This document shows, piece by piece, positions 1 through 64,000 of a DNA stretch of 64,000 nucleotides. How positions within the stretch are numbered: the stretch's first letter is position 1; each line of letters opens with the position of its first letter. This stretch comes from Micromonospora sp. NBC_00389 (GTDB lineage Bacteria; Actinomycetota; Actinomycetes; Mycobacteriales; Micromonosporaceae), in the NCBI RefSeq assembly GCF_036059255.1, contig NZ_CP107947.1:744001-808000 (forward strand), in the 5' to 3' direction. Below the pieces are notes generated by a model that saw nothing but the letters and a program-made list of their open reading frames with translations, ran no database searches and was not told where the DNA came from. Made by a program: the position numbers and the translations under genes.

Positions 1-1
1 G

Positions 2-1567
2 CAGGCCGGTGACCTGGCCGACGCCCGGGAGCTGGCCCGGGAGCTGGGCGGGTTGCCGCTGGCCCTGCGCGCGGCCGGCAACTACCTCCGGTCGGTCAAC
101 GCCAGCCCGGTCTGGCGCGGCTCCTCCACCATCACCACCTTCGCCGACTACCGGGCTGCGGTGGAGCGCCGGTTCCGCTCGCCGCGCGACGCCGCCGACA
201 TCGACCTCGACGAGTCGCTCGGCCTGGAGATCGTCCGCGAGGTCGACGACATCTCACTGGACCTGCTGGCCCGCCGCCAGCTCCAGCAGAGCCGCCCACT
301 GCTCAACGTGCTGGCCTGCCTGAGCATCTCCCCGGTGCCCTACGAGGTGGTGCTCAAGCCGGCCATCCTGGCCGGGTCGCCACTCTTCGAAGGGCTGACC
401 GGCCGGCAGCGGGTGAAGGTGCTGGAGGGCATCGGGGACCTCACCCTGGTCGACTTCGACGTCCGGGAGGACGTCACCGACCCGGCCTTCGCGCACGTGC
501 TGTCGCTGCACCCGCTGGTGCACGCGATGTTCCGGGACCGGGACGAGGTCCGCGAGCAGATCGCCGAGTACCACGGGCTGGTCATGAGGCTGCTGCTCGC
601 CGCCACCGAGGGGCAGAGCCCGGACGACTCGGGCGTCTGGGCCAACTGGGACGTGCTGGTGCCGCACCTGGTCGAGGCGGTCCGCGAATACCTCGTGCCG
701 CAGCAGCAGAAACACGACCCTGAGACGGTACGCCGGGCGCTGGAGCTGGCCCGGCTCACCGCCCGCTACCTCATCGCGGTCGGCCTGCCGGGCTCGGCCT
801 TCGACATTCTCGACCCGATCGTGCGCGGTTGTGGCGCGTACGACCACGAGCGCGACCGGCCCCAGGTACTGGCGCTGCGGCACGAGCTGGGCCGCACCTG
901 GCTGGAGCGGAACCAGCCGGAGATGGCCGAGCGGGTGCTCCGCGACGTGATCGCGGACCGGACCAGGGTGCTCGGCAGCGACGATGCCGACACGCTGGCC
1001 AGCCGGCACAAGCTGACCAAGGCGATCATGGCGCAGCGTCAGTGGCCGGAGGCCGAGCTGGAGCTGCGGCAGATCGTCATTGCCGAAGACCAGGTCCGCG
1101 GTCCGGAGCACTGGGACACCATGGTGGTGCGGCACAGCCTCGCGCTGGCCGTGCTCGCCCAACACCGGGCCGCCGAGGCCGAGGAGATGCTGCACGCCAT
1201 CCTGGAGGTCCGGTACCGCACCTGGCCACTCAACCAGCCGGAGACCTGGCAGGCCCGGCACACGTTGGCCCGCTGCATGCAGGAGCAGGGCCGGCTCGAC
1301 GAGGCGGAGACGGAGCTGCGGGCCACCCTGGCAACCGTCGAGCCCCGGCACGCCGACCGCAGCGAGGTGCTCGCCATCCGGGCCACCCTGGCCGCGCTCC
1401 TGCTGCTCGACGGGCGCCTCGACCCGGCGATCGAGGCGTACGAGCAGCTGCTGGCCGACCGGCGGCGGCTGCTCGGAGACACCCACCTGGACACTCTCCA
1501 GGTGGAACATGCGCTGCGTCGCCTGCGCAACGGCGACGAAACGGCCGGGCCCACCGGCGGACGCTGA
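2..1567 (+). CDS. NB-ARC/TPR protein, 5' truncated
   Basis: The reading frame is open from the window edge, so the N-terminus is missing. The first visible residues contain a GGLPLAL motif, typical of the end of an NB-ARC/STAND ATPase core, and the Walker motifs should lie upstream of the window. A winged-helix-like segment follows. The last ~250 residues form TPR-like helical repeats of about 42 residues (recurring patterns such as EAEEML and EAETEL). Proteins of this build act as signal-dependent ATPase scaffolds or regulators in actinomycetes, and some belong to FxSxx-COOH peptide loci. The effector domain and partner are not in view, so the role cannot be set. It ends at TGA 1565-1567 and converges on the next gene. 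Confidence 0.85.
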   Translation, partial: QAGDLADARELARELGGLPLALRAAGNYLRSVNASPVWRGSSTITTFADYRAAVERRFRSPRDAADIDLDESLGLEIVREVDDISLDLLARRQLQQSRPLLNVLACLSISPVPYEVVLKPAILAGSPLFEGLTGRQRVKVLEGIGDLTLVDFDVREDVTDPAFAHVLSLHPLVHAMFRDRDEVREQIAEYHGLVMRLLLAATEGQSPDDSGVWANWDVLVPHLVEAVREYLVPQQQKHDPETVRRALELARLTARYLIAVGLPGSAFDILDPIVRGCGAYDHERDRPQVLALRHELGRTWLERNQPEMAERVLRDVIADRTRVLGSDDADTLASRHKLTKAIMAQRQWPEAELELRQIVIAEDQVRGPEHWDTMVVRHSLALAVLAQHRAAEAEEMLHAILEVRYRTWPLNQPETWQARHTLARCMQEQGRLDEAETELRATLATVEPRHADRSEVLAIRATLAALLLLDGRLDPAIEAYEQLLADRRRLLGDTHLDTLQVEHALRRLRNGDETAGPTGGR

Positions 1568-1610
1568 GCACCGACGACCGCCACCGGGCTCGGCGCAGCG
1601 GGCGTCGGGG

Positions 1611-2552
1611 TCAGTGCGGCGCGGCCGGACCCAGGTCGCTCGGGTCGGTGTTGCCGCCACAGACGATCAACGCCACCCGCTCCCCCGCCTGCGGCACGTA
1701 CGCGCCACCGACCAGCGCGGCCAGCGCCGCGGCGCCGCCCAGCTCGGCGGCGACCCGCAGCTCCGACCAGAGCAGCCGGCGCGCCCGCACCAGGTCCTCG
1801 TCGCGGACCAGCACGGAGACCACCCCGGTCCGGCGGGCGGTGTCGAAGGCGATCTCGCCGATCCGACGGGCGCCCAACGAGTCCGTGGCGATGCCGCCCA
1901 CCTCGATGTCGACCGGCCGGCCGGCCTTGAGGGCGGAGTGCAGGGTGGGGATCTGCTCGGGCTCGACGGCGACGACGCGTACCGACCCGTCGAACCAGGT
2001 GGCGATGCCGGACACCAGCCCGCCCCCGCCGACCGCCACCAGCACGGTGTCGATCCCGTCCAGCTGCCGTTCCAGCTCCCGGCCGACGGTGCCCTGACCG
2101 GCCACCACCTCCGGCTGGTCGTACGCGTGCACGACCAGCGCGCCGGTCTCCTCGGCCCGCTGGGTGCTCGCCGCCAGCGCCTCGGCGTAGTGCTGGCCAA
2201 CCTGCCGCACCTGGGCGCCCAGCCCGGCCAGCCGCTGCACCTTCACCGGCGAGGCGGTGACCGGCACGAAGACCTCCGCCGGCACACCCAGCGAGCGGGC
2301 CGCGTACGCGACGGCGAGGCCGTGGTTGCCACCCGAGGCGGCGATCACCCCCGCCGAGGGCAGCGACCCCTGGAGCATCCGGTTGAACGCGCCGCGCGGC
2401 TTGAACGAGCCGGTGTGCTGGTGCAACTCCAGCTTGAGGCTGAGCTGCCCCGGCACACCCAGATCGGCACCGTCGATGGTCAACACCGGGGTTTCCCGGA
2501 CCCGCCCCTCGACCAGCGCCGCAGCCGCCTCGACGTCGCTTCTGTCCACCAT
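1611..2552 (-). CDS. Threonine/serine dehydratase (PLP fold type II)
   Basis: This is a 313-residue PLP enzyme that deaminates threonine or serine to a 2-oxo acid and ammonia. The Schiff-base lysine is K51 in the SFKPRGA motif. The substrate loop ASGGNHG is at about 72-78 and the phosphate-binding GGGGL loop at 175-179. No C-terminal ACT or regulatory domain is present, so it resembles the short catabolic or standalone type rather than biosynthetic IlvA. It has an ATG start and lies 16 nt downstream of the oxygenase gene on the same strand, so the two may be co-transcribed. Serine racemase or another family member remains possible, because substrate cannot be read from the sequence. Confidence 0.85.
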   Translation of the reverse strand: MVDRSDVEAAAALVEGRVRETPVLTIDGADLGVPGQLSLKLELHQHTGSFKPRGAFNRMLQGSLPSAGVIAASGGNHGLAVAYAARSLGVPAEVFVPVTASPVKVQRLAGLGAQVRQVGQHYAEALAASTQRAEETGALVVHAYDQPEVVAGQGTVGRELERQLDGIDTVLVAVGGGGLVSGIATWFDGSVRVVAVEPEQIPTLHSALKAGRPVDIEVGGIATDSLGARRIGEIAFDTARRTGVVSVLVRDEDLVRARRLLWSELRVAAELGGAAALAALVGGAYVPQAGERVALIVCGGNTDPSDLGPAAPH

Positions 2553-2568
2553 GGGAAAACGCCCTTCG

Positions 2569-3369
2569 CTACGACCAGAGGGCCAGTCGACCGTCGTCGG
2601 TGAGCCCGACGAAACATCCTATGGAGATCCGCCGGCCATCCGTCGCGGGACGCACCGTGTGGTAGTGCCGCGGGTCGAACAGGAAGCCCTCGCCGAGCGT
2701 GGGTCGCAGCGTCAACGACTGCGCGTCGGCGGTCACCGACTCGTCATAGCCGTACCCGCCCGGAACGCGCAGGTCCTCGTCGTCCGGCTGCCACCGCCGC
2801 CGCCACAGCACGGTCTCACCGCCGGCCGGCGGCACGCGGACGTAGATGTTGAAGGCCAACTGGGCCACCACGTCGGTGTCGAGCAGTCGGCCGGCGTACT
2901 CCCGGACGGCGTCGTCGAAGTGCACCTGGAGGCCGGCGTTGATCTCGCGGACGATGCCGACGTGCATCTCCCGCCGCTGCCGCCGCCCGGGTGCGACGTC
3001 CGGCCAGGCGGCCCGGAACGCGGCCAGGCACAACTCCCGCGGCGCGTCCGACAGGCCCAGCGTGGACCAGGTCTTCTCGGCCGCGCGGGCCGCATCCCAG
3101 TAGTCCTCACGCAGGTCACCGGCATCGCGGTGGTCGTTGATGGCCGGGCCGAACTTGGCGACGACCGGAAACACCCGGCTCTCCTCGTAGCGGTCCATCG
3201 GGGCGGCGGCGAGGGCGGCGGTGATCGCGTGACAGCGGGCCGGGGAGAGCAGGCCCGGCACCCGGAGGGCAGCCAGCCGCCCTGCGACGAGCCCGGCGAC
3301 GTCCGCTCGGGTGATCACATCGGATTCGACGGCGACGAACAGCGGGTCGGTGTTCCTCGGTTGCTGCAC
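2569..3369 (-). CDS. 2OG-Fe(II) oxygenase, BesD-like size
   Basis: The longest open frame begins at 3486, but AGGAGG at 3376-3381 sits 6 nt before a GTG at 3369, which I take as the start (266 residues). Facial-triad candidates are visible: H150-F-D152 (HxD), a distal histidine in the FDPRHYHTV segment (H235 or H237), and a 2-oxoglutarate-binding arginine pair R246/R247. The overall length and layout recall the BesD/HalB amino-acid halogenase family. However, the carboxylate position is Asp, not Gly or Ala, which predicts hydroxylation or another oxidation instead of chlorination. The neighbouring threonine dehydratase suggests an amino-acid substrate (inference). The substrate is unknown. 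Confidence 0.75.
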   Translation of the reverse strand: MQQPRNTDPLFVAVESDVITRADVAGLVAGRLAALRVPGLLSPARCHAITAALAAAPMDRYEESRVFPVVAKFGPAINDHRDAGDLREDYWDAARAAEKTWSTLGLSDAPRELCLAAFRAAWPDVAPGRRQRREMHVGIVREINAGLQVHFDDAVREYAGRLLDTDVVAQLAFNIYVRVPPAGGETVLWRRRWQPDDEDLRVPGGYGYDESVTADAQSLTLRPTLGEGFLFDPRHYHTVRPATDGRRISIGCFVGLTDDGRLALWS

Positions 3370-3664
3370 GGCGGTCCTCCTGTTGCGAAGATCCCTCACC
3401 GGACATGTCGCGCCCCACGACAGCGCACGATGCAATGTACCGACCGACGGCAACCGGGCCGGGGCCATCGACATTGACCGCGCCACATGCCGCGAACAGT
3501 TTCCGCAGTTCCGGATGGGGTGGCGCGGGCACCGCTACCATCGGCGCAACGGGGGTCCGGCGCACAGAGCCGTACGGCGGTTGGATTCCGCCGATCGGGG
3601 AATGGTGACGCACCCCGGCCTGACGGATGATGCGACTAGTTCGAACGCTGACAAGGAGTTCGAT

Positions 3665-3850
3665 ATGGCTGGCGCCGGCCCGACGGATCTTGACAGGCAG
3701 ACCGACCGCCTGGAGATGGCGCGTCGAATAGCCCGGGAAATGATCGAGTCCGACCATCAGGCACTGGAGCTCGCCATCCGGCAGCGCCCGCAGTGCTGGT
3801 CCCGGCGCCCGACCGGCCACGGTGCCCGCCCGGAGCCGACAACTCACTGA
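3665..3850 (+). CDS. Small hypothetical protein (61 aa)
   Basis: This short ORF is supported mainly by a good ribosome binding site: AAGGAG at 3653-3658, 6 nt before ATG 3665. The predicted protein has a charged helical middle (DRLEMARRIAREMIE) and a basic Pro/Arg-rich tail, with no signal peptide or membrane segment. It is divergent from the oxygenase gene and faces the membrane-protein gene at 3943-4332. I do not recognise the family. It may be a regulator of the divergent gene or a non-conserved small protein. Confidence 0.5.
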   Translation: MAGAGPTDLDRQTDRLEMARRIAREMIESDHQALELAIRQRPQCWSRRPTGHGARPEPTTH

Positions 3851-3942
3851 TCCGACAGGTCACGGGAGCCGTCGCCGAGTCAGCTCGCCGGCTCGTGATC
3901 TCCGTCGTGGTCACGGATCAACGCCGCCCATGCTCTCTGCTG

Positions 3943-4332
3943 TCACGGGTGGGCCTGCTCCAGGTCGTACCCGCAGGTAGCGCCCGCTATGGAATAGCCG
4001 ACGGTGGCTGCCGCCAGCACGAGGCCGACACCGACGCCGAGGGCTGCCGCGCCTTTGCTGGACAGCCCAGTTCGCCAAACGAACACGGCCGTCACCACGG
4101 CGGCCAGGGGCAGCGAGAACGCGAGGGAGAGCCACACGGTCTCGCGGAACACCCATACCAACCAAGCTGGATCCCCGGTGATCTCCTCGCACGGGACCGG
4201 GTGTGCGGGCCTGGGCGCCGCCGCCAGCGGCGCAGTGGCAAGACCAGCGAACGCGTATGCCAACACCGTCCAGCTCAGCGCAGCCCGGGTCCTCGGCCAG
4301 TCGATCACAACGGCGACTGTGCCAGACGCCAC
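3943..4332 (-). CDS. Hypothetical membrane protein (129 aa)
   Basis: The start is the GTG at 4332. The protein has three hydrophobic segments, at about residues 16-38, 57-86 and 92-118. The loop between the first two contains a Cys-Glu-Glu motif, and another Cys lies near the C-terminus in the ATCGYD segment. The two cysteines could form an extracytoplasmic disulphide (inference). No Shine-Dalgarno sequence is obvious. No known family is recognised and the neighbours give no functional hint. Confidence 0.55.
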   Translation of the reverse strand: MASGTVAVVIDWPRTRAALSWTVLAYAFAGLATAPLAAAPRPAHPVPCEEITGDPAWLVWVFRETVWLSLAFSLPLAAVVTAVFVWRTGLSSKGAAALGVGVGLVLAAATVGYSIAGATCGYDLEQAHP

Positions 4333-4380
4333 CGAAGACGGCTACGGCACGCGGACCTGATCGCCGTACAGCCGGGGCCT

Positions 4381-4635
4381 CTACTTCCAGCGGAAGTGCA
4401 CGAAGAGCCGGCCGAAGTTCTTGGAGTCCTTCTCCACCCGGTGATAGAGCTGCTTGACGTCCTTCTGATCGAGGAACCGCAGCACCCGCTTCTTGAGCTG
4501 GCCCGACCCCTTGCCAGGGATGATCTCCACGAGGGTGGCCTTCTTCGCCACCGCCTCGTCCATGATCCCGCGCAACGCCCGGTCGATGTCCTGGCCCTTG
4601 TTGAAGATCTCGTGCAGATCCAGCTTGAGCTTCAT
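4381..4635 (-). CDS. Smr-domain protein (84 aa)
   Basis: The whole protein is a single small MutS-related (Smr) domain. It carries the LDLHEI motif at residues 5-10 and the glycine-rich loop IPGKGSGQLKKRVLRFL at about 40-56, with a C-terminal aromatic strand (FVHFRW). Smr domains are nucleic-acid-binding or nicking modules, and standalone versions are linked to RNA or DNA nicking and ribosome rescue. Here there is no MutS2 part. It has an ATG start. A hairpin at 4710-4737 separates it from the TPR gene upstream, so it is probably transcribed alone. Confidence 0.8.
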   Translation of the reverse strand: MKLKLDLHEIFNKGQDIDRALRGIMDEAVAKKATLVEIIPGKGSGQLKKRVLRFLDQKDVKQLYHRVEKDSKNFGRLFVHFRWK

Positions 4636-4709
4636 GCCGCAGCCCCCGGCCGGTCAGGTCCCATGTCCGCCATCCTAGGCACGCCCGTCGGCCCACCCGC
4701 CGGACGATG

Positions 4710-4737
4710 ACGGGGCGACCCCGAAGGGCCGCCCCGT
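4710..4737 (-). terminator. Hairpin terminator after the TPR gene
   Basis: ACGGGGCG at 4710-4717 pairs with CGCCCCGT at 4730-4737, and an inner CCC/GGG pairing closes a cgaa loop. It lies 19 nt past the stop codon of the minus-strand TPR gene and has no U-tract, as is common in actinobacteria. Confidence 0.6.
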
Positions 4738-4756
4738 GCATATCACCGGTCCGCGC

Positions 4757-5125
4757 TCAGCGCCTGCCGCCCAGGCGGGTCTCCACCCGCTCCAGCGCGA
4801 CCCGGTAGTCGTCGTTGGCCGCGTACATCGCGGCAGCGATCCGCAGGTGCCGCAGCGCGTCCGAGTGCCGGTTGAGCCGCTCCAGCGTCCGACCCAGCAC
4901 GTGGTGCGCGTAATGGTCGCTCGGGTCCCGGTCGACCAGCTCCCGCAACTGCTCCTCGGCCCGGCTGAGCTGGGCCGACTGGAAGTAGGCCCGGGCCAGC
5001 AGCTGCCGTACCGCCGCGTTGCCGGGTTCGGCGTCCACGATCGGCTCCAGCAGTCGGGCCGCTCCGCTCGGGTCACCGGTTTCGAAGAACATGGTCGCCC
5101 GCCGGTAGTCCGCCAGAAGATCCAT
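4757..5125 (-). CDS. Tetratricopeptide repeat protein (122 aa)
   Basis: This small soluble protein is built of about three TPR units. One consensus run is NAAVRQLLARAYFQSAQLS, and another starts near HYAHHVLGRTLERL. TPR modules are protein-protein adaptors. The start is well set: an AGGAGG lies 7 nt before the ATG at 5125. It has no signal peptide and no fused catalytic domain. A similar short TPR protein is common in Micromonospora and Streptomyces, but its partner is not known to me. Confidence 0.8.
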   Translation of the reverse strand: MDLLADYRRATMFFETGDPSGAARLLEPIVDAEPGNAAVRQLLARAYFQSAQLSRAEEQLRELVDRDPSDHYAHHVLGRTLERLNRHSDALRHLRIAAAMYAANDDYRVALERVETRLGGRR

Positions 5126-5235
5126 CTGCCCACCTCCTCGGGTCGCGCCGTCACCTGTTCCGACGCTGGCACAACGCTGGCCGTTTAGCGACTGTTCCCC
5201 GGGTTGGGATCGGGCCGAATCCGGCCCTCGGCGGG

Positions 5236-6006
5236 TCAGGCGCGGGCGTCCCGGCGCCCGGCGGCCAACTCCCAGGCGCGGACGCCACCGACGATCCCGG
5301 CAGTGTTCGGCACCACCACCACGTCATCGCCCATCCGGGCCAGTTGCTCAGGCCGAATCAGCCGGGAGTTGCCCCCGCCCAGATAGAGCCGGTCCCAGCG
5401 GAACACCGGGCGGAGCCCGTCCACGACCTGGCGGATCCGCCGGGACCAGAAGGCGTCGCCGAGCCGGCGGCGCTCCGGCTCGCCCACGTACGTGTCGTAG
5501 GTGGTGCCCCAACGCACCGGCGCGTGGGACAGCTCCAGGTGTGGGGCGAGCACCCCGCCGTCGAAGAGGGCGCTGCCCAGCCCGGTACCCAGGGTCAGCA
5601 CCAACTCGCAGCCGGTGCCGGCGACCACCCCGGCACCGTGCACCTCGGCGTCGTTGAGCACCAGCGCCGGCACCCCGAACGCCTCGGCCAGCGCGCCTCG
5701 CGCGTCCCAGCCGGACCACTCGGCCAGCAGGTCCGGGTCGACACGGGTACGGGGGCCGCTGCGGGTCACGTAGTGCGGTGTGGTCACCACCACACCGTGC
5801 CGGATCATCCCGGGCACGCCGACCGTCAGTCGGTCCGGCGTTGGCAGCCGAGCGCCCAGGTCGAGCAGGGTCTGGACAAACAGCGCAGGAGGCAACGGGT
5901 ACGGGGTCGGCACCCGTAGCGGCCGGGCCCGCATCGTGCCGGCCTCATCGAGCACCGACGCCTTGATGCCCCCGCCACCGCAGTCGATCGCCAGTGTGGT
6001 CACCAC
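5236..6006 (-). CDS. ROK-family kinase, PpgK-like
   Basis: This 256-residue ROK-family sugar-kinase fold begins with an ATP-binding loop (IDCGGGGIKAS) in place of the usual DxGGTxxK. It continues with a catalytic-type LND motif (VLNDAEVHG) and the TLGTGLGSALFDGG phosphate loop. The layout, including the YVGEPERRRLGDAFWSRR helix and the LYLGGGNSRLI strand, resembles actinobacterial polyphosphate glucokinase. The TELGH segment of PpgK is altered here to LELSHAP. Glucose phosphorylation by ATP or polyphosphate is the best guess, but a divergent substrate is possible. The start is GTG 6006. It is divergent from the ABC-F gene, with a 62-nt intergenic space. Confidence 0.7.
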   Translation of the reverse strand: MVTTLAIDCGGGGIKASVLDEAGTMRARPLRVPTPYPLPPALFVQTLLDLGARLPTPDRLTVGVPGMIRHGVVVTTPHYVTRSGPRTRVDPDLLAEWSGWDARGALAEAFGVPALVLNDAEVHGAGVVAGTGCELVLTLGTGLGSALFDGGVLAPHLELSHAPVRWGTTYDTYVGEPERRRLGDAFWSRRIRQVVDGLRPVFRWDRLYLGGGNSRLIRPEQLARMGDDVVVVPNTAGIVGGVRAWELAAGRRDARA

Positions 6007-6068
6007 GTCGATGAGTCTGCCCGCTGCCGGCCGGTCATATGCGGGCGGCCGGATAGGCTGCCGTCCTG

Positions 6069-7706
6069 ATGAGCGCCACGATGATCGTCAAGGACCTGGC
6101 CGCCGGGCACGGTGACCGCCCACTCTTCGCCGGATTGGACCTGGTGGTCGCCCCCGGCGACGTGGTCGGCCTGGTCGGGCCGAACGGTGCCGGAAAGTCG
6201 ACGCTGCTGCGTACTCTCGCCGGGTTGCTGCCGGTGGAAGCCGGCAGTGTCACGCTCAGCCCGCCCTCCGCGAGCGTCGGACACCTGCCGCAGGAGCCGG
6301 ACCGGCGACCGGGCGAGACGGTGCGCGGCTTCCTGGCCCGGCGGACCGGGGTGACCGCCGCGCAGGCGGCGCTGGACGCCGCGACCGAGGCGCTGACCGC
6401 CGGGACGGCGGGCGCCGATGACGCCTACGGCGACGCGCTGGAGCGCTGGCTCGCCCTCGGCGGCGCGGACCTGGACGAACGCGCCGAGCAGGTGACGGCC
6501 GACCTGGGGCTCGCCATCGACCTGGACCACCCGACGACCGGGCTCTCCGGAGGCCAGGCGGCCCGGGCCGGGCTGGCCTCGCTGCTGCTCAGCCGCTACG
6601 ACGTGTTCCTGCTCGACGAGCCGACCAACGACCTGGACCTGGCCGGGCTGGAGCGGCTGGAGGAGTTCGTCACGGGGCTGCGCGCCGGCACCGTGCTGGT
6701 CAGCCACGACCGGGAGTTCCTCGCCCGCACGGTGACCCGCGTGCTGGAGCTGGATCTGCCGCAGCAGCAGGTGCACCACTACGGCGGCGGCTACGCGGCC
6801 TACCTGGAGGAGCGCGAGGTGGCCCGGCGGCACGCCCGCGCCGACTTCGAGGAGTACGCCGACACCCGGGCCGGGCTGGAGGCGCGGGCTCGTACCCAGC
6901 GTGCGTGGATGGAGAAGGGCGTCAAGAACGCCCGGCGCAAGGCCACCGACAACGACAAGATCGGTCGCAAGTTCCGCAGCGAGGCCAGCGAGAAGCAGGC
7001 GGCCAAGGCCAAGCAGACCGCGCGGCTGATCGAACGGCTCGACGTGGTGGAGGAGCCCCGCAAGGAGTGGGAGCTGCGGATGGAGATCGCCGCCGCCCCA
7101 CGCGCCGGCGCCGTCGTGGCCACGCTGCGCGGCGCGGTGGTACGCCGGGGCGGCTTCACTCTCGGCCCGATCGACCTCCAGATCGACTGGGCGGACCGGG
7201 TGGCGGTGACCGGGGCGAACGGCTCGGGCAAGTCCACCCTGCTGGCGGCGCTGCTCGGCCGGCTGCCGCTGGACGCGGGCACCGCCTCACTCGGACCCGG
7301 GGTGGTGGTCGGCGAGGTGGACCAGGCCCGGGGTTTGTTCCTCGGCGACGCGCCGCTGATCGACGCGTTCCAGGCGGCCGTACCGGAGATGTCGCCGGCG
7401 GACGCGCGGACCCTGCTGGCCAAGTTCGGGCTGCGCGCGGCGCACGTGCCACGGCCGGCGGCCACCCTCTCCCCCGGTGAGCGGACCCGCGCGGCGCTGG
7501 CCCTGCTCCAGGGGCGTGGGGTCAACCTGCTGGTGCTCGACGAGCCCACCAACCACCTGGACCTGCCCGCCATCGAGCAGCTCGAATCGGCGCTGGCCAG
7601 CTATCCGGGCACGCTGCTGCTGGTCACCCACGACCGGCGGATGCTGGCCGCCATCGAGACGAACCGTCGGCTGCGGGTCGACGCCGGGCGGATCGCCGAG
7701 GATTGA
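6069..7706 (+). CDS. ABC-F family ATP-binding protein
   Basis: This 545-residue soluble protein has two ABC ATPase domains and no transmembrane part. The first Walker A is GPNGAGKST at about 37-45, the first signature is [10 protein letters not shown], and Walker B is [11 protein letters not shown]. The second Walker A is GANGSGKST, with the signature [11 protein letters not shown] and Walker [13 protein letters not shown] basic, Lys/Arg-rich interdomain linker of the P-site tRNA interaction type lies between them. ABC-F proteins act on the ribosome, either as translation factors or by antibiotic protection. Which role applies here cannot be told. A TAGGCT -10-like box lies 9 nt before the ATG, so the leader is very short or absent. 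Confidence 0.9.
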
Positions 7707-7744
7707 TCCGTGCCGGCGCGTCGCCGCGGGGTGACAATGACGCC

Positions 7745-8065
7745 ATGCTCAAGTGGGAGTACGCACTGCTGGTCCGCCGTCGCCAGGCGGCGACCAACGA
7801 CCTGGGCTGGGAAGTCGTCTTCGTCTGGTACGGCCCGGACGGCTCGATGGTCGACGTGACGCCGTACGGCGACACCGCGCTGGCCCACCTGAACCGGGCC
7901 GGCGACCAGGGCTGGGAACTGGTCGCGATGAGCGAGGACCCGTCCCTGCCCGGCAACCATGAGCTGCACCGCTACCACCTCAAGCGGCCGAAGCCCGCCG
8001 CCGCGCCGCCCCGGCAGCGGATGCGCGGCGGCGGCCGGCCCGGCCGCCGCACCCTCTCCGGCTGA
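7745..8065 (+). CDS. DUF4177-like small protein (106 aa)
   Basis: The start is the ATG at 7745. The N-terminal part reads KWEYALLV, and a later stretch reads [18 protein letters not shown], followed by HRYHLKRP. This is the WEY...G-x-GWELV...LKRP pattern of DUF4177-type proteins. The last ~25 residues are a basic Gly/Arg/Pro tail. It is soluble, with no signal peptide. Function unknown. It lies 38 nt after the ABC-F gene on the same strand and could be read through from it. Confidence 0.7.
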
Positions 8066-8168
8066 CCACTGCGACCGCTCGGCGGACTGACCCGGTCCGG
8101 CCCTGCGGTTCCCGCTCGACCCGTGCCCGGATGTGCGGTTCCGGCTCGGCCGGGCACCAGTCACAGTT

Positions 8169-8216
8169 GAGCGTGATACCTCAGAGGCATTTTTATGACT
8201 CTGAGGTATCACGCTC
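8169..8216. repeat. Long perfect hairpin (18-bp arms)
   Basis: Positions 8169-8186 and 8199-8216 are exact reverse complements (18 of 18), separated by 12 nt. One mismatch, then three more pairs (8188-8190 with 8195-8197), close a TTTT tetraloop. The arms are much less GC-rich than the surrounding DNA. It lies between two plus-strand genes, 103 nt after one and 122 nt before the next. It could be a terminator or attenuator, or a copy of a dispersed palindromic repeat. Confidence 0.8.
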
Positions 8217-8338
8217 GCTGCGGCCTGGCCTCGAAGACTGCGACACGCCGATCAACGGCACTCCGACCCGCCGACGCGGTAGACGAGCGGGGCATACCGG
8301 GCGCGGATGCGGGTATCGCGCGGCGGGAGGTGACCCGA

Positions 8339-9064
8339 ATGGTCGCTTTGGCACAGACTCCGCCCTCGGCCGACCGGCTGCGGGCGATCGACGAGTTCCT
8401 CGCTCAGGCGTGGGCGGACCAGGTCCGGCACGACGACCGGCTGCGTGGTCTGGCAGTCGAGGTGCGGTTCGACCGGGGGGTGGCCCATCTCAGCGGGGAG
8501 GTGGCCGAGCCCGACGACCTGCGGCTGGTCCGGGACCTGGTGGGGCGGCTGGCCGGGGTCTACGGCGTCTGGTGCCGGGTCGGCGTTGGCGGGCGGGAGC
8601 CGGTGGTGGTGGACCTCGGCTGCGGGCCGACCAAGCAGTGGTCGGGCAACCTGGGGCTGGACATCTACCCGGCGCCGGGGGTCAACGCCGTGGCGGACCT
8701 CTCCGGCTCGCTACCGCTGGCCGACAACTCGGTGGACGTCCTCTTCGCGGTGCACATCCTGGAGCACCTGATCGACTTCCTGCCGCTGGTGGACGAGTGC
8801 CACCGGGTGCTCCGCCCGGGCGGCGTACTGCACGTGATGAGCCCCTGGTGGGGGCATGTGAACGCGGTGGCGGACCCGACCCACGTCCGACTGATGGACG
8901 TGCAGACGTTCAAGGGGATCTGCCAACTCCGGCCGCCGGGCACCCCGCGCTGGTACCCGCTGCACGCCGGCTGCGACGGTGCCTCGATCTTCGCCGACCT
9001 CACCCCGCTACCCCCCGACGCCGACCCCGCAACCCAGTCCCACCTGGCCCGCTTCTTCGACTGA
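8339..9064 (+). CDS. BON-like domain / SAM methyltransferase fusion
   Basis: The open frame begins at 8195 inside the hairpin, but GGGAGG at 8325-8330 lies 8 nt before ATG 8339, giving 241 residues. Residues ~12-80 form a small alpha-beta unit with a VRFDRGVAHLSGEV strand pair, as in BON domains. A class I methyltransferase follows: motif I VVDLGCGPTKQWSGN, an acidic GLDIYP strand, HILEHL, and RVLRPGGVLHVMSPWWGH after it. It probably methylates a small molecule or an envelope component (inference). Substrate unknown. I see no membrane segment or signal peptide, which is unusual since BON domains are commonly found on exported proteins. Confidence 0.75.
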   Translation: MVALAQTPPSADRLRAIDEFLAQAWADQVRHDDRLRGLAVEVRFDRGVAHLSGEVAEPDDLRLVRDLVGRLAGVYGVWCRVGVGGREPVVVDLGCGPTKQWSGNLGLDIYPAPGVNAVADLSGSLPLADNSVDVLFAVHILEHLIDFLPLVDECHRVLRPGGVLHVMSPWWGHVNAVADPTHVRLMDVQTFKGICQLRPPGTPRWYPLHAGCDGASIFADLTPLPPDADPATQSHLARFFD

Positions 9065-9102
9065 CCAACCCCACTCCGGCCAGCCCCAACCGGGTCGACC
9101 GG

Positions 9103-10110
9103 TTAGGGGGTCTGGGTGGATTCGCGGATTTCCAGGCGATAGGGGGCGGAGAGTTCGCGGGCAGGGGCGGAGCGGTCGCCGTCGAGGCGCTCAGCCAGCA
9201 ACTCGACGGCGAGCCGGGCGATCTGCGCCTTGTCGGGGGCGACGGTGGTCAGTGTGGGGATCGAGAACCGGCCGTCCTCGATGTCGTCGAAGCCGACCAC
9301 CGCCACATCCTCGGGCACCCGCAGGCCGGCCTCGTGCAGGGCGCGCAGGGCACCCAGGGCGAGCGTGTCGTTGAAGCAGAAGACGGCGTCGGGGCGTACC
9401 CCGGAGGTGAGTAGACCGCGCATGGCGGCGGCGCCGTCGGCGCGGTGCCAGGCCGACGCGGGCGCCACCAGGGCCTCGTCGTAGTCCAGGCCGGCGGCGC
9501 GCAACGCGTCGGCGTAGCCGGTCAGGCGCAGCCGGGCGCTGGCGCCCTCGGGCGTGCGCTGCGAGCCGATGGCCGCGATCCGACGCCGGCCGAGCCGGAT
9601 CAGGTGGTCGGTGATCTCCCGGGCCGCGCCGACGTTGTCGATCACCACGTGATCCGCCGGGCCGTGGTCGACCCGCTCGCCGAGCAGCACCATCGGCGTG
9701 CCGTCCAGGCCGGTCAGGTCCTCTGCGGTCAGCGCCAACGGGCTGAAGATCAACCCGTCGATCAGGTGGTCGGTGATGCCGGAGGCCACCACGCGTTCCT
9801 GCTCGCGCCGGCCTCCGGTCTGGTCGATCAGCACGGTCCAGCTGAACTGGGCGGCTGCGGTGACGACGTGGCGGGCAAGCTCGGCGAAGTACGGAATGTC
9901 CAGTTCCGGCACGGCCAGCGCGATCACGCCCGTGCGGCCCTTGCGCAGGTGACGGGCGGACAGGTTGGGCCGGTAGTTCAGCTCGGCGATCGCCTCCTCG
10001 ACCCGGGCGCGGGTGTCCGGCCGCACGTGCACGTAGCCGTTGACCACGTTGGAGACCGTCTTCACCGACACGCCGGCCCGTTCGGCCACGTCCTTCAGCC
10101 TGTTTCGCAC
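9103..10110 (-). CDS. LacI-family transcriptional repressor
   Basis: This 335-residue protein has the LacI helix-turn-helix at residues ~4-25 (LKDVAERAGVSVKTVSNVVNG), the hinge segment NLSARHLRKGRTGVIAL, and a periplasmic-binding-protein-like sensor domain to the C-terminus (VVGFDDIEDGRFSIPTLTTV). The start is GTG 10110, with GGGGAGG 7 nt upstream. It is divergent from the arabinofuranosidase operon, and the twin operators at 10163-10187 lie in between. It very probably represses that operon, and its own gene, until arabinose or arabino-oligosaccharide binds (inference from context). Confidence 0.92.
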   Translation of the reverse strand: MRNRLKDVAERAGVSVKTVSNVVNGYVHVRPDTRARVEEAIAELNYRPNLSARHLRKGRTGVIALAVPELDIPYFAELARHVVTAAAQFSWTVLIDQTGGRREQERVVASGITDHLIDGLIFSPLALTAEDLTGLDGTPMVLLGERVDHGPADHVVIDNVGAAREITDHLIRLGRRRIAAIGSQRTPEGASARLRLTGYADALRAAGLDYDEALVAPASAWHRADGAAAMRGLLTSGVRPDAVFCFNDTLALGALRALHEAGLRVPEDVAVVGFDDIEDGRFSIPTLTTVAPDKAQIARLAVELLAERLDGDRSAPARELSAPYRLEIRESTQTP

Positions 10111-10162
10111 GCCGCAACCTCCCCGAGGTAACCCAGCGCACCATACCTCGACATCAACTCTT

Positions 10163-10187
10163 TACAACGTTGCCTACAACGTTGTAG
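10163..10187. promoter_or_regulatory. Twin LacI-type operators
   Basis: CTACAACGTTGTAG at 10174-10187 is a perfect 14-bp palindrome. A second copy of its core, TACAACGTTG, is at 10163-10172. The two AACGTT centres are 12 bp apart. A centre of this palindromic CG type fits LacI-family operators. The site lies in the 145-bp gap between the divergent repressor and arabinofuranosidase genes, near a possible -10 (TGATAC, 10195-10200). Confidence 0.8.
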
Positions 10188-10255
10188 AAACGACTGATAC
10201 CGGGTGGGCGGTGACTGCGGTCACCCGGCACCGGCAATGAGGAAAGGTGGCACCC

Positions 10256-11770
10256 TTGCGGACCGCGCAGCTGACGATCGACCCGGCCTTCGCGATCGGC
10301 CCGGCCGACCGACGTCTCTTCGGCTCCTTCGTCGAGCACATGGGGCGGTGCGTCTACGGCGGAATCTACGAGCCCGGCCACCCGAGCGCCGACTCCCGCG
10401 GCCTCCGCCGTGACGTGCTGGAGCTCACCCGGGAGCTGGGCGTCTCGGTGGTGCGCTACCCGGGTGGCAACTTCGTCTCCGGCTACCGCTGGGAGGACGG
10501 GGTGGGCCCGGTCGGCGACCGGCCGCGCCGGCTCGACCTGGCCTGGAAGACGATCGAGACCAACGCGTTCGGGCTGGACGAGTTCATGACCTGGGCCGCC
10601 GAGGCCGGTGTCGAGCCGATGATGGCGGTCAACCTCGGCACCCGCGGCGTCCGGGAGGCGCTGGACCTGCTGGAGTATGCCAACCACCCAGGCGGCACCG
10701 AGCTGTCCGACCTGCGGCGCAAGCATGGCGCGGAGGACCCGTACGGGGTGCGGCTGTGGTGCCTGGGCAACGAGATGGACGGCCCGTGGCAGGTCGGCCA
10801 CAAGACCGCCGACGAGTACGGCCGGCTCGCCGCCGAGGCCGCCCGCGCCATGAAGATGATCGACCCGTCGATCAGCCTGATCGCCTGCGGCAGCTCCAAC
10901 CGGCGGATGCCCACGTTCGCCGCGTGGGAGGCGACCGTGCTGGAGCACACCTACGAGCACGTCGACTACATCTCGGCGCACACCTACTACGACCCGTCCG
11001 ACGGTGACCGGGCCAGCATCCTGGCCTCGGCCGTCGACATGGACAACTTCATCACCGAGGTCGTCGCGACCGCCGACCACGTGGCCGCCAAGCAGCGGCA
11101 CAAGCGCAAGCTGAAGATCTCCTTCGACGAGTGGAACGTCTGGTACGAGTCCCGACTCCAGGCCGACCTGGACCGGCGCGGCTGGGTCGAAGCCCCGGCG
11201 CTGATCGAGGACGACTTCACCGCGGTCGACGCGGTGGTCGTCGGTGACCTGCTGATCACCCTGCTCCGGCACGCGGACCGGGTCGGGGTGGCCGCCCAGG
11301 CCCAGTTGGCCAACGTGATCGCGCCGATCCGCACCCGCAACGGCGGCCCGGCCTGGCGGCAGAGCATCTTCCACCCGTTCGCGCTGACCGCCCGGTACGC
11401 CCGCGGCACCGTGCTGCGCACCGAGCCGGTGTCGCCGCGCTACGACACGAAGAAGTACGGGGACGTGCCGGTGCTCGACACGGTCGCCGTGCACGACGAG
11501 GAGACCGGTGAGCTGACCGTCTTCGCGGTCAACCGTGGCGAGGAGGATCTCCCCCTGGAGATCGACCTGCGCGGCCTGCCGGGACTGTCCGGTCTGTCCT
11601 TCCTGAGCCTCGCTGCCGGATCTGACCCGTCGGCGATGAACACCGAGGCCGAGCCCGATCGGGTGACGCCCCGGGAAATGCCCACCCCCACCCCCGACGG
11701 CGGCCGGTGCACCGTGCGCCTGCCCGCCGTGTCCTGGAGCGTGCTGCGCTTCGGCCCGGCCAGCGCCTGA
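10256..11770 (+). CDS. abfA: Alpha-N-arabinofuranosidase, GH51
   Basis: This enzyme hydrolyses terminal arabinofuranosyl residues from arabino-oligosaccharides. It is a ~504-residue GH51 TIM barrel plus C-terminal beta domain with no signal peptide, so it is cytoplasmic. The acid/base is E173 (GNEMDG) and the nucleophile is E292 (SFDEWNVWY). I prefer the TTG at 10256, 8 nt after AGGAAAGG, over the GTG at 10247. The TTG gives the family-like N-terminus RTAQLTIDP, while the GTG would overlap the ribosome binding site. It is the first gene of the operon with the transporter and GH43 genes, under the twin LacI operators. Confidence 0.93.
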   Translation: MRTAQLTIDPAFAIGPADRRLFGSFVEHMGRCVYGGIYEPGHPSADSRGLRRDVLELTRELGVSVVRYPGGNFVSGYRWEDGVGPVGDRPRRLDLAWKTIETNAFGLDEFMTWAAEAGVEPMMAVNLGTRGVREALDLLEYANHPGGTELSDLRRKHGAEDPYGVRLWCLGNEMDGPWQVGHKTADEYGRLAAEAARAMKMIDPSISLIACGSSNRRMPTFAAWEATVLEHTYEHVDYISAHTYYDPSDGDRASILASAVDMDNFITEVVATADHVAAKQRHKRKLKISFDEWNVWYESRLQADLDRRGWVEAPALIEDDFTAVDAVVVGDLLITLLRHADRVGVAAQAQLANVIAPIRTRNGGPAWRQSIFHPFALTARYARGTVLRTEPVSPRYDTKKYGDVPVLDTVAVHDEETGELTVFAVNRGEEDLPLEIDLRGLPGLSGLSFLSLAAGSDPSAMNTEAEPDRVTPREMPTPTPDGGRCTVRLPAVSWSVLRFGPASA

Positions 11771-11829
11771 AGTCGCACCGGGTTTGACCAGGCACAATTC
11801 ATTCCGTCCCCCTCCAAGGAGATACCAGC

Positions 11830-13161
11830 ATGATCCAGAACGACATGAGCCGGCGCCGCCTGCTCGGCCTCGGTCTCGGACTCGGTGCCGCGGCCTCGCT
11901 GACCCTCGCCGGCTGCGGCGGCGGCGATGACAGCACCTCCGGGCCGGCGGCCGGCAACGGCGGCAAGGAGTACACCGGTCCCAAGGTGGACCTGAAGCTG
12001 TGGAACGGCTTCACTGGCGGCGACGGCGACATCTTCAAGACGCTGGTGAACCAGTTCAACACCGAGCACCAGAACATCGCCGTCTCGGTGGCCACCTACC
12101 AGTGGGAGGACTACTACAACAAGCTCCCCGGTGCGGCCTCCAGCGGCAACGGCCCGGACATCGCGGTCATGCACATGGACCAGCTCGCCACCTTCGCCGC
12201 CCGCGGCGTGATCACCGAGCTGGACGACGTGGCCAAGAACCTGGAGCTCTCCGAGGGGGACTTCGCCCCGACGGTGTGGAAGGGCGGGCTCTACAACAAC
12301 AAGCGGTACGGCATCCCGCTGGACATGCACCCGCTGGGCTTCTACTACAACAAGTCCGTCATGCAGAAGGCCGGCCTGGACCCGAACAAGCCGCCGACCA
12401 CCAAGGACGACTTCACGGCGGCGCTGGTCGAGCTGAAGAAGGCCGGCGTCCAGGGCTTCTGGGTCAGCCCGTTCCAGTTCACCGGCGGCATGACCTTCTA
12501 CTCCCTGCTCAACCAGTGGGGCGGCACGCTCTTCGACGCGGACGTGGCCAAGGCCACCTTCAACTCCGACCCGGCGGTCGAGGCGTGCACCTGGCTGGTC
12601 GACATGATCAAGCAGGGCCACTCGCCGGCCAACGTCGGCCAGGACGCCGAGTACCTGGCGTTCAAGAGCGGCAAGAACGCCTTCACCTGGAACGGCATCT
12701 GGCAGATCAACGATCTGAAGAAGAGCCCCGAGGTGCAGTGGGGCGTCGCCCCCCTGCCCCAGATCGGCAGCAAGCAGGCGGCCTGGGCCAACTCGCACAA
12801 CTTCACCATCGTGAAGCAGCGGGCCACCGACGCCAACAAGGTCGCCGGGTCGAAGGTCTTCATCAACTGGCTGAGCCAGCACTCGCTGGACTGGGCCAAG
12901 GGCGGTCAGGTGCCGGCCCGCAAGGCGGTCCGCGAGAGCGCCGAGTTCAAGGCCCTGCCGGAGATCTCCGTGCTCGCCCCCGAGCTGGAGTACGCGGCCT
13001 TCCCGCCGGCGGCGCCGGGTCTGGGCGAGGTCATCACCACCTTCTACAACTCCTTCAACGAGGCCGCGCTGGGCAAGAAGTCGCCCAAGCAGGCTCTCGA
13101 CGACGGGGTGGCCAAGGCCAACAAGCAGCTCGAGGACAACCGCAAGAAGTACGGGAGCTGA
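11830..13161 (+). CDS. ABC sugar-binding lipoprotein
   Basis: This is an extracellular solute-binding protein, family 1 (443 residues). The N-terminus has a twin-arginine-like SRRRLLG followed by a hydrophobic stretch and the lipobox LAGC with C29, so it should be a lipoprotein exported by Tat or Sec. The mature part has the usual binding-protein layout (VDLKLWNGFTGGDGD; DIAVMHMDQL). AAGGAG lies upstream of ATG 11830. It delivers oligosaccharide to the two permeases that follow. Arabino-oligosaccharides are the likely ligand given the flanking GH51 and GH43 enzymes (inference). Confidence 0.92.
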   Translation: MIQNDMSRRRLLGLGLGLGAAASLTLAGCGGGDDSTSGPAAGNGGKEYTGPKVDLKLWNGFTGGDGDIFKTLVNQFNTEHQNIAVSVATYQWEDYYNKLPGAASSGNGPDIAVMHMDQLATFAARGVITELDDVAKNLELSEGDFAPTVWKGGLYNNKRYGIPLDMHPLGFYYNKSVMQKAGLDPNKPPTTKDDFTAALVELKKAGVQGFWVSPFQFTGGMTFYSLLNQWGGTLFDADVAKATFNSDPAVEACTWLVDMIKQGHSPANVGQDAEYLAFKSGKNAFTWNGIWQINDLKKSPEVQWGVAPLPQIGSKQAAWANSHNFTIVKQRATDANKVAGSKVFINWLSQHSLDWAKGGQVPARKAVRESAEFKALPEISVLAPELEYAAFPPAAPGLGEVITTFYNSFNEAALGKKSPKQALDDGVAKANKQLEDNRKKYGS

Positions 13162-13167
13162 TAACCC

Positions 13168-14133
13168 GTGGCGGACGTGATCGAGGTCGGGGCGGCGCGC
13201 GATGACGCGCCGCCCTCGGCGGCCAAGACTCCCCGCCGGGGCGCCTCGGCGGGCCGGACCGGACGGGCGACGCCGTATCTGTTCCTCGCCCCCTACCTGA
13301 TCCTGTTCGGGGTGTTCGGCCTGCTGCCGATCATCCTGGGCCTGTGGCTCAGCGTGCACCAGTGGGACTTCCAGCTGCCCAATCGACCGTTCGTCGGGTT
13401 GGACAACTACAAGGAGCTCTTCTCCAGCGACTCCGCCGTCTACGGCGACTGGTGGGAGAGCGTCCGGGCCACCGCGATCTTCACGGTGCTGTCGGTGCCG
13501 CTGCTCGTGGTCGTACCGCTCGGGCTGGCGCTGCTGCTGAACCGCTCCTTCCCGGGCCGGACCTTCTTCCGGGCGATCTACTTCGCGCCGTACGTGCTGG
13601 GTGTGGCCGTGATCGGCCTGCTCTGGCGGTTCCTGCTCGACGCCAACCTGGGCCTGGTCAACCGGCTCCTCGGCGTGGTCGGGCTGCCGGCGGACACCCC
13701 CTGGGTGACCAACATGCCGTGGGCATGGATCTCACTCGTCGGCGTGACCGTCTGGTGGACCTCCGGGTTCAACGCGGTGATCTACCTGGCCGGCCTGCAG
13801 GACATCTCGCCGGAGCTGTACGAGGCGGCCCGGATGGATGGCGCCAACGCCTGGCAGCGGTTCCGCAACGTCACCCTGCCCGGGCTGCGCCCGGTGCTGC
13901 TGTTCGTGATCACCACGACCGTGCTCGCCTCGGCGAACATGTTCGGCCAGTCGTTCCTGATCACCCAGGGAGCACCCGGCACGGAGACGCGCACCGTGGT
14001 CTGGTTCATCGTCGAGGAGGGCCTGCGGGACAACGACGCCGGCCGGGCAGCCGCGATGAGCATCGTGTTCGCCCTGATGCTGGCCGTCGTGAGCATCGCC
14101 AACTTCCGCCTCTTCCGCTACAAGGAAGACTGA
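13168..14133 (+). CDS. ABC sugar transporter permease (MalF type)
   Basis: This 321-residue integral membrane protein has six predicted segments, the first at about residues 36-58. The EAA loop YEAARMDGANAWQRF is present with the downstream LP pair, the site that docks the ATPase. It starts at GTG 13168, 6 nt after the binding-protein stop codon. The first ~30 residues are a cytoplasmic basic tail. It pairs with the next permease. No ATPase gene is in the operon, so a shared MsmK-type ATPase elsewhere must energise it. Confidence 0.92.
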   Translation: MADVIEVGAARDDAPPSAAKTPRRGASAGRTGRATPYLFLAPYLILFGVFGLLPIILGLWLSVHQWDFQLPNRPFVGLDNYKELFSSDSAVYGDWWESVRATAIFTVLSVPLLVVVPLGLALLLNRSFPGRTFFRAIYFAPYVLGVAVIGLLWRFLLDANLGLVNRLLGVVGLPADTPWVTNMPWAWISLVGVTVWWTSGFNAVIYLAGLQDISPELYEAARMDGANAWQRFRNVTLPGLRPVLLFVITTTVLASANMFGQSFLITQGAPGTETRTVVWFIVEEGLRDNDAGRAAAMSIVFALMLAVVSIANFRLFRYKED

Positions 14134-14143
14134 GGGGACCGCC

Positions 14144-15001
14144 ATGACGACGCCCACGCCGACCACCCGCGGTTCGGCCACCGCGCTGCGCCGGGTCGTG
14201 CTCTACGCCACCCTGGTAGCGCTGGCCCTGATCTTCCTGATGCCGCTGGTGTGGATGGTCATCACCTCGCTGAAGACGTACACCGCCGCCCAGCAGATCC
14301 CGCCGAGCTGGCTGCCGAACCCGCTCGCCGGTTACGGCTACGAGCAGATCCTCAACAACTCGGCGAACCCGGTGCTGCGGTGGTTCCTCAACAGCATGCT
14401 GGCCGCCACGCTGCACTCGCTGCTGGTGCTGGTGACCGCCTCGATGGCCGCGTACGCGCTGGCCCGGCTGCGGTTCCGAGGGCGCGGGGTGAGCTTCGCG
14501 CTGATCGTCGGGACGCTGTTCATCCCGCCGACCTCGCTGATCATCCCGAACTTCCTGATCGTCGACCAGCTCGACTGGATCGACACCCTCGCCGTGGTGG
14601 TGGTGCCCGGCGCGGCCAGCGCGTTCGGCGTCTTCTTCCTGCGGCAGTTCTTCCTCTCGCTCCCGAACGAGCTGGAGGAGGCCGCCACGCTGGACGGCGC
14701 CAACCAGTGGCAGATCTTCTTCCGGGTGGTACTGCCGCTGTCCAAGCCGGCGCTGGCCACCCTGGCCGTGCTGTCGTTCCTCACCAACTGGAACGATTTC
14801 CTCTGGCCGATCTTCGTGCTGTTCAGCCCGGAGAAGCTCACTCTGCCCCCGGGCCTGGGCCTGCTCCAGGGCTCGTACGTCACCGACTACCCGGTGATCA
14901 TGGCGGGGGCGGTGCTGGCGAGCCTGCCGGTGCTGATCCTCTTCGTGCTGGCCCAGCGGCACATCATCCAGGGTGTCTCCCGCAGCGGTCTGAAGGGATG
15001 A
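14144..15001 (+). CDS. ABC sugar transporter permease (MalG type)
   Basis: This is the second permease (285 residues), with six predicted membrane segments and the EAA motif EEAATLDGANQWQIFFRVVLP. GAGGGG lies before ATG 14144, 10 nt after the previous stop. Its stop codon (TGA 14999-15001) overlaps the ATG of the GH43 gene (14998) in an ATGA junction, so the two are translationally coupled. It forms the channel of a CUT1-type importer with the preceding permease. Confidence 0.92.
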   Translation: MTTPTPTTRGSATALRRVVLYATLVALALIFLMPLVWMVITSLKTYTAAQQIPPSWLPNPLAGYGYEQILNNSANPVLRWFLNSMLAATLHSLLVLVTASMAAYALARLRFRGRGVSFALIVGTLFIPPTSLIIPNFLIVDQLDWIDTLAVVVVPGAASAFGVFFLRQFFLSLPNELEEAATLDGANQWQIFFRVVLPLSKPALATLAVLSFLTNWNDFLWPIFVLFSPEKLTLPPGLGLLQGSYVTDYPVIMAGAVLASLPVLILFVLAQRHIIQGVSRSGLKG

Positions 15002-16020
15002 CCCGGGCAACCACCCGGCGACGCGGCGCGGCGGCGATCATCGCCGCCGCGTTGCTCGTCGCGGGCTGCGCCGACGGCAGCGAACCCACCCCCACGAGCA
15101 GCGGGAGCGACCCCAGCATGTTCACCAACCCGGTCGTACGCACCGACGCCCCGGATCCGCACGCGATCCAGGTGGGCGACACCTGGTACCTGTTCCACAC
15201 CAACTCGGGGGGCCGCAACGTCCCGGTGCTCACCTCCCCCGACCTGGTCGCCTGGACCGAGGCCGGGGACGCCCTGCCGGCGCTGCCGGACTGGGCCGAC
15301 GCCGGCAGGACCTGGGCCCCGGAGGCGATCCAGCTGGCACCGGAGAAGTTCCTGCTCTACTACACCGTCGCGGGCCGGGAGTCCGGGCGGCAGTGCGTCG
15401 GGCGGGCGGTGGCCAGCGCGCCGCAGGGGCCGTACCGGGACGACTCGACCGGCCCGCTGATCTGCCAGGCCGAACTGGGCGGGGCGATCGACGCCAGCCC
15501 GTTCCGGGACACCGACGGCAGCCTCTGGCTGCTGTGGAAGAACGACGGCAACGCGATCGGGGTGGACACCTGGCTCTGGTCCCAGCGCCTCGCCGAGGAC
15601 GGCCTGACCCTTCTCGGTGAGCCGACGAAGCTGCTCAAGCAGACCGAGCCGTGGGAGGGCACCCTGATCGAGGGGCCGTTCTTCCACCGCCAGGACGGTC
15701 GGCTGCATCTCTTCTTCGCCGCCAACGCCTACGACCGGGCCGAGTACGCCGAGGGCTACGCGGTCTGCGAGAGCCCGAGCGGTCCGTGCGTGAAGGCCGC
15801 CGAGAACCCGATTCTGAAGACCAACGAGGTTGCCTCCGGCCCCGGCCACGCCTCGATGGTGGTCAAGGACGGCCGGACCTGGCTGCTGTACCACGCCTGG
15901 CCGCCCGGCCAGGAGGGCAGCACCGACCCGGGCCGCCAGGTCTGGCTCGACGAGGTGACCTGGGCCGACGGCAAGCCGGTCGTCAAGGGCCCGACGGGCG
16001 AACCCCAGCCCCGCCCCTGA
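14998..16020 (+). CDS. GH43-family lipoprotein glycosidase
   Basis: This 340-residue five-bladed beta-propeller glycosidase is anchored outside the cell: the signal peptide ends at lipobox VAGC, with C24. Catalytic candidates are D53 (APDPHAI, general base), D165 (AIDASPF, pKa modulator) and E225 (LIEGPFF, general acid), the arrangement of GH43 arabinanases, arabinofuranosidases and xylosidases. It probably trims arabinan or arabinoxylan at the surface before uptake by the linked transporter. The ATG overlaps the permease stop by 4 nt. It is the last gene before the palindrome at 16028-16061. Confidence 0.88.
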   Translation: MTRATTRRRGAAAIIAAALLVAGCADGSEPTPTSSGSDPSMFTNPVVRTDAPDPHAIQVGDTWYLFHTNSGGRNVPVLTSPDLVAWTEAGDALPALPDWADAGRTWAPEAIQLAPEKFLLYYTVAGRESGRQCVGRAVASAPQGPYRDDSTGPLICQAELGGAIDASPFRDTDGSLWLLWKNDGNAIGVDTWLWSQRLAEDGLTLLGEPTKLLKQTEPWEGTLIEGPFFHRQDGRLHLFFAANAYDRAEYAEGYAVCESPSGPCVKAAENPILKTNEVASGPGHASMVVKDGRTWLLYHAWPPGQEGSTDPGRQVWLDEVTWADGKPVVKGPTGEPQPRP

Positions 16021-16027
16021 CGTGGAA

Positions 16028-16061
16028 GGAAGGGCCCCTTGCGATCGCAAGGGGCCCTTCC
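16028..16061. repeat. Perfect 34-bp palindrome, likely terminator
   Basis: Positions 16028-16044 and 16045-16061 are exact reverse complements (17-bp arms). The sequence opens with GGAAGGGCCCCTTGCGA and has a TCGA-type centre. It lies 8 nt after the GH43 stop codon. It can end transcription of the arabinose operon, but its composition also matches a degenerate copy at 54941-54987, so it may belong to a dispersed repeat family. Confidence 0.85.
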
Positions 16062-16276
16062 GCACATCCCGGATCAGCTGTCGACGACCGGTTTTGCCAC
16101 CCAGCGGCGAGAACTGTCAACCGCCTGAGCTGGCCTCCATCGAATCGACCGGGTGCGAACTCTTGCGGTAACGACCCGAGTGTGAAAATTTCCTTCCAGC
16201 GGCAGATAGCCTGCGGCGAATCTTGCCGGAAGTGCCGCGCTGAACACCCGGGAGCCCCAACGAAGGGACACACCGC

Positions 16277-17938
16277 ATGAAGGCAACTCGGCTCGGAGCC
16301 GCCGGGCTGGTCGCAGCCCTGCTCGGCACGCTCGTCGCCGCCACCCCCGCCAGCGCCGCGCCCGGCGCCGACACCGCCACCACCTCAGCCACCTGCACCA
16401 CCGACCCGGCCACCCCCAAGCGGCAGTTCCGGGCCATGTGGATTTCTTCGGTGGTCAACATCGACTGGCCCAGCAAGGCGTCCCAGACCGACCCGGACCG
16501 GATCGCCGCCCAGCAGGCCGAGTACCGCGGCCTGCTCGATCTCGCCGAACGACTCAACCACAACGCCGTCGTGGTGCAGGTCCGGCCGACCGCGGACGCG
16601 CTCTGGCCCTCGCCGCACGAGCCCTGGTCGGAGTTCCTGACCGGCGTACGCGGCCAGGACCCGGGCTGGGACCCGCTGGCCTTCCTGGTCGACGAGGCGC
16701 ACAAGCGCAACCTGGAGTTCCACGCCTGGTTCAACCCGTACCGGGTCTCCATGCCGGCCCCCGGTGGCGCCGGCGCCGACATCAACCAGCTCGCCCCCGA
16801 CCACCCGGCCCGGCAGCACCCGGACTGGACCTTCGCCTATCCACCGGCCGGGGTGGCCGGCAGCCGCCTCTACTACAACCCCGGCATTCCGGAGGTCCGC
16901 GAGTTCGTACAGACCGCGATGATGGACGCGGTCAAGCGGTACGACATCGACGGCGTGCACTTCGACGACTACTTCTACCCGTACCCGAGCGGCACCCACC
17001 AGGTGCCGGACGACGCCACGTTCGCGGCGTACAACCGGGGCTTCACGGACCGGGCCGACTGGCGGCGGGACAACATCAACCTGCTGGTCCAGGAGATGAA
17101 CGGCAAGATCAAGGCGGCGAAGCCGTGGGTGAAGTTCGGGGTCAGCCCGTTCGGCATCTGGCGCAACAAGGCCGCCGACCCGCTCGGCTCGGACACCACC
17201 GGCAGTCAGTCGTACGACATCATCTCCGCCGACACCCGTAAGTGGGTCAAGGAGGAGTGGATCGACTACGTGGTGCCGCAGCTCTACTGGTACATCGGCC
17301 AGTACCCGGCGGCCGACTACGCCCGGCTGGTCCCGTGGTGGGCCGAGACGGTGCGTGGCACCCGCGTGCAGCTCTACATCGGCCAGGCCGACTACAAGAG
17401 CGGCGACCCGGCGTTCGGGCCGTTCTGGCAGAACCCGAGCGAGCTGTCCGACCACCTGACGCTCAACCGGGCGTACCCGGAGGTGCAGGGCAACGTGCAC
17501 TTCTCCGCCGTCCAGGTGCGGGCCAACCGGCTCGGCGCCACGGACATCTACGCCGCCGAGCACTACTCCCGCCCGGCGCTGGTGCCAGCCATGTCGCACC
17601 TGCCGGCCAAGCCCCTGCTCTTCCCGGTGGTCACCAAGGCCACCCGGGAGGCCGACGGGGTTCGGCTGACCTGGCACCAACCGGCCGACGGCGTCGGACC
17701 GTTCGGCACCGCCACCTCGTACGCGATCTACCGGTTCGACGGCACCACGCTGCCCGGTCGGTGCGGCACCGCGGACGCCGCGCACCTGGTCGACACGGTC
17801 CGGGCGAAGCCTGGTGGAAAGCAGTCCTGGGTGGACACCTCGGCGGAGGCCGGCCAGCGGTACACCTACCAGGTGACCGCGCTGGACCGGTCGGCCAACG
17901 AGAGCCCGGTCAGCCCGCCGGCCTTCGTTCTGCGCTGA
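16277..17938 (+). CDS. Secreted GHL10-type glycoside hydrolase
   Basis: This 553-residue secreted protein has a cleavable signal peptide (basic start, hydrophobic core to about residue 22, ATPASAAP site). The catalytic part (about 46-420) begins FRAMWISSVVNIDWPS and contains NAVVVQVRPTADALW and IDGVHFDDYFYPYPSG, the hallmarks of the GHL10/DUF187 family, related to GH10. A C-terminal fibronectin type III-like module (about 445-553) ends the protein. Family members act on envelope or other glycans, but the substrate is not settled. It has its own 256-nt upstream region and a strong terminator. Confidence 0.85.
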   Translation: MKATRLGAAGLVAALLGTLVAATPASAAPGADTATTSATCTTDPATPKRQFRAMWISSVVNIDWPSKASQTDPDRIAAQQAEYRGLLDLAERLNHNAVVVQVRPTADALWPSPHEPWSEFLTGVRGQDPGWDPLAFLVDEAHKRNLEFHAWFNPYRVSMPAPGGAGADINQLAPDHPARQHPDWTFAYPPAGVAGSRLYYNPGIPEVREFVQTAMMDAVKRYDIDGVHFDDYFYPYPSGTHQVPDDATFAAYNRGFTDRADWRRDNINLLVQEMNGKIKAAKPWVKFGVSPFGIWRNKAADPLGSDTTGSQSYDIISADTRKWVKEEWIDYVVPQLYWYIGQYPAADYARLVPWWAETVRGTRVQLYIGQADYKSGDPAFGPFWQNPSELSDHLTLNRAYPEVQGNVHFSAVQVRANRLGATDIYAAEHYSRPALVPAMSHLPAKPLLFPVVTKATREADGVRLTWHQPADGVGPFGTATSYAIYRFDGTTLPGRCGTADAAHLVDTVRAKPGGKQSWVDTSAEAGQRYTYQVTALDRSANESPVSPPAFVLR

Positions 17939-17957
17939 CCCGTACGACCCTTGCCGG

Positions 17958-17989
17958 ATGCCCCGGGTGCCACCGCGCACCCGGGGCAT
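17958..17989 (+). terminator. Hairpin terminator after the GHL10 gene
   Basis: ATGCCCCGGGTGC (17958-17970) pairs exactly with GCACCCGGGGCAT (17977-17989) across a 6-nt loop. It lies 19 nt after the stop codon and is followed by a moderately T-rich run. Confidence 0.8.
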
Positions 17990-18043
17990 TCGTCTGTTTC
18001 AACGTATGTCACCAATAGGTGGCGCGACATATACCGACAAGTT

Positions 18044-18065
18044 GATCAGTTAATCGAGACTGATC
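18044..18065. promoter_or_regulatory. Inverted repeat upstream of phospholipase gene
   Basis: GATCAGT at 18044-18050 and ACTGATC at 18059-18065 form a perfect 7-bp inverted repeat with an 8-nt spacer, in an AT-richer stretch 60 nt before the phospholipase start. The size suits a dimeric regulator. No regulator gene adjacent to it is an obvious partner. Confidence 0.45.
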
Positions 18066-18125
18066 GCCATCCGGTAACCCGCCGGTAACTTCCGTCCCAC
18101 CCGCTCACCCCCGCGGAGGTAACCC

Positions 18126-18665
18126 GTGCCCCGACGTCTCGCCACCCTGATCGCCTCGGGCGCGCTCGCGCTGCTCGCCACCCTCGCCGTCGCCTCCCCC
18201 GCCGCCGCCGTCACCCCCCAACAGCGGCTCTCCGTGCTCTCCAGCTGGACCCAGACCAGCGCCTCCAGCTACAACTCCTGGAACAACGCCCGGACCAACC
18301 GGGCACCCTGGGCCGAGTACGCCTTCGACTGGTCCACCGACTACTGCTCGTCGAGCCCGGACAACCCCCTCGGGTTCACCTTCAACCTCGGCTGCTACCG
18401 GCACGACTTCGGCTACCGCAACTACAAGGCCGTCGGCCAGTTCTCGGCCAACAAGTCCCGTCTGGACAGCGCCTTCTACCAGGACCTGAAGCGCGTCTGC
18501 GCCACCTACAACGCGATCGTCCGGCCGGCCTGCAACAGCCTGGCCTGGACCTACTACCAGGCGGTCAGCATTTTCGGTTCGGTGGCGGCCGTGCAGCAGG
18601 CCGACATCGACCGGGCCGCCCGGATGAAGGCCGACGCCGAGCGCCGCGCAGGCGTACGCGCCTGA
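18126..18665 (+). CDS. Secreted prokaryotic phospholipase A2
   Basis: This is a 179-residue exported enzyme. The signal peptide is about 1-29 (ALALLATLAVASPAAA). The mature protein contains CYRHDFGYRNYK, the His-Asp catalytic/calcium motif of the bacterial and fungal PLA2 family, plus paired cysteines likely to form disulphides. It hydrolyses the sn-2 ester of phospholipids outside the cell. The start is GTG 18126, with GGAGGT 5 nt upstream. An inverted repeat at 18044-18065 may control it. Confidence 0.92.
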   Translation: MPRRLATLIASGALALLATLAVASPAAAVTPQQRLSVLSSWTQTSASSYNSWNNARTNRAPWAEYAFDWSTDYCSSSPDNPLGFTFNLGCYRHDFGYRNYKAVGQFSANKSRLDSAFYQDLKRVCATYNAIVRPACNSLAWTYYQAVSIFGSVAAVQQADIDRAARMKADAERRAGVRA

Positions 18666-18731
18666 CACCGGCACCCGACGGAGGGTCGCGTCGCTGGGGA
18701 CCTCCCGGCGGCGCGGCCCACGCCCAACCGC

Positions 18732-21572
18732 TCAGGCCCGCTCGGTCCGGGTGGCCGGGTGCCGGTCCGGGTCGGCGAGACGACGCGGTGCAGGTTGGGA
18801 CAGCCCGGTGCTGAACCGGGTCGAATCCGCCGCCAGGTCCGGGTGTTCCACGTCCAGCGCCAGCGCCGCCGCCTCGTCCAACCCCAGCTCGGCGCCTTCG
18901 CCGTACGCGTCGTCGAAGGCCGCGTCGCCCAGCACCTCACGCAGCTTCGCCTGCTCGTCGGCCCAGTAGCCGCCGTAGATGCCCGGCGTGGCTCGCATGC
19001 TGGCCCGGGTGGCCTGCGCCGCCCCGAACAACCGGGCCGCAGTCAGCCCGTCCCCGCCATCCGCGCAGCGCACCGCGATCGCGTTCAGCGTGTCGCACGC
19101 CCGGCCGTGGTAGCCGTGACCCATCCGGGATCGCAGCGCCACCAGCAGGTGCTCGTGCGCGGCGATCACGTCGCCCCGCGCCAGCGCCACCACGCCGAGC
19201 AGCATGTCCACCGACCGCCGACCCCGCTCCACCGGCCGGGCCGCCTCCACCGGACGAACCGCCCCCAACAGGTCCGCCGCCTCCTCCAGCGCGCCCCGCC
19301 GCCAGAGCAGCTCGGCCAGGCTGAACACCGCGAACAGCGCCTCGCCGACCACGTCCTGCCCGTGCGCCCAGTCGATGACCTCCCGGCACACCCGCTCGGC
19401 CTCAACGAACTGGCCCATGTCGACCAGCGGCGCGGCCCGCCCGGCGAGCACCCGGGCCAGCAGCCCGGCGTCACCAGCCTGCCGCGCGGCCGCCTCCGCC
19501 CGCTGGGAGTAACGCAGCTCCTCGGCGAACTCGCCGTCCGCGCCGGCGTGCAGCGAGTGCATGTGGTACGCCGCCGCCAGCTCCGCCTCCGGGATCCGCT
19601 CGCCGGTCTCGGCGATCCGCCCGTACAACCGGAACAGCCAGAGCCGACACTCCCGGGCCAGCCCACGCTCGCGCCACCACTGGTCCAGGCCGCCGGCCAG
19701 ACCGAGGCCCGCGCGGGCGCTGCCGCCGGTGGCGCACCAGCGCAACGCGGCCCGCAGCTCCCCGGCCAGTGGGTCGAGCGCGTACAGCGACAGCGTCACC
19801 GGCCCGCCGTCCGGGCCCAGGCGAGCCCGCTCGAGCGCGTGCGCCGACCAGGCCACATGGCGGTTGCGGGCGGCGTGCTCCTCGCCCGCCTCGACCAGCC
19901 GCCGCGCGGCGTACGCCCGGATGGGGTCGAGCATTCGGTACGTGCTGCCGGCGGCACGAGGCTCGGCCAGCACCATCGACTTGTCCACCAGCACCGAGAG
20001 CGGATCCAGCGGGTCATCCCCCAGCAGCCACTCCACTGTCGCCAGGTCCACCGGCCCGGCGAAAACCGCCAGCCAGCGCAGCAGCCGGGCGGCCCGGGGC
20101 CCCAACGTCCGGTACGACCAGGTGACGGTGGCCTGCATGGTCAGGTGCCGCTCGGTGGCCGAGCGTTGCACCGCCCTGCTCGCCGGGCTGGGCGGCGGCA
20201 CCCCGACCGCCGCGGCCACCAGGTCCACCGTGTCCTGCTGGTTGCCCGACCAGCCGCGCTCCACCGGCGGTGGCTCCGGGTCCTCCCGGCCGGCGTCCAG
20301 CGTGCCGAGCATGTCGTCCAGCCGCTCGGCGAGCTGGCCGACGGAGAGCACCCGCAGCCGCGCGGCGGCAAGCTCGATGGCGAGCGGCAGCCCGTCCAGC
20401 CGCTGCACCACCCGGCGCAGATCAGCCGACTCAGCGGGGTCCGGCTGCCGGCCACCGCGCGCCGCCGTCGTACGGTCCAGCAACAGCGCCACAGCGTCGC
20501 TCTCCGCGCCGTCCGGGCTCGGTTCGACCGAGAGCGGCGGGATCCGCCACACCACCTCGCCAGGCAGGCTGAACGACTCCCGGCTGGTGGCCAGCACCCG
20601 CACGCCGTGCCCACCGGAGAGCAACCGCGAGATGACCTCCGCGCAGGCCGCCGGCTGGGTGTCGCAGGTGTCCAGCACGACCAGCATCCGGCGGGCGGCG
20701 GCGTACTCGACCAGGGTGTCCAGCATCGGTCGGCCCGGCTCGGGTCGCAGCCCCAGCACCGCGGCCATGGCGAACGCCACCAACCCCGGGTCGGTCACCG
20801 CGGCGATGTCGACGAACCAGACCCCGTCCGGGTACGCCTCGACCACCCCACTGGCCAGCTCCACCGCGAGCCGGGTCTTGCCCGCACCGCCGGCGCCCAG
20901 CACGGTGACCAACCGGTACTCCTCCACCAGCCGGCTCAGCTCCGCCCGCTCGGCCTGTCGGCCAACGAACGAGGTCACCTGGGTCGGCAGGTTGTGTGCC
21001 ACGGCGTCGGCGGTACGGGGCCGCGGGAACTGCCGCTCCAGACCGGGCGCGACCAGTTGGAACAGCCGTTCCCGGTCGTCGAAGCCGCGCAACCGGTGCA
21101 GGCCCAGGTCGAGCAGGGTGGCACCGGGTGGCAGCGGATCGGCCCGGCGGACGGTGGACGCCGAACAGAGCACCTGCCCGCCGTGCGCGGCGGCGGCCAC
21201 CCGGGCCGCCCGGTGCACCTCGGGGCTGGCGTACTCCCCGTCGCGTGGCTCGGCGTAGCCGGTGTGCAGTCCCATCCGCACCCGGGGCGCGGACTCCTCA
21301 GTGGGCCAGTCGTGGCTCGCCAGAGCCCGCTGAGCGGTCAGACAGGCAGTCAACGCCGCCGCCGCGTCATCGAAGGCCAGGAAGAACGAGTCGCCCTCGG
21401 TCAACAGCTCCGCGCCACCGGTGCTGGCCAGCGTCCGGCGCAGCAGACGTCGGTGTTCAGCGAGCACCGGGCGGTAATCCGGGCCGAGCAGCTGGGCCAG
21501 CCGGGTCGAGCCCTCGATGTCGGTGAACACGAAGGTCACCCAACCGCTCGGGAGCTGGATCCGTGGCGACAT
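18732..21572 (-). CDS. Cyclase-like / NB-ARC ATPase regulator
   Basis: The longest frame starts at 21632, but GGAGG at 21581-21585 lies 8 nt before ATG 21572, giving 946 residues. It begins with a class III nucleotide cyclase-type domain (VTFVFTDIEGSTRL; TEGDSFFLAF; VHRAARV). The Lys before GDSFF and the Asn of the usual VNxAAR motif are missing, so catalysis is doubtful and it may be a sensor domain. An ATPase core follows, with P-loop VLGAGGAGKTRLAVELA and Walker B MLVVLDTCD. The C-terminal ~400 residues form a helical solenoid. It is probably a STAND-type regulator. Its target is not evident and it has no HTH, unlike AfsR. Confidence 0.82.
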   Translation of the reverse strand: MSPRIQLPSGWVTFVFTDIEGSTRLAQLLGPDYRPVLAEHRRLLRRTLASTGGAELLTEGDSFFLAFDDAAAALTACLTAQRALASHDWPTEESAPRVRMGLHTGYAEPRDGEYASPEVHRAARVAAAAHGGQVLCSASTVRRADPLPPGATLLDLGLHRLRGFDDRERLFQLVAPGLERQFPRPRTADAVAHNLPTQVTSFVGRQAERAELSRLVEEYRLVTVLGAGGAGKTRLAVELASGVVEAYPDGVWFVDIAAVTDPGLVAFAMAAVLGLRPEPGRPMLDTLVEYAAARRMLVVLDTCDTQPAACAEVISRLLSGGHGVRVLATSRESFSLPGEVVWRIPPLSVEPSPDGAESDAVALLLDRTTAARGGRQPDPAESADLRRVVQRLDGLPLAIELAAARLRVLSVGQLAERLDDMLGTLDAGREDPEPPPVERGWSGNQQDTVDLVAAAVGVPPPSPASRAVQRSATERHLTMQATVTWSYRTLGPRAARLLRWLAVFAGPVDLATVEWLLGDDPLDPLSVLVDKSMVLAEPRAAGSTYRMLDPIRAYAARRLVEAGEEHAARNRHVAWSAHALERARLGPDGGPVTLSLYALDPLAGELRAALRWCATGGSARAGLGLAGGLDQWWRERGLARECRLWLFRLYGRIAETGERIPEAELAAAYHMHSLHAGADGEFAEELRYSQRAEAAARQAGDAGLLARVLAGRAAPLVDMGQFVEAERVCREVIDWAHGQDVVGEALFAVFSLAELLWRRGALEEAADLLGAVRPVEAARPVERGRRSVDMLLGVVALARGDVIAAHEHLLVALRSRMGHGYHGRACDTLNAIAVRCADGGDGLTAARLFGAAQATRASMRATPGIYGGYWADEQAKLREVLGDAAFDDAYGEGAELGLDEAAALALDVEHPDLAADSTRFSTGLSQPAPRRLADPDRHPATRTERA

Positions 21573-21724
21573 GCGTGGAACCTCCGCCCGTGACGTCGGG
21601 TTCATGCTGCCTGAATCCGACCGGTCACGCATCGTGAGAACGGCCGGGCAGGTGCCGCCTCAAGGTGCCACTCGGACCCGCTCCCGGCAAGGGTGGCCCA
21701 CCAGGCGGCCGTGAATCGACCGGA

Positions 21725-21946
21725 TCAGCAGCCGCAGGCGCCGCCGCAACAGCCGCCCCCGGCGGGAGCCGCGGTGCCGCCGCCCGGGCCGCCCGCGCCC
21801 CGGCCGGTCACCGCGACCGCGGAAAGCAACTTGACCGTGTCGGCGTGTCCCTGCGGGCAGGCGGCCGGCGCACCGGCCGCCGCCATTGGACGGTTGACCT
21901 CGAAGGTGTCGCCGCAGGCGCGGCAGCGGAACTCGTACCTGGGCAT
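21725..21946 (-). CDS. FmdB-type zinc-ribbon protein (73 aa)
   Basis: A short protein beginning MPRYEFRCRACGDTFEVNRP, with CxxC at residues 8 and 11 and a second pair at C30 and H34 (CPQGH), as in FmdB-type zinc ribbons. The C-terminal half is Gly/Ala/Pro-rich and ends in a cysteine cluster (GGGCCGGACGC), a tail common in actinobacterial members and possibly an additional metal site (inference). It starts at ATG 21946 and is divergent from the transglycosylase gene. Role unproven. Confidence 0.82.
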   Translation of the reverse strand: MPRYEFRCRACGDTFEVNRPMAAAGAPAACPQGHADTVKLLSAVAVTGRGAGGPGGGTAAPAGGGCCGGACGC

Positions 21947-21983
21947 GGAACCCAGGGTACGTGGGCCTGACTCCCGGCGGGGC

Positions 21984-23465
21984 ATGGGTGATACTCGACG
22001 GGTGGTGGACGGCGAGGACCAGACGCGTGTACGACCGCTACGGCCGGCAGCGCCGCTCGACGGCCCGCTCGAAGGGTCGGGAGCCGCGCCGGATCCGGTG
22101 CCACGAGCCGTGCCCCGCCCCCGTCGCCCCTGGCTGAGTGGCCGGGCCGCAGACACCCCCACGCCGCCAGCGGCCACCGCCGCCGAGGTCCCGAAGACGG
22201 AAACCCCCGCCGCCGAGGCCCCGCAGACCGAACCGCCCGCCGCCGAGACACCCAAGACCGAACCTCCTGCCGCCGAGGCCCCGAAGACCGAGCCTCCTGC
22301 CACCGACACAACAGCGCTGACCCCGGCCACCGAATCGACCGCGGTTTCCCCGGCCGGGCCGAGTGCCGAGACGCCGGCCGATCCGAAGGCCGCGACGTCG
22401 ACCGGCGCCGCCGCGGCGGACCCGACGGCGACCACCGTGGACACCACCGCCAGCACCACTGCCACCGCCACGGCCACGGCCACTGCGAGCGCCAGCGCGC
22501 CGACGTCCGGCACCGGCCGGCGGCGACGGATGCCGTTCGCGCACGCGGTCCGCATGCCGCCGCGCCAGGCGGCGGCGACCGCAGCCCGGGCGACCCGCGC
22601 CTGGGCGCGCCGACCCAGCGGCCGGCTCACCCTGCCCGGGGTCTTCCTGCTCGCCCTGGTGGCCGCGACCGCCGCAGCCGGCGCACTGCTCGTCCCGGCC
22701 ACCATCCGCGCCCCCCGGCCGGTTGCGGTCGACGCCTCCGCGAACGTTCCGCCGGCCATGCCGTCCGGCGGGGTACCCCTGCCCACCGACCCGCTCCCCA
22801 CCGGCGCGTTCCCGACCGGCCCGCTGCCGACCGGGCCGCTCCCGACCGGTGGGCTGCCGACCGGTCCGGCCATCGGGCCGGTGACCGGTGGGCGGCCCTC
22901 GGACGCCCTGGCCGGCTGGGCGCAGCAGGTCGGCGCCAAGGTGGGCGTCCCACCAGCGGCGATGCAGGCGTACGGCTATGCCGAGCTGGTGCTCGCCCAG
23001 ACCAACCGCAGCTGCGCGCTGAGCTGGACCACGCTGGCCGCGATCGGGCAGGTCGAGTCCGGGCACGGCTCGGCCAACGGCGCGAGGCTGGGGCAGGACG
23101 GCAAGGCGCTGCCGCAGATCATCGGTCTGCGGCTGGACGGGCAGGACGGCCGGATGCGGATCATCGACACCGACCGCGGGCTGCTCGACAAGGACGCCAC
23201 CTTCGACCGGGCGATCGGGCCGATGCAGTTCATCCCGACCACCTGGCAGGAGATCGGCGCGGACGCGGACAACGACGGGGTCAAGGACCCGCACGACCTG
23301 GACGACGCCGCCCTGGCGGCGGGAAACTACCTGTGCAAGGGCGGCCGCAACCTGAGCATCCCGGGCGACTGGTGGAACGCCATCCTGTCGTACAACGACG
23401 TGCGCCGGTACGCCCAGGACGTCTACGACACCGCAAATCGGTACGGACGGGCCAGCCGCACGTGA
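21984..23465 (+). CDS. Membrane-anchored lytic transglycosylase
   Basis: The start is uncertain: ATG 21984, or GTG 22002/22005. The N-terminal cytoplasmic part is low complexity, with four ~10-residue Pro/Glu repeats (KTEPPAAE-like, about 22188-22310) and a Thr/Ala run. A single membrane helix follows (LTLPGVFLLALVAATAAAG), then a PLPTG-repeat linker. The extracellular catalytic domain is SLT_2/MltB-like, with the catalytic glutamate in AAIGQVESGHG and the motifs AIGPMQFIPTTW and NAILSYND. It cleaves peptidoglycan glycan strands, probably in wall growth or spore/mycelium remodelling. Confidence 0.85.
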   Translation: MGDTRRVVDGEDQTRVRPLRPAAPLDGPLEGSGAAPDPVPRAVPRPRRPWLSGRAADTPTPPAATAAEVPKTETPAAEAPQTEPPAAETPKTEPPAAEAPKTEPPATDTTALTPATESTAVSPAGPSAETPADPKAATSTGAAAADPTATTVDTTASTTATATATATASASAPTSGTGRRRRMPFAHAVRMPPRQAAATAARATRAWARRPSGRLTLPGVFLLALVAATAAAGALLVPATIRAPRPVAVDASANVPPAMPSGGVPLPTDPLPTGAFPTGPLPTGPLPTGGLPTGPAIGPVTGGRPSDALAGWAQQVGAKVGVPPAAMQAYGYAELVLAQTNRSCALSWTTLAAIGQVESGHGSANGARLGQDGKALPQIIGLRLDGQDGRMRIIDTDRGLLDKDATFDRAIGPMQFIPTTWQEIGADADNDGVKDPHDLDDAALAAGNYLCKGGRNLSIPGDWWNAILSYNDVRRYAQDVYDTANRYGRASRT

Positions 23466-23537
23466 AGTGATCGTTCACATACATTGTAGAACTGGACACT
23501 TCCCCCGGGCAGCGGTTAGCGGCAAGCTAGACGGGTG

Positions 23538-24554
23538 ATGGTGCGCGAGTGGGACCCCAGGACCGCGTCGTCCGCCGAGATCGGGTCGCTGGTGGACACG
23601 CTGAACGCAGTCCTGGCGGTCGATCTACCACAGGACCCGCCGTGGCGGGAGAGTTCCCTGCGGGAATACCTCGCCGAGGTGATGCCCGGCGAACGGCGGA
23701 TCTCCTGGGTCGCCCAGGGCGAGTCGACCGTCCCCGGTGAGCCGGGCGCGATCCTCGGGCAGGTCCACGTGCTGCTCCTCGGTGACATCGGCGTGCTCGA
23801 GGTGCTGGTGCACCCGTCCGTGCGGCGCGCCGGGCTCGGCCGTGACCTGGTGCTGCGTGCCGCCCGCCGGGTCTACCAGGAGGGCTTCCGGTCGATCGGG
23901 GTCGAGGTGGTCGGCGACACGCCGGCGGTGGCCTTCTACGAGGCACTCGGCTTCACCCGTGAGTACGTGGAGACGCGCAGCGTGCTCGACCTGGCCACGG
24001 TCGACTGGGCCGAGCTGGCCGAGATGGCCACCGGCATCGGAGCGGGCTACCACCTGGAGTTCTTCCCCGGCGGGCCGCCGGACGACCTGATCGAGGCGTA
24101 CGCGCGGGCCAAGGCCGAGGTGCGCGACGTCGACGACGGTGAGCTGCGGCCCAGCTCCTACGACCCGCAGCGGCTGCGGGACAGCCTGGCCACCCTGCAC
24201 CGGCGTGGCATGAAGCCGTACATCGTGCTGGCCCGGCACGAGCAGAGCGGTGAGGTGGCCGGCCTGACCGAGGTGGTGGTGCCGGCACAGCACCCGACCC
24301 GCGCCGACCAGTACGACACGATCGTGGCGCAGGACCACCGCGGCTACGGCATCGACCGGGCGATCAAGGCCCGGATGCTGCTGGAGCTGCGCTCCGCCGA
24401 GGCGGAGCTGGCCGAGGTGCAGACCTGGAACGCACAGGCCAACGAGGCGATGCTCAAGGTCAACGCGGAGTTGGGCTACCGGCCCGACCGGGACTGGTGC
24501 GAATACAGCGTCGACATCGCTGAGCTGGTGCACCGCCTCGATCCGCCACGCTGA
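23538..24554 (+). CDS. Tandem GNAT acetyltransferase
   Basis: This 338-residue protein has two GNAT modules. The N-terminal one has the acetyl-CoA loop VHPSVRRAGLGRDLVLRA followed by AFYEALGFTREYVE. The second has VVVPAQHPTRADQYD, DHRGYGIDRAIKARML and NAELGYRPDRDW. Its size and layout resemble mycothiol synthase MshD-like proteins, but the substrate is unknown. The start could be ATG 23538 or GTG 23535. The 69-nt gap upstream has no clear ribosome binding site. Confidence 0.85.
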   Translation: MVREWDPRTASSAEIGSLVDTLNAVLAVDLPQDPPWRESSLREYLAEVMPGERRISWVAQGESTVPGEPGAILGQVHVLLLGDIGVLEVLVHPSVRRAGLGRDLVLRAARRVYQEGFRSIGVEVVGDTPAVAFYEALGFTREYVETRSVLDLATVDWAELAEMATGIGAGYHLEFFPGGPPDDLIEAYARAKAEVRDVDDGELRPSSYDPQRLRDSLATLHRRGMKPYIVLARHEQSGEVAGLTEVVVPAQHPTRADQYDTIVAQDHRGYGIDRAIKARMLLELRSAEAELAEVQTWNAQANEAMLKVNAELGYRPDRDWCEYSVDIAELVHRLDPPR

Positions 24555-24645
24555 AGGAATTCACGAAACTGTCCAATGGGGGATGGACGGTGGACAGCCG
24601 CGCACCTTAACGTGCGTTGACTCGTCCACCCATCGTGGAGGCCCT

Positions 24646-27600
24646 ATGCGCCCGCGCCGCACAATCGCCGCGCTCGCGACCGCCACCGCCGCCGTGACCA
24701 TCACGGCAGTCGGCGTCGCACCCACCGCGGCAAGCGCCGCGCCCACCGACCTGTTCATCTCGGAGTACGTCGAAGGTTCGTCGAACAACAAGGCGATCGA
24801 GTTGTTCAACGGCACCGACGCCGCCGTCGACCTCACCGCCGGCGGCTACCAGCTCCAGCTCTTCTTCAACGGCTCCAGCACGGCCACCACCATCGCGCTC
24901 ACCGGGACGGTGGCCGCCGGCGACGCGTTCGTGTTCGCCAGCGCCTCGGCCGGCCCCGCGATCATCGCCCAGGCCGACCAGACCACCGGGGCGAGCCTGT
25001 TCAACGGCGACGACGCGCTCGTGCTGCGCCGGGGCACCACTGTGCTCGACTCGATCGGCCAGGTGGGCGTGGACCCGGGCACCGAGTGGGGCGCGGGGGC
25101 CACCAGCACCGCGGACAACACGCTGCGTCGGCTGCCCACGGTGACCGCCGGCGACACGGACCCGTCGGACGCGTTCGACCCCGCGGCGCAGTGGGCCGGC
25201 TTCCCGGTCGACACCTTCGACGGGCTCGGCACGCACACCGTGGACGGTGGTGGGCCGGTCGACACGCCGGCCACGCTGACCTGCGGCGGGCCGCTGGTCA
25301 CCGCTGCGGGCACGGCGGCGACCCGCGAGGTGACCGCCACCGACCCCGACGACACGATCGTCGACCTGGCGGTGACCCAGGTCAGCCCGACCCCGGCCAC
25401 CGGCTCGATCGCCCGCACCGCGCTCACCCCGGCCGACGGGCTGGGCGGCACCGCCCGCGCCACGATCGGTGCGAGCGCCGACCTCGCCGCCGGGGCGTAC
25501 ACCGTCACCGTCACCGCGACCGACGCGGGCGGCGGCTCCGCCAGCTGCGCCCTGGTCGTGCAGGTGACCCGGGAGCTGACCGTCGGCGAGGTGCAGGGCA
25601 CCACCACCGACGCCGAGTCCGGCGCGACCGACCGGTCGCCGCTCGCACCGGCGAGCGGCAACGGCACCAGCAGCACGCTGTACGACGTACGCGGCGTGAT
25701 CACTCAGTTGACCCTGGCCCGCACCTCGGCCGGGGCGGAGCAGCACGGGTTCTTCCTGCAGAGCCGCACCGGCGACACCGACGGCGACCCGACCAGCTCC
25801 GACGGCATCTTCGTGTTCATGGGAACGTTCACCTCGCTGATCGGCGGTTACGTCCCGACGGTCGGCGACGAGGTGGTGCTCCGCGCCCGAGTGTCGGAGT
25901 ACTTCAACCTCACCCAGCTCTCCGGCGCCTCGCTGGTCCGCCGGATCGCCTCCGGCCTGGACGTGGGCACCGCAGTCGCGGTGGCCGACGCGGCGCCGCC
26001 GGTCGAACTGACCGACGCGCAGCGCTACTGGGAGCGACAGGAGGGCACCCGGCTGCGGGTGCGGGCGGGCAGCGGCGCGGTGAGCGGCCGGGACGTCTTC
26101 GCCTCCACCGCCGACGCGGAGCTGTGGGTGGTCGACCGGGACGACCCGCTGCTGGACCGCGCCGACCCGTACGCCCGGCGGGTGTTCCGGGACTCCCACC
26201 CTCTGGACAACGACCCGACCCGCCGCTTCGACGACGGCAACGGCCAGCGGGTGCTGCTCGGCAGCATGGGCGTGAAGGCCACCGCCGGGGACAGCACCGC
26301 GCTGCTCCCGCCGGCACACACCTTCGACACGCTGCGCGCGGACGCGGTGGGCGGGGTCTACTACTCGTTCGAGAAGTACGGCGTCCAGGTCGAGCGGGCG
26401 GAGTTCGACGCCGGGGCCGACCCGTCGAAGAACAACCCGCCCAAGCCGGCCGACCGGTCGCAGGAGGTGGCGGTCGCCACCTACAACGTGGAGAACCTGT
26501 ACGACTACCGGGACGACCCGTTCGACGGCTGCGACTTCGCCGGTAACGCCGGCTGCCCGGGCGTCGACCCGCCGTTCGACTACGTGCCGAGCAGCGAGGC
26601 GGACTACCGCGAGCACCTCACGGCGCTCGCCGACCAGATCGTCAAAGACCTGCACGCGCCGGACCTGATCCTGGTGCAGGAGGCCGAGGACCAGGACATC
26701 TGCACGGTGTCCGGGGCGGCGCTGGCCTGTGGCGACACGAACAACGCCGACGGCGCGCCGGACAGCATCCAGGAGCTGGCGGTCGCGGTGGCGGCTGCCG
26801 GCGGGCCGTCGTACACCGCCGCCTATGACCGGACCGGCGCGGACGCCCGCGGTATCACCGCCGCGTTCCTGTACCGCACCGACCGGTTGTCGCTGGCGGC
26901 CGCGACGGCGGGCGACCCGCTGCTGGGCTCCGCGCCGACCGTCCAGTACCGCGCCCCGGGGCTGCCGGCCAACGCCGACGTGCAGAACCCGAAGGCACTC
27001 AACGCGGTGCTGCCGTCCGACGTGGACACGTCCACCGGCCGGGACGGCAACAACGTCTTCACCCGTGCTCCCCAGCTGGGCAAGTTCAGCGTGGCCGCGA
27101 CGCCCGGTTCGTCCGAGCGGTACACCCTGTACGCGCTCAGCAACCACTACTCGTCCGGCCCGGACAGCCGGATCGGGCAGCGTCGGGAGCAGGCGGCGTA
27201 CGGCGCGGCGATCGTCACCGCGATCGAGGCGGCCGACCAGAACGCTCGGGTGGTCTACGGCGGGGACCTGAACGTCTTCCCCCGCCCGGACGACCCGATC
27301 GCCACCGGCAGCCAGCCCACCCCGTCGGACCAGCTCGCCCCGCTCTACGAGGCGGGCCTGCACAACCTGTGGGACAACCTGGTCGCGGACGTGCCGGCCT
27401 CCGCCTACTCGTACAGCTTCGAGGGGCAGGCGCAGACGCTCGACCACCTGTTCGTCAACGACGCGCTCTACGGCGACCTGGTGCAGGTGCGGGCGGCGCA
27501 CATCAACGCCGACTGGCCTGCGGAGTTCACCGGCGACGGGTCGCGCGGTTCCAGCGACCACGACCCGCAGGTGGCCCGGTTCCGGTCCCGGGCGTCGCTG

Positions 27601-27924
27601 ACCGTCGCCGACGCGACGGTGGTCGAGGGCAACCAGGGCACTCGGCAGCTCGCCTTCACCGCCACCGTGTCCCGGCCGCTGTCCCAGCCGGTGCTGCTCT
27701 GCGCCGCCACCGTTGGTCTCGCGGCGCAGGCCGGCTCGGACTTCGACCCGTACGTCGGCTGCCGGACCCTGGCCGCCGGGCAGACCTCGCTGACCTTCCC
27801 GGTGACCGTGCGCGGTGACCGGAAGCGGGAGTCGGACGAGAAGCTGACGCTGCTGGTGGCGGGCGTGCCCGGGTTGCGACTGAGCGACCCGCTGGCGGTC
27901 GGCAGCATCATCAACGACGACTGA
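24646..27924 (+). CDS. Secreted ExeM/NucH-type nuclease
   Basis: This 1092-residue exported protein starts at ATG 24646, just after GGAGG. A signal peptide (about 1-31, TAASAAP site) is followed by a lamin-tail domain (FISEYVEGSSNNKAIELFNG), an Ig-like stretch, an OB-fold NucH-type region (TSSDGIFVFMG), and an endonuclease/exonuclease/phosphatase domain. That domain is marked by VATYNVENLYDY, LVQEAEDQD, SNHYSSGPDSRIGQR, YGGDLNVFPR and SSDHDPQVARF. A C-terminal Calx-beta-like module (VADATVVEGNQGTRQLAF) completes it. It should degrade extracellular DNA or RNA, for nutrients or biofilm turnover. Confidence 0.9.
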   Translation: MRPRRTIAALATATAAVTITAVGVAPTAASAAPTDLFISEYVEGSSNNKAIELFNGTDAAVDLTAGGYQLQLFFNGSSTATTIALTGTVAAGDAFVFASASAGPAIIAQADQTTGASLFNGDDALVLRRGTTVLDSIGQVGVDPGTEWGAGATSTADNTLRRLPTVTAGDTDPSDAFDPAAQWAGFPVDTFDGLGTHTVDGGGPVDTPATLTCGGPLVTAAGTAATREVTATDPDDTIVDLAVTQVSPTPATGSIARTALTPADGLGGTARATIGASADLAAGAYTVTVTATDAGGGSASCALVVQVTRELTVGEVQGTTTDAESGATDRSPLAPASGNGTSSTLYDVRGVITQLTLARTSAGAEQHGFFLQSRTGDTDGDPTSSDGIFVFMGTFTSLIGGYVPTVGDEVVLRARVSEYFNLTQLSGASLVRRIASGLDVGTAVAVADAAPPVELTDAQRYWERQEGTRLRVRAGSGAVSGRDVFASTADAELWVVDRDDPLLDRADPYARRVFRDSHPLDNDPTRRFDDGNGQRVLLGSMGVKATAGDSTALLPPAHTFDTLRADAVGGVYYSFEKYGVQVERAEFDAGADPSKNNPPKPADRSQEVAVATYNVENLYDYRDDPFDGCDFAGNAGCPGVDPPFDYVPSSEADYREHLTALADQIVKDLHAPDLILVQEAEDQDICTVSGAALACGDTNNADGAPDSIQELAVAVAAAGGPSYTAAYDRTGADARGITAAFLYRTDRLSLAAATAGDPLLGSAPTVQYRAPGLPANADVQNPKALNAVLPSDVDTSTGRDGNNVFTRAPQLGKFSVAATPGSSERYTLYALSNHYSSGPDSRIGQRREQAAYGAAIVTAIEAADQNARVVYGGDLNVFPRPDDPIATGSQPTPSDQLAPLYEAGLHNLWDNLVADVPASAYSYSFEGQAQTLDHLFVNDALYGDLVQVRAAHINADWPAEFTGDGSRGSSDHDPQVARFRSRASLTVADATVVEGNQGTRQLAFTATVSRPLSQPVLLCAATVGLAAQAGSDFDPYVGCRTLAAGQTSLTFPVTVRGDRKRESDEKLTLLVAGVPGLRLSDPLAVGSIINDD

Positions 27925-27942
27925 TCCTGGATCAGGCCGACG

Positions 27943-27984
27943 ACGGCCCGCCGCCCCGGGTACCTGCCCGGGGCGGCGGGCCGT
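27943..27984 (+). terminator. Strong hairpin terminator
   Basis: An 18-bp perfect stem (27943-27960 with 27967-27984) has a 6-nt loop and is followed by TTTCC. It lies 18 nt after the nuclease stop codon. Confidence 0.88.
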
Positions 27985-28127
27985 TTCCGTACCGCTCGCG
28001 GATGTAACGTGGCGCCCCCGCCGAGCCAATGAAGGAGTCGCTCTACACGAGTACCGCCGTCACCCGGATGGCCGTCGTCGATCGGTTGGGGCAGTTGCCC
28101 TGAGCCGTAGGCACTTTCCCGCCACCG

Positions 28128-28158
28128 TTGACTTCATCATTGGTTCAAGTCCTAGCGT
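28128..28158 (+). promoter_or_regulatory. Promoter of leader ORF and exporter
   Basis: TTGACT (28128-28133) as -35 and TAGCGT (28153-28158) as -10 are separated by 19 nt, slightly long. The -10 ends 7 nt before ATG 28166, so the transcript should be leaderless or nearly so. Confidence 0.55.
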
Positions 28159-28165
28159 CTGCGGC

Positions 28166-28222
28166 ATGACAACGCTGAACGAGCTGTCCTGGTGGGCCGA
28201 GGCCCGCCGGGCCCGGCCGTGA
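28166..28222 (+). CDS. Putative 18-residue leader peptide of exporter
   Basis: ATG 28166 opens an 18-codon ORF (MTTLNELSWWAEARRARP) with nearly all codons ending in G or C. It follows a -10-like box by 7 nt. The stop codon at 28220-28222 overlaps the GAGG (28221-28224) that serves the exporter start 10 nt further on. This is the layout of a translationally coupled or attenuating leader. No homology is known to me. Confidence 0.45.
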   Translation: MTTLNELSWWAEARRARP

Positions 28223-28232
28223 GGCCGCCGAC

Positions 28233-29771
28233 GTGGACGCTTCCGCTCGCCGGCTCGGCTGGTACCTGACCCTGGGCGGTCTGCTCGCGGTGATCGACAC
28301 CACCGTCACGGTGGTGGCTCTGCCGAGGCTGGTCGACGACCTGGACACGAACCTGACCACGATCGGGTGGGTCACCAGCGGCTACGCGCTCGCCCTGGTC
28401 GCGGTGATGCCCACCGCGGCCTGGGCGATCGGGCGCTTCGGTGCCCGCCGCACCTACCTGACCGCGCTACTGCTGTTCACCCTGGGCTCGGTGCTGGCCG
28501 GGGCCGCCTGGGACGTCGGGTCGCTGATCGCGTTCCGGGTCCTCCAGGGGCTGGGCGGTGGACTGCTCAACCCGGTCGGGATGGCGGTTGCGCTGGCTGC
28601 GGTGCCTCCGCACCGGCGCGGCCGGATGATGAGCCTGCTCGGTCTGCCCGTCCTGGTCGGGCCACTGATCGGGCCGGTGCTCGGTGGGCTGCTGCTCGAC
28701 CACGCATCCTGGCGGTGGATCTTCTGGATCAACCTGCCGGTGGGGCTGCTGGCGGTGCTGCTCGGCCGGTCGGTGCTGCCGGCCGCCGACCCGCGACGAC
28801 CACGGGTCCGGCTGAACGTCGTCGGGCTGCTGCTGCTCTGCCCCGGCCTGGCGTTGGCCGTGTTCGGGCTCAGCGTCACCGGCGACAGGGGCGGAGTCGT
28901 CACCGCGTCCGTGCTGCTGCCGCTCACGCTCGGTGCCGCCCTGGTGGCCGCCTTCGCCTGGCGGGCAGGCAGGGTACGGCAGCCACTGCTGCGCCTGGCC
29001 GTGCTGCGCGCGCCCGGGATGGCCGGTGGCGCCGCGACGGTGGCGTTCTTCGCCGCCGGATACTTCGGCTCGTTCCTGATCATCCCGGCGTACGTGCAGG
29101 TGGTACGCGGGGACTCCGCCACCCTGGCCGGTGTGATCGGCATCCCGCAGGCGCTGACCACCGGGTTGATGCTTCAGGTGGCCACCCGGCTGGTCGACCG
29201 GGTCTCCGCCCGGCGGGTGGTCGGGCTCGGCATCGCGACCGCGCTGGCGGGCACGATCGCCCGCGTGCTGGTGCTCGATGCGGACACGTCGTACCCGCTG
29301 CTCGCCGCGCTGGGCGCGGTCATCGGCCTGGGTATGGGCGCGACGCTGATGCCGACGATGACCGCGGCCAGCCGTTCGCTGCCGCCCGACGACCTGCCGT
29401 CCGGCTCCACGCTGCTCACCACGGTGTCGCACACCTCGGTCGCCGTCGGCACAGCGCTGATCGCCGCAGCCCTGTCCTGGATGGCCGATCGATTCGCGTC
29501 GGGCCTGGGCGGCGGAGGCATAGCGGCCGCCACCCGGCTCGACCCGCTCACCCGTGCCGGTTTCGCACCGGAGCTGGCGCAGGCCACTCGGCTCGCGCTG
29601 GCGGTGTCCGCCGTGCTGTTGGCGCTCGCCTGGCTGACCAGCCGGCGACTTCCGGCCGCCCCTCCCAGCGCGGAGGCAGGCGCCGCCCCGGCGGAACCCG
29701 AGGTGGCGGTGAACGAACCGGTCAGTACCGCTGGCGGAGCAGACCGGCGGCCTCGACCGCCCAGTAGGTGA
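28233..29771 (+). CDS. DHA2-type MFS drug exporter
   Basis: This 512-residue major facilitator has about 14 predicted membrane segments, characteristic of DHA2/EmrB-type proton antiporters. The N-terminal half begins with a [16 protein letters not shown] segment, and a charged GRFGARRTY loop follows helix 2 (motif A). The start is GTG 28233, with GAGG overlapping the stop codon of the 18-residue leader ORF. The 3' end overlaps hemB on the opposite strand by 50 nt. The substrate is unknown; multidrug efflux or self-resistance is possible. Confidence 0.88.
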
Positions 29772-30705
29772 GGATGATCTGCGCGCCGGCCCGCCGGATC
29801 GAGGTGAGCGTCTCCAGCATCACCCGCTCCCGGTCGATCCAGCCGTTCGCGGCGGCCGCCTCGACCATCGCGTACTCGCCGGACACCTGGTAGGCGGCGA
29901 CCGGGACGTCCACCGCGGCCCGCACCGCCGACACCACGTCGAGGTACGGCAGCGCCGGCTTGACCATCACCATGTCGGCGCCCTCGGCGACGTCCAACGC
30001 CACCTCACGCAGCGACTCGCGCAGGTTGGCCGGGTCCTGCTGGTAGGTACGCCGGTCGCCCTCCAGCGCCGACTCCACCGCGTCCCGGAACGGGCCGTAG
30101 AAGGCCGAGGCGTACTTCACGGCGTAGGCCAGCACGGCCACGTCCTGGTGCCCGGCCGCGTCGAGCGCTCGGCGGACCACGCCGACCTGGCCGTCCATCA
30201 TCCCGGAGGGCCCGACCACGTGGACCCCGGCGGCGGCCTGGGCCACCGCCATCTCGGCGTACGCCTCCAGCGTGGCGTCGTTGTCCACGTCGCCGCTCGG
30301 GGTGAGCAGACCACAGTGCCCGTGCGAGGTGAACTCGTCCAGGCACAGGTCGCTCATCACCACCGTGGCGTCGCCAACCTCGGCCACGACGTCACGGATG
30401 GCGACGTTCAGGATGCCGTCCGGGTCGATACCGCCGGACCCGGACGGGTCCCGCTGGGCCGGCACCCCGAAGAGCATGATCCCGCCGACGCCGGCCTGGA
30501 CCGCCTCGACCGCCGCCTTGCGCAGCGAGTCCCGGGAGTGCTGGAGCACCCCCGGGAGCGACGCGATGGCCCGCGGCTCGGTCAGCCCCTCCTTGACGAA
30601 CATCGGCACGACCAGCTGGGCCGGGTCGACCTGCGTCTCGGACACCAGCCGCCGCACCGCCGGGGTGCGGCGCAGCCGGCGGGGCCGGATCTCGGGGTAC
30701 GGCAT
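29722..30705 (-). CDS. hemB: Delta-aminolevulinic acid dehydratase
   Basis: HemB condenses two 5-aminolevulinate molecules to porphobilinogen (327 residues). The Schiff-base lysines lie in [13 protein letters not shown] and [12 protein letters not shown]. The metal site is a mixed type: [14 protein letters not shown] keeps two of the three zinc cysteines, with Asp in place of the middle one. AGGAGG lies 7 nt before ATG 30705. It is the last gene of the rex-hem operon, and its 3' end overlaps the MFS gene on the other strand. Confidence 0.97.
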
Positions 30706-30725
30706 GGGAGGTCCTCCTCGGACGA

Positions 30726-32306
30726 CTACCGGAAGCGCAACGCGGTCGGCCCCTGCACCTTCGAGCCGCGACGCTGCTTGGCCGGCATGGCGGCGAGCTT
30801 CTCGCGCAGCTCGACGGCGTAGGCGGCGAGCGCCTCCACCAGGTCGGGCACCGAGGCGTGCGGCGGCTGGACGTCGACCCGCAGGCCGAACTCCGTCGCG
30901 GTCTCCGCCGTCTTGGGCCCAATTACGGCTACAACGGTACGCGCGTGCGGCTTCCCGGCGATACCGACCAGGTTCCGCACGGTGGAGGACGAGGTGAAGA
31001 GCACCGCGTCGAACCCGCCCGACTTGATCGCGTCCCGGATCTCGGCGGGCGGCGGCGCAGCCCGCACCGTCCGGTACGCGGTCACGTCGTCGACCTCCCA
31101 GCCGCGCTCGGTGAGCCCGGCGGCGAGCGTCTCGGTGGCGATGTCGGCGCGCGGCAGCAGCACCCGGCCCACCGGGTCGAGGATCTCGTCGTGCGGCGAG
31201 AACTCGGCCAGCAGCCCTTCGGAGGACTGCTCCCCGGCGGGGATCAGCTCCGGCTGGATGCCGAACGCGCGGACCGCGTCCGCCGTCGCCTCACCGATGC
31301 AGGCGATCTTGACGCCGCCGAAGTGCCGGGCGTCCAGCCCGTGCTCGGCGAACTTCTCCCAGACCGCGCGGACCGCGTTCACCGAGGTGAAGATCACCCA
31401 GGCGTACCGGCCGTCGACCAGGCCCTTGACCGCCCGCTCCATCTGCGCCGGGGTGCGCGGCGGCTCGACCGCGATGGTCGGCACCTCGCACGGGATCGCC
31501 CCGTACGCGCGCAGCCGGGCACTCATCACGCCGGCCTGCTCCTTGGTCCGCGGGACCAGCACCTTCCAGCCGTACAGCGGGCGGTTCTCCCACCAGCTCA
31601 GCTTGTCGCGCTGCCCCACCCCGGCGCCGACGGTGAGCACCACCCGGCCGGTGAAGCCGAGCGCGGCGGCCACGAAGCTGTCCACGGTCGACGTGGTCGT
31701 GTACTGGGTCTCGCCGGTGCCGTCGCCGGTCACCCCGACGCCGGTGGTGCCGTCGACCCCGGCGGACAGCAGCCCGTCCCGGACGGCGGCGAGGTCACCG
31801 GCGTCCACCGCGAGCGCGAGCGAACCCCGGCCGACGGCCGCGGCCAGCGCCTCGAAGTCCAGCACGCTGACGTCCTCGACGTCGGCGGCGGTACGCACGC
31901 CCGGCAGCGGGACACCCGCGTAGGTGGCGACGCCCTCGGCCTGGCCGACGCCGGGCACCACCTCGAAGTGGGCGGCGGTACGGGCCACCGCCTGCACCTC
32001 CTTGACCACCGAGTCGTGGCCGAAGGGGTCGCCGGCGACCAGGTGCACCGCGTTCAACCCGGACCGGGCCGCGGAGATCAGCACCTTCGCGACATCCCCT
32101 GGCACGCCTTCGGCCGGGGTGAACTCGGCGTCGTCCCTGGCCTCGGCGCGGACGACGGCGAGCAACGACTCCGGGACTCCCCGGTCGTAGATCACCTGAT
32201 CGGCGTCGACCAGGGCGTCGTGCGCCCGACGGGTCAGCAGGCCCGGGTCGCCGGGGCCAGCCCCGACGAACGCGATACGGCCGACGGGCTTACGGGTGCG
32301 GGTCAT
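30726..32306 (-). CDS. hemD: Fused SUMT-like / uroporphyrinogen-III synthase
   Basis: This 526-residue fusion has an N-terminal ~240 residues related to uroporphyrinogen-III C-methyltransferase ([16 protein letters not shown], ValGDPF-type strand). The C-terminal half is the HemD domain ([34 protein letters not shown]). HemD closes the linear tetrapyrrole to uroporphyrinogen III; the SUMT part would methylate it toward sirohaem or cobalamin. The methyltransferase half looks degenerate (GHDSVV follows GDPF, with no GRGGEE loop), so its activity is uncertain. ATG 32306 overlaps the hemC stop by 4 nt. Confidence 0.93.
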
Positions 32307-33271
32307 TCTGTGCTCCCAAATTGCTGGGTCCCCGGGCCGGTGCGTCCTTCGTGGCCGAGGATCGAGTCGGCGCCGAGTTCGAGGAGTTCGGCGGCGAGTG
32401 CCTTACCGATCTCCGCCGCGTCGGCGGGCGTTCCGGTGCGGGACAGCCGGAGGTCACGAGTGCCGTCCGGGCTGATCACCGCCCCGCGCAGGTAGATCTC
32501 ATCGCCGGCGTCGCCTTCGGCGAGTTCGGCATAGGCGGCGACGGGTGCGCTGCACCCGGCCTCCAGGGTGGCCAGCAACGCGCGCTCCGCGGTGACCGCG
32601 GCGTGCGACGGTGCGTGGTCGAGCACCGCAAGCAGCTCGACCAGGTCCTGGTCGTCGACCCGGCACTCCACGGCCAGCGCGCCCTGAGCGGGCGCGGGCA
32701 GCATCAGCATCGGGTCCAGCGTCTCGGTGATCACGTCGGCCCGGCCGAGCCGGGCGAGCCCGGCCCGGGCCAGTACGACGGCGTCCAGGTCGGCCTCCGG
32801 GCCGAGCGCCCGCGACAGGCGGGTGTCCACGTTGCCGCGGATCGGGGTGACCTCCAGCTGCAGGCCGAGCGCGTGCAGCTGGGCGATGCGGCGCAGCGCT
32901 CCGGTGCCCACGGTGGCACCGGGCGGCAGCTCGGTGAGCGTCCGGCCGTCCCGGGCGACCAGCGCGTCGCGCGGGTCCTGCCGGGTCGGCACCGCCGCGA
33001 TGTGCAGCCCGCCAGCGGCCGCGGTGGGCAGATCCTTGTAGGAGTGCACCGCGAAGTCGATGGTCCGGGCGGCCAGCGCGTCGCGCAGCGCGGAGACGAA
33101 CACCCCGACGCCGAGCCGGTGCACCGGCGCGTTGGAGCGGTCGCCAGCGGTGACCACCTCAACCAGTTCGACCTGGCGGCCGGTGGCGGCGGTCAGCGCC
33201 TCGGCGACCTGGCCGGACTGGGCCATCGCCAGAGCGCTGCCGCGGGTGCCGAGGCGCAGGGGGGCGGTCAT
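32303..33271 (-). CDS. hemC: Porphobilinogen deaminase
   Basis: HemC polymerises four porphobilinogens into hydroxymethylbilane (322 residues). The N-terminus LRLGTRGSALAMAQSGQVAEAL is the usual substrate loop. The dipyrromethane-cofactor cysteine is in LATLEAGCSAPVAAYAEL at about residue 240. The segment DFAVHSYKDLPTA is conserved. ATG 33271 overlaps the hemA stop (ATGA), with GGAGG upstream, and its own stop overlaps the hemD start. Confidence 0.97.
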   Translation of the reverse strand: MTAPLRLGTRGSALAMAQSGQVAEALTAATGRQVELVEVVTAGDRSNAPVHRLGVGVFVSALRDALAARTIDFAVHSYKDLPTAAAGGLHIAAVPTRQDPRDALVARDGRTLTELPPGATVGTGALRRIAQLHALGLQLEVTPIRGNVDTRLSRALGPEADLDAVVLARAGLARLGRADVITETLDPMLMLPAPAQGALAVECRVDDQDLVELLAVLDHAPSHAAVTAERALLATLEAGCSAPVAAYAELAEGDAGDEIYLRGAVISPDGTRDLRLSRTGTPADAAEIGKALAAELLELGADSILGHEGRTGPGTQQFGSTE

Positions 33272-34665
33272 CGCGCACCTCCGGTGGGTGGAGTCGGGTC
33301 GGTGACGTCCGCACCGAGCATCGGGTCGATGCCGGTGAACGCCGCGCCGAGGTCGGGGGCCACCACGTCGGGGACGGTGTCCACCGGCGAGGTCTGTGGC
33401 ACCTGGAGGTCGAACAGCTCGCGCAGCAGCGCCGCGTACTGGTCGCCGCCGGGCTCCGCGGCCAACTGGCGGACCTTGACGGTGGGCTGGTGCAGCAGCC
33501 GCTGCACCACCCGGTGCACCGTCCGGGCCACCTCGGCCCGCAGGTCGTCGCCGAGGTCGGGGCGGCGCTGGGCCAGCCGGCGCAGCTCGGCGGTGACCAC
33601 GTCGTCGGCCCGACCGCGCAGCGCGGCCACGGTGGGTGCCACGTCGGCGCCGCGCAGCCAGGTGAGGAAGCTCTCCACCTCGCCGAGCACGATCCGCTCG
33701 ACGGCGGCGGCGTCCGCCGCGGCCGGACCGTCGGCGAGCAGCGCCGCCATCCGGTCGATGTCGATCACTTCGACGCCGGACAGCTCGGTGACGCCCTCCT
33801 CGACGTCGCGCGGGACGGCCAGGTCGAGCAGGACCAGCGGCCCTCGGGACGGGTCCCGCTCGGCGAGCGCCGCACCGACCACCGCTCGGGTGAGAACCGG
33901 TTCGGTGGACGCGGTGGCGGCCACTACGATGTCCACTGTGGAGAGGGTGTCGGCCAGCTCGGTCATCGGCGCGGCGTTCGCCCCGTACGACTCCGCCAGC
34001 CGGACGGCCCGGTCGGCGCCCCGGTTGGTGACGGTGAGTGGCCCGGCGCCCAGCCGGGACAGCGTGGCCACCCCGAGCGAGCCCATCGCGCCGGCCCCGA
34101 CCACCAGGGCCGGGCGGGCGACGAGGTCGCCCTGGAGGTGCCCGGCGGCCAGCTCCAGCGCGGCGGTGACGACGCTCTGGCCGGCCCGGTCGATGCCGGT
34201 CTCGGAGTGGGCCCGCTTGCCGACCCGCAGCGCCTGCTGCATCAGCTCGTGCAGCAGGCGGCCGGCCGAGTCGGCTCCGGTGGCCCAGTGGTACGCGTCG
34301 CGCAGCTGGCCGAGGATCTGCGCCTCGCCGACCACCATCGAGTCCAGCCCGCTGGCGACTCGGAAGACGTGGTCCACGGCGGCGGCGTCGTAGTGCACGT
34401 AGAGGTGACTCGCGAGCGCCGTCGGCGTGCAGTCGGCCTGCTCGGCCAGGACGGCGCAGATGTCGCCGAGCCCGCCGTGGAAACCGGACACGGCGGCGTA
34501 GACCTCTACCCGGTTGCAGGTGGAGACGAGCACGGCCTCGGTGACGTACGGCTGGGCGACCAGGCGGTCCAGGGTGCGGGTGAGGTCGGCGGGGGGCACA
34601 GCCAGCTGCTCCAGCGTGGCGACCGGGGCGGTCCGGTAGGACGCGCCGACGACGAGCAGTTTCAC
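33268..34665 (-). CDS. hemA: Glutamyl-tRNA reductase
   Basis: This is the first committed enzyme of the C5 pathway (465 residues). I start it at GTG 34665, not at the frame opening (34851): this gives the family start KLLVVGASYRTAPV, has AGGAGG 10 nt upstream, and overlaps the rex stop codon by 4 nt. The catalytic cysteine is C50 (LVSTCNRVEVYA). NADPH-binding GAGAMGSLGVATLSR is present, as is the C-terminal dimer helix region. The frequent actinobacterial order rex-hemA-hemC-hemD is conserved, linking haem synthesis to redox state. Confidence 0.96.
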   Translation of the reverse strand: MKLLVVGASYRTAPVATLEQLAVPPADLTRTLDRLVAQPYVTEAVLVSTCNRVEVYAAVSGFHGGLGDICAVLAEQADCTPTALASHLYVHYDAAAVDHVFRVASGLDSMVVGEAQILGQLRDAYHWATGADSAGRLLHELMQQALRVGKRAHSETGIDRAGQSVVTAALELAAGHLQGDLVARPALVVGAGAMGSLGVATLSRLGAGPLTVTNRGADRAVRLAESYGANAAPMTELADTLSTVDIVVAATASTEPVLTRAVVGAALAERDPSRGPLVLLDLAVPRDVEEGVTELSGVEVIDIDRMAALLADGPAAADAAAVERIVLGEVESFLTWLRGADVAPTVAALRGRADDVVTAELRRLAQRRPDLGDDLRAEVARTVHRVVQRLLHQPTVKVRQLAAEPGGDQYAALLRELFDLQVPQTSPVDTVPDVVAPDLGAAFTGIDPMLGADVTDPTPPTGGAR

Positions 34666-35432
34666 GTGCCGATCGCCTCCTGGGTGTCGGTGGCCGCGAG
34701 CCCGCCGGGCAGGGCGGTCAGGCCGGACCCGCCGGTGGCGGGCAGCGCCGTGAGCGACGCCTTGCGGTGCTCGTGGAAGGACAGAATCTGCAGCTCGATG
34801 GCGAGGTCGACCTTGCGCACGTCGACCCCCTCCGGAACCGAGAGTACGCACGGTGCGAAGTTGAGGATGCTCGTCACGCCGACCGCGACCAGCTGATCGG
34901 CGACCCGCTGGGCCGCGGCGGCCGGGGTGGCGATCACGCCGATCGCGATGGATTCGGCCTCGGCGACCGCCGGAAGCTCGTCGACATGCCGTACAACCAG
35001 GCCGTTGATCTCTTCACCCACCCGGGAGGGGTCGGCGTCGAGCAGCGCGGCGATCCGGAAGCCCCGGCCCGCGAAGCCGTCGTAGCCGGCCAGAGCGTGA
35101 CCGAGATTACCCACGCCGACCAGGGCGACCGCCCGGCGTTGGGTGAGCCCGAGCACGTACTCGATCTGCTCGATCAGCAGCGCGACGTCGTAGCCGACGC
35201 CCCGGGTGCCGTACGAGCCGAGGTGTGAGAGGTCCTTGCGGAGCTTGGCGGAGTTGACCCCGGCGGCGGCGGAGAGGCCCTCGCTGGAGACCGTCTCGTG
35301 CCCGGCGTCGGCGAGGTTGTGCAGCGCGCGCAGGTACTCCGGGAGCCGAGCGACGGTGGCCTCGGGTAGGTCCGGGAGCACCGGTACGGCACCGGCGCGG
35401 CCGGACGCGCCTGGGTGACGATGCTGACTCAT
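34662..35432 (-). CDS. rex: Redox-sensing repressor Rex
   Basis: Rex senses the NADH/NAD+ ratio and represses respiratory and haem genes. I chose ATG 35432 (256 residues, N-terminus MSQHRHPGASGR) because the upstream extension has no ribosome binding site. The winged-helix DNA-binding domain occupies about 25-95 (GLSAAAGVNSAKLRKDLSHL). The Rossmann NAD-binding loop is VALVGVGNLGHALAGYDGF. The C-terminal dimer helix includes DVRKVDLAIELQILSFHEH. I found no clear Rex operator (TTGTGAA-type) in the 448-nt gap upstream. Confidence 0.96.
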   Translation of the reverse strand: MSQHRHPGASGRAGAVPVLPDLPEATVARLPEYLRALHNLADAGHETVSSEGLSAAAGVNSAKLRKDLSHLGSYGTRGVGYDVALLIEQIEYVLGLTQRRAVALVGVGNLGHALAGYDGFAGRGFRIAALLDADPSRVGEEINGLVVRHVDELPAVAEAESIAIGVIATPAAAAQRVADQLVAVGVTSILNFAPCVLSVPEGVDVRKVDLAIELQILSFHEHRKASLTALPATGGSGLTALPGGLAATDTQEAIGT

Positions 35433-35880
35433 GAGACTCCGTGCGGTGCGTTCCTCGGCCAACTCCGCTGGTCGGCCGCTTATGGACTCCCGCTGGCGAC
35501 CGAGATTGCCGGCTGTGCTAGCAGGGCGCGTCGGAACTAGAGAGTAGGCGCTTGGGAAGACGTGCACAAATCGCGATCTTGTCGCTCCGTGACGCGACTC
35601 CACCAGCACCTCCTTTCGGCAAGATCGATCCAGCGGCCCCGCACCCCCACCGCCCGAGGCGATTATTGCTCAATCCCGACTTCTCTGACCAATCCCGCGC
35701 CGCCGCACCCACCCCCGCGATCTTGCCGTTTCCGCCCCGCATCAGGCCCATACCGCGCGAATCGGCGACCACAGGTGCAAGATCGACGCGTCGAAGGGGG
35801 TCGGGGTAGGGGCAGCACTACGAGGGAGAGGCGGGGTTTCGGGATGGGTTGGCCGATCGCGGGTGCCTAGCCTTTGGGGC
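35433..35880. repeat. 448-nt gap with four CAAGATCG motifs
   Basis: This gap separates the divergent rex and histidine kinase genes. It holds four copies of the octamer CGATCTTG/CAAGATCG: 35574-35581 (forward), 35620-35627 (reverse), 35718-35725 (forward) and 35778-35785 (reverse). They form two inverted pairs with 38- and 52-nt spacings. A TAGCCT -10 box at 35868-35873 serves the kinase. I see no ORF with good coding bias. Confidence 0.6.
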
Positions 35881-37179
35881 ATGACCGCCGTTGCCGCCAC
35901 CAGCGACCAACCGACGCTGGCACCGAGCATCCCCCGCCAGCTCTTCGTCGACTCCGGGTACGTACTGCTCGGCCTGCCCCTGGCCCTGGCCAGCTTCGTC
36001 GTCCTCGTCGTGGGCCTTGCGGTCGGCGTTGGGCTGGTGGTCACAGTGATCGGTCTGCCGATCCTCAGCGGCACCCTGTACGCCGCCCGCGGGCTGGCCG
36101 ACATCGAGCGGCTGCGGCTGCCCGCCGTGCTCCGGCAGCCCCGGATCCGGCCGCACTACCGGCTGGCGGAGGCGGGGGCGAACGCCTGGCGGCGGATCTT
36201 CGTGCCGATGCGGGACGCCCAGTCCTGGCTCGATCTGGCGCACGGCATCCTGCGGCTGATCGTGGCGGTGATCACCTTCGTGGTGGCGCTGGTCTGGTGG
36301 GCCGCCGCGGCCGCCGGTTCGCTCTACTGGGCGTACGACTGGGCGCTGCCGCGCAGCGACGGCGACAGCGACCCTGCCCAACTGCTCGGCCTCGGCGACT
36401 CGACCACCGCCCGGATCGGGCTGACCACCGCGGTCGGGGTGTTCTTCCTGATCACTCTGCCGATCGTGGTCCGGGGCTGCGCGCTGCTCCAGGCCACCTT
36501 CGCCCGGGCCATGCTGACCGGGGTGGCCGAGATGCGGGACCGGATCACCGTGCTGGAGGAGCAGAAGCGGGCCGCCGTCTCCGCCGAGGCGTCCGCGCTG
36601 CGCCGGCTGGAGCGCGACATCCACGACGGCCCCCAGCAGCGTCTGGTCCGGCTGGCGATGGACCTCAGCCGGGCCCGGCTGCAACTCGCCTCCGACCCGG
36701 AGGCGGCCGGCCGGACCATCGACGAGGCGGTCACCCAGACCCGGGACACGCTGGCCGAGCTGCGGGCACTGTCCCGGGGCATCGCCCCGCCGATCCTGGT
36801 CGACCGGGGCCTGCCCAGCGCCCTGGCCGCGCTCGCCGGCCGAGGGCTGATCCCGATCGACCTCCAGGTGGACCCGCAACTCGGCACGCCGGGTGGGCGA
36901 CTCGACCCGGCGGTGGAGAACACCGCGTACTTCATGGTGGCCGAGGCGCTGACCAACATCGCCAAGCACAGTCGGGCCACCGAAGCCCTGGTCGCCGTGT
37001 CCCGGCAGGGCACCCGACTCCTGGTGCAGGTGGGCGACGACGGGCAGGGTGGCGCGCACCTGGCCAAGGGGCACGGGCTGGTCGGCATCGCCGACCGGGT
37101 CCGGGCGGCCGGCGGCGAGTTGGCCGTGGTCAGCCCCACCGGCGGGCCCACCGAGCTCCGCGCGGAGCTGCCGCTGTGA
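35881..37179 (+). CDS. NarL-type sensor histidine kinase
   Basis: This 432-residue membrane kinase has several N-terminal hydrophobic segments (from YVLLGLPLALASFVVLVVGL) and an N-terminal sensor of the actinobacterial DUF-type. A dimerisation/phosphoacceptor motif (LERDIHDGPQQRLVRLA, His near residue 248) precedes a C-terminal HATPase_c domain (ENTAYFMVAEALTNIAKHSR; DDGQGGAHLAKGHGLVGI). The start is ATG 35881, 7 nt after a TAGCCT box, so the transcript is probably leaderless. It is partnered by the response regulator downstream. The signal is unknown. Confidence 0.9.
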   Translation: MTAVAATSDQPTLAPSIPRQLFVDSGYVLLGLPLALASFVVLVVGLAVGVGLVVTVIGLPILSGTLYAARGLADIERLRLPAVLRQPRIRPHYRLAEAGANAWRRIFVPMRDAQSWLDLAHGILRLIVAVITFVVALVWWAAAAAGSLYWAYDWALPRSDGDSDPAQLLGLGDSTTARIGLTTAVGVFFLITLPIVVRGCALLQATFARAMLTGVAEMRDRITVLEEQKRAAVSAEASALRRLERDIHDGPQQRLVRLAMDLSRARLQLASDPEAAGRTIDEAVTQTRDTLAELRALSRGIAPPILVDRGLPSALAALAGRGLIPIDLQVDPQLGTPGGRLDPAVENTAYFMVAEALTNIAKHSRATEALVAVSRQGTRLLVQVGDDGQGGAHLAKGHGLVGIADRVRAAGGELAVVSPTGGPTELRAELPL

Positions 37180-37228
37180 GCCCGCTCCGAGCCCGCACGA
37201 CAGGCCGGACATGGTAGACAACACAGCC

Positions 37229-37882
37229 ATGCGCATTGTGATCGCCGACGACGCCGTCCTGCTCCGCGAGGGGCTGGTGCGGCTGCTGACCGAGAGCGGG
37301 CACCAGGTGGTGGCAGCCGTCGGTGATGGCGACGCGCTGGTCGCGGCGGTGGTGGAGCACCAGCCGGACGTGTCGATCGTCGACGTCCGGATGCCCCCGT
37401 CGCACACCGACGAGGGGCTGCGGGCGGCCGTGGAGGCGCGTCGGCTGGTGCCGCGTACCCCGATCCTGGTGTTGTCCCAGTACGTCGAGGTCTCGTACGC
37501 CGACGACCTGCTGGCCACCACGGGCGGTGCCGGCGGCGGGATCGGCTACCTGCTCAAGGACCGGGTGGCCGCGATCGACGAGTTCCTGGACGCGCTGCGC
37601 CGGGTGGCGGCCGGCGGCACCGTGCTCGACCCGGAGGTGGTCGGGCAGCTGTTCGCCCGACGGCGTCGGGACGACCCGCTGCGCGAGCTGACCCCGCGCG
37701 AGCGCGAGGTGCTCGCCCTGATGGCCGAGGGGCGCTCGAACACCGCCATCGCCCGCGCCCTGGTGGTGAGCGACGGCGCGGTGGAGAAGCACGTGCGCAA
37801 CATCTTCACCAAGCTCACGCTTCCGCCGGACACCGAGCAGCACCGGCGGGTGCTGGCCGTCCTCACCTACCTGCGGAACTGA
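37229..37882 (+). CDS. NarL/LuxR-type response regulator
   Basis: Receiver domain (MRIVIADDAVLLREGLVRLL; phosphoacceptor D52 in VSIVDVRMPP) followed by a LuxR helix-turn-helix (LTPREREVLALMAEGRSNTA; GAVEKHVRNIFTKL). I use ATG 37229 (217 residues); ATG 37211 adds six residues. It lies 49 nt after the histidine kinase and should be phosphorylated by it. The last 20 nt overlap the HAD gene on the opposite strand. Confidence 0.9.
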   Translation: MRIVIADDAVLLREGLVRLLTESGHQVVAAVGDGDALVAAVVEHQPDVSIVDVRMPPSHTDEGLRAAVEARRLVPRTPILVLSQYVEVSYADDLLATTGGAGGGIGYLLKDRVAAIDEFLDALRRVAAGGTVLDPEVVGQLFARRRRDDPLRELTPREREVLALMAEGRSNTAIARALVVSDGAVEKHVRNIFTKLTLPPDTEQHRRVLAVLTYLRN

Positions 37883-38525
37883 CCTCCCGGGCCAGGGTCA
37901 CGGCGTCGGTGAGGGTGTCGGCCACCGGGTGACCGGAGGCCTGCAGCCGCGCCCGGTCGGTGAACCCGCCGGTGTAGAGCACCGCTCGGCCACCCACCGC
38001 GAGCGCCGCGTCCGCGTCGTCGATGGAGTCGCCGATCAGCACCACCGAGGTGCCGTCCACGCCCAGCTCGGCCAGGTGCTGCTGGAGCGACTCGGCCTTG
38101 CGGCCTCCACCGACCGTGGCCCGCAACCCGTCCACCCGGGTGAAGTGGCTGGTCAGCCCGTAGGTGTGCACGGTCGGGACCAGCTCCTCGTGGAACCACA
38201 TGGAGAGCAGACTCTGGCTGCCCGTCCAGGAGGCCATCGCGGTCCGCGCGTCGGCAGCCAGCTCGCAGGTGGTCAACCCACTGCGGTACGCGTCGTGGAA
38301 GATCCGGTCCAGCCGGCCGAACTCGTCGTCGTCCACGGCCTGGCCGAGCACCTCGGCGTAGTACTCGGCGATCGGCCGGCGAAACCGCACCCGGTGTTCC
38401 TCGGAGGTGACCGCCGGCCCGCCCACACTGGCGAAGACCGCATTGGTGGCGGCCACCACCAGGCTGAGGTCGTTGAGCAGAGTGCCGTTCCAGTCCCACA
38501 CCAGGTGGGGGTGCGCAGGGGTCAT
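37863..38525 (-). CDS. HAD-superfamily phosphatase
   Basis: A 220-residue HAD hydrolase with motif I DWNGTLLND (an unusual DWNGT variant in place of DxDGT), a helical cap, and motif IV VLIGDSIDDADAAL. It resembles phosphoglycolate phosphatase-like enzymes. The substrate is not predictable. It starts at ATG 38525, 20 nt after the glutaredoxin-like gene on the same strand. Confidence 0.82.
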   Translation of the reverse strand: MTPAHPHLVWDWNGTLLNDLSLVVAATNAVFASVGGPAVTSEEHRVRFRRPIAEYYAEVLGQAVDDDEFGRLDRIFHDAYRSGLTTCELAADARTAMASWTGSQSLLSMWFHEELVPTVHTYGLTSHFTRVDGLRATVGGGRKAESLQQHLAELGVDGTSVVLIGDSIDDADAALAVGGRAVLYTGGFTDRARLQASGHPVADTLTDAVTLAREVSSAGR

Positions 38526-38545
38526 CAGAGCACCATAGGCACTCC

Positions 38546-38800
38546 TCAGAGCTGCGGCGTGGTCAGGTCCCGCAGCAGCCGCTCCTCCTCCACCCGCCAG
38601 TAGCCGTGCTCCTTGCCGTCGAGCATCACCACCGGCAGCCGGTCCCCGTACTCCCGCTCCAGCTCCTGGTCACCGCTCACGTCCCACTCGACCCACTTGT
38701 CCCCGGTCACCGCTACCACCCGGTCGAGCGCCGCCTTGGCGTCGTCGCACAGATGACACCCGGGCCGGGTGATCAGGGCGAGCCGGGCGTCAGTGGACAT
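38546..38800 (-). CDS. Glutaredoxin-like protein (84 aa)
   Basis: A short thioredoxin fold with the redox motif C15-H-L-C18 (RPGCHLCDDAKAAL) and a cis-Pro segment (RLPVVMLDG). It is the size of the actinobacterial glutaredoxin/DUF836-type proteins found next to hemA (Rv0508 is the M. tuberculosis counterpart by position, from memory). It overlaps the acyl-CoA ligase gene by 11 nt, so the two are co-transcribed. Physiological partner unknown. Confidence 0.85.
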   Translation of the reverse strand: MSTDARLALITRPGCHLCDDAKAALDRVVAVTGDKWVEWDVSGDQELEREYGDRLPVVMLDGKEHGYWRVEEERLLRDLTTPQL

Positions 38801-40403
38801 CGGTTACCTCCGTGCGGGCGTCGGCCGGCGTCGGCGGCCGGAGCTGGGTCTTGCGTACCTTGCCGATCGCCGAGTGCGGCAGGGTGTCGACGAACTCGAC
38901 CGCGGTCGGGCACTTGAACCGGGCCAGGTTCCGTGCGCAGTGGGCGAGCAACTCCTCGCTGGTCACCGGCCGCCCCGGCGCCGGCACCACATACGCCCGC
39001 ACAGTCTCGCCGGTCCGGGGGTGCGGCACACCCAGTACCGCCGACTCGGCCACCCCGGGGTGCCCGGCGAGCACCACCTCCACCTCGTGCGGATAGACGT
39101 TGAACCCGTTGACCAGGATCAGCTCGCCGAGCCGGTCGACCAGGAAGAGGTCACCGTCCTCGTCGGCGTACGCGATGTCGCCGGTGCCCCACCAGCCGTC
39201 GGCGTCCGGGCCGCCCCGACCGTCCGGCCAGTAGCCGGAGAAGAGATTGGGGCCGGACACCACGATCTGCCCCGGGTCGGTGCCCGGCGCCACGTCGGAG
39301 ATGTCCAGCTCATCCGGGTCATCGTCGGGGACGGCCAGGCCGTCGCGCCACAGCTCAGCCCCGTCCGCGCCGACCAGGCGCAGCCGCACGCCGGGCAGCG
39401 GCCGACCGATCGAGCCGACCTTGGCGACCCCGCCGACCAGGGTGGAGGTGAGCACGGGCGCGGTCTCGGTGAGGCCGTACCCGACGTGCACCGAATGACC
39501 GCTCGCCTCGGTGAAGCGCGCCGCGACCGCGGGCTCCAACGGCGCCGCGCCGCAGACCGCCACCCGCACCGTCGCGGTCGCCGCGCGGACCTCGTCCGCA
39601 CCGGCCCACGCCAGGAACATCGACGGTACGCCGACCAGCACGCTGACCCGGTGCCGGGCGATCTCGTCCAGCCCCACTGTCGGCCCCAGCTCGTCGAGCA
39701 GCACGCCGGTCGCGCCATGGTGGACGACCGCGCCGAGCCCCGAGTTGAGCCCGTACGCGTGGAACAGCGGCAGAGCCAGCAGCACGGTGTCGCCCGGACC
39801 GACCACCGGCGGCTCGATCCGGTCGACCTGCTCGTGGTTGGCCAGCAGCGCGCGGTGCGAGAGCATCGCGCCCTTGGGCCGGCCCTCGGTGCCGGAGGTG
39901 TAGAGCAGTACGGCCAGGTCGTCACCGCCCCGGTGCGGGCGCGGCTGCTCGGGTGCGTCGGCGGCCGGCGGTGGCGGCGCGCCGTGCACGGCGGTGAGCG
40001 CGGGCAGTTCGGCGGCCACCTCGGCGACCAGGCCCCGGACCCGGTCGGTGCCGATCAGCACCGACGCGCCGGAGTCGGCCAGCACGTGCCGCAGCTCCGG
40101 TGCCGTGAAGCCGGGGTTGACCGGCACCGCGATCAGCCCGGCGCGCAGGGCTCCGAGCCAGCCGATCACGAAGTCAGGGCTGTTGGGCAGGGCGATCGCG
40201 ACGCGGGGCGGCGCACCGTCCGGGTCGGTGGGCGGCGCGGCGGTGGCCAGGCCGTGCGCGGCGGCGTCCACCGAGGCATCCAGTTCGGACCAACTGAGCG
40301 TCCGGTCGCGCCAGTGCAGCGCGGCCCGGTCACCGTGGTCGAGAGCCGCCCGGCGGACCCGGTCGGCGAGGTTCGGCGCGGGGTTTTCCGCTGCGTCCTG
40401 CAC
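38790..40403 (-). CDS. AMP-forming acyl-CoA synthetase
   Basis: An ANL-superfamily enzyme that activates a carboxylate as acyl-AMP and then acyl-CoA. ATP loop LLYTSGTEGRPKGAMLSHRA, YGLTETAPVLTST motif, and the hinge motif GWWGTGDIAYADEDG/FLVDRLGELI with the catalytic Lys in the IGKVRKTQLR tail are all present. The open frame extends to 40679. I choose GTG 40403 (537 residues, N-terminus QDAAENPAPNLADRV), since upstream residues are low complexity. GTG 40421 is an alternative. The substrate is unknown. Confidence 0.85.
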   Translation of the reverse strand: MQDAAENPAPNLADRVRRAALDHGDRAALHWRDRTLSWSELDASVDAAAHGLATAAPPTDPDGAPPRVAIALPNSPDFVIGWLGALRAGLIAVPVNPGFTAPELRHVLADSGASVLIGTDRVRGLVAEVAAELPALTAVHGAPPPPAADAPEQPRPHRGGDDLAVLLYTSGTEGRPKGAMLSHRALLANHEQVDRIEPPVVGPGDTVLLALPLFHAYGLNSGLGAVVHHGATGVLLDELGPTVGLDEIARHRVSVLVGVPSMFLAWAGADEVRAATATVRVAVCGAAPLEPAVAARFTEASGHSVHVGYGLTETAPVLTSTLVGGVAKVGSIGRPLPGVRLRLVGADGAELWRDGLAVPDDDPDELDISDVAPGTDPGQIVVSGPNLFSGYWPDGRGGPDADGWWGTGDIAYADEDGDLFLVDRLGELILVNGFNVYPHEVEVVLAGHPGVAESAVLGVPHPRTGETVRAYVVPAPGRPVTSEELLAHCARNLARFKCPTAVEFVDTLPHSAIGKVRKTQLRPPTPADARTEVTDVH

Positions 40404-40838
40404 GGTGACCGAGTCTGGCACAGCGGACGACGACAGGCCACGCCCGACGGTCGGGCCAGCGGCCGGACAACCGTGCCGCGCGCGAGTCCCGTAGGTGGGA
40501 CCAGCCACGGTGCCGCCAGCGACCCGATCAGGTCCCGCCGATGGGACGGATGACCCTTCCGCCGGCGGTTCGGCCGGGCCCGCACCGACCACCCGTCGGG
40601 GCGGGTCAGCCGAACGGACGACGCACCCCGACCAGGGGATCCACCCTGGATCATCGAGCCGGTCCAAAGTCAATCGCACACGACGGACAACCGGTCCGCC
40701 GACGGTGCGACGGAGAAGGAAATACTTCCGCCCTGTGTAACGGACTTGCCACGCGCGGGTGACGTTGGCCCTATCATCACTCGGGTTGGCTCACCCCATT
40801 TGCCGTGAGTCGACACCCCTCAGCCCGAGGAGGCCCCC
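40404..40838. promoter_or_regulatory. 435-nt gap; possible sigma-gene promoter
   Basis: The only good promoter-like signal is TATCAT at 40772-40777, about 60 nt before the short coupled ORF. A -35 is not clear: TTGCCA lies 20 nt upstream, which is too far for a good match. Frames here have weak coding bias. I see no repeat, RNA gene or further ORF in this stretch. Confidence 0.4.
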
Positions 40839-40994
40839 GTGCCTGTGAGCGCATTGGACCAGCACCTCAAGGGGAACTGCCGCCCGTCGGCACACCCCGG
40901 AACCGTCCTGCCCGACCGGAAGCCCGGTCGGTCCGCACCAACGACCCGCAAACCGGCCCGTCCGGTGACCGACGGGACGGGGGCGTCGCGGTGA
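40839..40994 (+). CDS. 51-codon ORF coupled to sigma factor gene
   Basis: AGGAGG at 40828-40833 lies 5 nt before GTG 40839, the best ribosome binding site in the region. The predicted peptide (VPVSALDQHLKGNCRPSAHP... , 51 residues) is basic and Pro-rich. Its stop codon (TGA 40992-40994) overlaps the sigma-factor GTG (40991-40993). In this stretch this frame has about 80% GC at third positions, against about 60% in the sigma frame, supporting it as the translated frame. Either a genuine upstream peptide or a frameshifted N-terminus of the sigma factor. Confidence 0.6.
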   Translation: MPVSALDQHLKGNCRPSAHPGTVLPDRKPGRSAPTTRKPARPVTDGTGASR

Positions 40995-41941
40995 CCACCT
41001 TCGGTTACGCGGAACGCCCGGTCGGCCTGACCGGTTCGGCGGCACGCTCCCACGTCAACGAGCGGCCGGCGGCCCGCGCGCCGCTGGACGATCCACACGG
41101 CACCGCCGTGCGGGGTGACGGAACGGCGAAGCGGATCCGCAACCGGCCACACCACAACGAGCCGCCGCCACGACCGGCGGTGCCCGGTGGGAACGCGAAA
41201 CCGGCCGGCGGTCGGGTCGCTGTGCCGGCCCGTCCGACCATGCCGGTCCAGGGCCGACGGGTCGGCGACACGCCGACGGCGACCACCGATCCGTCGGCGG
41301 GCGAGACGGCGGTGATCCCGGCGGTGCCGGCCACCACCACCCCGACCGGCTTTCCGAGCCGACCGGACCCGTCCGACCCCGCCACCGAGGTCTGGACGCT
41401 GGTCGAACGGGCTCAGGCCGGTGAGTCCGAGGCGTTCGGTCTGATCTACGACCGGTACGTGGACACCGTGTTCCGGTTCGTCTACTTCCGGGTCGGCAAT
41501 CGCCAGCTCGCCGAGGACCTCACCTCGGACACCTTCCTGCGGGCGCTCAAGCGGATCGGCAGCTTCACCTGGCAGGGCCGCGACCTCGGCGCCTGGCTGG
41601 TGACCATCGCCCGCAACCTGGTCGCGGACCACTTCAAGTCCGGCCGGTACCGGCTGGAGGTCACCACCGGCGACGTGCTCGACGCCGATCGGGAGGACCG
41701 GGGCCCGGAGGGCAGCCCGGAGGCGGCGGTGGTCGAGCACATCACCAACGTCGCCCTGCTCACCGCCGTGAAGCAGCTCAACCCGGAGCAGCAGGAGTGC
41801 ATCGTGCTCCGCTTCCTCCAGGGCTTCTCGGTCGCCGAGACGGCCCGTGCCATGGGCAAGAACGAGGGTGCCATCAAGGCCCTCCAGTACCGGGCGGTCC
41901 GCGCGCTGGCCCGACTCCTGCCCGACGGTTTCCAGCCATAG
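40991..41941 (+). CDS. BldN-like ECF sigma factor with N-extension
   Basis: This 316-residue ECF sigma factor carries sigma-2 (EVWTLVERAQAGESEAFGLI; YDRYVDTVFRFVYFRVGNRQ) and sigma-4 (LNPEQQECIVLRFLQGFSVA; GAIKALQYRAVRALARL). Before these lie ~130 low-complexity residues rich in Pro, Arg and Thr, resembling the pro-sequence of Streptomyces BldN. GTG 40991 overlaps the stop of the 51-codon ORF. The frame remains open to 40805, but third-position GC drops before 40991. The gene order (bldN-like then membrane anti-sigma, near hemA/rex) matches Streptomyces, from memory. It probably directs developmental or envelope genes. Confidence 0.85.
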   Translation: MTTFGYAERPVGLTGSAARSHVNERPAARAPLDDPHGTAVRGDGTAKRIRNRPHHNEPPPRPAVPGGNAKPAGGRVAVPARPTMPVQGRRVGDTPTATTDPSAGETAVIPAVPATTTPTGFPSRPDPSDPATEVWTLVERAQAGESEAFGLIYDRYVDTVFRFVYFRVGNRQLAEDLTSDTFLRALKRIGSFTWQGRDLGAWLVTIARNLVADHFKSGRYRLEVTTGDVLDADREDRGPEGSPEAAVVEHITNVALLTAVKQLNPEQQECIVLRFLQGFSVAETARAMGKNEGAIKALQYRAVRALARLLPDGFQP

Positions 41942-42230
41942 CTTCCTTCCGCGGGACCGATGGGCATCGATCGATGTCCGGGCAGCTCAAGTCGGTCCCA
42001 ACTGGTGATAACGATCACATTCCGTGATTTCCGCCCCACCAGGCCCGTAACCCGTGCCCGGTCCGCCGCGTTTCTCCGGGTGCGACCGGTGGTTGCCCCG
42101 GCAGGCCCGGGTCACCGGGGTCCGACCGGCATACCGGACGGGGCCCCACCTCCGTGGTGTCACACTGCCGCCCGGTCGCTGGCAACGACGGCGGCCGACC
42201 GGCCGTGACCAGCGAGAGGAGGTGCCTGCG

Positions 42231-43106
42231 GTGGACAACATCCTCTTCTCCCGCCGGCGCGCCGAGCGCTTCGCGCAGCTTCTCGACGAGGCCAACGGCG
42301 GCCGGCGACACCATGTCCGGTCCCGGGCCGACGGCCAGCTCGCGCCGCTCGTCGCAGTGGGCCAACGGCTCAGCGTCGACCCTCCGGCGGTCGAGGTGAA
42401 CCCCGACTTCCGCACCGGCCTGCGGGCGATGCTGCTCGCCACCGCCGAACGGGAAGGGCTGGGCACCCCGGCGGCTGTCGAACCGGCCGCCACGCGTCCC
42501 GCCGCCGCCACCCGTGGCTCGCTGCTGCCGGCGGTGACCGCCCGTCGGGCCCGCGCCCGCGGCGCGATCCTGATCGGCATCGCCGCTGGCGCCATCGCCG
42601 TCTCCGGCATCTCGGCCGCCAGCGAGAACGCGGTCCCCGGCGACGCGCTGTACGGCATGAAGCGCTCGACCGAGCGCGCCCAACTCGCCCTGGCCAGCTC
42701 GGACATCAGCCGTGGCCAGCTCTTCCTGGACTTCGCCCGGACCCGGCTCGGCGAGGCCGCCGAGCTACGCGGTGACCGGATCGGTTACAGCGCGGTCCTC
42801 GACGACATGGACGCCGACACCCGGCAGGGTGTCCGCCTGCTCACCGCCGCGGCGGTGCAGCGGGCCGAGCCGGCGAGCCTGGACACCGTCAACACCTTCG
42901 TCACCGGCCAGCGCCGGGCGGTGGGCAACCTGGTCGACGGGGCCACCCGGGCCGACCGGGAGCGGACGCGGCGGTCGCTGGAGCTGCTGGACAGCGTCCG
43001 GGAGCGCTCGGACGGGCTGCGCGCGGCGATCGGCTGCGGCCTGCCGGCGCCGACCGGCAGTGATGCCCTCGGGCCTGTCCCGACCGCCTGCCCCGGCACC
43101 CGCTGA
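42231..43106 (+). CDS. DUF5667-type anti-sigma factor (RsbN-like)
   Basis: A 291-residue single-pass membrane protein. The N-terminus (VDNILFSRRRAERFAQLLDE) is soluble, a single helix (AILIGIAAGAIAVSGISAAS) spans the membrane at about 120-140, and the outer part has the DUF5667-type segment NAVPGDALYGMKRSTERAQL. GTG 42231 has AGGAGGTG 6 nt upstream. It follows the BldN-like sigma factor by 289 nt, the position of RsbN in Streptomyces, and so is a likely anti-sigma factor. No HCC zinc-binding motif is present. Confidence 0.75.
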   Translation: MDNILFSRRRAERFAQLLDEANGGRRHHVRSRADGQLAPLVAVGQRLSVDPPAVEVNPDFRTGLRAMLLATAEREGLGTPAAVEPAATRPAAATRGSLLPAVTARRARARGAILIGIAAGAIAVSGISAASENAVPGDALYGMKRSTERAQLALASSDISRGQLFLDFARTRLGEAAELRGDRIGYSAVLDDMDADTRQGVRLLTAAAVQRAEPASLDTVNTFVTGQRRAVGNLVDGATRADRERTRRSLELLDSVRERSDGLRAAIGCGLPAPTGSDALGPVPTACPGTR

Positions 43107-43249
43107 CCCCAGTCGGCGCCCACCCGCCCCCGGCCACTCCCCTATACCGCAGGTCCTGCGGGCCACGGCACAGTTCGCTGTGTGCCCAGCCGTTCGACCA
43201 GGCACGCCGGCTACCCTCGCTGGAGGCATCCGGCGAGGAAGGGAGTCGC

Positions 43250-44125
43250 GTGGCGCGTAGCCGCAAGGTGACGGTCAGCACCGACGCCCATGGTCATACC
43301 GCCGGTTGGGTGGAGACCGAGCTGGCTCCGGCGACCGGACCCGCACCGGACCCGACCGCCGCGGCCTTCTTCGACGTGGACAACACGATGATGCAGGGCG
43401 CGTCGATCTACTGGTTCGCGCGCGGGCTCGCCTCCCGGAACTACTTCACCACCGCCGACCTGGCCCGGTTCGCCTGGCAGCAGCTCCGGTTCCGGCTGCT
43501 CGCCCGGGAGCACGCCGGTGACATGTCCCAGGCCAAGGAGGCCGCGTTGGCCTTCGTCGAGGGCTGGCGGGTGGACGACGTGGAGCGCCTCACGGAGGAG
43601 ATCTTCGACGAGCTGATGGCTCCCCGGATCTGGGCCGGCACCCACCGGCTCGCCCAGGGCCACCTGGACGCCGGTCAGCGGGTCTGGCTGGTCAGCGCCG
43701 CCCCGGTGGAGATCGGCCGCGTGATCGCCGCTCGGCTCGGCCTGACCGGCGCGATCGGCACGGTGGCCGAGGTGCTGGACGGGGCGTACACCGGACGGCT
43801 GGTGGGCGACCTGATGCACGGGCCGGCGAAGGCCGAGGCGGTCACCCAGCTCGCCGCCGTGGAGGGGTTGGACCTGAGTCTCTGCTCGGCGTACAGCGAC
43901 TCGGCAAACGACCTGCCGCTGCTCTCCGCCGTGGGCCGGGCGGTGGCGGTCAACCCGGACGGCACCCTGCTGCGGCAGGCCCGGCAGCACGGCTGGGAGG
44001 TGCGGGACTTCCGCACCGGCCGCCGGGCGGTCAAGATCGCCGTACCGTCGACCGCGGCGGCCGGCCTGGTCGCCGGGGCGGTGACCGCCGGCCTGGCGCT
44101 GCAGCGCCGCCGTCGCACCGGCTGA
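43250..44125 (+). CDS. HAD-IB phosphatase (SerB1-like)
   Basis: A HAD-IB hydrolase (291 residues) with motif I AAFFDVDNTMMQGAS and motif IV CSAYSDSANDLPLLS. The helical cap has ~120 residues. It resembles M. tuberculosis SerB1 and CicA-like phosphatases, which may act on phosphoserine or phospholipid phosphates. The C-terminus has a hydrophobic helix and basic end (AGLVAGAVTAGLALQRRRRTG), suggesting membrane association. GGGAG precedes GTG 43250. It lies next to the acyltransferase gene, so a phospholipid substrate is possible. Confidence 0.88.
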   Translation: MARSRKVTVSTDAHGHTAGWVETELAPATGPAPDPTAAAFFDVDNTMMQGASIYWFARGLASRNYFTTADLARFAWQQLRFRLLAREHAGDMSQAKEAALAFVEGWRVDDVERLTEEIFDELMAPRIWAGTHRLAQGHLDAGQRVWLVSAAPVEIGRVIAARLGLTGAIGTVAEVLDGAYTGRLVGDLMHGPAKAEAVTQLAAVEGLDLSLCSAYSDSANDLPLLSAVGRAVAVNPDGTLLRQARQHGWEVRDFRTGRRAVKIAVPSTAAAGLVAGAVTAGLALQRRRRTG

Positions 44126-44134
44126 CGCCGCGGG

Positions 44135-45289
44135 TCAGGGGCCGAACGGGTCGGGACGCCGCTCCAGCAGCGTGTGCAGGGTCTGCTGGATGGTCTCCCG
44201 CACCTGGTCGGCGAGGTTGAAGACCACCAGCGGGTCGTCCGCCGAGTCGGTCAGGTGCGCGGTGGGGATCGGCGGGCAGAACTGGATCAGCCACTTGCTG
44301 GGCAGCGGCACCATGCCCAGTGGCCCGAGCCACGGGAAGGTCGGCGTGACCGGAAAGTACGGCAGCTTGAGCAGCCGCGCGAGGGGCTTGATGTCGGCGA
44401 GCATCGGGTAGATCTCCTCGCCGCCGACGATGGCGACCGGCACGATCGGGGTGCCGGTGCGCAGCGCCGCCGAGACGAACCCTCCTCGGCCGAAGCGTTG
44501 CAGCTTGTACCGGTCGGAGTAGAGCTTCCCGATGCCCTTGAAACCCTCGGGGAACACACCGACCAGGTCGCCGCCGCCGAGCAGCCGCTCGGCGTCCGGG
44601 TTGCAGGCCACCGTGCCGCCGGTCTTGCGGGCGATCTCCGACACCACCGGCATCCGGAAGACCAGGTCGGCGCCGAGCAGGCGCAGGTAGCGGTGGGCGG
44701 GGTGCTTGTCGTGCAGCGCCGCCGAGAGGATCAACGCGTCCAGTGCCACCGTGCCCGAGTGGTTGCCGACCACCAGGGCGGGCCCGTCCACGGGTACGTG
44801 CTCCACCCCGCTGACCTCGGTGCGGAACCAGTCCCGGTAGAGCAGCCGCAGCAGCGGGTGGAAGACCGCGTCGGTCAACTCCGGGTCGAAACCGAACTCG
44901 TCGACCTCGTAGTCGCCGGACAGCCTCCGACGCAGGAACGCCAGCCCGTTCGCGACCCTGCGGTCCCAGTGGTCCCCCGGCCGGTCCGGCACGGCCGGTT
45001 CGGTGCCACCCGGCTCGCCGCCGGTGGCCGGGTCGCCCGTGTCGGCCGGCTCGCCGGTGACCGGGTCAGCCGCACCCGTCGGCTCGTCGGTGGTCGGGTC
45101 AGCCACGGCGGCGGTCTCGTCGGTGGAGGAAGTGTCGGTCTCGCCGGACGATGACTGGATCGGCGCGATCCGGGCCGCCGATCGGTGTCCGTTGCGCCGC
45201 GCCGGCTCCGTGCCCGGTGCGGCCGGCCCCGGCGGTACGTCGAACCGGCCGATGCCCGCCGGATCGCGCCCCTCGCCCGGCCCGGTCAC
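44135..45289 (-). CDS. Lysophospholipid acyltransferase family protein
   Basis: A 384-residue PlsC-type acyltransferase of the Rv0502/diacylglycerol-acyltransferase-like branch. The active-site motif is GNHSGTVALD: His and Asp are separated by six residues instead of the usual four, as in this subfamily (GNHSG...D). Further motifs FPEGFKGIGK and PIVPVAIVGGEEIYP are present. The N-terminal ~110 residues are an acidic Pro/Thr/Gly-rich region with GEPADTGDPAT-type repeats and no known function. ATG 45289 overlaps the epimerase stop by 4 nt. It probably transfers an acyl chain to a glycerophospholipid or a similar acceptor at the membrane. Confidence 0.85.
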   Translation of the reverse strand: MTGPGEGRDPAGIGRFDVPPGPAAPGTEPARRNGHRSAARIAPIQSSSGETDTSSTDETAAVADPTTDEPTGAADPVTGEPADTGDPATGGEPGGTEPAVPDRPGDHWDRRVANGLAFLRRRLSGDYEVDEFGFDPELTDAVFHPLLRLLYRDWFRTEVSGVEHVPVDGPALVVGNHSGTVALDALILSAALHDKHPAHRYLRLLGADLVFRMPVVSEIARKTGGTVACNPDAERLLGGGDLVGVFPEGFKGIGKLYSDRYKLQRFGRGGFVSAALRTGTPIVPVAIVGGEEIYPMLADIKPLARLLKLPYFPVTPTFPWLGPLGMVPLPSKWLIQFCPPIPTAHLTDSADDPLVVFNLADQVRETIQQTLHTLLERRPDPFGP

Positions 45290-46359
45290 GACCGCTCCCG
45301 CACTGCGGAGCGGACCTGCCGGATGCCGTCCAGGACGAGTTGCTCGGCGGTGGCCAACTGGCTCCGGGTGACCACGACACCGCCGTGGTGGGCGCGGATG
45401 AAGTCGTCGAAGGCCGCGGCGGTGGAGCGGGGCGTGAAGCCGTACTCCTGCTCCAGCCGGCTGGTGTCGACCACGCGGCCGTGCACGAAGAGGTCGACCT
45501 GGTCCAGGCCGTAGCGGCCGAAGCCCATGCTGCGGGCCAGCGCGGCGGCGCCGGAGAGGCCCGGCTCCAGCACCGGCACGGCCACCCGACCGGCCCGCCG
45601 GATCGCCTGGGACAGCGACAGCACCCCCGGGCCGGCGACGTTGTACGTGCCCGGGTGGTCCTCCACGATCGACCGGTGCAGCACCTCCAACGCGTCGTCG
45701 AAGTGCAGGAACTGCAACCGAGGGTCACGGCCGAAGACGGTGGGCACCAGCGGCTGCGAGAAGTAGCGGGTCAACGTCGTGTCGGCGGTCGAGCCGATGA
45801 ACGGGGCGAAGCGCAGCACCGTCGCGGTGACGTCGGACCGGCGGCGCCGGAAACCGCGGACGTACCCCTCGACGTCGAGGATGTCGCGGCCGAAGCCGCC
45901 GCGGGGCACCTCGCGCGGCTCGGTCTCCTCGGTGAACACCGCCGGGTCCCGGAACGACACGCCGTACGCGGCGGTGGACGAGCGGACCACGAGCTTGCGC
46001 AGTCGGGGTGCCCGTTGGCAGGCAGCGAGCAGTTGCATGGTGCCGATGACGTTCTGGTCCTTCATCGCCGACCGGCCACCGTGCTGCGGGTCGGGAGCGC
46101 TGACCAGCGCGAGGTGCACCACCGCGTCGACGTCCAGATCGGCGAGCAGCCCGCCGATCGAGCCGGCGTCGACGCGGATCCGTTCGACCCGGTCCAGCAG
46201 GTCGGTGAACTCGGCGCCGGGCTCCGGCGCGTCCACTCCGATGACCCGCTCGATACGCGGGTCGGCGGCCAGCCGGGCCGCCACGTGGGCGCCCAGGTAG
46301 CGGCTGACCCCGGTGACGACGACAACCCCCGGAGCACCTGAGGTGCTGCCGGGGGTCAT
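45286..46359 (-). CDS. NAD-dependent epimerase/dehydratase (GalE2-like)
   Basis: An extended SDR (357 residues from ATG 46359; the frame opens at GTG 46368). The Rossmann loop VVVVTGVSRYLGAHVAARLA and the acidic end of beta-2 (VIGVDAP) bind NAD(P). The STAAYGVS segment carries the candidate catalytic Tyr. A downstream YxxxK lysine is not clear (EGYVRGF contains Arg), so it may be an atypical SDR. Syntenic with Rv0501 galE2 (from memory), next to the acyltransferase and ahead of bS22. Substrate unknown. Confidence 0.85.
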   Translation of the reverse strand: MTPGSTSGAPGVVVVTGVSRYLGAHVAARLAADPRIERVIGVDAPEPGAEFTDLLDRVERIRVDAGSIGGLLADLDVDAVVHLALVSAPDPQHGGRSAMKDQNVIGTMQLLAACQRAPRLRKLVVRSSTAAYGVSFRDPAVFTEETEPREVPRGGFGRDILDVEGYVRGFRRRRSDVTATVLRFAPFIGSTADTTLTRYFSQPLVPTVFGRDPRLQFLHFDDALEVLHRSIVEDHPGTYNVAGPGVLSLSQAIRRAGRVAVPVLEPGLSGAAALARSMGFGRYGLDQVDLFVHGRVVDTSRLEQEYGFTPRSTAAAFDDFIRAHHGGVVVTRSQLATAEQLVLDGIRQVRSAVRERS

Positions 46360-46456
46360 CTGCCGCACCTACCCCGGCAGGAGGGATCGAGCCGGGACAA
46401 CCACGGCCTGATCACCTGAGCCTCCGGGGGTCGACAGTTGGCAAGTGACGCCGGAC

Positions 46457-46475
46457 GCCGGGCCGCTGGCCCGGC
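46457..46475 (-). terminator. Short hairpin after bS22 gene
   Basis: GCCGGGCC (46457-46464) and GGCCCGGC (46468-46475) form an 8-bp stem with a 3-nt loop, 5 nt beyond the bS22 stop codon on the minus strand. It may end transcription of that gene. Confidence 0.5.
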
Positions 46476-46480
46476 GGCGA

Positions 46481-46582
46481 TCACTTGCCGAGACGGCGAC
46501 GCTGGACGCGGGTCTTGCGCAGCAGCTTGCGGTGCTTCTTCTTAGCCATGCGCTTGCGGCGCTTCTTGACCACCGAGCCCAT
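46481..46582 (-). CDS. Ribosomal protein bS22 (33 aa)
   Basis: A 33-residue, very basic peptide starting [20 protein letters not shown] and ending RRRLGK. It matches the actinobacterial ribosomal protein bS22 (AURKAIP1/COX24 domain; M. tuberculosis Rv0500B), which binds the decoding-centre region of the 30S subunit. It starts at ATG 46582 with GAAAGG 7 nt upstream. It lies beside the excisionase-like regulator and epimerase, as in mycobacteria. Confidence 0.93.
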
Positions 46583-46807
46583 ACGACAGCCTTTCGATAC
46601 AACGTGCGGGGCGGACCGGATGACACCACGCAGGTGGCGACGGCGACCGCTTGCGGACAACGGACCGGACCAGTCTGGGCGGCGGGGCGCACCGGTGGGG
46701 TCTCGGTCGGGCTCCAGGGTAGCCGGAGAGGGTCAGCCGGACCAACGCGCCCCCATCGAGGCCCTACCGATGTCCGTTACGTCGCGCTCGACGTGCGGGG
46801 CGGTGGC

Positions 46808-47017
46808 TCAGGCGGTCTCCTGAAAAGCACCCCGCAGATATTCGTGCACCGCGTGCTCGGGCACCCGGAATGACCGGCCAACCCGGACAGCGGTGAGCTC
46901 ACCGCTGTGCACCAGGCGATAGACCGTCATCTTCGACACCCGCATGACCGTTGCCACCTCGGCGACGGTCAGGAACTTGACCTCCGACAGCCGTCCGTCG
47001 GACTGCGACCCGGCCAT
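46808..47017 (-). CDS. Excisionase-type HTH protein (Rv0500A-like)
   Basis: A 69-residue winged-helix/MerR-like DNA-binding protein: KFLTVAEVATVMRVSKMTVY is the HTH and RLVHSGELTAVRVGRSFRVP the wing. It belongs to the small excisionase/BldC-like family, closest to mycobacterial Rv0500A by context. It lacks any effector domain and probably acts as an architectural or transcriptional regulator. ATG 47017. It is 225 nt from bS22 on the same strand. Confidence 0.88.
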   Translation of the reverse strand: MAGSQSDGRLSEVKFLTVAEVATVMRVSKMTVYRLVHSGELTAVRVGRSFRVPEHAVHEYLRGAFQETA

Positions 47018-47228
47018 GGCTCACCGACCCATCCCATGCCCGGCGCGTGCCAACCCGACGGATGCTCCGGGCCGGGCCGGCGACGCGCGTGTTACCAGTA
47101 CGGTAGCGGGGCGGCTGTGACCGGCGCGATCCCTTCGTACAACTGATCATGTTTCGGCCGTTGGTTCACCCGATCCGCGCTCCCGGTATCTCCCTGCCTG
47201 CGCCCAGCGTCCGGGTTGCGGTCGCGGT

Positions 47229-48413
47229 TCACTCGGCGCGCAGCGCGACCACCGGGTCGAGTCGGCCGGCGCGCTGCGCGGGAACCACGCCGAAGACGAT
47301 GCCCACCACCGCCGATACGCCGAAGGCGAGCGCCAACGACCACCAGGTGATCGCCGCCGGGATCGGTGACAACGCGTCCACCAGCAGCGCGGTACCCACG
47401 CCGAGCGCCATCCCGGTCAGCCCACCGATCGTGGTGAGCAGCACCGCCTCCAGCAGAAACTGCACCCCGATGTCGCGGGGGCGGGCGCCGACGGCCTTGC
47501 GCAACCCGATCTCCCGGGTCCGCTCCTGGACGCTGACCAGCATGATGTTGGAGACGCCGACCCCGCCGACGAGCAGCGAGATGCCGGCGATGGCGGCCAG
47601 CACGCCGGTGAGCACACCGAGGATGTCGCCGAGCACGCCGAGGATCTGCTGCTGGGTCACCGCGCTGAACTCGGTGTCCGGGTGGCGGCGGCTCAACTCG
47701 GCGACGATCCGCTCGCCCAGCTCGTCGATCCGTTCCCGGTCCGGCGCCTTCACCGCGATGCCGTCCACCCGCTGAGTGCCCCAGAGCCGTTGCGCGGCGG
47801 TCACCGGCACGTGCACCTCGTCGTCCCGGTCGACGCCGAGGCTCTGCCCGAGCGGCGCGAAGATGCCGATCACCCGGAACCGAACGCCGGCCAGCGTCAC
47901 CTGCTGCCCGAGTGGGTCCCGGTCGGGGAAGAGCGCGCGGGCCACCGAGTCGCCGAGCACCGCCACCCGTCGGCTGGTGTCCACGTCCGTGCCGGTGAGG
48001 TAGCGGCCTCGGGCCAGCGACCGGGTGAACACCGCCGGGGTGGTCTCCAGCACGCCCTGCACGGTGGTGAAGTCGGACCGGGCACCGGCCCGTGCGGTCG
48101 CCCCGGAGGCGACGGTGACCGCCACCCGCTCGGGGTCGCCGACCACCCGGGAGACCGCGTCCGCGTCCTTGAGCGTCAGCGGCGAGACCACCGGCGCGTT
48201 GCCCACCTCGATCCTGCCGGGGACGACCAGCAGCAGATTGGAGCCGAGCCCCTCGACCTGCTGCTCCACCTTCTGCTTGGTTCCGGTGCCGATGGCCACC
48301 AGCAGCACCACCGAGGCCACCCCGATGATCACCCCGAGCATGGTCAGCGCGCTGCGCAACCGGTTGGCCCGTAAGGCGTCCAGTGCCACCCGCCATGCCT
48401 CGGCGACCCTCAC
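47229..48413 (-). CDS. MacB-type ABC permease
   Basis: A 394-residue permease with an N-terminal membrane helix, a ~200-residue extracytoplasmic MacB_PCD-like domain (TRAGARSDFTTVQGVLET; RGRYLTGTDVDTSRRVAVLG), and a C-terminal group of three helices (ISLLVGGVGVSNIML; DIGVQFLLEAVLLT; WWSLALAFGVSAVVGIVFGV). This is the FtsX/MacB fold of type VII ABC systems, which move substrates mechanically. GTG 48413 overlaps the ATPase stop by 4 nt. Partner of the next two genes. Confidence 0.92.
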   Translation of the reverse strand: MRVAEAWRVALDALRANRLRSALTMLGVIIGVASVVLLVAIGTGTKQKVEQQVEGLGSNLLLVVPGRIEVGNAPVVSPLTLKDADAVSRVVGDPERVAVTVASGATARAGARSDFTTVQGVLETTPAVFTRSLARGRYLTGTDVDTSRRVAVLGDSVARALFPDRDPLGQQVTLAGVRFRVIGIFAPLGQSLGVDRDDEVHVPVTAAQRLWGTQRVDGIAVKAPDRERIDELGERIVAELSRRHPDTEFSAVTQQQILGVLGDILGVLTGVLAAIAGISLLVGGVGVSNIMLVSVQERTREIGLRKAVGARPRDIGVQFLLEAVLLTTIGGLTGMALGVGTALLVDALSPIPAAITWWSLALAFGVSAVVGIVFGVVPAQRAGRLDPVVALRAE

Positions 48414-49330
48414 GACCCACTCCCGCCGCCGGTCGCCTCGCCGGCGTGACCGGTCCCGCTGCCTACGCCGGGCGGATCCGGAAGGCGTCCGGTGGCTCCG
48501 GCGGCGCCGCCGGAGCCACCGGACGGGTGCCCCGGCCCGCTTCCGGACGCGGACCGAGGCTCCGCGCTGGGAGCGGAGACCAGTGTCGCAGGTCGACCGT
48601 GATCAACGGACGGCGGTCGATCATGAAGGGCGGCCGGGTCGTCACCGGTGGCGCTGTCCGCCACCACCACGCCGTCGCGCATGGTGATCCGGCGACGGGC
48701 CCGGGCGGCCACCTCCTGATCGTGGGTGACCATCACCAGCGCCACACCGGACTCGATGTTCAGCTGCTCCAGCACCGCCGCGCCGGTGACGCTGTCCAGG
48801 TTGCCGGTGGGCTCGTCGGCCAGCAGCACCGTTGGCTCGGTGACCAGAGCGCGGGCGATGGCCACCCGCTGCTGCTCGCCGCCGGACATCTGGTTGGGCC
48901 GGTGGTCCAGCCGGTGCCCGAGGCCGACCCGGCCGAGCATCGCCGCCGCCCGCTCCCGACGCCGCCGGGCCGGTACGCCGCGGTAGACCAGCGGCAACGC
49001 CACGTTCTCCACCGCCGAGGTCCGCGGCAGCAGGTGGAACGCCTGGAAGACGAAGCCGATCGTCTCGTTGCGCAGGGTGGCCATCTCCGGCGGCGAGAGG
49101 GCGCTGACGTCCCGCCCGCCGATCACCAGCCGGCCGCCGCTGGGCCGGTCGAGCCCGCCGAGCAGGTGCATGAGGGTGGACTTTCCCGAGCCGGACGGCC
49201 CGACCAGCGCCACATGGTCACCCGGCTGCACGACCAGCGACACCCCGCGCAGCGCCTCGACGGACACCCCGTCCAGTTGGTACGTCCGGGATACGTCCAC
49301 CGCCTCGATCGCGGGCGGGGATCTGGTCAC
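48410..49330 (-). CDS. ABC transporter ATP-binding protein (MacB-like)
   Basis: A 306-residue LolD/MacB-type ATPase: Walker [19 protein letters not shown], signature [15 protein letters not shown], Walker [15 protein letters not shown]-loop MVTHDQ. A ~65-residue Gly/Ser/Pro-rich tail follows the ATPase core and is not usual in the family. GTG 49330 has AGGAGG 4 nt upstream and overlaps the HlyD stop codon. It powers the permease with the adaptor protein. Confidence 0.92.
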
Positions 49331-50718
49331 CGCACCTCCTGGCCGTCGCGCACCTGGTCGGTGCCGCGCACCACGATCCGGTCGCCCGCCTGCACGCCGT
49401 TGAGGATCTGCACCAGGTCGGCCCCCTGGACGCCCACGGTCACCGCTGCCCGGTCCGCCTTTCCGTCCCGGACCACCCAGACAGCGTCCCGGCCGTCGGC
49501 GGAGAACACCGCCGAGGCGGGGACGGTCACCGCGTCGGCGGCCTCGCGTACCCGCAGGTGCACGATCGCGTTCATCCCGGGACGCGGCGCCGGTGCCGGA
49601 TCGTCCTCGGCGAGCTTCCCGGCGCCCAGCGCCAGACGTACCCGGTAGGTGACTCCACCCTGCGCGGAGTTGGTGGGGAGCACGTCGACCGAGCGGACCG
49701 TGGCGTCGTAGCTGGCACCGGGCACCGCGTCCAGCTCGACCGTGGCGGTCACGCCGCTCTTGACCAGCAGCACGTCGGTCTCGTCCACCTCGGCGAGCAG
49801 CCCCAGCTGCCCGGTGTCCACCACGGTGAGCACCGGCGTGCCGGCGGTGACCTGGCCACCGACCGCGACCGCGTCGTCCACCCCGGCGGGCGGCCCGCCC
49901 TGGCCGGGGGCCAGCACCGACGGGTCGATCCCCGCCGCCTGAGCGCCGCCGGCCTGCTCCAGCAGCCCGGCCAGACCACCGCTCGATCCGCCGCCGGCCC
50001 GGGTGCCGCCCGGCTGCACCACCCCGGCGATCGGGGCGCGCAGGGTCAGCGCGTCGACGGTCGCCTTCGCCAGGTCGTACGCCTGCTGGGCCTGGAGCCG
50101 TTGCGCGGCGGAGAGCGCGCCGACGGCGGAGTTCAGCCCGCTGATCCCCCGCTGCACCGCCCGGACGGCCTGGTCGGCGCTGCGCGCGGCGGCGGCGTAC
50201 TGCCGCTGGGCGGAGGTCACCTGGGTCAGCAGCGCATCCCGCAGCTGCGGGTCGGCGATCTTCTCGGCGGCCTTCCGGGCGGCGTCGAACGCCTCGTCGG
50301 CTGCCTTGTCGGTGCCGCGCCGGCTGCCGGTCAGGTCGCCGGTGGAGACGCCCCGGCCGGCGCGCTTGGCGGCGGCCAGCGCCTCCCGGGCCTGGCGCAG
50401 CCGATCCTGTGCCGACGGGGAGGCGACCACGGCGAGCACCTGACCACGCGTGACCCGCTGTCCAGGCTGAACCCGCAGGCTGGACAGGGTGCCGTCGGCG
50501 GGAGCGGTCAGGGTGGCGGCGGCCCGGGCGGTCACCGTCGCCGGCGCGTCGATCACCTCGGTGACGGGGCTGCGGGCCGCCGAGGCGAGCGCGACGGGCG
50601 GCTGGTCGTCGTCGCACGAGGCGGCCGTGGTGGCGGCGAGGACGGTGAGGGCGGTCAGGGCGGTGAGCAGGCGGGGCCGCGTGAGGCTGACGGGCCGCGG
50701 CGAGTGGGTGCGGCGCAC
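49327..50718 (-). CDS. HlyD/RND-type membrane-fusion adaptor
   Basis: A 463-residue adaptor with an N-terminal hydrophobic signal/anchor segment (LLTALTALTVLAATTAASC), possibly a lipoprotein, a barrel-sandwich biotinyl-lipoyl hybrid (DGTLSSLRVQPGQRVTRGQV; LRAPIAGVVQPG) and a ~100-residue helical hairpin. A beta-barrel and membrane-proximal domain follow (ATVRSVDVLPTNSAQGGVTY). I use GTG 50718, which lies 6 nt after a TACCAT box, hence probably leaderless. It is the first gene of the MacAB-like export cassette (HlyD-ATPase-permease). Substrate unknown. Confidence 0.88.
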   Translation of the reverse strand: MRRTHSPRPVSLTRPRLLTALTALTVLAATTAASCDDDQPPVALASAARSPVTEVIDAPATVTARAAATLTAPADGTLSSLRVQPGQRVTRGQVLAVVASPSAQDRLRQAREALAAAKRAGRGVSTGDLTGSRRGTDKAADEAFDAARKAAEKIADPQLRDALLTQVTSAQRQYAAAARSADQAVRAVQRGISGLNSAVGALSAAQRLQAQQAYDLAKATVDALTLRAPIAGVVQPGGTRAGGGSSGGLAGLLEQAGGAQAAGIDPSVLAPGQGGPPAGVDDAVAVGGQVTAGTPVLTVVDTGQLGLLAEVDETDVLLVKSGVTATVELDAVPGASYDATVRSVDVLPTNSAQGGVTYRVRLALGAGKLAEDDPAPAPRPGMNAIVHLRVREAADAVTVPASAVFSADGRDAVWVVRDGKADRAAVTVGVQGADLVQILNGVQAGDRIVVRGTDQVRDGQEVR

Positions 50719-50759
50719 CCATCGATGGTACGGCTCACCGTCACAGCGCTGACATGTCG

Positions 50760-52049
50760 TCAGGCGGCGGTGGCCCGGACGTACGCCACGCACTCGTCGT
50801 GCAACGTCGACCACTGCTCGCCGAACGCCTCCTGGGCAGCGGCGTCGAGGGCCTTGCGGTCATGCACCACTGCCTTGAAGAAGGTGAGCAGCCGCTGCGG
50901 CCCGTACCGGTCGACGAGGTGCCGGACGGCGAGGTAGCCGGCGCCATAGCTGCCGCCGACCCGCTCGGCAGAGGCGTCATCGGCGGGGGTCATGCCCTCC
51001 AGCCGGCCGTCCCAACCGCCCCGGACCAGCTTCCGCACCTCGGCGAGCCCCTCGTACCGGTCAACCGGCTGCCCGCCAGCGCCCGCGAACTCGGCCAGCC
51101 CCTCCACCAGCCACCAGGTCGTCTTGCCCGGATAGCCGCGCTCCGGCAGCGAGGCGGCGTGGGTCAGCTCGTGCCGGAGCAGGTCATCGGCGCTGCTGCT
51201 GGAGAGACCCTCGGCGTTGAGCACCACCTCGTGGTGGCCGCCGCCCACGGTCACCGCGTAGCCCCCGGTCCACTGTGGTCGTCCGCCGCCGTACCAGCGC
51301 TGCCACTCGGCGCGGCCGGCGTAGAAGATCCGGTACCGGTCCGGTGGGGCCCCGGCCACCACGTACCCGTCGGCGACCTTTGCCGCCGCCTCCGCCTGCG
51401 CGAGCAGGCCGGGTAGCTTGCCCCGCTGCGCCGGGGTGGTGGCCACGATGGTCCGCGCGCCGACCGCCACGGCCAGGTCGCTGATCTCCCACGGCCGGGT
51501 GCCGGTCTCCGCAGACTTGGATTCCTCCAGGGCGACCAGTCGGGGCTGGTCGCCGTTCTCCCGCCAGCGGGTGCCGATCAGCACCGGGCTGGGTCGGCAG
51601 CCCGGCACCACGAAGCAGTACTGGAAGCGCACCAGCAGTCGCCACTCGCCGGGCTTGCCGACGACCGGAGCGGGCAGGCCGCTCGGCTCGGGCCGCCAGA
51701 CGGTCACCTTGAGCGCGCGCAGCGCGGCAAAGCGCCGGCGCAGGTCGGTGTGCGCGGCCGGCTCGGCGACGGAGAGGAAGCCCGCCGGGTCGCCGCCGAG
51801 CAGCGCCGTGGACTGCCGCTGAAGCTGGGCGGTCATCCGGTCGGCCAGCCCGCGGGCGACCGCGGTGGCCGGGTCGTCGGTCGCCGAGGCACCGATCCGG
51901 CCGACCGTGGCCCGGTCGCCGGACTCCCGAACCACCCCCGCCACCAGCAGCGCCGGCAGCCCGCATCCCAGCAGCAGGACGACCACCACGAGCCCGGTCC
52001 ACAGTGGCCACAACCGCCGTAGCGATGGCTGATGCACCCCGTCAGTCAC
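50760..52049 (-). CDS. Membrane-anchored HExxH metalloprotease-like protein
   Basis: A 429-residue protein with an N-terminal single membrane helix (LWTGLVVVVLLLGCGLPALLVAGVV) and an extracytoplasmic region. The gluzincin motif is LLRHELTHAAS, with a downstream Glu in WWLVEGLAEFAG as third zinc ligand. This resembles the peptidase MA-like family. An NTF2-like or alpha-beta segment precedes it (VARGLADRMTAQLQRQSTAL). GTG 52049 is 7 nt after a TACCCT box, so probably leaderless. Substrate unknown. Confidence 0.8.
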   Translation of the reverse strand: MTDGVHQPSLRRLWPLWTGLVVVVLLLGCGLPALLVAGVVRESGDRATVGRIGASATDDPATAVARGLADRMTAQLQRQSTALLGGDPAGFLSVAEPAAHTDLRRRFAALRALKVTVWRPEPSGLPAPVVGKPGEWRLLVRFQYCFVVPGCRPSPVLIGTRWRENGDQPRLVALEESKSAETGTRPWEISDLAVAVGARTIVATTPAQRGKLPGLLAQAEAAAKVADGYVVAGAPPDRYRIFYAGRAEWQRWYGGGRPQWTGGYAVTVGGGHHEVVLNAEGLSSSSADDLLRHELTHAASLPERGYPGKTTWWLVEGLAEFAGAGGQPVDRYEGLAEVRKLVRGGWDGRLEGMTPADDASAERVGGSYGAGYLAVRHLVDRYGPQRLLTFFKAVVHDRKALDAAAQEAFGEQWSTLHDECVAYVRATAA

Positions 52050-52121
52050 CCGGCGAAGGGTACGACCTCTGGACGGATCGGGCGAGGCCGGCACGGCCCC
52101 GCCCCACCTCCTGGACCGCAC

Positions 52122-52460
52122 TCAGGCCGGGCGGCCGGCGCGGCGGAGCAGGATGATGACGACCGCCCAGACGACGACCAGGGCGAGGCCGAGCCACGGC
52201 TGCCCGAGCAGTGCGAGCATCCCGCCACCCAACACGAACCAGCAGGCCTGGAAGGTGTGCTTGGCCAGCGGGCGTAGCGGCACCCGGGCGCGCGGTGAGC
52301 CGAGGACGCCCCAGAGCCCGGCGAGCAGCAGCGGCACGCCGACGGCGGCGAGCAGTCGGCCGGCGGTGGGCGCGTCCAGGGACCAGCCCCACCGGGCGCC
52401 GATGGCCAGCACGGCCAACTCCAGCAGGAAGACCAGGAGCAGCCCGAGTGCCCGGATCAC
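52122..52460 (-). CDS. YrdB-family membrane protein (DUF2568)
   Basis: A 112-residue integral membrane protein with four predicted helices. The pattern GARWGWSLDAPTAGRLLAAV, then GVLGSPRARVPLRP, is that of the YrdB/DUF2568 family. It overlaps the end of the TetR gene by 4 nt, so it is in the hydrolase-tetR operon. Function unknown. Confidence 0.8.
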   Translation of the reverse strand: MIRALGLLLVFLLELAVLAIGARWGWSLDAPTAGRLLAAVGVPLLLAGLWGVLGSPRARVPLRPLAKHTFQACWFVLGGGMLALLGQPWLGLALVVVWAVVIILLRRAGRPA

Positions 52461-53056
52461 GGCTGGTCCGGCTGGTCGACGGCGCGACGAGCGCGCGGCC
52501 AGGATCGGAACGCGACGTCCAGACCGGCGACCAGTTGGTGGTACGAGCGGTCGACCTCGCGGGGCAGCCCGAAACCACCGGCCGCCTCCAGCGACACGAA
52601 CCCGTGCAGGGCGCTGCGCAACGCCCTGGTGGCGTCCACCGCGTCGTCGGCGGTCAGCCCGTACCCACGCAGCACCGCGTAGATGGCGCCCACCGCCCGC
52701 TCGCCCGCCACCACGTGCTCGGGGTCGGCCGGATCAGGCGCCCGCAGCGTGGTCGGGTAACGGCCGGGGTGCCGTTGGGCGTAACCGCGGTAGGCATCGG
52801 CCATCGCCCGTAGCGCGTCCCCGCCGGCGCGGCCGGCGGCGGCGGTGGTCAGGTCGGTGGCCAACTCGGTGGTGGCCAGCGCGGAGAGCTTCTGGCTCAG
52901 CGCGTCGGCCCCTCGGACGTGCTTGTAGAGGCTGGGCAGCGCCACGCCGAGCCGGCTGGCGAGCGCGGCCAGGGTGAGCTGCGGGAGGCCGACCTCGTCG
53001 GCCAGCCGGGCGGCCTCCCGCACCACGGTCTGCTGGTTGAGCCCGACCCTAGGCAC
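52457..53056 (-). CDS. TetR-family repressor
   Basis: A 199-residue TetR regulator: HTH at about 25-45 (LTLAALASRLGVALPSLYKH), ligand-binding C-terminal domain of the WHG type (ALRSALHGFVSLEAAGGFGL). GTG 53056 overlaps the end of the hydrolase gene by 8 nt. It most likely controls its own operon through the operator at 53859-53873, which overlaps the promoter. Confidence 0.9.
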   Translation of the reverse strand: MPRVGLNQQTVVREAARLADEVGLPQLTLAALASRLGVALPSLYKHVRGADALSQKLSALATTELATDLTTAAAGRAGGDALRAMADAYRGYAQRHPGRYPTTLRAPDPADPEHVVAGERAVGAIYAVLRGYGLTADDAVDATRALRSALHGFVSLEAAGGFGLPREVDRSYHQLVAGLDVAFRSWPRARRAVDQPDQP

Positions 53057-53849
53057 CGGTGCACACCTTCAGGAAGCCGAGCAGCTCCTCGGCGGTCCGT
53101 TGCGGCCGGTCGGCGTGCGGGTAGTGCCCGGACTCCTCGACCATCCGCGCCTCGGCGGTGCCGAAGAGCCGGCGGGCCGCCCGTGCCTCGGCGCCCGGGT
53201 CGGGGAAGTCCGGGTCCTTGGCACCCATCAGCACCAGCACGGGTTGCCGGACCTGCGGGGCGCGGGCGGTCCAGTGCGGCTCGACCGGCTCGGCCACGCC
53301 GCGGGTCGCGGCCATCCGGCCGGGCTCGCGCAGCTTGGCCACCATCGACCGGCGGTACGCCGCGTCGTCGGCGGGCCGGTGCACCGGGAAGAGCGTCTTG
53401 TGGAACATCCCGAACAGTCGAGGGCTGCGCACCACCGCTGCCAGCGCCATCCGCATCAGCGGGTTGAGCTTCGGCTGGCTGACGAACCCGCCGATCTGCA
53501 CGATGCCGGAGACCAGGTCGGGCGCCTCGGCCGCGGCGAAGACCACCGCCGCCGCGCTGGACGAGCTGCCGACCAGCACGGCCGGGCCGGCGTCGATGTC
53601 GCGGATCACGGCCAGCAGGTCGGCGCCGACCTCCGCCGGGGCGTACGTGGGCCAGCCGACGCTGGACTCCCCGTGCCCCCGTACGTCGACCGAGGCGACC
53701 CGGTAGCCGGCCGCGACCAGCAGCGGCACCAGGTGCCGGTAGCTCGCCCGGTTCTCACCCATGCCGTGCGAGAGGACGACCAGCGGGCCTTCCCCGTGCA
53801 CCTCGTACGCGATGTGTCCGCCGTCCCGCTGCACCTGGCTAGCTGTCAT
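53049..53849 (-). CDS. Alpha/beta hydrolase
   Basis: A 266-residue alpha/beta hydrolase: VVLSHGMGENRASYRHLVPL carries the oxyanion loop, VLVGSSSSAAAVV holds the nucleophile elbow (G-S-S-S-S), and acid and His candidates lie in LMGAKDPDFPD and EESGHYPHAD. The start ATG 53849 is 7 nt after the -10 of a strong promoter, so it is likely leaderless; ATG 53855 and 53885 are upstream alternatives. It is the first gene of the TetR operon. Substrate unknown (ester or similar). Confidence 0.85.
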   Translation of the reverse strand: MTASQVQRDGGHIAYEVHGEGPLVVLSHGMGENRASYRHLVPLLVAAGYRVASVDVRGHGESSVGWPTYAPAEVGADLLAVIRDIDAGPAVLVGSSSSAAAVVFAAAEAPDLVSGIVQIGGFVSQPKLNPLMRMALAAVVRSPRLFGMFHKTLFPVHRPADDAAYRRSMVAKLREPGRMAATRGVAEPVEPHWTARAPQVRQPVLVLMGAKDPDFPDPGAEARAARRLFGTAEARMVEESGHYPHADRPQRTAEELLGFLKVCTGA

Positions 53850-53856
53850 AGCCATA

Positions 53857-53885
53857 AAGCTAACCCCATTAGCCAACATCGTCAA
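53857..53885 (-). promoter_or_regulatory. Promoter with overlapping TetR operator
   Basis: On the minus strand -35 TTGACG (53885-53880), 17-nt spacer, -10 TAGCTT (53862-53857), then 7 nt to ATG 53849. The inverted repeat GCTAA-ccccA-TTAGC (53859-53873, read on the plus strand) covers the spacer and the -10, so a bound TetR dimer would block polymerase. The repressor is encoded two genes in the same operon. Confidence 0.8.
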
Positions 53886-53898
53886 GCCGGATACGCGA

Positions 53899-53937
53899 AC
53901 GGGCCGGCGGGGACCACGAGGGTCACCGCCGGCCCGT
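53899..53937 (-). terminator. Terminator after proline dehydrogenase
   Basis: ACGGGCCGGCGG (53899-53910) pairs exactly with CCGCCGGCCCGT (53926-53937). The loop includes further GACC/GGTC pairing. It lies 17 nt beyond the proline dehydrogenase stop on the minus strand and just upstream of the hydrolase promoter. Confidence 0.7.
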
Positions 53938-53954
53938 CGGCCGGTCCGTCCGGG

Positions 53955-54875
53955 TTACTTCTTGGAGATCAGGGCACGGCCGAAGAAGACCAGGTTGGTC
54001 GGGCGCTCGGCGAGCCGGCGCATCAGGTAGCCGTACCACTCGTCGCCGTAGGGGACGTAGGTGCGCACGGTGTAGCCCTCGCCGGCCAGCCGGGCCTGCT
54101 CCTCGGGGCGGATGCCGTAGAGCATCTGGAACTCGAACCGCTCCGGCCCCCGGTCGAACCAGCGGGCCCGGTCCTCACCGATGGCGATCATCCGAGGGTC
54201 GTGGGTGGCCAGCATCGGGTAGCCGTCGCCGGACATCAGGATGTTCATGCAGCGGACGTAGGACTTGTCCACCTCGCGGGCGGACTGGTACGCCACCGAC
54301 TCCGGCTCCTTGTACGCGCCCTTGCACAACCGCACCCGCGATCCGGCGTAGGCCAGCTCCCGGCAGTCCGACTCGGTCCGGCGCAGGTACGCCTGGAGCA
54401 CCGCGCCGGTCGACGGGAAGTCCTTGCGCAGCTTGCCCAGCACCTCCAGCGTCGAGTCGGTGGTGGTGTGGTCCTCCATGTCCAGGGTGACCGTGGTGCC
54501 CGCCGTGTCGGCCGCCGCGCAGATCGCCCGCGCGTTGTCGTACGCCAACTGCTCGTCGAACATCTGGCCGAGAGCGGAGAGCTTCACGCTCACCTCGGCG
54601 GCCGGGGTGAGCCCCGCCCCGGCGAGCATCTTCAGCAGCCGCAGGTATTCGTCCCGGGTGGCCGTGGCCTGCTCGGGGGTGACGGTGTCCTCACCCAGGT
54701 TGTCGAGGGTGACCGCCAGACCGTCGTCAACGAGTTCGCGGGTCGCGCGCAACGCGTCGTCGGTGGCGGCGCCGGCGACGAACCGGCGGACGACGTCCCG
54801 GGTGTACGGGGCAGTCGCGACGAGCCGCTCGACCTGGGATGACCGGGAGGCGGCGAGGATGACGGAACGGAGCAT
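53955..54875 (-). CDS. Proline dehydrogenase (monofunctional)
   Basis: FAD-linked first enzyme of proline degradation (306 residues), single-domain, unlike bifunctional PutA. TIM-barrel segments VSVKLSALGQMFD, VTLDMEDHTTTDSTLEVL, GAVLQAYLRRTESDCREL, VRLCKGAYKEPESVAY and MLATHDPRMIAIG match the PutB family. ATG 54875 is 6 nt after a TACGCT box, so probably leaderless. A P5C dehydrogenase partner is not in the window. Isolated by terminators on both sides. Confidence 0.93.
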   Translation of the reverse strand: MLRSVILAASRSSQVERLVATAPYTRDVVRRFVAGAATDDALRATRELVDDGLAVTLDNLGEDTVTPEQATATRDEYLRLLKMLAGAGLTPAAEVSVKLSALGQMFDEQLAYDNARAICAAADTAGTTVTLDMEDHTTTDSTLEVLGKLRKDFPSTGAVLQAYLRRTESDCRELAYAGSRVRLCKGAYKEPESVAYQSAREVDKSYVRCMNILMSGDGYPMLATHDPRMIAIGEDRARWFDRGPERFEFQMLYGIRPEEQARLAGEGYTVRTYVPYGDEWYGYLMRRLAERPTNLVFFGRALISKK

Positions 54876-54940
54876 GAGCCGAGCGTATCGCCCCTGCTGG
54901 GCCCTCCGCCGAGGGGCAGCCAGCACCCGACTCCCGAGTT

Positions 54941-54987
54941 GGAAAGTGCCCCTTGCACAACAAAATCCGATAACAAGGAGTCGTTCC
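54941..54987. repeat. Degenerate palindrome related to 16028-16061
   Basis: A left arm (54941-54955) and a right arm (54974-54987) are imperfect reverse complements, about 10 matches of 14, with an AT-rich middle. The left arm GGAAAGTGCCCCTTG resembles the arm GGAAGGGCCCCTTGCGA at 16028. It lies between divergent genes, where a terminator is not expected, so it looks like a repeat. Confidence 0.55.
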
Positions 54988-55038
54988 TCACCGTGGGGCG
55001 GGGCGGCGGCAGTGGCGTCGATCGGCTACAACGATGCC

Positions 55039-55311
55039 GTGGACCAACGCCCCCGCCGCCGGCTCCGGTCGGCCTCCGTGCAGCTCGGCGCGCTCACCGC
55101 TCTCGCGCTCGCCCTCTCCGGCTGCAACATGACCTCGGACGACGACGATGACGACGACTGCGCCCTGGGGCCGGCCGGCGGCGGTGACACGGTCGCGCTG
55201 GCGATGCGGGTCGCCGAGCCGGCCGCCGGCCGCGCCGCACCGGAGCCGACGACCGCAGCCGTGCCCGAGCGCGGTGGGTTCGGCACCCACCTCGCCTCCT
55301 GCGGCGGCTGA
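55039..55311 (+). CDS. Small lipoprotein (YgiB-like position)
   Basis: A 90-residue predicted lipoprotein: basic start (VDQRPRRRLRSASVQLGAL), hydrophobic core and lipobox ALSGCNM. After the cysteine there is an aspartate run (seven Asp) and a Pro/Ala-rich rest. GTG 55039 lies 6 nt after TACAAC. It is followed 1 nt later by a glutathionylspermidine-synthase-family gene; the same order as ygiB-ygiC in E. coli. No sequence likeness to YgiB is claimed. Confidence 0.7.
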   Translation: MDQRPRRRLRSASVQLGALTALALALSGCNMTSDDDDDDDCALGPAGGGDTVALAMRVAEPAAGRAAPEPTTAAVPERGGFGTHLASCGG

Positions 55312-55312
55312 G

Positions 55313-56479
55313 GTGCGCCGCGAATCGGTCGCGCCCCGACCCGACTGGGATGCCACCATCCGGGCGCAGGGGCTGGTCTACGTCGACACCGAGCTGCCCG
55401 ACGGCGGGATCATGTCGTACTGGGACGAGACCGCCGCGTACGCCTTCGACCTGGACGAGGTGCTGCGGCTGGAGGAGGCCACCGAGGAGCTGCACCGGAT
55501 GTCGGTGGCCGCCGCCGAGCACGTGGTGGCCCACCACCGGTACGCCGAGTTCGGCATCCCGGAGTGGGCGGCCGAGGCCGTGGCCCGGTCGCTGCGGGAG
55601 GCGCCACCCACCCTCTACGGGCGCTTCGACCTGGCCTACGACGGCAGTTGGCCGCCCAAGATGCTGGAGTACAACGCCGACACCCCAACCGCGCTGGTCG
55701 AGGCGAGCATCATCCAGTGGTACTGGCTGGAGCAGACCCGGCCGGAGCTGGACCAGTGGAACAGCCTGCACGAGCGGCTGGTCGGCGCCTGGGCGAAGAT
55801 CGGCGCCGGGCTGCACGATCCCCGGGTGCACGTGCTCTGGTCGAGCGAGGAGGAGTCGGGCGAGGACCACATGACCGCCGGCTACCTCGCGGAGACCGCC
55901 CGGCAGGCGGGGCTGACCGTCGACCTGCTGCCGATCCAGGACATCGGCTGGGACGGCCGGCGGTTCGTCGACGCCGCCGACCGCCCGGTGACCACCTGTT
56001 TCAAGCTCTACCCGTGGGAGTGGATGCTGGCCGAGCCGTACGGGCCTGCGGCGTTGGCTCCGGGCACCCCGACCACCTGGATCGAGCCGGCCTGGAAGCT
56101 GCTGCTGTCCAACAAGGCGCTGCTCGCGGTCCTGTGGGAGCTGTACCCGGGCCACGAGTACCTGCTCCCGGCGTACCTCGACTCGCCCCGCGGAATGTCG
56201 GAGTACGTGGCCAAGCCGCTGCTCGGACGGGAGGGCGGCTCGGTGCGCATCGTCACCGCCGAGCAGGAGATCACCAACCCGGGCATCTACGGCGACGAGG
56301 GCTGGTGCTACCAGGAATTCCGGGCGTTGCCAGAGTTCGCCGGCAATCGGATGGTGCTGGGCAGCTGGATCGTCGACGGCGAATCGGCCGGGGTGGGGGT
56401 GCGGGAGAGCGCCAGTCTGATCACCGACGGCTACGCGCGGTTCCTGCCGCACTACATCGACGCGCCGCGCACCCCGTGA
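55313..56479 (+). CDS. Glutathionylspermidine-synthase family (YgiC-like)
   Basis: A 388-residue ATP-grasp ligase of the glutathionylspermidine synthase / YgiC-YjfC family. Motifs LYGRFDLAYDGSWPPKMLEY, NADTPTALVEASIIQWYW, CFKLYPWEWMLAEPYG, WKLLLSNKALLAVLWELYP and GREGGSVRIV match. It lacks the N-terminal amidase of GspSA. Since actinomycetes lack glutathione, the true substrate is unlikely to be glutathione; peptide or polyamine ligation in the envelope is possible. GTG 55313, 1 nt after the lipoprotein stop. Confidence 0.88.
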   Translation: MRRESVAPRPDWDATIRAQGLVYVDTELPDGGIMSYWDETAAYAFDLDEVLRLEEATEELHRMSVAAAEHVVAHHRYAEFGIPEWAAEAVARSLREAPPTLYGRFDLAYDGSWPPKMLEYNADTPTALVEASIIQWYWLEQTRPELDQWNSLHERLVGAWAKIGAGLHDPRVHVLWSSEEESGEDHMTAGYLAETARQAGLTVDLLPIQDIGWDGRRFVDAADRPVTTCFKLYPWEWMLAEPYGPAALAPGTPTTWIEPAWKLLLSNKALLAVLWELYPGHEYLLPAYLDSPRGMSEYVAKPLLGREGGSVRIVTAEQEITNPGIYGDEGWCYQEFRALPEFAGNRMVLGSWIVDGESAGVGVRESASLITDGYARFLPHYIDAPRTP

Positions 56480-56498
56480 GTCGTCTACCGTTGGGGGC

Positions 56499-57086
56499 GT
56501 GAACTTCGACGCGTACGCCCGGACCGGTGTTGACCTGGTCAACGCCCGCCTGGACGACCTCGACGACCTGCGGGCCATCTTCCCCGACGACAACGCCTGG
56601 ATGCGCGACGAGGTCGCGGACCGGGACGTCGCGACCTTCCGGCGGGCGCAGAAGCGGCTGCGCGACGTCTTCGAGTACGGCACCTCGGGGCGGGACGCCC
56701 AGGCGGTGACGGAGCTGAACGCGCTGCTCGAGGCGTTCCCGGTCCAGCCGCGCATCTCCGGGCACGACTCCAGCGACTGGCACATGCACGTGACCAGCCG
56801 GGGCGCATCGGTCAGCGCGGAATACCTGGCCGGTGCGGTCTGGGGGCTGTCGGTCTGGCTCTGCGAGTACGGCAGCGCCCGGTTCGGCGTCTGCGCTGAC
56901 GAGCGGTGCGGCAACGTCTACCTGGACACGTCGTCCAACTGCTGCCGGCGGTTCTGCTCCGAGCGCTGCGCCACCCGCTCGCACGTGGCGGCGCACCGGG
57001 CCCGCAAGCGGGCTGCGGTCGGCGAGCAGGTGACGGTCGCCCCGCAGCCGACCGCGGGCGCCGAGTCACTCACCCCGGTCAGCTAG
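56499..57086 (+). CDS. CGNR zinc-finger protein
   Basis: A 195-residue protein with an N-terminal alpha-helical ABATE-like domain and a C-terminal CGNR zinc finger: RFGVCADERCGNVYLDTSSN then CCRRFCSERCATRSHVAAHR. The motif C-x4-C-G-N-V-Y matches, with Val replacing Arg. It is a likely DNA-binding regulator responding to a ligand. GTG 56499, 7 nt after a TACCGT box, probably leaderless. Target unknown. Confidence 0.87.
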   Translation: MNFDAYARTGVDLVNARLDDLDDLRAIFPDDNAWMRDEVADRDVATFRRAQKRLRDVFEYGTSGRDAQAVTELNALLEAFPVQPRISGHDSSDWHMHVTSRGASVSAEYLAGAVWGLSVWLCEYGSARFGVCADERCGNVYLDTSSNCCRRFCSERCATRSHVAAHRARKRAAVGEQVTVAPQPTAGAESLTPVS

Positions 57087-57129
57087 CTGACGCCGTACCG
57101 GTCGGCCCGCCCTGTGTGGGGACGACGGG

Positions 57130-57936
57130 TCAGGCGTCGACCGGGGACGGCGCGGTCAGGTGCTGGCGGGCGAACTCCAGCGCGGCGCGCAGGTCCGCCT
57201 CGCGTACCGCGCGGCTCTTCGCGCCCCGGGTAGCCACCTCCACCGCCACCGACCCGGTGAAGCCCCGCCCGGCCAGCGAGGAGAGCAGCTGGCCGCAGGG
57301 CTGGGTGCCGCGCCCGGGCACCAGGTGCTCGTCGCGGCCCTCGCCGGTGCCGTCGCCAAGGTGCACGTGGGCCAGCCCGGCGCCCATCCGGTCGGCCATC
57401 TCCAGGGGGTCACTGTGCGAGGCCGCGCAGTGCGACAGATCCAGGGTGTACGACGGGTAGCCGGTCTCCGTGGGATCCCAACCCGGCACGTACGGAACGA
57501 ACTGCCGGCCCGCCATCCGCACCGGGTACATGTTCTCCACCGCGAAGCGCAGCCCGGTGAACCGGTCCGCGACCGCGGCGAGCCCTTCGGTGAAGGTGCG
57601 CGCGTAGTCGCGCTGCCAGGTGAACGGTGGGTGCACCACGACGGTCGGCGCCCCCAGCGTCTCGGCCAGCTCGGCGGCCTTGCGCAGCCGCTCCCACGGG
57701 TCCGGGCTCCACACCCGCTGGGTGACCAGCAGGCAGGGCGCGTGCACCGAGAGCACCGGCACGTCGTAGTGGGTGGAGAGGCCGCGCAGCGCGCCCAGGT
57801 CCTGGCTGACCACGTCGGTCCAGACCATCACCTCGACGCCGTCATAGCCGAGCGCCGCGGCCAGTTGAAACGCCGCCGCGGTCGGCTCGGGGAAGACCGA
57901 CGAGCTGGACAGGAGCACCGGAACGCGGGAAGTCAC
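57130..57936 (-). CDS. Sugar-phosphate isomerase/epimerase family
   Basis: A 268-residue TIM barrel of the xylose isomerase-like/AP endonuclease 2 family (Rv0498 counterpart by position, from memory). Conserved segments: [46 protein letters not shown], which give His, Glu and Asp candidates for a divalent metal site. GTG 57936 is 7 nt after a TACCCT box, so probably leaderless. Substrate unknown. Confidence 0.87.
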
Positions 57937-58012
57937 ATCAGCCAGGGTAGCCCGGCGCGGGTAGGGCCACCGTGACGAGCGCCGGCAAATCGGTCGTAAC
58001 CACCCGGCCCGG

Positions 58013-58957
58013 TCATACCGGTTCGAGTTGATCGAGCCGACGGAGGATGACCCCTTCCCGCAGCGCCCACGGGCAGATGTCCAGCGAGTCCAGATCGAGG
58101 CGGCGCATCACCGCCTCGGCGACCACCGCCCCGGCCAGCAACTGGTGAGCCCGGCCGGCGCTGACCCCCTCCAGCTCCATCAACTGGGCCGGCGGGATGT
58201 GCCGGATGAAGCCGATGACCTGCCGCAACCCGGCGCGGGTCAGGCTGCGCCGCGCCCAGAGCCCGGCCCCGGACGGCGCCGCCCCGGCCAGTCGGGCTAG
58301 GGTGCGGAACGTCTTCGAGGTGGCCACCGCCCGCTCCCAACCCACCTCGGTCATCTGGTCGACCACCTTGTCCAGCCGGCCGTCCACGTACTCCCGCAGT
58401 TTCTCGACGGTTTCCGCGGATGGAGGCGCCGCGCTGTCCGGGTCGACCCGCAGCCGCTCCCGGGTCAGCCGACCGGCACCGAGCGGCAGTGAGACGGCGA
58501 CGTCCGGGTCCTCGTCGATCCCGGCGGCGATCTCCAGCGAGCCGCCGCCGATGTCCAGCACCAGCAGCCGCCCCGCCGACCAGCCGAACCAGCGCCGCAC
58601 GGCCAGGAAGGTCATCCGCGCCTCGTCCGCCCCGGACAGGACCGCCAGGCGTACGCCGGTCTCGTCGCGGACCCGGGCCAGCACCTCGGCCGCGTTGGTG
58701 GCGTCGCGTACCGCCGAGGTGGCAAACGCGATCAGGTCGTCCGCCTCCAGCCCGGCGGCCGCCGCCTTGGCCATGCCGACCGCCTTGACCAGGCTGTCCG
58801 CGCCCGCGTCGGTCAGCGCGCCGTCCGGGCCGATCTGCTCGGCCAGCCGGAGCACCACCTTCTCGGAGCGCGCCGGCCACGGGTGCGCGCCGTGGTGCGC
58901 GTCCACCACCAACAGGTGCACCGTGTTGGATCCGACGTCGAGGACACCCAGTCGCAT
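58013..58957 (-). CDS. ppx: Ppx/GppA-family phosphatase
   Basis: A 314-residue exopolyphosphatase/pppGpp phosphatase of the short actinobacterial form. ASKHA motifs: phosphate 1 [15 protein letters not shown], and [15 protein letters not shown] for phosphate 2; a conserved [11 protein letters not shown] linker helix; no C-terminal HD domain. ATG 58957 lies 7 nt after a TAGTGT box. Its place near senX3-regX3-phoU fits polyphosphate metabolism under phosphate control. Rv0496 is the counterpart (from memory). Confidence 0.92.
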
Positions 58958-59031
58958 GGTGAAGACACTAGGTGCAACACGTTTGCGCGGCTCGGCGGCC
59001 CGCGGAGGTCACCGCGCGTACGCTGGGCCGG

Positions 59032-59835
59032 GTGACGATGGAGCTCCGCGTGGTGGTGGACGACCCGGGCGACCCGCGCAGCCGCGAGGTCCCACTGGAC
59101 TTCCCCCGAGAGTGGATCGAGTTCGCCGACCCGGCGGACGAGAATCACCTGATCCGGGCGGACCTGACCTGGCTGCTCTCCCGCTGGACCTGCATCTTCG
59201 GCCAGGGCTGCCACGGCATCATCGCCGGCCGAGCCGCCGACGGCTGCTGCTCACACGGCGCGTTCTTCACGGACTCCGACGACGAGAAGCGGGTCCGCAA
59301 CGCCGTCAAGCGGCTCACCCCGTCGACCTGGCAGCACTTCCGGCGCGGGTTCCGGAACTGGACCGACGAGGACACCATCGACGGCAAGACCCCGGCCCGC
59401 CGGACCGCCACCCAGGGCACCGAGGGGCCGTGCGTGTTCCTCAACGACGCCGACTTCGCTGGCGGGGGCGGCTGCGCGCTGCACGCCCAGGCGCTCCGCG
59501 ACGGGGTGCACCCGCTGGAGTACAAGCCAGACGTCTGCTGGCAGCTGCCCATCCGGCGGGACCAGGACTGGGTCAAGCGGCCGGACAACACCAAGGTGCT
59601 GGTCTCCACGCTGTCGGAGTTCGACCGGCGGGGCTGGGGTGCCGGCGGACACGACCTGGACTGGTGGTGCACCTCCTCGACGGACGCGCACGTCGGCGCC
59701 GAGCCGATGTACCTCTCGTACTCCCCCGAGCTGACCGCGCTGATCGGCGCGGCCGCGTACGAGCGGCTGGCCGAGCTGTGCGCCGCCCGGACGAAGCAGG
59801 GCATGGTCGCCCCGCACCCCGCCGACGACATCTGA
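59032..59835 (+). CDS. Conserved Cys-rich protein (Rv0495c-like)
   Basis: A 267-residue conserved actinobacterial protein with clustered cysteines ([20 protein letters not shown], later CVFLND and CALHAQ), probably metal or redox ligands. No signal peptide or membrane helix. GTG 59032 is 7 nt after TACGCT, leaderless; ATG 59038 is an alternative. It is the counterpart of Rv0495c next to ppx, by context from memory. Function unknown; mycobacterial data suggest a redox role but I cannot confirm it here. Confidence 0.8.
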
Positions 59836-59851
59836 CGAGTCAGCGTGATCT

Positions 59852-59871
59852 TGGTAGCACTCTTGCTACCA
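59852..59871. promoter_or_regulatory. Perfect inverted repeat, TA-module operator
   Basis: TGGTAGCA (59852-59859) and TGCTACCA (59864-59871) are exact reverse complements with a 4-nt spacer. It is 14 nt before the antitoxin ATG. It is the expected autoregulatory site for a ribbon-helix-helix antitoxin. Confidence 0.8.
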
Positions 59872-59885
59872 TTCGAGGTATGGCC

Positions 59886-60080
59886 ATGACGCTCCGGCTC
59901 GATGACGAACGTGAACAGCGACTCCGTCTTGTCGCGGAGGAAGAGACGCGGTCGATGCACGCCGTCGTCGTCACCGCCATTGACGACTACCTGGCACGGC
60001 GCAACGCCCGTCAGTTCGGCGAACTCGCAGACGAGATCATCGAGCGCCACTCCGCATTGCTCGCTCGCCTGGCGGAGTGA
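59886..60080 (+). CDS. Ribbon-helix-helix antitoxin
   Basis: A 64-residue antitoxin starting MTLRLDDEREQRLRLVAEEE, the beta-strand and helix of a ribbon-helix-helix DNA-binding domain, followed by a C-terminal tail (ARQFGELADEIIERHSALLA) for toxin binding. GAGG at 59875-59878 lies 7 nt before ATG 59886, favouring this start over ATG 59880. The operator precedes it, and the stop overlaps the toxin start. Confidence 0.88.
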   Translation: MTLRLDDEREQRLRLVAEEETRSMHAVVVTAIDDYLARRNARQFGELADEIIERHSALLARLAE

Positions 60081-60463
60081 TGACCGAGGTCCACTACCCC
60101 ACGCTCACCGACATCGCCGGCATCGCCCGCAAGCTCGGCGTCGGGATCCGGGATGCCGGCCTCGTCGAATCGGCCGTGGCCCGCCCAAGGACAAGCGTGT
60201 TCGGCGAGGACGCCTACCCCGACCTGTGGACCAAGGCGGCGGCGTTGCTGCACTCGCTGGTCAACAACCACCCCTTCGTCGACGGCAACAAGCGGATCGG
60301 CTGGATCGTGGCCGTTGCCTTCCTGCTTCAGAACCGTGCCGTGACCGTGGCCCAGCTCGACGAAACCAACCAGGACGTCGCGTACGACCTGGTCATCAGC
60401 GTGGCGGAGAGCCGGGTGACCGAGGTCGGCGACATCGCGGCCGCCCTGCGCAAACTGTTCTGA
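60080..60463 (+). CDS. Doc/Fic-type toxin
   Basis: A 127-residue Doc-family toxin. The Fic motif is HPFVDGNKRIGW at residues 64-75: H64 and K71, R72 in HPFxDGNKR. Doc kinases phosphorylate EF-Tu and stop translation; other members AMPylate. It starts at ATG 60080, overlapping the antitoxin stop by 1 nt; GTG 60077 is an alternative. Tightly coupled with the antitoxin as a type II toxin-antitoxin module. Confidence 0.9.
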   Translation: MTEVHYPTLTDIAGIARKLGVGIRDAGLVESAVARPRTSVFGEDAYPDLWTKAAALLHSLVNNHPFVDGNKRIGWIVAVAFLLQNRAVTVAQLDETNQDVAYDLVISVAESRVTEVGDIAAALRKLF

Positions 60464-60478
60464 CCGATGCCGGAAACG

Positions 60479-60515
60479 CCGAAGGGGGCCCGCGCCGCGC
60501 GCGGGCCCCCTTCGG
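60479..60515. terminator. Bidirectional hairpin terminator
   Basis: A 17-bp perfect stem (60479-60495 with 60499-60515) and a 3-nt loop, between the convergent Doc toxin and regX3 genes. No U-tract on either side. Confidence 0.88.
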
Positions 60516-60523
60516 TACGCCGA

Positions 60524-61207
60524 TCACGGCTCGAACTTGTAGCCCAGACCCCGAACGGTGACGATGAAGCGCGGCGCGGACGGCTCCGGCTCGATCTTGG
60601 AGCGCAGCCGCTTGACGTGCACGTCCAGCGTCTTGGTGTCACCGACGTAGTCGGCGCCCCAGACCCGGTCGATGAGCTGACCCCGGGTCAGCACCCGGCC
60701 GGCGTTGCGCAGCAGCAGCTCCAGCAGCTCGAACTCCTTGAGTGGCAGCTGCACCGCGCCACCCTCGACGGTCACCACGTGCCGCTCGATGTCCATCCGC
60801 ACCGGCCCGGCGGCCAGCGTCGGGACACCCGCGTCGGCCACCTCGGGGCTCTGCCGGCGCAGCACCGCCCGGATCCGGGCCACCAACTCCCGGGGCGAGT
60901 ACGGCTTGGTGACGTAGTCGTCGGCGCCGATCTCCAGCCCGACCACCTTGTCGATCTCGCTGTCCCGGGCGGTGACCATGATGATCGGCACGGCCGAGCG
61001 CTGCCGGAGCTGCCGGCAGACCTCGGTGCCCGACATCTCGGGCAACATCAGGTCGAGCAGCACGATGTCCGCGCCGGTCCGGTCGAACTCGGTGAGGGCG
61101 TCGGTGCCGGTCGCGGCGACCGAAACCTCGAAGCCCTCCTTACGGAGCATGTACGACAGGGCGTCGGAGAACGACTCCTCGTCCTCGACCACCAGAACGC
61201 GGCTCAA
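60524..61207 (-). CDS. regX3: Response regulator RegX3
   Basis: OmpR/PhoB-type regulator of the phosphate response (227 residues, the same size as RegX3). Receiver domain with D52 (IVLLDLMLPEMSG) and K in YVTKPYSPRELVARI; C-terminal winged helix (LKEFELLELLLRNAGRVLTR; DVHVKRLRSKIEPEPSAPRF). I set the start at TTG 61207 (SRVLVVEDEE follows), with AAAGGA upstream. It lies 22 nt after senX3 and binds the PHO box upstream of that gene. Confidence 0.94.
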   Translation of the reverse strand: MSRVLVVEDEESFSDALSYMLRKEGFEVSVAATGTDALTEFDRTGADIVLLDLMLPEMSGTEVCRQLRQRSAVPIIMVTARDSEIDKVVGLEIGADDYVTKPYSPRELVARIRAVLRRQSPEVADAGVPTLAAGPVRMDIERHVVTVEGGAVQLPLKEFELLELLLRNAGRVLTRGQLIDRVWGADYVGDTKTLDVHVKRLRSKIEPEPSAPRFIVTVRGLGYKFEP

Positions 61208-61229
61208 CGGGGTGTTCCTTTCATTGCTG

Positions 61230-62513
61230 TCAGACCTGCCGTAGCTCGGCCGGACCGGCCTCGATCCCAGCCGGCGGCAGTGTCGCCAGCAGGTCGTCCG
61301 GTGGACTGGCGGGCAGCCGGAGGGTGAACGTCGATCCACCACCAAGAGTGCTCGACACCTCCACCCTTCCGCCATGGTTGCTCGCGATGTGTTTGACGAT
61401 GGCCAATCCGAGCCCGGTGCCGCCGGTGGCACGCGAGCGGGCCTGGTCGGCCCGGTAGAACCGCTCGAAGACCCGGTCCACGTCCGTCGGGGCGATGCCG
61501 ATGCCCTGGTCGGCGACGGCGATCTCGACGTGCTCGTCGTCACCGCGGGTGGTGATCCGCACCGTGGTGTCGTCGCCGGAGTAGTTGATGGCGTTCTCCA
61601 CCAGGTTCGCCACCGCCGTGGCGAGCTGGGTGTCGCTGCCGTACACGGTGAGGCCGCGCTCGCCGGTCACCGTCACCTCGACGCCCCGGGCGGAGGCGGT
61701 GGTGCGGGTCCGGTCGACCACCTCGGCGATCACCCAGTCCAGCGCGACCGGCTCCGCTGGCGGCTGCGGCTCGGCGCCCTGCAACCGGGTCAGCTCCAGC
61801 AACTCCTGCACCAGCCGGCCCAGCCGGGTCGACTCGTGCTGGATCCGTTCGGCGAACCGGCGGGCGGCGACCAGGTCCTCGGAGAGGTCGGGCGTCGCGG
61901 CGTCGGCCGGCTCGGTGGCGTCCAGCAAGGCCTCGGCGAGCAGTTGGAGCGCCCCGATCGGGGTCTTGAGCTCGTGACTCACGTTGGCCACGAAGTCGCG
62001 TCGCACCCGGGCCAGCCGGTGCGACTCCGTCACGTCGACCGCTTCCACCGCGATGAAGCCGTTGCCGAGACCCATCGCCCGCAGGTGCACGCCGAGCGGG
62101 TTCTCCCCCGCGCTGTCGCGACCCCGGGGCAGGTCCAGCTCGATCTCGCGCCGCACCCCGGTGCGCCGCACCTGGCCAGCGAGAGTACGGATCAACGGGT
62201 GCGCGGCGATCGACCCTGCGGTACTGCCGGTACGCAGCAGACCCATCGCGCGGGCGGCCGGGTTGATCAGCACGGGCACGTCGTTGTCATCCAGCACCAC
62301 GACACCGGCCCGGAGCGAGTCGATCGTCCGGCGGCCGAGCCCGGCCTGTTGCTCGTCGACTATCGCGGGCCTCCCCCTGCTCCAGCGGGAGCTCGCGCTC
62401 CCCGTCGACGTGGAGAGGCCGTCCCGCGTCCGCAGGAACCGGGGCAGCAGGAAACCGGCGGCCAACCCGGCCACCAACGCCACGGCCACCACGACCGCCA
62501 CCACCCACTCCAC
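61230..62513 (-). CDS. senX3: Sensor kinase SenX3/PhoR type
   Basis: A 427-residue kinase. One N-terminal membrane helix (WVVAVVVAVALVAGLAAGFL), a PAS domain (about 63-160), then HisKA with FVANVSHELKTPIGAL (phosphoacceptor His) and HATPase_c with LVENAINYSGDD, VADQGIGIAPTD and GGTGLGLAIVKHI. It phosphorylates RegX3 under phosphate limitation, with PhoU as modulator. GTG 62513 is 6 nt after TACGAT, a leaderless start. Divergent from phoU. Confidence 0.94.
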   Translation of the reverse strand: MEWVVAVVVAVALVAGLAAGFLLPRFLRTRDGLSTSTGSASSRWSRGRPAIVDEQQAGLGRRTIDSLRAGVVVLDDNDVPVLINPAARAMGLLRTGSTAGSIAAHPLIRTLAGQVRRTGVRREIELDLPRGRDSAGENPLGVHLRAMGLGNGFIAVEAVDVTESHRLARVRRDFVANVSHELKTPIGALQLLAEALLDATEPADAATPDLSEDLVAARRFAERIQHESTRLGRLVQELLELTRLQGAEPQPPAEPVALDWVIAEVVDRTRTTASARGVEVTVTGERGLTVYGSDTQLATAVANLVENAINYSGDDTTVRITTRGDDEHVEIAVADQGIGIAPTDVDRVFERFYRADQARSRATGGTGLGLAIVKHIASNHGGRVEVSSTLGGGSTFTLRLPASPPDDLLATLPPAGIEAGPAELRQV

Positions 62514-62585
62514 CCGGCGATCGTAGGGTCATTGTTAACCTGGCTACCACACAGACCAGGACGAACCACCCTCACTTTCGCGAAT

Positions 62586-62628
62586 GTTCACCCCTGCGTC
62601 CGGTGCCGTTCACCGGGGTTCATCCGGG
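62586..62628 (+). promoter_or_regulatory. PHO box (RegX3 site)
   Basis: In the 203-nt gap between senX3 and phoU three GTTCA[CT]C-type repeats lie in a row: GTTCACCCCTG (62586-62596), GTTCACCGGG (62608-62617) and GTTCATCCGGG (62618-62628), with a weak unit between the first two (62597-62607). The spacing of about 11 nt is the PHO-box rule of Streptomyces PhoP and mycobacterial RegX3. Confidence 0.85.
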
Positions 62629-62716
62629 GTCCGTCCGCGCCACCTACCGTTGGCGTCGCACCTGCTCAACCCCTGCGCCGACACCCGTCGGCGGCGACCG
62701 ACCACAGGACGTGATG

Positions 62717-63370
62717 ATGCGCGACGAGTTCCGGGCCGACCTCCAGATCGTCAGCCAACTGCTGGTGGACATGGCGGAGGGCGTCCGCGCCGCCATGCGC
62801 CAGGCCACCCGGGCCCTGCTCACCGCCGACCGGCAGGCCGCCGAGACGGTCATCGAGCGGGACGCCGAGATCGACGACCTCTACCGGCATGTGGAGGAGC
62901 GGGTCTGTGACCTGCTCGCCAGGCAGGCGCCGGTCGCCTCCGACCTGCGCGCCATGATCACCGCACTGCACGTGGCGGCCGACCTGGAGCGGATGGGCGA
63001 CCTCGCCGACCACGTGGCGAAGACCGCGCTGCGCCGGCACCCCTCGCCCGCCGTACCGGCCGAGCTGCGGACGATCTTCACCGAGATGGCCGAGATCGCC
63101 GACCGGATGGCCGTGAAGATCGGCTCGGTGCTGGCGAAGCCCGACGCCGACCTGGCCGGCGAACTGGACCGCGACGACGACGCGATGGACGAGCTGCACA
63201 AGAACCTGTTCGCGGTGCTGCTCGGCGACGACTGGCCGTACGGGGTGGAGACCGCGATCGACGCCACCCTGCTGGGCCGCTTCTACGAGCGCTTCGCCGA
63301 CCACGCGGTCAACGCCGGTGAGCACGTGGTCTACCTGATCACCGGGCAGACCTCGCCCACGGCGAGCTGA
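62717..63370 (+). CDS. phoU: Phosphate-signalling regulator PhoU
   Basis: PhoU adjusts SenX3/PhoR activity and phosphate uptake. It is a 217-residue all-helical protein with two three-helix repeats. Each holds a metal-binding ExxxD-type motif (IERDAEIDDLYRHVEERVCD; ELDRDDDAMDELHKNLFAVL). The start is ATG 62717 (MRDEFRADLQIV), with AGGA 7 nt upstream; ATG 62714 is possible. Divergent from senX3-regX3, with the PHO box between. Confidence 0.94.
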   Translation: MRDEFRADLQIVSQLLVDMAEGVRAAMRQATRALLTADRQAAETVIERDAEIDDLYRHVEERVCDLLARQAPVASDLRAMITALHVAADLERMGDLADHVAKTALRRHPSPAVPAELRTIFTEMAEIADRMAVKIGSVLAKPDADLAGELDRDDDAMDELHKNLFAVLLGDDWPYGVETAIDATLLGRFYERFADHAVNAGEHVVYLITGQTSPTAS

Positions 63371-63381
63371 TCCACGTACGG

Positions 63382-63411
63382 CGAAGGCCCCCGGGTTCCC
63401 GGGGGCCTTCG
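63382..63411. terminator. Hairpin terminator between phoU and gpmA
   Basis: A 14-bp perfect stem (63382-63395 with 63398-63411) with a 2-nt nominal loop lies between the convergent phoU and gpmA genes, 11 and 8 nt from their stop codons. Confidence 0.88.
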
Positions 63412-63419
63412 TCGTAGGC

Positions 63420-64000
63420 TCAGCGGCCCTGGTTGGCCACCGCGGCGGCGGCCGCCTTGGCGGCGTTCGGGTCGAGGTACGTGCCACCCAGGGTGAGCGG
63501 GCGCAGCTGCGGGTCGAGGTCGTAGCGCAGCGGGATGCCGGTCGGGATGTTCAGCTTGGCGATCGCCTCGTCGGAGATCTGGTCGAGGTGCTTGACCAGG
63601 GCGCGCAGCGAGTTGCCGTGCGCGGCCACCAGCACCGTCCGGCCGGCCAGGACGTCCGGCACGATCGAGTCGTACCAGTACGGCAGCATCCGGTCGACGA
63701 CGTCCTTGAGGCACTCGGTGCGCGGCATCAGCTCGGTCGGCAGCAGCGCGTACCGCGGGTCGCCCACCTGCGACCACTCGTCGTCGTCCGCGATCGGCGG
63801 CGGCGGGGTGTCGTACGACCGGCGCCAGAGCATGAACTGCTCCTCGCCGTACTCCTCCAGGGTCTGCTTCTTGTTCTTGCCCTGCAGGGCGCCATAGTGC
63901 CGCTCGTTGAGCCGCCACGACCGGCGCACCGCGATCCAGTGCCGGTCGGCGGCGTTCAGCGCCAGCTCGGCGGTGCGGATCGCCCGGCGCATCACGCTGG
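63420..64000 (-). CDS. gpmA: Phosphoglycerate mutase, 5' truncated
   Basis: The 2,3-bisphosphoglycerate-dependent phosphoglycerate mutase of glycolysis. The window holds ~193 C-terminal residues; the frame runs to the edge and the catalytic RHG at the N-terminus is outside. Visible conserved runs are [53 protein letters not shown], and [17 protein letters not shown], with the second catalytic His in AAHGNS. Beside senX3-regX3 it matches gpm1 in mycobacteria. Confidence 0.94.

Follow-up and report, generated by a model that had tools for sequence, protein, structure and literature searches.

A leader ORF overlapping the start of a BldN-family sigma factor gene in Micromonosporaceae, and its probable role in relaying ribosomes

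Related systems and the features of the locus

The closest tested analogue of the locus described here appears to be the upstream ORF (uORF) of ppe2 in M. tuberculosis, where a structured leader partly masks the Shine-Dalgarno (SD) sequence of a short ORF, uPPE2, that overlaps the main ORF at AUGA (PMC11260477). The ppe2 product is reported to be made mainly by termination-reinitiation, with the short ORF termed a landing pad; mutation of the SD or start of uPPE2, or displacement of its stop, cuts the output of the main ORF, and the products are mainly separate with a minor fusion (PMC11260477). NTGA is the commonest overlap and is among the well coupled spacings, and uORFs that only deliver a ribosome have been named as a possibility (PMC12548453). 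In Streptomyces, rsbN adjoins bldN, bldN is a target of BldD, and control of BldN is described as transcriptional (by BldD) and through the anti-sigma factor RsbN (PMC4255298).

The locus in the window, meaning the whole 64,000-nucleotide stretch of DNA that was analysed, is made of component parts that are known in kind:

40828..40833, + strand: AGGAGG, the SD sequence of the uORF, read from the sequence
40839..40994, + strand: 51-codon uORF (GTG...TGA) with a GTGA overlap with the sigma factor gene; its stop TGA is at 40992-40994
40979..40983, + strand: GGGGG, SD-like sequence of the sigma factor gene, 7 nt 5′ of the sigma GTG
40991..40994, + strand: GTGA stop-start overlap; the sigma GTG is 40991-40993
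40991..41941, + strand: BldN-family ECF sigma factor of 316 aa (TIGR02952 equivalog; Sigma70_r2 and r4_2)
42231..43106, + strand: DUF5667 protein (PF18915) in the rsbN position, putative anti-sigma factor of BldN

A sequence-only reading of this DNA had already placed AGGAGG at 40828-40833, the GTG of a 51-codon frame at 40839 and a GTGA junction with the sigma GTG at 40991, all of which were confirmed. Its description of the uORF SD as the strongest in the region holds for the window, where the anti-SD duplex is -10.1 kcal/mol for the uORF and -8.6 kcal/mol for the sigma factor, but does not extend to a general rule, the uORF SD outscoring the sigma SD in 27 of 79 distinct loci. GC at codon positions 1, 2 and 3 of the short frame is 0.71, 0.67 and 0.82 in the window; the short frame does exceed the sigma frame at the third position, as had been remarked (0.82 versus 0.67), but the contrast is modest because the third position of the sigma frame is the second position of the short frame (0.67). 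The sigma reading frame in the window is open upstream as far as 40805.

The sigma factor scores 209.7 bits against TIGR02952, above the curated equivalog cutoff of 206.45, and the match begins at residue 137, which bears out the estimate of about 130 residues ahead of the sigma domain. The N-terminal extension of Streptomyces BldN undergoes proteolytic processing. By eye, the N-terminal extension, otherwise of low complexity, has a recurring helix-like motif (ARxALxxGLxxLRxxL) in several family members, for example L194 and L164. The DUF5667 gene lies directly downstream of the sigma factor gene, and DUF5667 is a domain that RsbN presumably bears. Upstream of the leader, positions 40722-40742 of the window (ATACTTCCGCCCTGTGTAACG) look like a BldD site, judged against the BldD consensus, and a similar sequence is present in loci of the Actinoplanes group.

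Like uPPE2-ppe2, the bldN uORF has its own SD and an NTGA overlap with the main ORF. Unlike ppe2, which has no SD, the sigma factor gene has the SD-like GGGGG 7 nt before its GTG; the leader of ppe2 is a B12 riboswitch, whereas that of bldN matched no Rfam family; and bldN has a sister group that uses the same leader start directly. The locus resembles NTGA-coupled gene pairs in its -4 nt overlap, with coupling via a nearby stop and start, and differs in that such pairs are described mostly for two genes, whereas here a drifting short ORF is kept family-wide before a developmental sigma factor (PMC12548453). It shares with Streptomyces bldN-rsbN the BldN-family sigma factor, the N-terminal extension and, putatively, an adjoining rsbN-type gene (PMC4255298).

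Literature searches of open-licence papers yielded no recognised account of a uORF or leader of bldN, nor any report in print of a family-wide leader and relay ORF before a developmental sigma factor with a direct-start sister group. The seven loci of group g27, presumably Streptomyces from the sigma N-terminus, differ from the present locus in that their sigma SD is CTGGGAG and they have no candidate start with an overlapping stop and no leader pattern. Streptomyces-like leaders upstream of the sigma factor gene (L104-L107, L110-L112) carry a near-invariant GTGATGGAAGCTCTGCCTCTGGGAGTCCCGTG, which includes an out-of-frame ATG shortly before the GTG.

The stop-start overlap across the family

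The first set of loci to be read numbered 93: the window, 12 loci from close relatives, and the best 80 of the 571 loci that a species-genome scan identified as encoding a relative. In this set, built on the best 80 of 571, an SD-GTG anchor is present in 83 of 93 loci (3 of the 83 were later identified as duplicates), and all 83 have a short ORF that ends in RTGA at the sigma start (62 GTGA, 21 ATGA) and a sigma frame that stays open from RTGA onward. The ten loci without an anchor are two incomplete ones, L095 (anchor beyond the search span, later scored RTGA), the degenerate L077, and six of the Actinoplanes group without the uORF SD and start.

A wider tally covered 164 loci, from which 10 duplicates, one match without the sigma core (the second in G216) and two incomplete loci were removed; the 151 informative loci that remain are a non-random sample, composed of best-match rows of the species scan and later picks favouring odd genera. 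A short ORF ending in RTGA occurs in 114 of the 151, with 16-66 codons and 27 different lengths. In three loci (L186, L212 and L165) stop and start lie within -1, +2 or +4 nt, and in one (L191) a GTGA at a sigma-like start is followed by a frame break further on. The sigma factor starts directly at the leader GTG in 19, and neither state is seen in the other 14, namely nine loci of the Actinoplanes group, L205, L077, L213 and the paralogues L222 and L223. Twenty-seven lengths with RTGA kept require at least 26 length changes that preserved the phase; the chance of this would be about 4e-13 if phase were free, a bound from which L165, L186, L191 and L212 are excluded as lying outside the exact RTGA class (L165 is a real frame change).

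Among 32 outgroup loci from outside the family, 17 have at least one in-frame candidate start overlapped by a stop if no SD is required, one has a short SD-led ORF of 10-75 codons that ends in RTGA, and none has the leader pattern. The single case, L113, lacks the leader pattern; its 32-codon SD-led ORF ends in RTGA at a sigma start that is in frame. In distant genera, a fuzzy search for the codons of the uORF yielded chance matches for the most part. The Micromonospora form of the uORF is rarely annotated: the window peptide had two matches among about 5.8 billion clustered proteins. In a single genome (G224), a second BldN-like gene (L222) with 62% identity has no leader.

The 19 direct-start loci belong to six genera (g82, g85, g89, g91, g92, g104). 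They have the CCTC-loop-GAGGAGG leader, and the GTG that follows begins the sigma factor itself, with zero stops in between; the suggestion that the two frames merge in some species was therefore right in a form. In a 42-row tree of the sigma core, the short-ORF rows and the direct rows each fall on one side of a branch, at 91/75 and 79/75, supports that are not starred and come from a bootstrap that had not settled; in a quick tree of 77 rows with many weak forks, the two states need one change. Because the short-ORF and direct rows are sister groups, the tree does not settle the order of the two states; the absence of the leader from the 32 outgroup loci is slight evidence for direct start having come first.

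Nine loci of the Actinoplanes group (L047, L048, L065, L073, L075, L076, L204, L206 and L207) are without the uORF SD and start and have kept GTGAGTCATG and an AAGGAGG SD at the sigma factor gene. By this comparison they would amount to a natural deletion of the relay, and five of the nine, placed in the quick tree, cluster together (support 84). In Allorhizocola (L077 and L208) the leader has degenerated, an upstream ATG may lie in an open sigma frame, and by eye the old end of the uORF still runs into ATGA.

The leader RNA

The leader upstream of and within the uORF includes the following elements:

40772..40777, + strand: TATCAT, -10-like element of the inferred promoter; found by alignment, common to Micromonospora-type loci and absent from the Actinoplanes group
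40785..40814, + strand: predicted hairpin P1 (40785-40794 with 40805-40814, 10-nt loop)
40816..40833, + strand: hairpin P2, which holds the SD (CCCCUC 40816-40821 with GAGG 40827-40830 and GG 40832-40833)
40836..40857, + strand: start-codon hairpin P3 (CC-C-GUGC, 40836-40842, with GCAU-U-GG, 40851-40857), from RNAalifold on a MAFFT alignment
40878..40892, + strand: hairpin P4 inside the uORF (TGCCG-CCCGT-CGGCA), from covariation in the alignment

A covariance model of the leader built from 38 sequences matches 125 of 150 family genomes and 35 of 44 genera (E<=0.01), in searches that over more than 40 genomes use stricter filters by which weak matches can be lost. Of 126 family leader places, 51 were read, picked for genus spread and weak scores. 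The sigma factor gene is present in 18 of the 20 genomes examined out of the 25 without a leader match. In its own genome the model has one match (4.7e-17; the next has E 0.69), and in 148 genomes of the class it has three, two of them in its own genus and one weak (E 0.0048), in whose 3,064-base stretch the sigma core is absent. Rfam gave a single match at E<=5 in 40600-41200, to a CRISPR-repeat family on the other strand, below cutoff (E 0.48), and a simple sigma-70 scan found no promoter.

P1 has 96.4% of its cells paired in 33 sequences and 75.7% in 38 when Actinoplanes is added. On its own, the P1 stretch has a mean folding z of -1.31 in 89 short-ORF rows and -0.87 in 19 direct rows, only a moderate improvement on shuffles, and P1 could also be a DNA inverted repeat. 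P2 is paired in 99.0% of cells (33 sequences) and 98.7% (38, with Actinoplanes) and lacks two-sided change because it is almost invariant. CCTC lies 3-7 nt 5′ of GAGGAGG in 74 of 75 leader-like sites versus 4 of 176 other sites, a contrast inflated because the leader-like set was itself chosen by an upstream ACCY.

P3 was found unprompted by RNAalifold, with 99.0% of cells paired in the 33 sequences. Its outer pair, formed between the SD-GTG spacer and the first base of codon 7, is C-G in 22, G-C in 7 and U-A in 4 and is unpaired in none of the 33. P3 has 11 cells with two-sided change versus 2.0 in shuffles (33 sequences); as the pair types follow lineages (all four U-A outer pairs are from Catellatospora), these represent at least two exchanges, a few events rather than eleven, and covariation counted by pair or by pair type is not above shuffles (450 and 448 of 500; 500 of 500 with Actinoplanes). 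With Actinoplanes added, P3 is 81.7% paired: 15 of the 38 sequences lack the outer pair, 15 have an inner U-G pair, and a control shifted by +2 equals the P3 score (0.166 versus 0.164). Of the 30 distinct short-ORF leaders, 25 have a P3-like stem of four pairs and a loop of 8, as do 16 of the 19 direct leaders, versus 84 of 2676 other GTGCC sites. Conservation centres on the start region, and P2 and P3, holding the SD and the GTG, are predicted in both the short-ORF and the direct-start state. P4 has two-sided change in four of five pairs and 89.7% of cells paired, in an alignment that is uncertain for the more distant rows.

The folding energy of the leader is unremarkable in the window (z -1.17 and -0.15) and below z -2.5 in two of seven leaders. 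Accessibility of SD and start is 0.20 and 0.08, only somewhat lower than the 0.32 and 0.30 of nine background starts. Two further pairings considered by eye were dropped because clear covariation was missing: a long-range one between the sigma SD and the uORF start, and a pseudoknot in which the CCCC of the P1 loop would pair with GGGG/GGGTG close to codon 12.

A probable ribosome relay and its alternatives

The uORF is probably a real leader ORF that relays ribosomes to bldN. The sequences themselves show the ORF, its overlap, the retention of frame, the conserved leader, the exchange of pairs in P3 and the existence of two states; we infer uORF translation, reinitiation and limits set by the hairpins on access, as follows. 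Transcription would start near 40784, and the 5′ leader would fold into P1, P2 with the SD and P3 with the GTG start. Ribosomes entering at the leader start would translate the uORF as far as GTGA, where they would terminate and then restart on the overlapping sigma GTG, and BldN output would follow initiation at the leader start. The leader would also work without the uORF, in the sister group that appears to start BldN directly from the same leader GTG. A single event would have split off the first codons as the uORF, or fused them; coupling would have kept expression, and the body of the uORF would then have drifted in sequence and length with frame and overlap kept.

In the 79 distinct loci, the mean duplex energies of the sigma and uORF SDs are -10.3 and -10.1 kcal/mol, and the sigma SD is at least as strong in 52; this speaks against strict dependence of the sigma factor on uORF translation, and coupling may add to direct initiation rather than replace it. 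In the window the sigma SD is the weaker one, and the folding prediction leaves it largely paired (mean unpaired probability 0.07).

Substitution rates from 25 distinct 51-codon loci of Micromonospora gave pS 0.138, pN 0.079 and pN/pS 0.57 for codons 1-20, and pS 0.426, pN 0.366 and pN/pS 0.86 for codons 21-45; pN/pS is lowest in the uORF frame, the other frames giving 1.03-1.33. The later codons thus appear to be kept open while hardly constrained as protein (near neutral), and the suppression of silent sites in codons 1-20 may be due in large part to RNA structure. With the codons beyond 20 near neutral, the data are better explained by a ribosome relay than by a functional peptide. The sequence-only reading had proposed that the peptide may control sigma synthesis by translational coupling: the coupling is strongly supported by the comparison, but the peptide as controller is weakly supported at best, codons 21-45 being near neutral and the silent sites of codons 1-20 also being held, as RNA structure predicts.

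A more far-reaching idea is that the P1-P2-P3 leader acts as a regulatory RNA specific to the Micromonosporaceae. By opening or closing the hairpins on the SD and start codon it would sense a developmental signal (a protein, a metabolite or the state of the ribosome) and so gate translation of the sporulation sigma factor, with the relay ORF between the gate and the sigma factor gene in most of the family; this is tentative and somewhat unlikely to hold.

Leader-peptide attenuation, by which the nascent peptide or its codons would sense a metabolite or translation state and ribosomes would stall in codons 1-20 with a switch in downstream structure, is improbable. The strong conservation of codons 1-20 in Micromonospora (VPVSALDQHLKGxCRP) and the lower pS there than in codons 21-45 speak for it, but P3 and P4 account at least partly for the silent-site suppression, the peptide differs among genera (lengths 16-66; VPQKAR... 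in Actinoplanes), a run of a single codon was not seen by eye in the uORF, and no terminator-like site was found on the + strand of 40400-42400.

There is a similarly small likelihood that the leader is conserved through control at the DNA level, by operators such as BldD sites near the promoter, with the uORF a by-product and the coupling only a repair. The preservation of frame and RTGA through 27 lengths is not predicted by such control, P2 and P3 sit on the SD and start, and the outer pair of P3 is CG, GC or UA in 33 of 33 sequences, although P1 also reads as a DNA inverted repeat and GTNA half-sites, as in the BldD consensus, are frequent nearby by eye. Streptomyces bldN being a BldD target is a further point in favour of DNA-level control (PMC4255298).

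That the uORF product is a functional small protein, such as a partner of BldN or RsbN, is highly improbable: it would be made beside the sigma factor and has the purifying signal of codons 1-20 (0.57), but its C-terminal half is near neutral, its sequence and length diverge among genera, Pfam and NCBIfam searches of the peptide gave no match, and it is absent from the 19 direct-start loci and 10 loss loci. A programmed frameshift or misread start giving one longer sigma protein from the uORF start, the former of which the sequence-only reading had entertained along with an accidental frameshift, can be set aside as scarcely credible because sigma-frame stops lie inside the short ORF in 27 of the 83 anchored loci, and the overlap is kept across the family, exact in GTGA and ATGA forms alike, with no slippery run seen by eye at the junction, despite the open sigma frame up to 40805 in the window, the single ORF from the leader start in 19 loci and the minor fusion product known for ppe2 (PMC11260477).

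Whether a developmental sigma factor is controlled at translation can be tested directly here, given a leader that occurs in 125 of the 150 family genomes and sister groups that have the same start with and without the relay ORF; those groups are also a natural before-and-after pair for the origin of coupled uORFs. In most of the relatives examined, the stop of a tiny gene overlaps the start of the sigma factor gene, apparently handing ribosomes loaded at the leader to a developmental regulator.
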